DNA of 24,607 bases from positions 1-24,607 of the IMG/VR virus record IMGVR_UViG_3300042549_003139; one strand, given 5' to 3'. The notes under the pieces are model-generated. The model did not search any database, was not told the DNA's origin, and saw only the letters and a list, made by a program, of their open reading frames with translations. A program made the position numbers and the translations under genes. Shown here piece after piece: positions 1 through 24,607 of the stretch (position 1 is the first letter of the stretch; every line of letters starts with the position of its first letter). Origin of the DNA: a virus.

Positions 1-1973
1 CATCATTTACACCAAGAATAACAAATTTGGAAAGTAAGAGTGCATCGGTTGACATTAGTATTACAAACATTAACTCATTCACTGCAAGTAATAGTAATGA
101 ATCATTAAACTTAAAAACAGGAAGTTATGCAACAACGGGTTCTAATACATTTTTTGGAACTCAAACATATAGCGGAAGTGTTTATATTGCAAATGACTTA
201 ATAGTACAAGGAAGTTCTTCAATTCAATACATAAGTGCATCATCGGTTTCAATTGGTACTAACATTGTCCAACTTAATACTGCCAATCCATCAGTTAGAT
301 TTGCTGGACTGACTATAATAGATAGTGGATCAGTTGGAGGTTCTGGTTCGTTTTTATACGATTCGGTACAAGATGAATTCATATTTGTACATAGAGGAAA
401 CGGAACGAACATAACATCATCCCACTTTGTATTAGGGCCGGAAACATATGATAGTTTAGGTAATGAAACATATTTGACTTCTAATATAATTCCAAAGGGT
501 ACTGGAAAAGAACACTTAGTGGATTCATGTATTTTTGACAATGGTGTTACTACTTGTATTAAGAATAATTTAGTAGGAACAGGAACAATATCTGGAACTA
601 ATATTTACGCTTCAACTGTTTCTTGTTCACCGGTAGGTTGTTTTACTACTCTATGTACGGAATATCTTTATCCCTATAATATTTCAATGGGAAACACTTT
701 CATACGAGCTAATGGAAATAAACTTGGTATAGGTACTGGAAATCCATTGGGGGTATTATCAATTACCGGTGGACAAAATTCTCTTTCGTCATTAGCAACC
801 TACTCATCAATAGAACCATTGGGAATTTTTAATATGTTTTATATTAATTCTGGTACATATCCTTTTTATTTAGATATTGCTGCAATTGGTGACACATTGT
901 TAACTAATGGTGGAAGTAATATTAGATTTTTAACTCATTGTGGTACTGCTAACGCAACACCGGTAGAGAGAATGAGAATTGACAATTGTGGACGTGTTGG
1001 TATAGGAACTACTACTGCAATTGGTAGATTAACAATTTCACAAGATACTGATTGTTTGAATTCTGGTTTATCAATAAATTCAACAAGTAATTATGTTCCC
1101 AAATCAGCTATACACATAAATTCATTTGGAACTGGTACTGGAGCTGGTATTACTTTTGAAAATAAATCTATAAATACTGCTTGGATGGGCCATAGAGGTG
1201 GAAGTAGTACTAATTTACATTTTGAGCAAGAAAATGGTGATTTTGTATTTGCAGCAGGAACTTATGCGCAAATAGTAGATCATACAACTCCAACCCTTAT
1301 GACTATAAAGAAAAATGGTAATGTGAGTATCGGTACACAAACACCTAATGAAAAATTAGATGTGAATGGTGCAATACAAGTTAGAGGAGAAAGTTTAGGA
1401 TATGGTACAACACAATGTGTTGGTATGCTTGATTGGTACGCTGGTAATACTAGATTTTTAGCCTTCGGAGGTAACGGATCAACATATGGAGGATTTAATT
1501 GGTACGCATCAAGACAAAACAATTCCGGTGGTAGATCTGTAATGAATATATTACCAACGGGGCAAGTTACAAAACCATTTCAACCATACGCAGCAGTGGG
1601 AATAACAGGATCATACTCAACTACTGGCCAAATAATAGTTTGGAATCAAGTACATACTAATAATGGTAATCATTATAATTCTTCAACGGGACTATTTACT
1701 GTACCAGTTGCGGGGCACTATTTGGTAAGTATAATGGTTATGACCGATGGAGTAGATCAAACATTGGATATAAATTTAAGAATAAATGGAACCGGAACAA
1801 ATGCATTAGTACCATATCAATCAATCAACGGAGGTGTATATAACCAAGTATCAGGTATGACAATACTAGCATTAGCCGCTAATGATACAATTGGATTTGC
1901 ATTAAATAGTGGAAGTGTCTATGGATCATCGGGAGGAAGGCATAGCTCAGTTACTTTTGCTTTATTAGGATAA
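1..1973 (+). CDS. Tail fibre/adhesin paralogue 1 with C1q-like C-terminus (5' end outside window)
   Basis: Probable receptor-binding fibre. The frame (codons from base 3) stays open to the left edge, and residues before the TTG at 27 still align with the two paralogues downstream (…NLESKSASVDIS versus NLETKSSSIDIS), so the true start lies upstream. Numbering from base 27: a shared N-terminal region runs to about residue 150. Three rungs of the type VGIGTxxP (about residues 232, 322 and 431, the last followed by EKLDVNG) are typical of trimeric beta-structured phage fibres. The last ~130 residues (about 518-648) have the C1q/TNF-like pattern, with NxGxHYNxxTGLFTVPVAGHY, a central LRING and a closing SSVTFALLG. 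The centre is rich in cysteine. An 87-residue gene follows at once. Fibre identity is an inference from the beta-repeat architecture and the C1q-like end; the receptor is unknown. Confidence 0.75.
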   Translation, partial: SFTPRITNLESKSASVDISITNINSFTASNSNESLNLKTGSYATTGSNTFFGTQTYSGSVYIANDLIVQGSSSIQYISASSVSIGTNIVQLNTANPSVRFAGLTIIDSGSVGGSGSFLYDSVQDEFIFVHRGNGTNITSSHFVLGPETYDSLGNETYLTSNIIPKGTGKEHLVDSCIFDNGVTTCIKNNLVGTGTISGTNIYASTVSCSPVGCFTTLCTEYLYPYNISMGNTFIRANGNKLGIGTGNPLGVLSITGGQNSLSSLATYSSIEPLGIFNMFYINSGTYPFYLDIAAIGDTLLTNGGSNIRFLTHCGTANATPVERMRIDNCGRVGIGTTTAIGRLTISQDTDCLNSGLSINSTSNYVPKSAIHINSFGTGTGAGITFENKSINTAWMGHRGGSSTNLHFEQENGDFVFAAGTYAQIVDHTTPTLMTIKKNGNVSIGTQTPNEKLDVNGAIQVRGESLGYGTTQCVGMLDWYAGNTRFLAFGGNGSTYGGFNWYASRQNNSGGRSVMNILPTGQVTKPFQPYAAVGITGSYSTTGQIIVWNQVHTNNGNHYNSSTGLFTVPVAGHYLVSIMVMTDGVDQTLDINLRINGTGTNALVPYQSINGGVYNQVSGMTILALAANDTIGFALNSGSVYGSSGGRHSSVTFALLG

Positions 1974-1992
1974 AATATAAAAACAATAATAT

Positions 1993-2256
1993 ATGAATTA
2001 TACAATCACACTTACGGAAACAGAAAAACTAGCAATGGAATATACTGCTTATGACCCACAAGAATGGGTAGAAAATGCAATGAAAGAAAGAGCAAGAATT
2101 GCAATAGACGATATTGTAAAACTTGCAGTAGAAAAATATTTAGAATTGAGTATAACTATACCTGGTTCTAAAGATGAAATAGTTGCAGACGCTTATGCTA
2201 GAAATTGGGTACAAACTGCAAAGTATAAGACGGATAATTATACACCTTCTTTGTAG
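1993..2256 (+). CDS. Small fibre-associated protein, copy 1 (87 aa)
   Basis: Unrecognised 87-residue protein, mostly helical in appearance, with a conserved MNYTITLTETEKLAMEY start and a WVENAMKERAR segment. It starts 20 bases after the stop of the C1q-ended fibre. The copy at 4265 follows the second C1q-ended fibre in the same way, with 65 of 87 residues identical in an ungapped hand alignment. The C-terminal third varies most. No signal peptide or membrane segment is visible. The strict pairing with a C1q-type fibre suggests a fibre-assembly chaperone or accessory subunit, but this is inference from position only. The leader is A-rich without a Shine-Dalgarno motif. Confidence 0.8.
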   Translation: MNYTITLTETEKLAMEYTAYDPQEWVENAMKERARIAIDDIVKLAVEKYLELSITIPGSKDEIVADAYARNWVQTAKYKTDNYTPSL

Positions 2257-2282
2257 GATAAAAATATTATAAAAAAAGAAAA

Positions 2283-4250
2283 ATGGGAAAAACAAGGAAC
2301 ACCGGTAAGTTAGCAACACAGATACAATTTGACAATAGTAATAATCTTGTCATAGGTACTTCTGCATCATCTTCATTTAATACAAGTGGAAGTGTAAATG
2401 CAATAGGAGGTATTACTGGTTCTATATTTGGAATTGGAAATCCTACAAGTTTTTCTTCATCTATATCGTCAAATTTAGTTAGTATACAAAGTGTTACTGC
2501 ATCTAATATTGCACGCTTGTCAAATTTGGAAACAAAGAGTAGTAGTATTGACATAAGTGTTAGTAGTATTAATACATTCACATCAAGTAATAGTAATACA
2601 TCTCTAAACTTATTAACTAGTTCTTTAGCAACAACTGGAAGTAATTCATTCTTTGGAACACAAGTATTTTCAGGAAGTGTTTATATTGCAAATGATTTAA
2701 TAGTACAAGGTTCGTCAAGCATACAATACATTTCTGCATCATCTGTGTCAATTGGAACAAATATAGTCCAATTAAATACTGCAACACCTTCGGTTAGATA
2801 TGCAGGAGTAAGTGTACAAGATTCTGGAAGTAGTGCAGGTGTAACTGGAAGTATATTATGGGATTCACTTTGTAATCGTTGGATATATAGTAATCCTTCA
2901 ACAATTGGATACTCTGGTGGAATGTTAATCTCCGGGCCTAGAAACGCCGCTGGTTTGGGTAACGAACAGGGAACTACTAGCTGTATGTTATTAGTAGGAC
3001 AAGGCGGAGATCATTTGACTAGTTCTTTGGTTTATCATGATACAAATTGCACTAACTTTTACTCTAACGCTTTATATATAAGTTCTAGTGGAAACGTAGG
3101 AATTGGAACTTGTAATCCACTTGCAAAATTTGTAGTTACCACTACTTCAAATGTAAATCTTGAAGTTAGAAATGGAGCAGATTATGGAGTAACTGGTGTT
3201 GCTATTGATTCTAGAAACGATACTCGTAGTACAAGAAACGCAATGATTGTTTATGGAAGTCCTATTGTATTAGGCGGAGGTAATGTAGGAATTGGAAAAA
3301 CAAATCCTATAGCGGCGTTAGATATCTCAGGTTCTCATACTGGAGGTTACGGAATACTAAATATAACAAGTAACGATAGTGCTATTATATCTTTAGATTC
3401 AACAACGAGCTCTGATGTAAGAATTAGATTTAAACAACTAGGCGTAGATAGGTGGTTTGCTGGAATGAACACTAATGATAGTTGGGAATTAAGAGTGGCG
3501 GATAATACGCCTAGATTTGTAGTTACACAAGATGGTAGAGTAGGAATAGGAACAAGTAATCCTCCTAGTACTCAATTTGCTGTTGTAGCAGATTGGATTA
3601 GTGGACAAGCGACAGTAAAAACGTACCCTATAACAACTGGAGGCGCCTCTGGATATGGTATTTTTGATAGTAATGGCACTACTAGAAGAGCATATTTAGC
3701 TGCAAATTCAGAACAGGTAGAAGTATGGGCACAACAAAATACTCCAATGGTTCTTGCTACTAACGATATTATAAGAATGAAAATAGATACAAGCGGACGT
3801 ATTACTACGCCTTATCAACCATCATTCTATGCTTATGGTGTTGGTGGTGGAAGCTTTGCTTCTGGAAATTATTGGATATTTCCGTCTACCCAACATAATA
3901 GAGGAAGTCATTATAATGCATCAAATGGTGTATTTACAGCTCCTGTAGCAGGTACGTATTTCTTTGCTTTTGGTAATTTAATGGGAACGTCTGCAACTGT
4001 TTATAGATGGTATTTAAGAGTTAATAATTCTTCCACAGGAGCAGGACCCAGTATTCAATTAAGAATGGATCGCGGTGGGATGTCTACATCAGCGTATGGA
4101 TGGAGTCATTCAAAAACAGCTGTAGTAAATTTAGCTGCAGGAGATACGGTTAGAATATTCTCATCAGCAGATGATAGCTCTAGTCTATTTCCAGGAGAAA
4201 ACAACGCAACAGAAGAATATCCTCACTTTATGGGATATTTAATAGGATAA
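2283..4250 (+). CDS. Tail fibre/adhesin paralogue 2 with C1q-like C-terminus
   Basis: Complete 655-residue fibre-like protein. The N-terminus (MGKTRNTGKLATQIQFD) opens a Ser/Thr/Gly-rich region of about 200 residues shared with the neighbouring paralogues, including SSSIQYISASSVSIGTNIV and a DSLCNRWIYSNPSTIGYSGG block nearly identical in paralogue 3. Fibre rungs NVGIGTCNP, NVGIGKTNP and RVGIGTSNP lie near residues 271, 334 and 418. The last ~140 residues resemble a C1q-like globular domain (HYNASNGVFTAPVAGTYFF, then LAAGDTVRIF and HFMGYLIG). Known fibres of this type attach to the host cell surface; C1q-like tips are plausible receptor or glycan binders. The start is supported by the matching MGK start and the identical leader (AAAAAGAAAA before ATG) of paralogue 3. 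The 87-residue gene follows. Confidence 0.78.
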   Translation: MGKTRNTGKLATQIQFDNSNNLVIGTSASSSFNTSGSVNAIGGITGSIFGIGNPTSFSSSISSNLVSIQSVTASNIARLSNLETKSSSIDISVSSINTFTSSNSNTSLNLLTSSLATTGSNSFFGTQVFSGSVYIANDLIVQGSSSIQYISASSVSIGTNIVQLNTATPSVRYAGVSVQDSGSSAGVTGSILWDSLCNRWIYSNPSTIGYSGGMLISGPRNAAGLGNEQGTTSCMLLVGQGGDHLTSSLVYHDTNCTNFYSNALYISSSGNVGIGTCNPLAKFVVTTTSNVNLEVRNGADYGVTGVAIDSRNDTRSTRNAMIVYGSPIVLGGGNVGIGKTNPIAALDISGSHTGGYGILNITSNDSAIISLDSTTSSDVRIRFKQLGVDRWFAGMNTNDSWELRVADNTPRFVVTQDGRVGIGTSNPPSTQFAVVADWISGQATVKTYPITTGGASGYGIFDSNGTTRRAYLAANSEQVEVWAQQNTPMVLATNDIIRMKIDTSGRITTPYQPSFYAYGVGGGSFASGNYWIFPSTQHNRGSHYNASNGVFTAPVAGTYFFAFGNLMGTSATVYRWYLRVNNSSTGAGPSIQLRMDRGGMSTSAYGWSHSKTAVVNLAAGDTVRIFSSADDSSSLFPGENNATEEYPHFMGYLIG

Positions 4251-4264
4251 AAAATAAATAAATT

Positions 4265-4528
4265 ATGAATTATACAATCACACTTACAGAAACAGAAAAA
4301 TTAGCAATGGAATATATTGCTTACGATCCACAAGATTGGGTTGAAAACGCTATGAAAGAAAGAGCAAGATTAGCAATAGAAGATATCGTTAAAATTGCAG
4401 TAGATAAATTTTTAGAAGCAGAACAAACAATTCCAGGATCTAGAGAAGAGATCGTAGCTGCAGCTTACGAAAATAATTGGATAGAAACCGCAAAAGACAG
4501 AACAGATAATTCTGAGTCTTCTTTATAA
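4265..4528 (+). CDS. Small fibre-associated protein, copy 2 (87 aa)
   Basis: Second copy of the 87-residue protein at 1993. The first 17 residues are identical, as is the WVENAMKERAR segment; most other changes are conservative (I/L, D/E, K/R), which implies that both copies are under selection. It begins 14 bases after the stop of fibre paralogue 2, with leader AAATAAATAAATT before ATG. No catalytic motif is recognised. The third fibre, which lacks a C1q-like end, has no such partner, so the protein may act on C1q-type tips. Function unknown. Confidence 0.8.
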   Translation: MNYTITLTETEKLAMEYIAYDPQDWVENAMKERARLAIEDIVKIAVDKFLEAEQTIPGSREEIVAAAYENNWIETAKDRTDNSESSL

Positions 4529-4532
4529 AAAA

Positions 4533-4541
4533 ATATTTATA
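4533..4541 (+). promoter_or_regulatory. Late-type promoter motif
   Basis: Exact ATATTTATA, ending only 11 bases before the ATG of fibre paralogue 3 at 4553, in the gap after the 87-residue gene. A related ATATTATAA precedes the fibre at 2283. Confidence 0.45.
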
Positions 4542-4552
4542 CAAAAAGAAAA

Positions 4553-6544
4553 ATGGGAAAGAATAGAAAGCAGGCAAGTTTGACAAATGTAGTACAATAC
4601 GATAGTAATTTTAATCTATCTATTGGAACTTCACCATCATCATCATTTAATTCAAGTGGTAGTATAATAGCTGCATCCGGATTTACTGGATCATTATCTG
4701 GGTCCGTTTTTGGATTAGGTGATACTGTTTCATTTAGTTCGTCCGTTTCATCTGACTTAATAAATTTAGAAACTAAGTCTGCAAGCGTTGACATTTCTAT
4801 TAGTAGTATTAATACATTTACAGCAAGTAATGCAAATACATCATTAAACTTATTAACAGGTTCTTTAGCAACAACCGGTTCAAACACATTCTTTGGTACA
4901 CAAGTATTTTCAGGAAGTGTTTTTATAGCAACCGACTTAATCGTTCAAGGTAGTTCATCAATTCAATATATAAGTGCATCATCGGTTTCAATTGGGACAA
5001 ACATAGTAAATCTAAACACAGCAACACCTTCGGTTAGATTTGCGGGTATTTCAGTACAAGATAGTGGAAGCTCTGCCGGAATAACTGGTTCTATGTTATG
5101 GGATAGCTTATGTAATAGATGGATATATAGTAACCCATCAACTATTGGTTATTCTGGAGGTTTATTAATGTCAGGACCAAGAGCAGCAACATTGGGAACT
5201 GAAACTACTTTGACTTGTAACTATATTGCAAAGAGTGGTGGAGGTGATCATCTTTATGATTCTTGCATTCAAGATGTAAGTGGATCAGTAACAATTGGTG
5301 GTACACTATGTACGTCGGGTGTTGTATGTGGAGCATCTGGAATATTTTCATCAACTTCTTATAGTAACTTATATCTCGATGGAGCCAATGCAACAGGATG
5401 GGGTAATAATATAGCATTTAGAAGTCAAGGAACTGATTTTGGATATGTGGGTAGTATTGGTTCTTTGGTAGGTAATACTACAAAAGATATGGCAATATGG
5501 TCTACAACTGGAAATGGATTTAGTGTATATACAAATGGTAATAATCAACGATTAAATATAACATGTGCAGGATTAGCTATATTTACAAATAGTGTACAAT
5601 CAACCGATTATAGGTATACAAATACTGGTTATTTAACATATGATACTGCAAATACAGGAACAGAATGTTTAGTTATTCGTAAGAATGGAACAGCAGTATT
5701 AACTTTTAATTCCAACTCATCCGCAACATTTGCAAATACAGTTTGTACAAACGCAGGATTAATTTCAAATACCCTAACTATTTCTTGTACCTCAGGAGAT
5801 GATAGAGCCATATATATGTCTCTCAACTGTTCTTATAATTATAACTCAGGTGCAGCAAATACTATTGCTAGAAGTGTAAATAGTCTTAAATTTTTGTGGT
5901 ATAATAATTGCTGGGAAATTGGAGCAACTAGAGGAGATGATACAGCAATACAATCGTTAGTATTTGCTAGACAAGGAAGTACCTATTTAGCAATGACTTG
6001 TCATGGTATAGCTAATTTTACTTGTCAGATTTGTGTACCAAGTTTAAGAGTACAATCCGGTTTTGCAGATTTAACTTTATGTGGAAGTAATACTTCATCA
6101 CCTCATCTAGGAGGAACTTTCTCAATTACTACAAACCAAGATGGAAACGGAAGAACTATAATAGGTAACGCTGCTGTTAATAGAGCAATGTATTTGGAAG
6201 CAGGTGGTAATGTTACTTTTAACTGTGCTGTAAGTGTAGGAGGTACCTTAAATATTCCTAATTGGTATTTTGGTGGACGTTACTGTGTTGTTGGTACTTC
6301 ATTTGCCATAATCGGCCCTGCTCAAACATATAGTGGTTTACATTTTGTTTCATTTACTCACTCAAACGCAGGAAACACAGGGTACGCACTAATGATGAGT
6401 GCTTGGTATCCTGGACAATTAACTATAATAAGTCAATATGATCCAACCGGATTAGGTGTTTGTTTTAGAATGAACGGCAACTATATGGAAATGAAAACAT
6501 CTTCAGGAACAGTAAATGCAACTATATTGAATGTAACAATATAA
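4553..6544 (+). CDS. Tail fibre/adhesin paralogue 3 with unrelated, cysteine-rich C-terminal part
   Basis: 663-residue protein. The first ~220 residues are closely related to paralogue 2 (FGTQVFSGSVFIATDLIVQG; LWDSLCNRWIYSNPSTIG), after which similarity ends. The rest lacks both the VGIGTxxP rungs and the C1q-like end. Instead it has repeated short strands such as SATFANTVC, ANFTCQICV and VTFNCAVSVGGTL, consistent with a beta-helical fibre shaft, and a closing ~100-residue segment beginning WYFGGRYCVVG that I do not recognise. About 18 cysteines occur, far more than in the sheath (two in 743 residues). No 87-residue partner follows. It has a late-type promoter motif immediately upstream. Most likely an alternative receptor-binding fibre; the function is inferred from paralogy. 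Confidence 0.75.
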   Translation: MGKNRKQASLTNVVQYDSNFNLSIGTSPSSSFNSSGSIIAASGFTGSLSGSVFGLGDTVSFSSSVSSDLINLETKSASVDISISSINTFTASNANTSLNLLTGSLATTGSNTFFGTQVFSGSVFIATDLIVQGSSSIQYISASSVSIGTNIVNLNTATPSVRFAGISVQDSGSSAGITGSMLWDSLCNRWIYSNPSTIGYSGGLLMSGPRAATLGTETTLTCNYIAKSGGGDHLYDSCIQDVSGSVTIGGTLCTSGVVCGASGIFSSTSYSNLYLDGANATGWGNNIAFRSQGTDFGYVGSIGSLVGNTTKDMAIWSTTGNGFSVYTNGNNQRLNITCAGLAIFTNSVQSTDYRYTNTGYLTYDTANTGTECLVIRKNGTAVLTFNSNSSATFANTVCTNAGLISNTLTISCTSGDDRAIYMSLNCSYNYNSGAANTIARSVNSLKFLWYNNCWEIGATRGDDTAIQSLVFARQGSTYLAMTCHGIANFTCQICVPSLRVQSGFADLTLCGSNTSSPHLGGTFSITTNQDGNGRTIIGNAAVNRAMYLEAGGNVTFNCAVSVGGTLNIPNWYFGGRYCVVGTSFAIIGPAQTYSGLHFVSFTHSNAGNTGYALMMSAWYPGQLTIISQYDPTGLGVCFRMNGNYMEMKTSSGTVNATILNVTI

Positions 6545-6575
6545 AAACTATACTTTTCAAAAAAATTTACAATAT

Positions 6576-6584
6576 ATATTTATA
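6576..6584 (+). promoter_or_regulatory. Late-type promoter motif
   Basis: Exact ATATTTATA within TATATATTTATATA, 32 bases before the ATG at 6617; no upstream TTTG at the expected distance. Confidence 0.5.
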
Positions 6585-6616
6585 TACACAAACAAAAACA
6601 AAACTAAAATTGAATT

Positions 6617-7075
6617 ATGGAAAAAATTAGTCTTAAGTTACATGAGTTCTTAACATTAGAAACAGAATTATTCGGTGTTAAAAACCAACAAACAGGAGAA
6701 GTTACATCAAAAGGTTTATTAAACGAAAAACTTTCATTAGTGTCTAAATTCTGGTTAAACGAATTAGGAAAGAAAGTAACATCTGAAAAAGAAAGTATTG
6801 AAAAACTAAGAGAAGAATTAATCAAAAAGTTAGGTACAGAAGAAGAAGGACAAATATTCATCAAAATGTACGATGAAGTAAAAGATGAAGAAGGAAACAT
6901 TGTTTCTAGATCATTAACTTCAAACTTTATTGAATTTAATCAAGAGTTTGAAAAATTATTATCAGAAGAAAAAGAATTAGAGTACAGAGCATTTGATTTA
7001 TCAGAATTATCAAATGTAGAAACGGAAGGAAACTTAAATATATTCTTCAAATTGATTAAAGCACCAACTGAATAG
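6617..7075 (+). CDS. Small acidic coiled hypothetical protein (152 aa)
   Basis: Not firmly recognised. A charged, helical protein with a lysine/glutamate-rich central part (KESIEKLREELIKKLGTEEE), an EFNQEFEKLLSEEKELE segment and a C-terminal LSELSNVE...LNIFFKL. This order (helical N-terminus, a KLIEKYG-like helix end, E/D-rich turn with DEEGN, EFN..F..LL..E, then a short strand-rich tail) is reminiscent of the phage family DUF1617, but I cannot confirm that by eye. It sits between the fibre cluster and the tail sheath, behind its own late-type promoter, and a hairpin follows it. It could be a tail-assembly or accessory protein. No signal peptide or membrane segment is seen. Confidence 0.7.
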   Translation: MEKISLKLHEFLTLETELFGVKNQQTGEVTSKGLLNEKLSLVSKFWLNELGKKVTSEKESIEKLREELIKKLGTEEEGQIFIKMYDEVKDEEGNIVSRSLTSNFIEFNQEFEKLLSEEKELEYRAFDLSELSNVETEGNLNIFFKLIKAPTE

Positions 7076-7106
7076 TAAAAATACTATCTCATTAAAAATT
7101 AATATA

Positions 7107-7142
7107 AAAAGTCCAATTCATAATTTAATGTTTTGGACTTTT
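7107..7142 (+). terminator. Hairpin terminator after the 152-aa gene
   Basis: AAAAGTCCAA (7107-7116) pairs with TTGGACTTTT (7133-7142): a 10-base-pair stem with a 16-base loop, followed by AATTT. The T tract is short, so termination may be partial; a late-type motif begins 6 bases on (7148). Confidence 0.6.
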
Positions 7143-7147
7143 AATTT

Positions 7148-7156
7148 ATATTTATA
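7148..7156 (+). promoter_or_regulatory. Late-type promoter motif for the tail sheath
   Basis: Exact ATATTTATA, 35 bases before the ATG at 7192, just after the terminator hairpin. Confidence 0.5.
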
Positions 7157-7191
7157 TTGAGAATTAATAAATTTAAATTAAAGCATATAAA

Positions 7192-9423
7192 ATGGCAGAG
7201 AAAATAGTATCACCAGGCGTATTTACAAAAGAAAACGACCTTTCATTTTTACAACAAGGTGTGGCTGACATCGGAGCAGCATTCATTGGCCCTTTCAAAG
7301 AAGGCCCATTAGTTCCAACAATCGTTAATTCACAAGCTGAGTTTGAAACTCTTTTTGGTAATGTAGACGGAACATATTATACAGAATTGGCTGTTCAAAA
7401 TTATTTAAGAGAAGCAGGAACTGCAACTATTTGTAGAGTGGCTGGAGTTGATGGATATACTGAAACGGCTCCTTTGTTATTAACAGTAGCTTCAGGATCA
7501 GTAACTGCATCGGTTGGTATTTTATTTAATACTACATCTGGTTCAAATGCAGGTTTTGCAGGAACAACTGTAACTCCAAACGGAAATGGTGATTTCTTAT
7601 TATCAGGTTCAAATGCTGGTTTATTATCTGCATCTTTGGATTCAAGTGATACAAATGACATTGAAGCTGTATTTGGAACATCTGCATATGGTAATAAAAA
7701 GCCTTATGTATATGGTTTCTTTAAAAATCATAGTGTAACTTTTAATAGTAATGCAACCGCATCTGTAAATGTTTTGGGTAATCAATTATTTACAATGGAT
7801 GCACAAGAAGCTTTAACTCCAATGATTCAATCACAATTGATTAGTGGTGAAAGATTTAACTTATTCCAATTTGAAACATTAGGTGCTGGAAACAGAGCAA
7901 ACACTAAAATTAAAATTGGTATTACAAATATTAAAGCAGCGGGTTCAATAAACGGAACAGATTACGGAACATTTACAGTTGTAGTAAGAGAATTTGACGA
8001 TACTAATAAGAAAAAAGTAGTAGTAGAAACTTTCTCTAACGTAAACTTAGACCCTAACTCTCCAAATTATATCAGTAGAGTAATCGGTGATAGAAAATTA
8101 TCAATAGACTCAGTAGGTAAAATAACTGAATCTGGTGATTGGGTAAACAATTCAAAATATGTTAGAATTGTAAACTTAAACGAAAATTCTCCAATTCAGG
8201 CAGTTCCATTTGGCCACACAGCATATCAATTACCAATATCTGCATCAACTCAATTATCTTCTCAAATACCTGCAGTAACTTTCGTAAGTTCTTCTGTAAC
8301 TGTATATGGTGGTATTGATTTAGATGGTAACACAGATAACTCAATCTATTTAAGACCAATTCCAGTAGGTGCAACATCAGGTGCTAATACAGCATTTGGT
8401 TTGGATTCATCAAATGGTGGTTCGTTAACAGTAGGTTCAACTTCAGCACAATTCGTTGTAGCATTCCAAGAAGGTTTTGATGGTATGAACCCATCAACTC
8501 CAATCTACAAAGGAGCTGATATAACTGCAGGTAACTCACAAGGATTTGATTTATCAACATCTGCATCAAGTGGTTCAGTAGCTTATGGTAAATTAGTATC
8601 TGCTTTATCTAACGCTGATGAATTTGATATCAATATGATAGTTACTCCAGGTGTTGTAAGAAGATTACACCCTTCAGTAGTAACTGATGTTTTGGATATG
8701 GTAGAAGAAAGAAATGATTGTTTCTATATTATGGATTCAACTTCTCAAAATGATTCTATTACACAAGTAACAACTCAATCTGACGCAGTAGATTCAAATA
8801 TGGCAGCAACTTACTATCCTTGGGTTAAGACAATTGATATCAACACTAATAAATTGATTTCAGTTCCACCTTCAGTATTATTACCTGGTGTATTCGCAGC
8901 AAACGATAGAGTAGCAGCAGAATGGTTCGCACCAGCCGGTTTAAATAGAGGTGGATTAGTAGGAGCGGTTAGTGTATTGAATAGATTAACTCAATCAGAA
9001 AAAGATTCATTATACGAAGCAAAAGTAAACCCAATCGTACAATTCCCAGGACAAGGTATTGTAGTATTCGGACAAAAAACATTACAAGATAAACCATCTG
9101 CATTAGATAGAATCAACGTAAGAAGATTATTATTGACTGTTAGAAAGTATATCGCATCTACTTCAAGATATTTAGTATTTGAACAAAATACTTCTGAAAC
9201 AAGAAATAGATTCTTAAATATCGTTAACCCTTATTTAGAATCAATCCAACAAAGACAAGGTTTGTACGCATTCCGTGTTGTAATGGATGAAACTAATAAT
9301 ACACCAGATGTAATTGATAGAAACATTATGAAAGGAGCTATCTTTTTACAACCAACTAAGACTGCTGAATTCATTCAAATTGATTTCAACATCTTACCAA
9401 CTGGAGCAGCATTTAACGGATAA
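7192..9423 (+). CDS. gp18: Contractile tail sheath protein
   Basis: Forms the contractile tube around the tail tube. The N-terminus has the usual sheath start (SPGVFTKENDLS, then GAAFIGPFKEGP, LFGNVDGTYYTELAVQNYLREAG, ATICRVAG). The C-terminal domain, from about residue 640, has the classic RINVRRLLLTVRKYI, TSRYLVFEQNTSETRNRFLNIVNPYLE and FRVVMDETNNTPDVIDRN blocks and ends with strand EFIQIDFNILPTGAAF, the sheath-to-sheath interlocking region. At 743 residues it is slightly longer than T4 gp18 (659); the extra length lies in the middle surface region (about residues 95-450, rich in Ser, Gly and Asn). Arg codons are almost all AGA. The next gene is the tail tube, as in T4. A late-type promoter motif and a terminator hairpin lie just upstream. 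Confidence 0.96.
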   Translation: MAEKIVSPGVFTKENDLSFLQQGVADIGAAFIGPFKEGPLVPTIVNSQAEFETLFGNVDGTYYTELAVQNYLREAGTATICRVAGVDGYTETAPLLLTVASGSVTASVGILFNTTSGSNAGFAGTTVTPNGNGDFLLSGSNAGLLSASLDSSDTNDIEAVFGTSAYGNKKPYVYGFFKNHSVTFNSNATASVNVLGNQLFTMDAQEALTPMIQSQLISGERFNLFQFETLGAGNRANTKIKIGITNIKAAGSINGTDYGTFTVVVREFDDTNKKKVVVETFSNVNLDPNSPNYISRVIGDRKLSIDSVGKITESGDWVNNSKYVRIVNLNENSPIQAVPFGHTAYQLPISASTQLSSQIPAVTFVSSSVTVYGGIDLDGNTDNSIYLRPIPVGATSGANTAFGLDSSNGGSLTVGSTSAQFVVAFQEGFDGMNPSTPIYKGADITAGNSQGFDLSTSASSGSVAYGKLVSALSNADEFDINMIVTPGVVRRLHPSVVTDVLDMVEERNDCFYIMDSTSQNDSITQVTTQSDAVDSNMAATYYPWVKTIDINTNKLISVPPSVLLPGVFAANDRVAAEWFAPAGLNRGGLVGAVSVLNRLTQSEKDSLYEAKVNPIVQFPGQGIVVFGQKTLQDKPSALDRINVRRLLLTVRKYIASTSRYLVFEQNTSETRNRFLNIVNPYLESIQQRQGLYAFRVVMDETNNTPDVIDRNIMKGAIFLQPTKTAEFIQIDFNILPTGAAFNG

Positions 9424-9435
9424 TTTAGAAAACAG

Positions 9436-9444
9436 ATATTTATA
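9436..9444 (+). promoter_or_regulatory. Late-type promoter motif for the tail tube
   Basis: Exact ATATTTATA in GATATTTATATAAAAG, 25 bases before the ATG at 9470. Confidence 0.5.
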
Positions 9445-9469
9445 TAAAAGAATTAAAAAATAAAGTAAA

Positions 9470-9958
9470 ATGCCAGAAATATTAGAGTTTGATAAAATTT
9501 TCTATAAGAATTTTGAACCTAAAGTAAGTAATAGATTCATTATGGAAATAAATGGTATAGAATCATATATCATCAAGACAGCAAACAGACCAACCTACAC
9601 TGCAGAACCTGTTGTGTTAGACCACATCAATGTACAGAGAAAAATTAAAGGTAAGTCAACTTGGGATGATATTAACATCACACTTTACGATCCAATTGTT
9701 CCATCTGGTGCACAACAAGTAATGGAATGGATTAGACAATCACATGAGTCGTTAACAGGTAGAGATGGATACGCTGCTTTCTATAAGAAAGATGTTACTT
9801 TCTATTTATTAGGACCAGTTGGTGACAAGATTGAACAATGGACTTTAAAAGGTGCATTTATCTCTCAAGCTAATTTTGGTGAATTGGATTGGTCAACAAA
9901 CGACCCATTATCAATTGAACTACAATTATCATATGATTACGCAATCTTAGAATTCTAA
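9470..9958 (+). CDS. gp19: Tail tube protein
   Basis: Subunit of the inner tail tube stacked in hexameric rings. At 162 residues it is almost the same length as T4 gp19 (163). The fold's landmarks are visible: NRFIMEINGIESYIIKTANRP near the start, a VQRKIKGKSTWDDINITLYDP strand-loop, the helix SGAQQVMEWIRQSHE, and C-terminal strands QWTLKGAFISQANFGELDW and LSIELQLSYDYAILEF. It lies 46 bases behind the sheath with its own late-type promoter motif, and is followed by the strongest terminator in the window. Confidence 0.95.
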   Translation: MPEILEFDKIFYKNFEPKVSNRFIMEINGIESYIIKTANRPTYTAEPVVLDHINVQRKIKGKSTWDDINITLYDPIVPSGAQQVMEWIRQSHESLTGRDGYAAFYKKDVTFYLLGPVGDKIEQWTLKGAFISQANFGELDWSTNDPLSIELQLSYDYAILEF

Positions 9959-9979
9959 TCGTATTAAAAATTATAAAAC

Positions 9980-10014
9980 AAAGGGATACCCACAAAGTAT
10001 CCCTTTTTTATTTT
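9980..10014 (+). terminator. Strong intrinsic terminator after the tail tube gene
   Basis: AAAGGGATAC (9980-9989) pairs with GTATCCCTTT (9997-10006): a 10-base-pair perfect stem with a 7-base loop, then TTTATTTTT. It closes the sheath-tube unit and separates it from the gp26-type gene at 10055. Confidence 0.9.
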
Positions 10015-10054
10015 TGAAAAACATAATATATATAATAAACACAAAAGTTATATT

Positions 10055-10873
10055 ATGGAACAACAAAATGTAGAACAACAAGTTACAAGGGGATTGAGTG
10101 GAGTTCAACAACAAACACAAAAATCATATCCATTTCCAACGGAAGTTATTAGTCTACCATCAAAGGGTTTGGTTTATCCAGAATCATCTCCATTATCAAA
10201 AGGAGAAGTTGTAGTTAAATTGTTAACCGCAAAAGAAGAAGATATCCTTACTTCAACAAATTTGATTAGAAAAGGAATTCAATTAGATAAATTATTAGAA
10301 AGTATTATAGTTGATTCATCTATTAATATAGGTGATTTAATTATTGGTGATAAAAATGCAATATTAATTGCAAGTAGAATATTGGCATTTGGTCCAGAAT
10401 ACACTATAACAGTAAATGACCCATCAGAAAATACTCCGGTAGAAGTAACAGTTGATATGTCTAAACTTTCTATAAAAGAAATAGATGAAAGTAAACTAAA
10501 TAGAAATAATGAATATGAGTTTGTTCTTCCTAAAACAAATACTCCTATTAAGTTTAAAATAATGACTCATAGTGATGAATTAATTATCGCAAAAGATGTT
10601 GAAGCTAGTGAGAAAATATCTAAACAAGGAAATGAAATTCAAGCTCGTTATAGAAGACTTATTACGGAAGTAAATGGTAATAGAGATTTGGGATATATAA
10701 GTAATTTTGTTGCAAATCAATTATTGGCTGCAGATTCTAAGGCATTGAGAAAATACATAAATCAAGTATCTCCAAATATTGATTTAATATTTGATTATAC
10801 ATCTCCATTTACCGGCGAAACGGAGGCGCTGAGTGTCCCAGTAGGGATTGACTTTTTTTATCCTGCCGACTAA
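10055..10873 (+). CDS. gp26-type baseplate/tail assembly protein (upstream half of a possible frameshift pair)
   Basis: 272 residues. The segment LPSKGLVYP (about residues 34-42), followed by the KGEVVVKLLTAKEEDIL strand-helix and RILAFGPEYTITVNDP, matches the T4 gp26 baseplate-hub family as I know it; the C-terminal part (EIQARYRRLITEVNG to GIDFFYPAD) is helical. It lies directly before the tape-measure region, where many phages encode tail-assembly chaperones. The frame stops at 10871-10873 just after a DFFYP motif, and another frame overlaps by 26 bases and continues with chaperone-like sequence but no good start codon. The two may therefore be joined by ribosomal frameshifting or by a correction of the sequence. 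The family call is from memory of motifs, not a search. Confidence 0.75.
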   Translation: MEQQNVEQQVTRGLSGVQQQTQKSYPFPTEVISLPSKGLVYPESSPLSKGEVVVKLLTAKEEDILTSTNLIRKGIQLDKLLESIIVDSSINIGDLIIGDKNAILIASRILAFGPEYTITVNDPSENTPVEVTVDMSKLSIKEIDESKLNRNNEYEFVLPKTNTPIKFKIMTHSDELIIAKDVEASEKISKQGNEIQARYRRLITEVNGNRDLGYISNFVANQLLAADSKALRKYINQVSPNIDLIFDYTSPFTGETEALSVPVGIDFFYPAD

Positions 10874-11075
10874 TTATTCTCAATATTTACACAAAAAAAT
10901 ATTTAATTTAATATACTCTTCAAACGGTGGTTTTAATTGGCATGATGTTTACTTTATGCCTGTTAAACTAAGAGAGTTTTATTGGAATGAATTGTTATCA
11001 ACCAAAGAATCGGAATCAGCTGCTATTGAAAAGATAAGTAATTCACCGAAATCATCATCTACGAGAAGAAGATAA
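10848..11075 (+). CDS. Overlapping small tail-assembly (gp51/chaperone-like) frame, start uncertain
   Basis: Open frame of 75 codons in the +1 phase relative to the gene at 10055. Its only early start is a TTG at 10848 without any ribosome-binding signal, and the first ATG is deep inside (in VYFMPVKLREFY). The residues (HKKIFNLIYSSNGGFNWHDVYFMPVKLREFYWNELLS...) form a compact helical unit of the kind seen in short phage tail chaperones, where a 'MPxxLRxFY' helix is usual, and the tail is basic (SSTRRR). Expression most simply arises by a shift from the upstream frame around the T7 run at 10853-10859 or at the GAC-TAA stop. Alternatively one base is wrong in the sequence and this is a single gene. 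Confidence 0.65.
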   Translation: MTFFILPTNYSQYLHKKIFNLIYSSNGGFNWHDVYFMPVKLREFYWNELLSTKESESAAIEKISNSPKSSSTRRR

Positions 11076-11088
11076 ACCATTTTATTTT

Positions 11089-11097
11089 ATATTTATA
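11089..11097 (+). promoter_or_regulatory. Late-type promoter motif
   Basis: Exact ATATTTATA in TATATTTATATAAAAG, 17 bases before the ATG at 11115; begins the tape-measure unit. Confidence 0.5.
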
Positions 11098-11114
11098 TAA
11101 AAGATTATAAAGTC

Positions 11115-11369
11115 ATGTCCAAATTAATATTCGAAAGAAATATATTTCAAAAATTATTAGATACCTTTTTTAAAGCTAAAACAAAAGGTACTGAGGAAAA
11201 ATTCATTTCTAAAATTAAATATACAAATCCAGAACTAAGTAAAGCATTTAAGGATTTGGATGACTCAATTGTGTCGGGTCAATTAAAATTAAAATCTATA
11301 TTACAAAAAAGAGGTTTAGATACAACCGAAATTGATACATTTTTGGATAAATACTACGACAAAGCATAG
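11115..11369 (+). CDS. Small hypothetical protein before the tape measure (84 aa)
   Basis: Unrecognised 84-residue helical protein: a basic amphipathic N-terminus (MSKLIFERNIFQKLLDTFFKA), a middle KAFKDLDDSI segment and a C-terminal KRGLDTTEIDTFLDKYYDKA. Its stop is 3 bases before the tape-measure start, so the two are surely co-transcribed and perhaps translationally coupled. A late-type promoter motif (11089-11097) lies 17 bases before its ATG, making it the first gene of that unit. A role in tail assembly is suggested only by position. Confidence 0.75.
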   Translation: MSKLIFERNIFQKLLDTFFKAKTKGTEEKFISKIKYTNPELSKAFKDLDDSIVSGQLKLKSILQKRGLDTTEIDTFLDKYYDKA

Positions 11370-11372
11370 TAA

Positions 11373-13994
11373 ATGGCTAATAGTAAAAAATCACTTTCTA
11401 AATTAGAGCAAGAATACAATAGGATAAATCAATCATCCGTTAGGGATGTAAAAGATGCTGCCGAAAAACTGAAAGCATTAGATAGAATTACTAATGAAAT
11501 GCAAAGGCAAAATAAGTTGATGTCCGAACAACTTGATGATGTAAAAGATTATGATAATGTTTTAAAAAGTATTGCTGGTAAAGTTGGAAAAAATAATAAT
11601 TTTTATAAAGAAAATAATAAAATATTAAACCAAACCAAAATACAAATGAATGGAATAGCATCCATTCTAAAAACATCAACGGCCTTAACAAACGAACAAA
11701 AAGATGCAGCATATAAGGTTGCAGGTGGATACAAAGATTCAGTATATTCCGTTACAAAGATATTAGATTCCTTAATTCCTGTTAAAAAAAATAACAATGA
11801 AATTAGAGATGTAATACAACAACAAATAGAAGAACAAAAGGCCTTTATAAAAACCATAGATACTACTACCGAAGATGGTAAAGACTTAAAAAAAGTATTA
11901 GAAGCACAATTGGAAGTATTGGAGAAAATGGGCCCGGCAGCACAAGCGGCGGCACAAGATATGCAAGCAATGGGTGACGCGGGTGAGATGTTATCTAATA
12001 CCGGATTTGGTAAAGGATTGGATAAGTTCTTAAGTGTGACCAAAAAATTCAGAGGTGGTAAGGGTGCCGGTAGTATCGGTGAGGTTGTGGGTAACTTACA
12101 AAGTAAAAGAGGTGCAGCCGGTATGTTAGGACAGGCTGGCAAAGGTATGGTTGGCATGTTGGGTGGTGTTGCAAAATTCTTAGGCCCTATTGGATTAGCA
12201 ACCGGTGCAATTATGGCAGCTGCTAGTTTCTTTAATAGTGGACAGGCTGCAAAAACCGCAGTTAGAATGGCTGCATTGACCGGTGGTAATTTAGATGAAG
12301 CCGGTAAAGATGCAATGAAGGGTTCTAAGGAGTATAGAGATATAATTACGGAATTCAATTACGGATTACCTAGACAATTACAAAGACAAGCTGCTGAGGA
12401 TAATTTTGAATATAACAAAGGTTTGGCAAATGATTCATTACAATATGATCAAAGTTTAGTAAAAGATAAAATTAATTATGAAAATAGTTTATTAAAAGAC
12501 CAAATTCAATTTAGACAAAACCAGGAATCACAAACATTGGATGCAAACAACGCTCAAAGAAAGGCATTGTTTACAAGTGACATGGGTAGATTTAAATCAG
12601 CTATATCAGTTTCCGAAAGAGCATTACAAGCAATAGGTTCATCAACTCAAGCAGTTTTAGACACCGTAAAAAATGTTGGTGTTTCATTATCAGCCGGATT
12701 ATCATCTCAAGTTAAATTAGCAACTGCAGCTGCAGGACTTGCAACACAATATATGTCATCTGCAGACGATGTATTATCAATGAGTAATACATTTCGTTTA
12801 ATGGATAAATCATCGGCTGAAACCGGTACAAATATGGCAGCTGGTGTAGGTGCATTTGCAAAATTAAATGATATGTCACCGGCTCAGTTATTTAAACAAA
12901 TGGCTGATTCACAACAAGAAATATTTAAATATTCAAACTTTACAACTTCACAATTTGCAACACAGGCCGTTCTATTATCAAAGATGAATACATCAATGAG
13001 TTCTATGTCTAAGGCATCGGATTCAATGGTTTTAAACTATAAGGATAGTATTAAATCCGAAATGAGTTTGTCGGCAATGTTGGGTAAAAATGTAAATCTA
13101 TCTGAGGTTAGAGCCAGATTAATGTCAGGAGATATGGCCGGTGGTGCATCTGCATTAAAAACGGCATTGGGTGGTGTAGACATTGGTTCTATGAATGCAT
13201 TCCAAAAACAAGCATTAAGTCAGGCAACAGGAATGGATGTTAATGAATTGATGAATTTAACACAATCCAAAGGGGGTGGAGTAACGGGAACTATTGCAGA
13301 AAAAAATGCAATTAAAACTGGTAAAGATATTGCAAATGGAGCACTACAACAAGATATTGCAAATGAAGCGTCTAAACTTAAATTAGAACAAAAGTTTAGA
13401 AAAGAAAATTTAGACTTTGAACAAAAAGAAAGATTGCAAATGTTGGGTGTAGAACAGCAGATGAGACTTCAAGGTATTGCATTAGAACAATCTTTTAGAA
13501 TAAAATCGGCAACACTTAAAGCAGAACAAGATATTAAAGATTTACAAAATAAATATGTAAAAGAAGTAATGTCTGAACAAATTATATCTGGACTAAGTAG
13601 TCAATATAAAAACACTTTGGATGTAAACAAAGTAACCACTAAAACACAAGGTGTTGGAGTAACACCAATGGGTGGTATAAGTTACACAAATTTGGCAGAT
13701 AGTACTAAAAAGGGTGGAGAACCAACCGTTGCTGCAATAAACACAAATAATAAATTACAAGAAGTAAAATTGACTCAACAAATGGCAAAACAAACTAGGT
13801 TGTTAAGTGAATCTGAATATTCGGTTAAATTACAACAAGAAATGGTTGCAATGTTGGGATTATCTACACAAATGTTAGGAAAAATAATGGATAATACCGC
13901 TAACGGAACGGATGTTACATTGGATGGTAAATCATTAAGACAATCTCTATTGAATCAAGCCCGTAGAAACTATGGTGTAGCTAGAACTACATAA
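11373..13994 (+). CDS. Tail tape-measure-like protein
   Basis: 873 residues, the largest protein of the tail block. It probably sets tail length and may leave the tail on ejection. Layout: charged coiled coil at 1-200; a hydrophobic glycine/alanine-rich segment at about 250-290 (GMLGGVAKFLGPIGLATGAI, then MAAASFF), consistent with membrane insertion; then an exact array of four 11-residue repeats at 342-385 (xDxΦxYxxSLx type) and a second array of about five at 668-722 (xLxΦEQxxRLQ type); between them an alanine/methionine/serine-rich helical region. A hydrophobic patch flanked by long coils, placed after the chaperone pair and before the tube initiator, is the usual tape-measure signature. 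T4 gp29 is shorter (590), so this is called by architecture and order. Confidence 0.82.
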   Translation: MANSKKSLSKLEQEYNRINQSSVRDVKDAAEKLKALDRITNEMQRQNKLMSEQLDDVKDYDNVLKSIAGKVGKNNNFYKENNKILNQTKIQMNGIASILKTSTALTNEQKDAAYKVAGGYKDSVYSVTKILDSLIPVKKNNNEIRDVIQQQIEEQKAFIKTIDTTTEDGKDLKKVLEAQLEVLEKMGPAAQAAAQDMQAMGDAGEMLSNTGFGKGLDKFLSVTKKFRGGKGAGSIGEVVGNLQSKRGAAGMLGQAGKGMVGMLGGVAKFLGPIGLATGAIMAAASFFNSGQAAKTAVRMAALTGGNLDEAGKDAMKGSKEYRDIITEFNYGLPRQLQRQAAEDNFEYNKGLANDSLQYDQSLVKDKINYENSLLKDQIQFRQNQESQTLDANNAQRKALFTSDMGRFKSAISVSERALQAIGSSTQAVLDTVKNVGVSLSAGLSSQVKLATAAAGLATQYMSSADDVLSMSNTFRLMDKSSAETGTNMAAGVGAFAKLNDMSPAQLFKQMADSQQEIFKYSNFTTSQFATQAVLLSKMNTSMSSMSKASDSMVLNYKDSIKSEMSLSAMLGKNVNLSEVRARLMSGDMAGGASALKTALGGVDIGSMNAFQKQALSQATGMDVNELMNLTQSKGGGVTGTIAEKNAIKTGKDIANGALQQDIANEASKLKLEQKFRKENLDFEQKERLQMLGVEQQMRLQGIALEQSFRIKSATLKAEQDIKDLQNKYVKEVMSEQIISGLSSQYKNTLDVNKVTTKTQGVGVTPMGGISYTNLADSTKKGGEPTVAAINTNNKLQEVKLTQQMAKQTRLLSESEYSVKLQQEMVAMLGLSTQMLGKIMDNTANGTDVTLDGKSLRQSLLNQARRNYGVARTT
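12396..12527 (+). repeat. Four 11-residue (hendecad) repeats in the tape-measure gene
   Basis: Residues 342-385 split without gaps into EDNFEYNKGLA, NDSLQYDQSLV, KDKINYENSLL and KDQIQFRQNQE. Position 2 is Asp in all four, position 4 hydrophobic in all, and position 6 aromatic in all (Tyr, Tyr, Tyr, Phe). An 11-residue period is characteristic of right-handed or straight coiled coils. The DNA units have diverged, so the repeat is maintained at protein level. Confidence 0.85.
13374..13538 (+). repeat. Second hendecad array in the tape-measure gene
   Basis: Residues 668-722 divide into KLKLEQKFRKE, NLDFEQKERLQ, MLGVEQQMRLQ, GIALEQSFRIK and SATLKAEQDIK. The pattern xLxΦEQxxRLQ holds well for the middle three and weakens at both ends. 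It is a different consensus from the first array, though with the same period. Confidence 0.85.
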
Positions 13995-14008
13995 TATTTA
14001 CAATAAAG

Positions 14009-14017
14009 ATATTTATA
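14009..14017 (+). promoter_or_regulatory. Late-type promoter motif
   Basis: Exact ATATTTATA in GATATTTATAAG, 22 bases before the ATG at 14040; begins the baseplate operon. Confidence 0.5.
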
Positions 14018-14039
14018 AGTAAATACTATTATTTTATAG

Positions 14040-15272
14040 ATGGCAACAATACAAGATTTATTTAAATCACAAAAAAAAGAAATCTACGGAAGAGACAATA
14101 TCCGAATAGAAAGTAGGGGATTTATTAACCCACCAAGAGGTGCTGCATTACTTGCATCATCCCCAAATGCTATTGCAGATTTAATTGGAGGACAAATTGG
14201 TGGAGCATTGGGTGGTTCGGCAAATAGACCATCAGACACTATTTTTAGAGGAAAAGGAGTTTTTAATAAACCAATATCATTAGGAAGAACACAACAAGGA
14301 TTAAGAAATGCAATTGATCCTGATACAGATTATTTTGTAAAACAATCACCATCACCCACATCAATTTTAGCAACTTTAAATCAAGGTGCATCCAACTTAG
14401 GTGGTGTTGCAACTAACCTTGCAATTAACGCTGTTACAAAGGGTGGTTTGAGAAATTTGGCAAATTCATTAAAAAAACCAAAACCACAATTATATAGTAA
14501 TAAGAACAAATTTTCAAAATCTGTTGAAATAAATAAACAATGGGATGTTGATTTAATTCAAGATGTTGATAAAATTGAAGCTGATAAGTTAAATGAGTTT
14601 ATACAAAAATATACAGGTAAAAATCAAGTATTGGTTTTATTTAAAAAGTATGGCAAATCAACTGCAATCCCATTTGAAGGAACTATTACTGGATTGAGTG
14701 AAGATGTTGTACCAGAATGGACTAATTTTAGATATTTAGGTTCTCCATTTAAAGTGAATAGGTATCAGGGTGTTGAAAGAAGTTTAAAATTTAATTTAAA
14801 ATTGTATTATCTAACCAATGGCCAAAAAGAAAATATGGTTAAAAAGATAAACTATTTAAAATCATTGGCATTTCCATATGATGAAATTTCCGAAATGAAA
14901 TATGGTGGTGAAACACAAACATCACAATATGCATATTCACCGAATTTATTAAATGTATCAATAGGTGATATGTATCCTAATATATTTGGATTTATTGAAA
15001 ATTTATCATTTAGTGTAGAAGACAATACAACTTGGCCATCTAACTTTGATGATCCAACCGATACTTTTATGTATCCATCTATCGTTGACGTATCAATTGG
15101 TATTAAAATAATAGAAAATCATAAAACAGATACCAACGGAGGAATAACCAAATATAAATACGATTTTGATGGTGGTAATAGAACTGGAATAGATGAGGTG
15201 ACTTTGAATGAAAAAGAAATGGAAAATGATATTGAAAAATGGACAAAGGCTCGTTCACTTTCAGCAAAATAA
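14040..15272 (+). CDS. Baseplate tail-tube initiator (gp48/gp54-like)
   Basis: 410 residues. The C-terminal part (about 208-358) carries the tube-like fold seen in T4 gp48/gp54: FEGTITGLSEDVVPEWTNFRYLG, then a Y-x-GVERSLKFNLKLYYLT strand pair, KKINYLKSLAFPYDE, a SPNLLNVSIGDMYPNIFGFI strand and ENLSFSVEDNTTW. These proteins join the baseplate hub to the first ring of the tail tube. The N-terminal ~190 residues are glycine/alanine-rich with short hydrophobic stretches (LIGGQIGGALGG) and are longer than in T4, where gp54 has 320 residues. The next gene (LysM wedge) starts 6 bases later. Whether gp48 or gp54 is the closer relative cannot be decided by eye. Confidence 0.8.
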   Translation: MATIQDLFKSQKKEIYGRDNIRIESRGFINPPRGAALLASSPNAIADLIGGQIGGALGGSANRPSDTIFRGKGVFNKPISLGRTQQGLRNAIDPDTDYFVKQSPSPTSILATLNQGASNLGGVATNLAINAVTKGGLRNLANSLKKPKPQLYSNKNKFSKSVEINKQWDVDLIQDVDKIEADKLNEFIQKYTGKNQVLVLFKKYGKSTAIPFEGTITGLSEDVVPEWTNFRYLGSPFKVNRYQGVERSLKFNLKLYYLTNGQKENMVKKINYLKSLAFPYDEISEMKYGGETQTSQYAYSPNLLNVSIGDMYPNIFGFIENLSFSVEDNTTWPSNFDDPTDTFMYPSIVDVSIGIKIIENHKTDTNGGITKYKYDFDGGNRTGIDEVTLNEKEMENDIEKWTKARSLSAK

Positions 15273-15278
15273 TAATAA

Positions 15279-15581
15279 ATGGCAAATAGATATCAATATA
15301 GTAAAACATTACATACCAAAGGAACTAAAAAAAAATATTTAGGTAGTGTTATATATCCAAAAATAAAACCATCCAATGATGACATATACATCATATCCGA
15401 ATCTAGTGATAGATTAGACATACTTGCATCTAAATATTATAATGATAAAACTTTATGGTGGATTATAGCAACTGCAAATAATTTAAATGACGCATCCCTA
15501 TCAATTACACCTGGTACGCAAATGAGAATACCATCAAATTTATCAAGTATATTGAATGATTTTGAAAAAATAAATAAATAA
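15279..15581 (+). CDS. LysM-type baseplate wedge protein (gp53-like)
   Basis: 100 residues containing one LysM-like unit at about 30-80: YIISESSDRLDILASKYYND, KTLWWIIATANNLND and a PGTQMRIPSN end. T4 gp53, a baseplate wedge subunit, has the same core (a short xxELANAIYGNPQLYWVLLMCND block) inside a 196-residue protein; the version here is little more than the domain, like the tail X proteins of other phages. The start overlaps the AATAAATGG region right after the tube-initiator stop, and the hub gene starts 3 bases after its stop, so the set is translated from one message. Confidence 0.85.
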   Translation: MANRYQYSKTLHTKGTKKKYLGSVIYPKIKPSNDDIYIISESSDRLDILASKYYNDKTLWWIIATANNLNDASLSITPGTQMRIPSNLSSILNDFEKINK

Positions 15582-15584
15582 GTT

Positions 15585-17834
15585 ATGCCATTTCCTTTTG
15601 TTGCACCTTTAAAAGAGTGGACGATAAATAAATTAAAAGAAAGAGAAAGTGATAGAAATTATATTACTACAATGTCACCGTTTGCAATGATGTCAAGTGG
15701 TGCAGTAGTAATGAAGGGAAAAACTTCATCTGAAATTAAGGAATTATTTAAATCACAAAATTACGGAAATGATGCTACAACATATTATGGTTGTGTAATC
15801 ACAAATACTACCGATGTTACAAAATTATATCAAACGGGTAAAACCATTGTAGGATACGATTTAAATGGTAAAGAAATTGTTGTAGAAGGTGAAACAAATA
15901 GAAGAGCATCTACTCCAATTATAGAGAGTATAGAAATTGATACGGATGGTGGTAATAATACTTTAAAAACTGCACAAGTTAAAGTTAAAGTATTTACATT
16001 GAAACAACTGGAAATGTTTGAATTATTCTTTTTAAGACCATCTATGAACGTTGTATTGGAATATGGGTGGGGTTCTGACATTAGAAATAAATCTAAAAAA
16101 TATACAATAGATTCAAAATTATTTGCAAAAAAGAATTTCAAAAAATATAAAGAAGATTATTCTTCTGTTTTTTTAAATTTTGCAGAAAAAAAAGATGAAT
16201 ATTTGACGATATTAAAAGATTTAGAAGGTGAGTATGATTATATGGTTGGCAAGGTTAGTAATTTTTCATATTCACCGGAAGAAGATGGAACATATTTGGT
16301 TAACATAGAAGTTTCTGCGGGAAATGAATTACAATTGTGGCCTGCATTGAAATCGGCAAAAAGTAAAAATTCTACTGCAAAAAAAGATAAAACACCAATT
16401 AAAACGTATCAATCTTTTATAAAAAGAATTGCATCGGATTTAGGTGAAACAAAATTTGCAACTATCTTTTCAGACGAATCAAAATGGAAAAATGAATTTT
16501 TTAATTATGGTATTGTAAATGATAAACAAAAAAATATATTAGTTTCAAAAACTCCATATATTTCAATGAAAGTTATAATTGAAATAATAAATCAATTAAA
16601 ATTGATAAAATATTCTGACCAAGATGGTATTGTAATAACATACGAATATAAAGGAGATCCAATAATACCTGTAAATTCAAATCCAAATATAATATCAACA
16701 AATGAATATGTTATATTTCCTGGAGAATTACCAATGGTATCATTGTCCAAAGATTCTACGGAAAATAGAGTTATATTATTACATGAAACAAATAAAAGAA
16801 TAAAAGGTGCAATAAATGAAAAATCATTTAATATAGACAACGCTGCAATATACGATTTTCAAACCGGCAAACCAATTCCAACCACTAACAAAACAATAAA
16901 AGATTTGGATGAAAATAAAGATGTTGAAGTTAAATCAAATATAGGAAATTTGTTAAATGTATTTTTTAGTTATGATAGATTTTTAGAAATATTTAATAAT
17001 GGAAATAGTATTGCAGATATAATGAATCCCGTATTAGAAACAATATCGGACGCAATGTTGGGATTATCAAATTTAGAATTACAAAAACCATATGATAGAG
17101 TTACCTATTCTGGATTAGAAATAATTGATAAAAAGATACCTTTAGCAATACCAAAAGAAGATAAAAATAAACAGAATAAAGAACAAATATACAAATTTAA
17201 AATAGGTGCATTGGGTTCTATTGTAAAGAATTTTAATTTTAATATGGAAATGAGTACATTGATGCAAGCCCAAGCATTGTATTCAACTCAACTTGCAATA
17301 GCAAAACAAAATGATAAAACATCAACGGATGCATCCAAAGAAATAGATAAATTTGTTTCTGCAGATTTATCATATGCTACAAACGCCGATGGGTATTTTT
17401 CGGTAAATGATATGGAAGTTGAAATTATCAAACGAGCACCCAAAGCAACCACCGATACAGCCGGTAGTGATGAAAAATCTAAACAAGAAATAGAAAAAGA
17501 ATTAAATGATTCTATTCAATCAAAGTATATAAAATTTTTAATACCATCACCAAATGGTACATCAACAAATTTAATATATAAAGATAGTAGTTTGATTCAA
17601 TTGTATATTTTACCAAAATCTCCCGCTCAATCTATGGCATTGACATATTTGGATATATCAATAGAAATAGATGGAATGGCCGGTTTTAGTTGTGGAGAAT
17701 ATTTTCAAATTGAGGGAATACCTGAAGTATATAATAAAAATGGATATTTTCAAATAACAAATGTAAAACAGGGTATAGACACAAACGGATGGAAAACTAC
17801 AATAGAAGCCGGTTATTTATTAAAAACTGAATAA
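15585..17834 (+). CDS. Baseplate hub protein (gp27-like)
   Basis: 749 residues, likely the central hub that connects the tube to the spike. Seen: an LEMFELFFLRPSMNVVLEYGWGSD block (about 138-163) and VNIEVSAGNELQLWP (about 240), typical of hub proteins where a surface is compared with a 'GxGSD' turn; and at 683-745 a beta-barrel end: YLDISIEIDGMAGFSCGEYF, IEGIPEVY, GYFQITNVKQGID, GWKTTIEAGYLLK, the hallmark of gp27/gpD-type hubs. It is much longer than T4 gp27 (391), with a lysine/asparagine-rich middle (about 250-640). No lysozyme domain is visible. It lies between the LysM wedge and a small conserved protein, as expected for a baseplate operon. Confidence 0.82.
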   Translation: MPFPFVAPLKEWTINKLKERESDRNYITTMSPFAMMSSGAVVMKGKTSSEIKELFKSQNYGNDATTYYGCVITNTTDVTKLYQTGKTIVGYDLNGKEIVVEGETNRRASTPIIESIEIDTDGGNNTLKTAQVKVKVFTLKQLEMFELFFLRPSMNVVLEYGWGSDIRNKSKKYTIDSKLFAKKNFKKYKEDYSSVFLNFAEKKDEYLTILKDLEGEYDYMVGKVSNFSYSPEEDGTYLVNIEVSAGNELQLWPALKSAKSKNSTAKKDKTPIKTYQSFIKRIASDLGETKFATIFSDESKWKNEFFNYGIVNDKQKNILVSKTPYISMKVIIEIINQLKLIKYSDQDGIVITYEYKGDPIIPVNSNPNIISTNEYVIFPGELPMVSLSKDSTENRVILLHETNKRIKGAINEKSFNIDNAAIYDFQTGKPIPTTNKTIKDLDENKDVEVKSNIGNLLNVFFSYDRFLEIFNNGNSIADIMNPVLETISDAMLGLSNLELQKPYDRVTYSGLEIIDKKIPLAIPKEDKNKQNKEQIYKFKIGALGSIVKNFNFNMEMSTLMQAQALYSTQLAIAKQNDKTSTDASKEIDKFVSADLSYATNADGYFSVNDMEVEIIKRAPKATTDTAGSDEKSKQEIEKELNDSIQSKYIKFLIPSPNGTSTNLIYKDSSLIQLYILPKSPAQSMALTYLDISIEIDGMAGFSCGEYFQIEGIPEVYNKNGYFQITNVKQGIDTNGWKTTIEAGYLLKTE

Positions 17835-17835
17835 T

Positions 17836-18210
17836 ATGTATAAAGATTTAATTAGAGATAAAAATATATATTCTTTGGATTTTCCAAATACAATAGTCCC
17901 ATTACCAAATGTAAATGATTATGAAAATGGATTTATTGAAAGATATTTTACACAAAGAGTAAATGACTCCAATTTGTTTGTCTTTGAAATAAGTTTAGAA
18001 GAATATAATTTATTGTTAGAAAATCCATATTGGTTATTACAAAAAATGAGATGGAGAATAACAGGCCCAAAATCTCCAGTATACTCAATGGACGGCCAAA
18101 TAACCGATATTGGTGTTACCACATCCAATGCTACATCCATTTCAATAGTATCAACTAAAATTAAAAATATTGGTTTATACTTACCCAATCTATTACAATT
18201 TCACAAATAA
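17836..18210 (+). CDS. Small baseplate-associated protein (124 aa), family not identified
   Basis: The ATG lies one base after the hub stop (TAATATG), so it is the last gene of the baseplate operon. 124 residues with YENGFIERYFTQRVND near residue 30, a FEISLEEYNLLLENPYWLLQKMRWRITGP block and a basic/hydrophobic C-terminus ending IGLYLPNLLQFHK. The 'RYFxxxVN' and 'RWxIxGP' elements and the end motif look conserved for a structural protein, but I cannot name the family. It may be a baseplate wedge or spike-associated part. Three bases shy of a separate module: the polymerase gene with its own promoter follows. Confidence 0.75.
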   Translation: MYKDLIRDKNIYSLDFPNTIVPLPNVNDYENGFIERYFTQRVNDSNLFVFEISLEEYNLLLENPYWLLQKMRWRITGPKSPVYSMDGQITDIGVTTSNATSISIVSTKIKNIGLYLPNLLQFHK

Positions 18211-18211
18211 C

Positions 18212-18242
18212 TTTGTAAATTAAAATATTTTTCGTATATTAG
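18212..18242 (+). promoter_or_regulatory. Host-type promoter for the polymerase gene
   Basis: TTTG (18212-18215), 19-base spacer, TATATTAG (18235-18242); the Bacteroidetes consensus is TTTG...TAnnTTTG. The -7 element has one mismatch. The expected start falls at about 18247-18249, on the ATG at 18249. The stretch 18219-18243 matches 22970-22994 at 22 of 25 positions. Confidence 0.7.
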
Positions 18243-18248
18243 AGTTCT

Positions 18249-19520
18249 ATGAACCTAATTGAAGATAAACAATCCTTACAATCATTTTTAGGAGGTAATG
18301 TAAATATTGACCTCATTGTTCCTGTATGGAGTTCTCATAAAGCACATCCATTAGGAAGTCGTTTGTCTTTTATATATTTTAGACAAAGTGACGGAAGTGA
18401 TGGTATAATTAATTTCAATCACATAGATGCAAAGAAATTAGACAAATTTGACATATCTAAGTTAGTCCATGTCAATACATTAGTTTTAGACAATAGGTAT
18501 TTAAACACCATAGGATTGGATTATGAGTGGGTTTATTTTGAAGAGTATGGGAAACCATTTATCTTTAATGAGGTCGTAGAATCGGTTTATAAGGGGTATA
18601 GAAACGACTTTAAAGAGTTGAATGATTGTGTACCTTTAATGAAGTGGTATGAAATCTTAAAGACAATCCCAAATATCAGTACAAGAAACGAATGGAATAG
18701 AAAATATACATCAGCAATCCAAACATTGGGAAGGTTGGAAGGGGCTGGGGTAAAAGTCGTTAGAGAAAAATTTATTGATAGTTTTAACTTCAATGAACAA
18801 TACCTTCGTAAAAACGATATAGTGTACACGCAGTATAACCCATATACCACAACGGGCAGACCTTCAAATCGTCACCTTAATGTTAACTACTCTGCATTGA
18901 ATAAGTCCGATGGTACGAGAGAAATGTTTATTAGTCGTCATCCACACGGAACCTTAATTCAATTTGACTATGAGTCGTATCACATTCGTTTGATTGCGAA
19001 AATGGTTGGGTATGAATTTCCAACGGGTACTACGGCTCACCAACATCTTGCAAACCTTTACCGATGTGATTTGGAGACGGCAAAGAAAATAACCTTTACA
19101 TACCTTTATGGGGGATTAGATGAGAATGCTCGTAAAATACCATTCTTTCAAAAAGTAGATGAATACATTAAGGGATTATACCAAAGGTTCGTCATTTCGG
19201 GAAAACTTACGACACTCTTATATAAAAGAGAAATACCATTTGATAGAATTGAATCTCCTAACGAACAAAAGGTATTCAACTACTTATTACAATCATTAGA
19301 AACTGAAATCAATTATATGAAGATTGGTGAGGTATTGGAGTATTTGGACGGGAGAATGTCAAAAATGATACTTTATACCTATGATGCCTTTCTTATAGAC
19401 ACACATCCTATTGAAAGAGAAAATATCTTAAACGACATTAGAGAGATAATGGAGAAGGGTGGTTTCCCAGTTAAAATAGAAGAAGGAGAGAATTATAACA
19501 ATTTAGAGGTTATAAGTTAA
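18249..19520 (+). CDS. Compact family-A DNA polymerase
   Basis: 423 residues, with the polymerase core only. Landmarks of E. coli Pol I are in order: TTGRPSN (201-207, for TGRLSS), motif A DYESYHIRLIA (240-250, catalytic Asp240), motif B AKKITFTYLYGG (278-289), where Lys279, Phe283 and Tyr287-Gly288 sit at the Pol I Lys758, Phe762 and Tyr766-Gly positions, a LLQSLETEI segment for the QG...AD helix (346-354), and motif C LYTYDAFLID (375-384, Asp379). Deviations: the motif-B Arg754 position is Leu, and the HDE of motif C is YDA. The region between motifs A and B is about 20 residues shorter than in Pol I. The N-terminal ~130 residues show no DxE exonuclease motif. Arg codons are 7 CGN of 22, unlike the AGA-rich neighbours. 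It replicates DNA or fills gaps; whether a second protein supplies proofreading is unseen. Confidence 0.88.
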   Translation: MNLIEDKQSLQSFLGGNVNIDLIVPVWSSHKAHPLGSRLSFIYFRQSDGSDGIINFNHIDAKKLDKFDISKLVHVNTLVLDNRYLNTIGLDYEWVYFEEYGKPFIFNEVVESVYKGYRNDFKELNDCVPLMKWYEILKTIPNISTRNEWNRKYTSAIQTLGRLEGAGVKVVREKFIDSFNFNEQYLRKNDIVYTQYNPYTTTGRPSNRHLNVNYSALNKSDGTREMFISRHPHGTLIQFDYESYHIRLIAKMVGYEFPTGTTAHQHLANLYRCDLETAKKITFTYLYGGLDENARKIPFFQKVDEYIKGLYQRFVISGKLTTLLYKREIPFDRIESPNEQKVFNYLLQSLETEINYMKIGEVLEYLDGRMSKMILYTYDAFLIDTHPIERENILNDIREIMEKGGFPVKIEEGENYNNLEVIS

Positions 19521-19526
19521 AAATTT

Positions 19527-19535
19527 ATATTTATA
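19527..19535 (+). promoter_or_regulatory. Late-type promoter motif
   Basis: Exact ATATTTATA, 33 bases before the ATG at 19569, within an A/T-rich gap and with no TTTG about 20 bases upstream. Confidence 0.5.
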
Positions 19536-19568
19536 TCATATAATTATATACAATTAATAGACAAAAAT

Positions 19569-20084
19569 ATGCGTTTAATAAACCTTATCCCATTACATGA
19601 GATTGATTTTCCATCTCAGGCAGCATTTGATAGATACAATAAACAACATAAATTAAGACCTGATACAAAGGTAGTAGTTGCAGGTAGAGTAACAACCGCA
19701 GGTAGAGCATCTAAAGTTGGTGGAACATCGGTATTTGGTAATGATGACAAACTAAAAAAATATGGTGATAATGCGTTTAATCAAATGATGGCCGATAAGG
19801 ATAAAAAAGAACCCAAAAGAGTATCTTTATCCGATGAACTGGACAACATAGCAGATTTAACCGATAATAACGACCACAATGGTGCGGTAATGGCATTAGC
19901 AAAAATGATGAACGATAAATCATCTACTGCTGAAATGCAAAAAATTCAAAAATATCACAATTTAAAAGGTCATATGCCACAATCTTTAATTAAATATAGA
20001 AGTTCAATTTTGAATAACCTATTAGCACAGGCCAAAAAGACATATGGTGATAAGTTTGCAAAACAATTACAAAATTCATTTTAA
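19569..20084 (+). CDS. Hypothetical protein (171 aa)
   Basis: Not recognised as a named family. 171 residues. The N-terminus MRLINLIPLHEIDF is followed by a FDRYNKQHKLRPDTKV segment and a GRVTTAGRASKVGG basic, glycine-rich stretch; the rest is helical and charged. The same arrangement (a short hydrophobic IPLHEIDF start and a YNKxHKxRPDTKV block) is familiar from proteins of related marine phages that are annotated only as hypothetical, so the family seems conserved. It is followed after 11 bases by the 823-residue gene and probably shares its transcript. A virion or capsid role is possible but unproven. Confidence 0.7.
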   Translation: MRLINLIPLHEIDFPSQAAFDRYNKQHKLRPDTKVVVAGRVTTAGRASKVGGTSVFGNDDKLKKYGDNAFNQMMADKDKKEPKRVSLSDELDNIADLTDNNDHNGAVMALAKMMNDKSSTAEMQKIQKYHNLKGHMPQSLIKYRSSILNNLLAQAKKTYGDKFAKQLQNSF

Positions 20085-20095
20085 TAAATAAAAGA

Positions 20096-22567
20096 ATGTC
20101 AATAAATTTCCAAGAAATCCTTAAAGAATTAGAATATCGTGTACAACATGGTATTATTGATTTAACAAAAGAGGAACAAGTTACAAAATTAGTACAAATT
20201 TTAAGAGAGAATGGTGTGTCCGATGCAAACGAAATGGCACAGAAAGCAAGAGTATATTTCAGTTATATAAACGAAGCTCCAAAGAAAGGAGATGCTGGAT
20301 TAGAAGCAGCTGCAGACTTTTTCAAAACTAAGAGATACAAGAATAACAAAGGAAATGAAGTTGCATTTACAACTGCTATAAACTATAATGACCAGTCCGA
20401 TTCTGCACATAATGCAGCTATGGCCGATTTTGAATCATTTTTAAATGCAAACAAAGGTAAGTATGGTAGTATAGAAAAAGCAAAACAACCTGAACCAGAA
20501 CAACCTGCAACAAATTTATTTGGTAAGGATAAGGGTGGTAAAGTATTTGAACCAAAACCTGAACCTACTCCAGAACCTTCAAAATCAAAAGAGAAAGAAG
20601 AACCTACAAAAAAATCATCAGGTGAAGAAGATGAGGATGCAAATGAGTCACCTAAATACGATAAAAATAATCAGTATCAAAGAGCAATTGCAGAAGCTAA
20701 GACTTCACAAGAATTACAAAAGGCCTTAACCAACTTACATGCAATAGAAGAACAAAAGATGTTTAAAAATAAGATTGCAGGTGCAGGTGGTATGGTTGCA
20801 TCTACTGGTGAAAGTATGTATGTTGGAATATCATCCGATTTGATACACGGTACATCTGAAGTTAAAAATTCATCATTATATCAAAAAACTCTACAAGCTA
20901 GACAAAAAAATACACAAAAAATATTAGATAGTCAAAAAGGTAGAGAATTTAAACAATTGGCAGTAGAATTGGAAGCAATTGCAATCTCACAAAAATTAGA
21001 TTTAAAAAATCCTAATGATTTAAAAGCAGCAATTCAAATTTATAACGAAAGAGAAGCATTTGTGACTGCATATGATTCGGAATTTAAAAAGACAAATGTA
21101 GGTAGAGATAGTAAATTTAAAAAAGAAGAAGCTAGAACAAGTTGGATTAGGACAGCTTATATGGGTTCATTATCATTAATTAAAAATGGCCCTGCGAATT
21201 GGAATAGAGAGAGAGGAAATGGAACCGTTATGAAGGCAAACGGAGTAACCGATGGTGCAACCGAAGAATTGTTAAATAATAAATTAAAGGCAGCAAAAAC
21301 ACCAGAAGAAAAAGCACATTATGAGAGAGAACTTAAAATGTGGAATAAATTTAAAGGATATCACGATACATATTTAGTTTATACAAATGATAAAGGTCAT
21401 GTTGAAGTATTTAACATTTCCAATAAAAAGAGTAGAGATTTAAATGACCCACAAAATAATACAACTCCAGCTAAAAGATTGAAAAATTATATGGAGGAAG
21501 CTAAAAAACGTGGTATTGCACCTGATGTGATAGTAAAATTAGCAAAAGCAGAACAAAAGGCACAAAAAGGTGCAGAAGATATGAATGCAATTGCAATGGC
21601 GGGATATGATGAAATAAATAAAAACGATATAAAATCAATAGCATATATAGGACAGAGGTTATCAGGAAGAGGTAATATTAAAAGTGAGGATGATGCAACG
21701 GATGAATACTTAACAGTGTTGGGTAATGACAAATTAATTAAGAACAAAATCAAAGACGCAATTTTAAAAAAGAATCCAAACGCAACTAAAGAACAAATAC
21801 AAGAAGCTCAAAGTAATATTACACCAGAACAAACTGTTCAATATGCATTAGAAATTTGGAATGACCCAAATGTTGATAAATCAACTTTATCTGGAAATTA
21901 TAGTAAATTTATCTTAAAAATTGGAACATTATCACAAAGTATATATGATAAGTCTAAATCAATGACACCGGAAGAAATATCGGAATCAATGGGTGGTGTC
22001 TATACTCCAAAAGATATTCAAAATATATTGAATCCAAAAACTACATTAGGAAAAACAATGGCGGCATTGAAAGATGTAAAAGAAAGACATGCTGCTGGTT
22101 TAAATGGCGTACACGTTGGATTTATGAATGATTTACATAAAGCGGACGGAACAAAACCTGGACATACAGGTCCTAATGGCCCCGCAGTTCAAACATACGT
22201 TGCAGGAACTCTATCATCTTTACACATAGATACATATGTTGAAAACTATGATGATAAAGTGTTGGTTGAAATGGGTGGGGTTGGTGTAACACCACGTGAT
22301 ATGAGAAGTTGTATGGCAAAATTATCAGGATATACTGGTAAAACTGATACCCCGGAAGAAAGAAACGCATTAAAAGAACATTTAATAAAAAGTGTTAAAG
22401 TAGACGCAACAACCGGTGCAGTATATTTGGTTGGGAATAATGGAAATAATGTTAGAATAGCTAGTGATACTTGGAGACAGGCAGGAGCAAACACTAAAAA
22501 AGTTGCAACTGCATATGGTCCTGAATTACAAAACTGTTTAAAAAATAGTGTAAAAAATAGAAAATAA
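20096..22567 (+). CDS. Large conserved-looking protein with acidic linker (823 aa)
   Basis: No function assignable. Residues 1-60 form a helical unit (FQEILKELEYRVQHGIIDLTKEEQ...). Residues about 127-190 are a Pro/Glu/Lys-rich disordered linker. A long helical part follows, with GGMVASTGESMYVG at about 225-238 and a YHDTYLVYTNDKGHVEVFNISNKKSRDLNDPQNNTTP block at about 423-459. The C-terminus (about 690-820) has DGTKPGHTGPNGPAVQTYVAGTLSSLHIDTYVENYDD, RDMRSCMAKLSGYTG and DTWRQAGANTKKVATAYGPELQNCLKN. There is no signal peptide. A virion-associated protein is a fair guess from length, linker and position after the baseplate and polymerase genes. Its stop overlaps the next start by one base (TAATG). 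Confidence 0.8.
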   Translation: MSINFQEILKELEYRVQHGIIDLTKEEQVTKLVQILRENGVSDANEMAQKARVYFSYINEAPKKGDAGLEAAADFFKTKRYKNNKGNEVAFTTAINYNDQSDSAHNAAMADFESFLNANKGKYGSIEKAKQPEPEQPATNLFGKDKGGKVFEPKPEPTPEPSKSKEKEEPTKKSSGEEDEDANESPKYDKNNQYQRAIAEAKTSQELQKALTNLHAIEEQKMFKNKIAGAGGMVASTGESMYVGISSDLIHGTSEVKNSSLYQKTLQARQKNTQKILDSQKGREFKQLAVELEAIAISQKLDLKNPNDLKAAIQIYNEREAFVTAYDSEFKKTNVGRDSKFKKEEARTSWIRTAYMGSLSLIKNGPANWNRERGNGTVMKANGVTDGATEELLNNKLKAAKTPEEKAHYERELKMWNKFKGYHDTYLVYTNDKGHVEVFNISNKKSRDLNDPQNNTTPAKRLKNYMEEAKKRGIAPDVIVKLAKAEQKAQKGAEDMNAIAMAGYDEINKNDIKSIAYIGQRLSGRGNIKSEDDATDEYLTVLGNDKLIKNKIKDAILKKNPNATKEQIQEAQSNITPEQTVQYALEIWNDPNVDKSTLSGNYSKFILKIGTLSQSIYDKSKSMTPEEISESMGGVYTPKDIQNILNPKTTLGKTMAALKDVKERHAAGLNGVHVGFMNDLHKADGTKPGHTGPNGPAVQTYVAGTLSSLHIDTYVENYDDKVLVEMGGVGVTPRDMRSCMAKLSGYTGKTDTPEERNALKEHLIKSVKVDATTGAVYLVGNNGNNVRIASDTWRQAGANTKKVATAYGPELQNCLKNSVKNRK

Positions 22568-22974
22568 TGAACACACAACTACTTTGCCTTTTTACAACAA
22601 AGGAAGAATTGGATAAGTCAGTTGATTTCATATTAACTAACTATACTTTAACTAATCCAAATGTTTTCATTTTAGAAAGTAAAATAAGACCTGAAGAGGC
22701 GTTCATTACTTTTAATGTTGAGAAAGGTTCTAATGCAATCCCTTCGGAATGGAAAACTATTTTAGTACATAGAAAGAAACAATCTAATTCAATATACACT
22801 ATTAATGCACTTAATGAAGTAGTTAAGTCAAAAACGGGTGGTATGTTAGATAATTCTTACATGATTGATTGGGAAGAATTTAGAAATTGTATCTTAACTA
22901 CATCCAATACAGGATACAAAATGATACCTACAAAAGTATTTAAATCTTTTAATACTCAAAATTTGGAGAATTAA
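22567..22974 (+). CDS. Hypothetical protein (135 aa) coupled to the 823-aa gene
   Basis: ATG overlaps the previous stop (TAATG), a sign of translational coupling. 135 residues beginning MNTQLLCLFTTKEELDKSVDFILTNY, with a strand/turn IFILESKIRPEEAFITFNVE, TILVHRKKQSNSIYTINALNEVVK and WEEFRNCILTT. The SxYTINALNE and HRKK segments look like a conserved core. I cannot name a family; related sequences are common in marine phage genomes as hypothetical proteins. No membrane segment or catalytic motif is visible. Confidence 0.75.
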   Translation: MNTQLLCLFTTKEELDKSVDFILTNYTLTNPNVFILESKIRPEEAFITFNVEKGSNAIPSEWKTILVHRKKQSNSIYTINALNEVVKSKTGGMLDNSYMIDWEEFRNCILTTSNTGYKMIPTKVFKSFNTQNLEN

Positions 22975-22993
22975 GATATTTTTCTTATATTTG
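22962..22993 (+). promoter_or_regulatory. Host-type promoter for the four-gene small operon
   Basis: TTTG (22962-22965), 20-base spacer, TATATTTG (22986-22993), an exact match to TAnnTTTG. The ATG at 22998 lies 4 bases after the -7 element, so transcription would start at or beside the start codon. The flanking 22970-22994 nearly repeats the polymerase promoter. Confidence 0.75.
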
Positions 22994-22997
22994 ATTT

Positions 22998-23312
22998 ATG
23001 TCAATAAGAAAAAGATATAAACCAATTGAAATTCACGCAGACGAACCTTCTGATATTTTTGAAAACAATAGACGAGAACTTGCAAAAGCAATCGTAGAAG
23101 GTGTTGCATATGGTTTACGAACTAAAAAGAAAAGAGTTGATTTTGCAAAAGTCTTAATCAAAGAAATTATTGTTATTACACTCTCAATAGACAGCAGAGA
23201 ATTTTCGGATTTATTGGAAGAAAATCTTCAAACACTTATTGATTTTGAAGAGTATGAGTCATGTGCATTAGTGGTTAAATTACAAAATAAGTTAAATAAA
23301 CAAAAAGTATAA
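22998..23312 (+). CDS. Hypothetical protein (104 aa), first of a small-gene operon
   Basis: Unrecognised. A basic N-terminus (MSIRKRYKPIEI) leads into a helical body: NNRRELAKAIVEGVAYGLRTKKKRVDFAKVL, then SREFSDLLEENLQTLIDFEEYE. The charged amphipathic helices suggest a small DNA- or RNA-associated or adaptor protein, but there is no diagnostic motif. It is driven by the host-type promoter immediately upstream, so it is probably expressed early, and it is followed one base later by the zinc-finger-like gene at 23314. Confidence 0.7.
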   Translation: MSIRKRYKPIEIHADEPSDIFENNRRELAKAIVEGVAYGLRTKKKRVDFAKVLIKEIIVITLSIDSREFSDLLEENLQTLIDFEEYESCALVVKLQNKLNKQKV

Positions 23313-23313
23313 T

Positions 23314-23556
23314 ATGGAAAATGAAAGTATTTACGAAAAATGTATTATGTGTAGTAAAGAAACTACAACATTAAAAACTACTCATGTAGATTTTAGATAT
23401 GGTTATGTAGAGGGTGCAGGACAATTATGTAGAGAATGTTATTTGAATGAAACTAGAAATTTAATTACTGTAAATAGTAGAATAATTTTAGATACACCAA
23501 ACGATGCAGAATTGGGTAAGAAAGTTAGACAAATATATTGGGATAGTAAAAAATAA
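23314..23556 (+). CDS. Small CxxC/CxxC zinc-binding candidate (80 aa)
   Basis: Cysteines at residues 10, 13, 39 and 42 form C-x2-C ... C-x2-C with a 25-residue spacing, as in a zinc ribbon or treble clef, and there is one His at 24. The TTHVDFRYGYVEGAGQLCRECY region between and around the pairs is compact, so metal binding is likely. Transcription factor, adaptor or RNA-binding roles are all possible; none can be chosen. The gene begins one base after the stop of the preceding gene (AATATGG) and ends 3 bases before the next start. Confidence 0.75.
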   Translation: MENESIYEKCIMCSKETTTLKTTHVDFRYGYVEGAGQLCRECYLNETRNLITVNSRIILDTPNDAELGKKVRQIYWDSKK

Positions 23557-23559
23557 GTT

Positions 23560-23865
23560 ATGGTAGCAAAGAAAAAAGAAGAAGCTGAATTTCATATTGG
23601 AGATGGAAAACACCTAATAATGAAACAAACTACAATTGTATTAATGAAAGACCAATTGAAATTGATGACAGGTGAAGGAAGGAGTATATCATTGGATGTT
23701 GAAATAAAGGCAGACTTTGATAAAATACCACCACAATATCATCAGTTATTTATGCAGATGATGCAAGTAAGATATGGTGGAATTGTAAACATTTGGGACA
23801 ATACAAGTCCTTTTACACCACCTGAAAAACAATCAAAAAGATGGTATCAAATTTGGAAAAGATAA
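23560..23865 (+). CDS. Hypothetical protein (101 aa)
   Basis: Unrecognised 101-residue protein. An N-terminal lysine-rich stretch (MVAKKKEEAEF) is followed by strands HLIMKQTTIVLM and SISLDVEIKADF, then PQYHQLFMQMMQVRYGGIVNIWDN and an aromatic-rich basic end (SKRWYQIWKR). This reads like a small mixed alpha/beta protein. It is the third of four closely spaced genes that share one host-type promoter, between the zinc-finger candidate and the DUF3310 gene; a nucleotide-metabolism or replication accessory role is only suggested by company. Confidence 0.68.
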   Translation: MVAKKKEEAEFHIGDGKHLIMKQTTIVLMKDQLKLMTGEGRSISLDVEIKADFDKIPPQYHQLFMQMMQVRYGGIVNIWDNTSPFTPPEKQSKRWYQIWKR

Positions 23866-23876
23866 AAATTTAAATT

Positions 23877-24236
23877 ATGTTTGGATTCGGAAAATATTCA
23901 GCACAAATACTAACACCACCACCCATTTCAAAAAAACAAATAATTATGCCAGCAAAACCAAAAATAAGAAAAGAAGATTTATTACCTGATTTCAAACATA
24001 CACCTCCGGCACCACAAAAGGAGATGGTAAATGGCCCTCAACACTATGGGGGAGTAGACAACCCATATGAAGTAATTAAAGTATGTGAAGCGTGGGGATT
24101 GGACAAAGATGCTTACTTATTCAATGTAGTGAAATATGTTGCAAGAGCAGGTAAAAAAGACCCTCAAAAAGAACTGGAAGACCTCAAAAAGGCTATATTT
24201 TACCTAAATCGTAAGGTAGAAAACCTCCAAAAATAG
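23877..24236 (+). CDS. DUF3310 / T7 gp1.7-like nucleotide kinase domain protein
   Basis: 119 residues. Residues 51-113 carry the DUF3310 pattern: VNGPQHYGG, YEVIKVCEAWGLD, LFNVVKYVARAGKKDP and EDLKKAIFYLNRKVE. The domain is known from T7 gp1.7, a thymidylate-kinase-like enzyme that raises nucleotide supply, and is widespread in phages. The first ~50 residues are Pro/Lys-rich and look disordered; internal Met codons exist (residue 24 and 50), so the exact start is not certain. The upstream leader is A/T-rich without a Shine-Dalgarno motif, as for all genes here. The gene ends 132 bases before the ssDNA-binding protein. Confidence 0.85.
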   Translation: MFGFGKYSAQILTPPPISKKQIIMPAKPKIRKEDLLPDFKHTPPAPQKEMVNGPQHYGGVDNPYEVIKVCEAWGLDKDAYLFNVVKYVARAGKKDPQKELEDLKKAIFYLNRKVENLQK

Positions 24237-24237
24237 A

Positions 24238-24269
24238 TTTGGTAATGTGGAAAAATAGTCGTATATTTA
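24238..24269 (+). promoter_or_regulatory. Host-type promoter for the ssDNA-binding gene
   Basis: TTTG (24238-24241), 20-base spacer, TATATTTA (24262-24269, one mismatch to TAnnTTTG). The same place contains the late-type 9-mer ATATTTATA (24263-24271), so both polymerase programmes might read it. Confidence 0.6.
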
Positions 24270-24299
24270 TAGTAATAAAAGATGAAAAAGTTATATTTA

Positions 24300-24313
24300 G
24301 ATATAGGAATATC
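24300..24313 (+). promoter_or_regulatory. Hairpin and palindrome in the ssDNA-binding leader
   Basis: GATAT/ATATC (24300-24304/24309-24313) can form a stem with an AGGA loop. A separate perfect 12-base palindrome ATATCGCGATAT lies at 24309-24320, and TTATAT (24291-24296) is complementary to ATATAA (24317-24322). These are competing or nested structures in the leader before gp32-like ATG 24369. Confidence 0.45.
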
Positions 24314-24330
24314 GCGATATAAACCTCAAC

Positions 24331-24362
24331 TTTAAAAACAAATTTTAAACCTTAAAAACAAA
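24331..24362 (+). promoter_or_regulatory. TTAAA-repeat, unstructured leader before the ssDNA-binding gene
   Basis: TTTAAA (24331-24336), TTTTAAA (24343-24349) and TTAAA (24352-24356), with a direct repeat TTAAAAACAAA at 24332-24342 and 24352-24362. T4 gene 32 mRNA has UUAAA repeats downstream of a pseudoknot where gp32 binds cooperatively to shut off its own translation; the layout here is similar but the match is by eye. Confidence 0.45.
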
Positions 24363-24368
24363 AAAACA

Positions 24369-24607
24369 ATGGACATTTCATTGGCACTAAAGAGATTTAG
24401 CTCTTTACAAAACAACACTAAAAAGTCGGATTCAATCTTTAAACCGGCAAACGGAAAATCTCAAGTGAGAATCGTTCCTTACAAGTTCAACAAAGACATT
24501 CCTTTCATTGAACTTTACTTTCACTACAACATTAACAACAAGACTTATTTAAGTCCAATGTCATTTGGTAGACCTGACCCTATCGTTGAGTTTGCAGAAA
24601 AACTTAA
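24369..24607 (+). CDS. gp32: gp32-like single-stranded DNA-binding protein (5' part)
   Basis: Frame open to the right edge; 79 complete codons are seen. The sequence begins MDISLALKRFSSLQNNTKKSD, with a KRFSS that may be the counterpart of the (Lys/Arg)3(Ser/Thr)2 motif KRKST of T4 gp32, then a GKSQVRIVPYKFNKDIPFIELYFHYNINNKTYLSPMSFGRPDPIVEFAEK stretch, matching the start of the gp32 OB-fold (QAVIRFLPSK...PFAILVNHGF...GKWYIETC...). The protein coats ssDNA during replication and recombination and in T4 represses its own mRNA; the leader here has features of that kind. The zinc-binding motif and acidic C-terminus lie outside the window. Confidence 0.85.
   Translation, partial: MDISLALKRFSSLQNNTKKSDSIFKPANGKSQVRIVPYKFNKDIPFIELYFHYNINNKTYLSPMSFGRPDPIVEFAEKL

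Follow-up and report, generated by a model that had tools for sequence, protein, structure and literature searches.

The viral contig analyzed here carries at its left end an array of fibre genes whose tips appear to have been exchanged between phages, and in this array each C1q-type tip is followed by a small gene for an 87-residue partner protein. The sequence of this partner follows the N-terminus of the fibre, not the adjoining tip. We regard as probable a model of a slot-and-tip fibre array with exchangeable tips, in which the partner of the C1q fold acts as an assembly factor. The window, as it is called below, is a whole viral contig (24,607 bases), and its left end lies inside the first fibre gene.

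Three adjacent fibre ORFs are present, as proposed in an initial annotation, at positions 3-1973 (fibre 1), 2283-4250 (fibre 2) and 4553-6544 (fibre 3); these and all other features located in the window are on the plus strand. Because the contig begins within fibre 1, the 5' end of this gene is cut and its N-terminus is absent from the window. The annotation had also predicted two C1q-like ends and one unrelated end, and in agreement with this Pfam PF00386 matched at the ends of fibres 1 and 2 only (1614-1925, E = 1.6e-12, 48.1 bits, and 3873-4244, E = 7e-8, 33.2 bits; curated cut-off 23.7 bits). The latter domain additionally matched C1q chains in the PDB. The PF00386 profile gave no match in fibre 3, the tip of which has no assigned fold. 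Its description as cysteine-rich was loose: the protein has 18 cysteines, 9 of them in the middle and 8 in the last third, but only 3 fall in the last 150 residues. A pattern scan found no viral relative of the fibre 3 tip, and a separate search returned a single match at 35% (locus L169). Matches of the tip to antibody-like PDB sequences were dismissed as chance (E = 0.07 and worse). Fibre 3 is followed by a constant right-hand flank (6545-7075), which consists of an intergenic stretch and orf152 (6617-7075), and homology to the relative contig L003 resumes immediately after the fibre 3 stop codon.

The nearly identical region that the three fibres had been said to share at their N-termini is real, but it is an internal block. 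It comprises residues 81-205 of fibre 2 (2523-2897) and 71-195 of fibre 3 (4763-5137), which are 89% identical, and residues 8-128 of the visible part of fibre 1 (24-386), while fibres 2 and 3 are only 53% identical at their true N-termini. At the DNA level, the block is seen as three direct-repeat copies of 300 nt with 74-78% identity, and the self-match of the fibres (E = 6e-157) is far above chance. Among the motifs ascribed to the common region, IGTNIV is present in all three fibres; DSLCNRWIYSNP was found in fibres 2 and 3, but not in fibre 1, which has DSVQDEFIFVHR instead.

The first 70-100 residues of the fibres form leaders that are specific for the slot and differ between slots within one genome. 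The fibre 2 leader (2283-2522, MGKTRNTG type) matches the gene at 10001 in L003 with 98-99% amino acid and 96-100% DNA identity, and the fibre 3 leader (4553-4762, MGKNRKQA type) has 95-96% amino acid identity to the leaders in the same slot of L003 and L004. The backbone genes of the window and L003 are only about 80% identical. At fourfold sites, the two leaders are identical to L003 in 44/44 and 36/38 cases, compared to 173/256 in the sheath gene (Fisher, 2e-7 and 2e-4). The closest relatives of the blocks are often found in other slots, rather than in their own. The block of fibre 1 matches that of gene 6315 in L003 at 97%, from which a MRQHNLRV-type leader would be predicted for fibre 1. 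A common attachment platform, as originally envisaged, was thus not borne out, since block copies cross between slots and leaders are slot-conserved. Judged by its sequence, the block behaves as a joint that varies independently of the slot, and the leader is most likely the better candidate for docking and attachment. A Pfam search detected no domain in leaders or block, and the block had no PDB sequence match. Its AlphaFold2 model (mean pLDDT 65) was too poor for a fold comparison with gp10-like XD domains.

Related contigs contain longer arrays, with at least six block-bearing fibre genes in a contig of 32.6 kb and eight in one of 28 kb; a 209-kb relative carries further fibre arrays. L003 and L174 have the same order of N-termini, MRQHNLRV, MGKTRNTG and MGKNR[KQ]Q, followed by orf152, and present different tips in these same slots, which upholds the idea of a modular multi-fibre locus with fixed N-termini and exchanged C-termini. 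Three C-termini in fixed order without exchange were not found in the comparison across relatives, and the last slot alone accommodates 9 tip classes or clusters among 15 contigs. Between L003 and L004, DNA identity is 97.2% for the sheath and 99.8% for the tube, but only 64.9% for the last-slot blocks. Leader identity was 80% or higher in 34 pairs, which are not independent of each other, and in 29 of these the tips were below 40% identity. DNA homology resumes at a median of -7 nt relative to the fibre stop (120 pairs). One non-C1q tip (tip A) moves along with a partner of its own, a 190-residue oxygenase-like protein.

That the tips have instead diverged rapidly in place, by hypermutation or strong selection and without replacement, seems hardly credible to us. 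The C1q domains of marine phages are highly variable (PMC3909814), which would suit such divergence. However, the median tip identity in the 34 leader-matched pairs (29%) equals the background of all 1953 pairs (27%), the fold class itself switches at one slot between contigs, and neither a reverse transcriptase (absent from 7/7 relative records) nor template repeats were found. We consider it very unlikely that chimeric metagenome assembly has joined the leaders of one phage to the tips of another at the block. All loci come from metagenomic contigs that may be chimeric at repeats, and the block, repeated within and between genomes, is a classic site of assembly error. Yet separate contigs, among them one of 209 kb, show the same order of slots and again a diversity of tips, a tip class recurs together with its partner gene, and the C1q pairs are drawn from many contigs. 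Exchange between phages fits the compared sequences, and switching within one genome is without support: only one inverted repeat pair (20 nt, 85%), not convincing for an invertible switch, was found in positions 1-7200 of the window. A diversity-generating retroelement was rejected, with RVT_1 detected in 0/7 relative records, fragments included, and no template-like repeat in positions 1-7200. A RecA-type recombinase is encoded in 6/7 relative records, in five of them above the cut-off; this agrees with homologous recombination without establishing it.

Two ORFs of 87 codons, overlooked in the initial annotation, lie directly behind fibre 1 (1993-2256) and directly behind fibre 2 (4265-4528), and their products are 75% identical; none is present behind fibre 3. 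The family product has a mass of about 10 kDa and is predicted to be mostly helical; the prediction places a short extended stretch at the N-terminus and includes no beta domain. It had no match in Pfam, no sequence match in the PDB and one weak match in PHROG, and a Foldseek comparison of its predicted fold with PDB and BFVD returned nothing at E = 0.001. Similarity to bHLH and histone folds (VIA-align Z of 4.0 or less) was rejected as due to common helix arrangements. Among 50,697 records, the only phage isolates with this family were S-SRM01 (two records) and the Limnohabitans phage DC33. Bacterial genomes contributed one locus, on a metagenome-assembled Chloroflexota contig, which is possibly phage DNA. 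A literature search, with a coverage that took in few subscription papers, found no publication that pairs C1q tips with the 87-codon gene, and the family appears to be new.

In order to describe the linkage to C1q tips, we used the best 80 of 336 loci that encode relatives of the partner. Duplicates with identical end sequence and ORFs with too little flanking sequence were dropped before counting, and the window's own sub-loci (L001 and L002) were left out of the ORF-control and C1q tallies, so that the C1q tips of the window are absent from these. In this set, 62 of the 65 distinct 87-codon ORFs were located directly behind a C1q tip (61/64 without one in L001 that is a truncated copy of the ORF from the window itself). 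In the control, the same was true for only 4/248 ORFs of 70-130 codons and 27/779 larger ORFs. The three remaining partners follow something other than a C1q tip, in two cases a recognized tail-assembly chaperone (PF16778). The fibre ahead of the partner, again for the best 80 of 336 loci, was recognized by the Pfam C1q profile alone in 57/63 cases and by phrog_15750 in 59/63, and the spacing was mostly 4-37 nt. The pair of C1q tip and 87-residue protein occurs in 15 leader families without detectable mutual similarity.

A C1q tip can do without the partner. The 87-codon ORF was missing behind 24/83 C1q tips in contigs that had been found via the partner, and behind 6/7 in contigs found via the block. 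On a quick tree of 95 C1q tips, 63 of them with partner, presence and absence required 18 changes, compared to a mean of 26.8 and a minimum of 20 in 200 shuffles of the labels. There is thus some clustering together with heavy mixing, and the C1q type therefore affects the presence of the partner only weakly.

The comparison of leader-matched pairs covered the 50 of 63 C1q fibres with a complete 5' end. In the largest leader family (25 of its 26 genes, 100 pairs that are not independent of each other), leader and partner identity were correlated with a rho of 0.73, a value reached by none of 1000 permutations, whereas leader and tip were not (rho 0.00, reached by 447 of 1000). Among leader-matched pairs, the partner-tip rho was 0.03. 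Co-evolution of partner and tip, as expected from gp38-like systems, was rejected overall (mirror rho 0.129, maximum of 1000 permutations 0.259).

The anatomy of the fibre genes, the conservation of slots, the replacement of tips, the linkage to C1q and the absence of tip-partner covariation, all as read from the sequences, can be combined into one scheme. A contractile-tailed phage would carry an array of fibres, each gene encoding a leader, a joint, a long shaft and an exchangeable receptor-binding tip. The slot-specific leader of 70-100 residues would dock in the virion. Homologous recombination, the putative agent of exchange, would act in leader and joint upstream of the tip and, downstream of it, in the sequence that begins at the stop codon, and would swap the tip between phages with the leaders left in position. 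The tip fold would bring its own partner, the 87-residue helical protein for C1q and the 190-residue oxygenase-like protein for another class, and the tips would bind receptors. The 87-residue protein may be a generic folding or trimer-assembly factor for the C1q fold. Since it is constant across unrelated C1q tips and absent with a non-C1q tip, it would serve the C1q fold in general, and most likely it acts in folding or trimer assembly and not in receptor specificity.

Two other roles for the partner have to be weighed. It could be functionally unlinked to C1q, a hitch-hiker in the conserved flank that serves as the right-hand homology arm. Homology from the fibre stop does cover the 87-codon ORF and in several pairs passes through it into the next gene, so that the partner may belong to the conserved flank, and partner identity tracks the leader. 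We nevertheless consider this reading unlikely. Fifteen leader families show the linkage to C1q, as do phages so unlike each other as S-SRM01 and DC33, and in slot -2 the window has a C1q tip with partner, whereas L003 and L174 have other tips there and no partner; a neutral arm is not expected to track one fold. It is more doubtful still that the protein is a terminal cap or adhesin subunit that remains on the C1q tip of the virion and aids receptor binding, in the manner of gp38 of T2-type phages. The position of the gene directly behind the fibre is where such a subunit would be expected. However, a specificity subunit should vary, and partners retained a median identity of 84% in leader-matched pairs, in which the tips are replaced; moreover, the protein is small, mostly helical and predicted to have no beta domain. 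We therefore retain the assembly factor as the preferred role. More tentatively, and with a confidence that falls somewhat short of even, the 87-residue proteins could found a new phage-wide family of C1q-tip assembly factors that are specific for the fold and not for the sequence. Their constancy would then permit the swap of one C1q tip for another in a single exchange, while a different fold would need a new partner.

Such tips largely determine which hosts environmental phages can infect, and most of them are unannotated. If one generic partner folds C1q tips, its gene would serve as a marker for receptor-binding tips in metagenomic data, and the replacement of tips without loss of assembly would be explained. 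The order of slot, leader, joint and tip offers a testable picture of how tips may be renewed singly while the attachment ends stay intact.

Tip swapping as such is a variant of an already known kind; Tetart et al. in 1998 reportedly dealt with a known system of distal-fibre tip exchange. The locus resembles T-even gp37/gp38 in that tips are exchanged between conserved flanks and a tip-partner gene lies directly downstream. It differs in having several slots with their own leaders and both C1q and other tip folds. Moreover, gp38 usually travels with its tip, whereas the C1q partner described here is constant under tip replacement and follows the leader. No Pfam match named gp37 or gp38 was found at E = 1, and PHROG assigned other tail-fibre or unknown families. 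The TNF-like domain, which is relevant for the comparison with phage Pam3, is the superfold of C1q.

In phage Pam3, the gp24 fibre has a TNF-like domain and the downstream chaperone gp25 a four-helix trimerisation domain, together with a variable beta-sandwich by which it holds the fibre (PMC9608196). The combination of a distal TNF-like or C1q domain with a helical downstream product is common to both systems, but the 87-residue family is predicted to lack the beta-sandwich, and neither sequence nor fold searches linked it to a known chaperone. A small gene directly downstream of the tip is likewise found for Tfa, Pam3 gp25 and the PF16778 chaperones. Fibres with downstream chaperones are common to distantly related phages (V22 gp26/gp27, A5 gp8/gp9; PMC7289586, PMC10579305). 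V22 gp27 has 21.8 kDa and a DUF4376 domain (PMC7289586, PMC10579305), in contrast to the roughly 10 kDa of the present family, which belongs to no Pfam family.

For Ackermannviridae, one account describes a locus of several clustered receptor-binding proteins with conserved 5' ends that have gene-specific roles, experimentally shown exchange and recombination, and tailspikes that form a branched complex via gp10-like XD domains (PMC11414711). Adjacent receptor-binding genes with gene-specific N-termini are also seen here, but with C1q and other tip folds instead of tailspikes, and with leaders and block in which no Pfam domain was detected. Variable C1q receptor-binding tips that are exchanged between near-identical phages are described in reports on marine and cryoconite phages (PMC3909814, PMC7468147), and Fe(II)-dependent oxygenases are listed in such C1q islands (PMC3909814). 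Compared with these accounts, as far as their available portions extend (PMC3909814, PMC7468147), what is described here and not there is the arrangement in slots and the constant small partner.

The window comprises a complete viral contig of 24,607 bases, classed as a virus record. Three fibre genes (3-1973, cut by the left end; 2283-4250; 4553-6544) are followed by orf152 (6617-7075) and then by genes for the tail sheath, the tail tube and a T4-type baseplate protein; a long ORF placed where a tape-measure gene would be expected is also present, as are other genes. Sheath identity is 48% with Flavobacterium phage immuto and 47% with Microcystis phage Mel-JY01. Orf152, which separates the array from the sheath gene, is unusually conserved, with 89-95% identity among phages whose sheaths are only 66-82% identical. 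Just past the tail genes, a 423-aa ORF (18249-19520) matches family A DNA polymerases (PF00476, E 1.6e-9), and seems short for a full polymerase.

Fibres 2 and 3 have a block of about 125 residues in common (89% identity), which fibre 1 also carries, with a different end. Leaders of 80 (fibre 2) and 70 residues (fibre 3), with 53% mutual identity, precede the block, and behind it the fibre sequences diverge. A C1q domain forms the end of fibre 1 and of fibre 2; fibre 3 has another, non-C1q domain there. The initial annotation had described a modular three-fibre locus with the shared stretch as N-terminal anchor. The outline is sound, but the anchor was misplaced, since the block is internal, is preceded by the leaders, and its kinship is independent of the position (slot) of a gene within the array. 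The block nearest to that of fibre 3 is that of fibre 2, and the last-slot block of the relative L003 has its best match in L005 (93%). L003 and L004 share 97.2% DNA identity in the sheath, but only 64.9% in the last-slot block.

The leaders behave differently from the block. In L003, whose sheath is 80% identical to that of the window, the second-last gene has a leader that matches that of fibre 2 at 98% identity over 100 residues, and the last gene has one that matches that of fibre 3 at 95% over 80 residues. Fourfold sites agree in 44/44 and 36/38 cases, respectively, versus 173/256 in the sheath. Such close agreement at silent sites suggests that phages have recently exchanged these leader stretches. 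The more distant L174 (209 kb) has corresponding leaders in the same order, with 64-72% DNA identity to the window. The order MRQHNLRV, MGKTRNTG, MGKNR[KQ]Q, orf152 is kept in both relatives, and its last two leaders close the array of the window; a more distant clade (L176-L179) has other leaders. Fibre N-termini are thus fixed by slot.

Against these slot-fixed leaders stand nine tip classes, found directly upstream of orf152 over 15 contigs, which supports the earlier expectation that C-termini exchange while N-termini stay. Between the window and L003, homology resumes right behind the last fibre stop codon and continues through orf152. DNA comparisons of C1q fibres revealed plain three-part mosaics. 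L154 and L155, for example, are 90% identical in DNA over 351 nt of the fibre start and 92% identical over 521 nt starting 14 nt ahead of the stop; no DNA similarity was detectable between them in the fibre middle and tip. L005 is the same kind of mosaic relative to the window, with block and partner like those of fibre 1 and a tip nearer to that of fibre 2.

This partner, the most interesting element of the locus, is one that the initial annotation did not mention. It is an 87-aa ORF located 20 nt behind fibre 1 (1993-2256) and 15 nt behind fibre 2 (4265-4528). A census of loci from three viral scans (one giving the best 80 of 336 loci), one genome scan and four phage records yielded 120 ORF matches, 65 of them distinct among the matches listed, and 62 of these 65 had a C1q tip directly upstream. 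Because the C1q profile had been seeded with the window's own tips and iterated on the first locus set, we repeated the check with Pfam alone. Among the matches listed, C1q was found in 57 of 63 upstream ends and the tail-assembly chaperone PF16778 in 2; phrog_15750 matched 59 of the 63. Among the remaining ORFs of 70-130 aa in these loci, 4 of 248 lay behind C1q. A second partner copy in one relative record also had a C1q tip upstream. The reverse linkage fails, as many C1q tips lack a partner. The family had no match in Pfam or PDB and one weak PHROG match. A confident AlphaFold2 model (38 sequences, pLDDT 92) predicts four helices, and no close fold was found in PDB or BFVD.

We compared all 1953 pairs of the 63 C1q fibres with partner. 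Partners were at least 85% identical in 28 pairs, and in 24 of these the tips were below 40%. Tip identity reached 75% or more in 5 pairs, none of which had partners below 70%. Leader identity was 80% or higher in 34 pairs; there, the median was 29% for tips, close to the background of 27%, and 84% for partners. Within the largest leader family, leader identity correlated with partner identity (rho 0.73, reached in 0 of 1000 permutations), but not with tip identity (rho 0.00).

A non-C1q class, tip A, occurs in L003, L004, L166 and L178, and at 33% in L188. A gene of about 190 aa starts 17-19 nt behind it (L003 14681-15256; L004 4617-5192; L166 1607-2182; L178 1009-1581; L188 3266-3829). Its match to 2OG-Fe(II) oxygenases is below threshold (PF13640, 25.8 bits, cut-off 27), and its product may modify the tip or the tip's receptor. 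The next gene downstream is orf152 in three contigs but resembles a glycosyltransferase in two, so that tip A and its companion occupy two different slots. One more relative of this gene, in L189, does not adjoin tip A. Behind another non-C1q tip lies a 124-aa gene with no Pfam match (L178 9572-9946, MAHYAFLDEN...), possibly one more tip-specific partner.

Glycosyltransferase-like genes lie within the relatives' arrays (L003 1276-2175, with a weak Pfam match, E 0.06; L177 3398-4312; L178 1656-2555). Several array fibres have charged, helical-looking ends with no 87-aa partner behind them (L003 3690-5777 and 6315-9998; L177 6828-9197); these ends may be akin to those of self-cleaving fibre chaperone domains. 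Large fibre genes are further present in the 39-kb record of Limnohabitans phage DC33 (PQ492659.1), whose taxonomic assignment to Inoviridae looks wrong.

Most likely, each leader docks its own fibre, the shared block serves as a joint that tolerates crossovers, and homologous recombination between coinfecting phages replaces the tips. The C1q partner would act on the fold, probably by assisting folding or trimerisation, after which it would be released. Receptor binding by the tips would follow from their position and by analogy with C1q proteins of marine phages, for which such a role has been proposed (PMC3909814). For the proposed role of the partner, the nearest experimental precedent is gp24/gp25 of Pam3 (PMC9608196).
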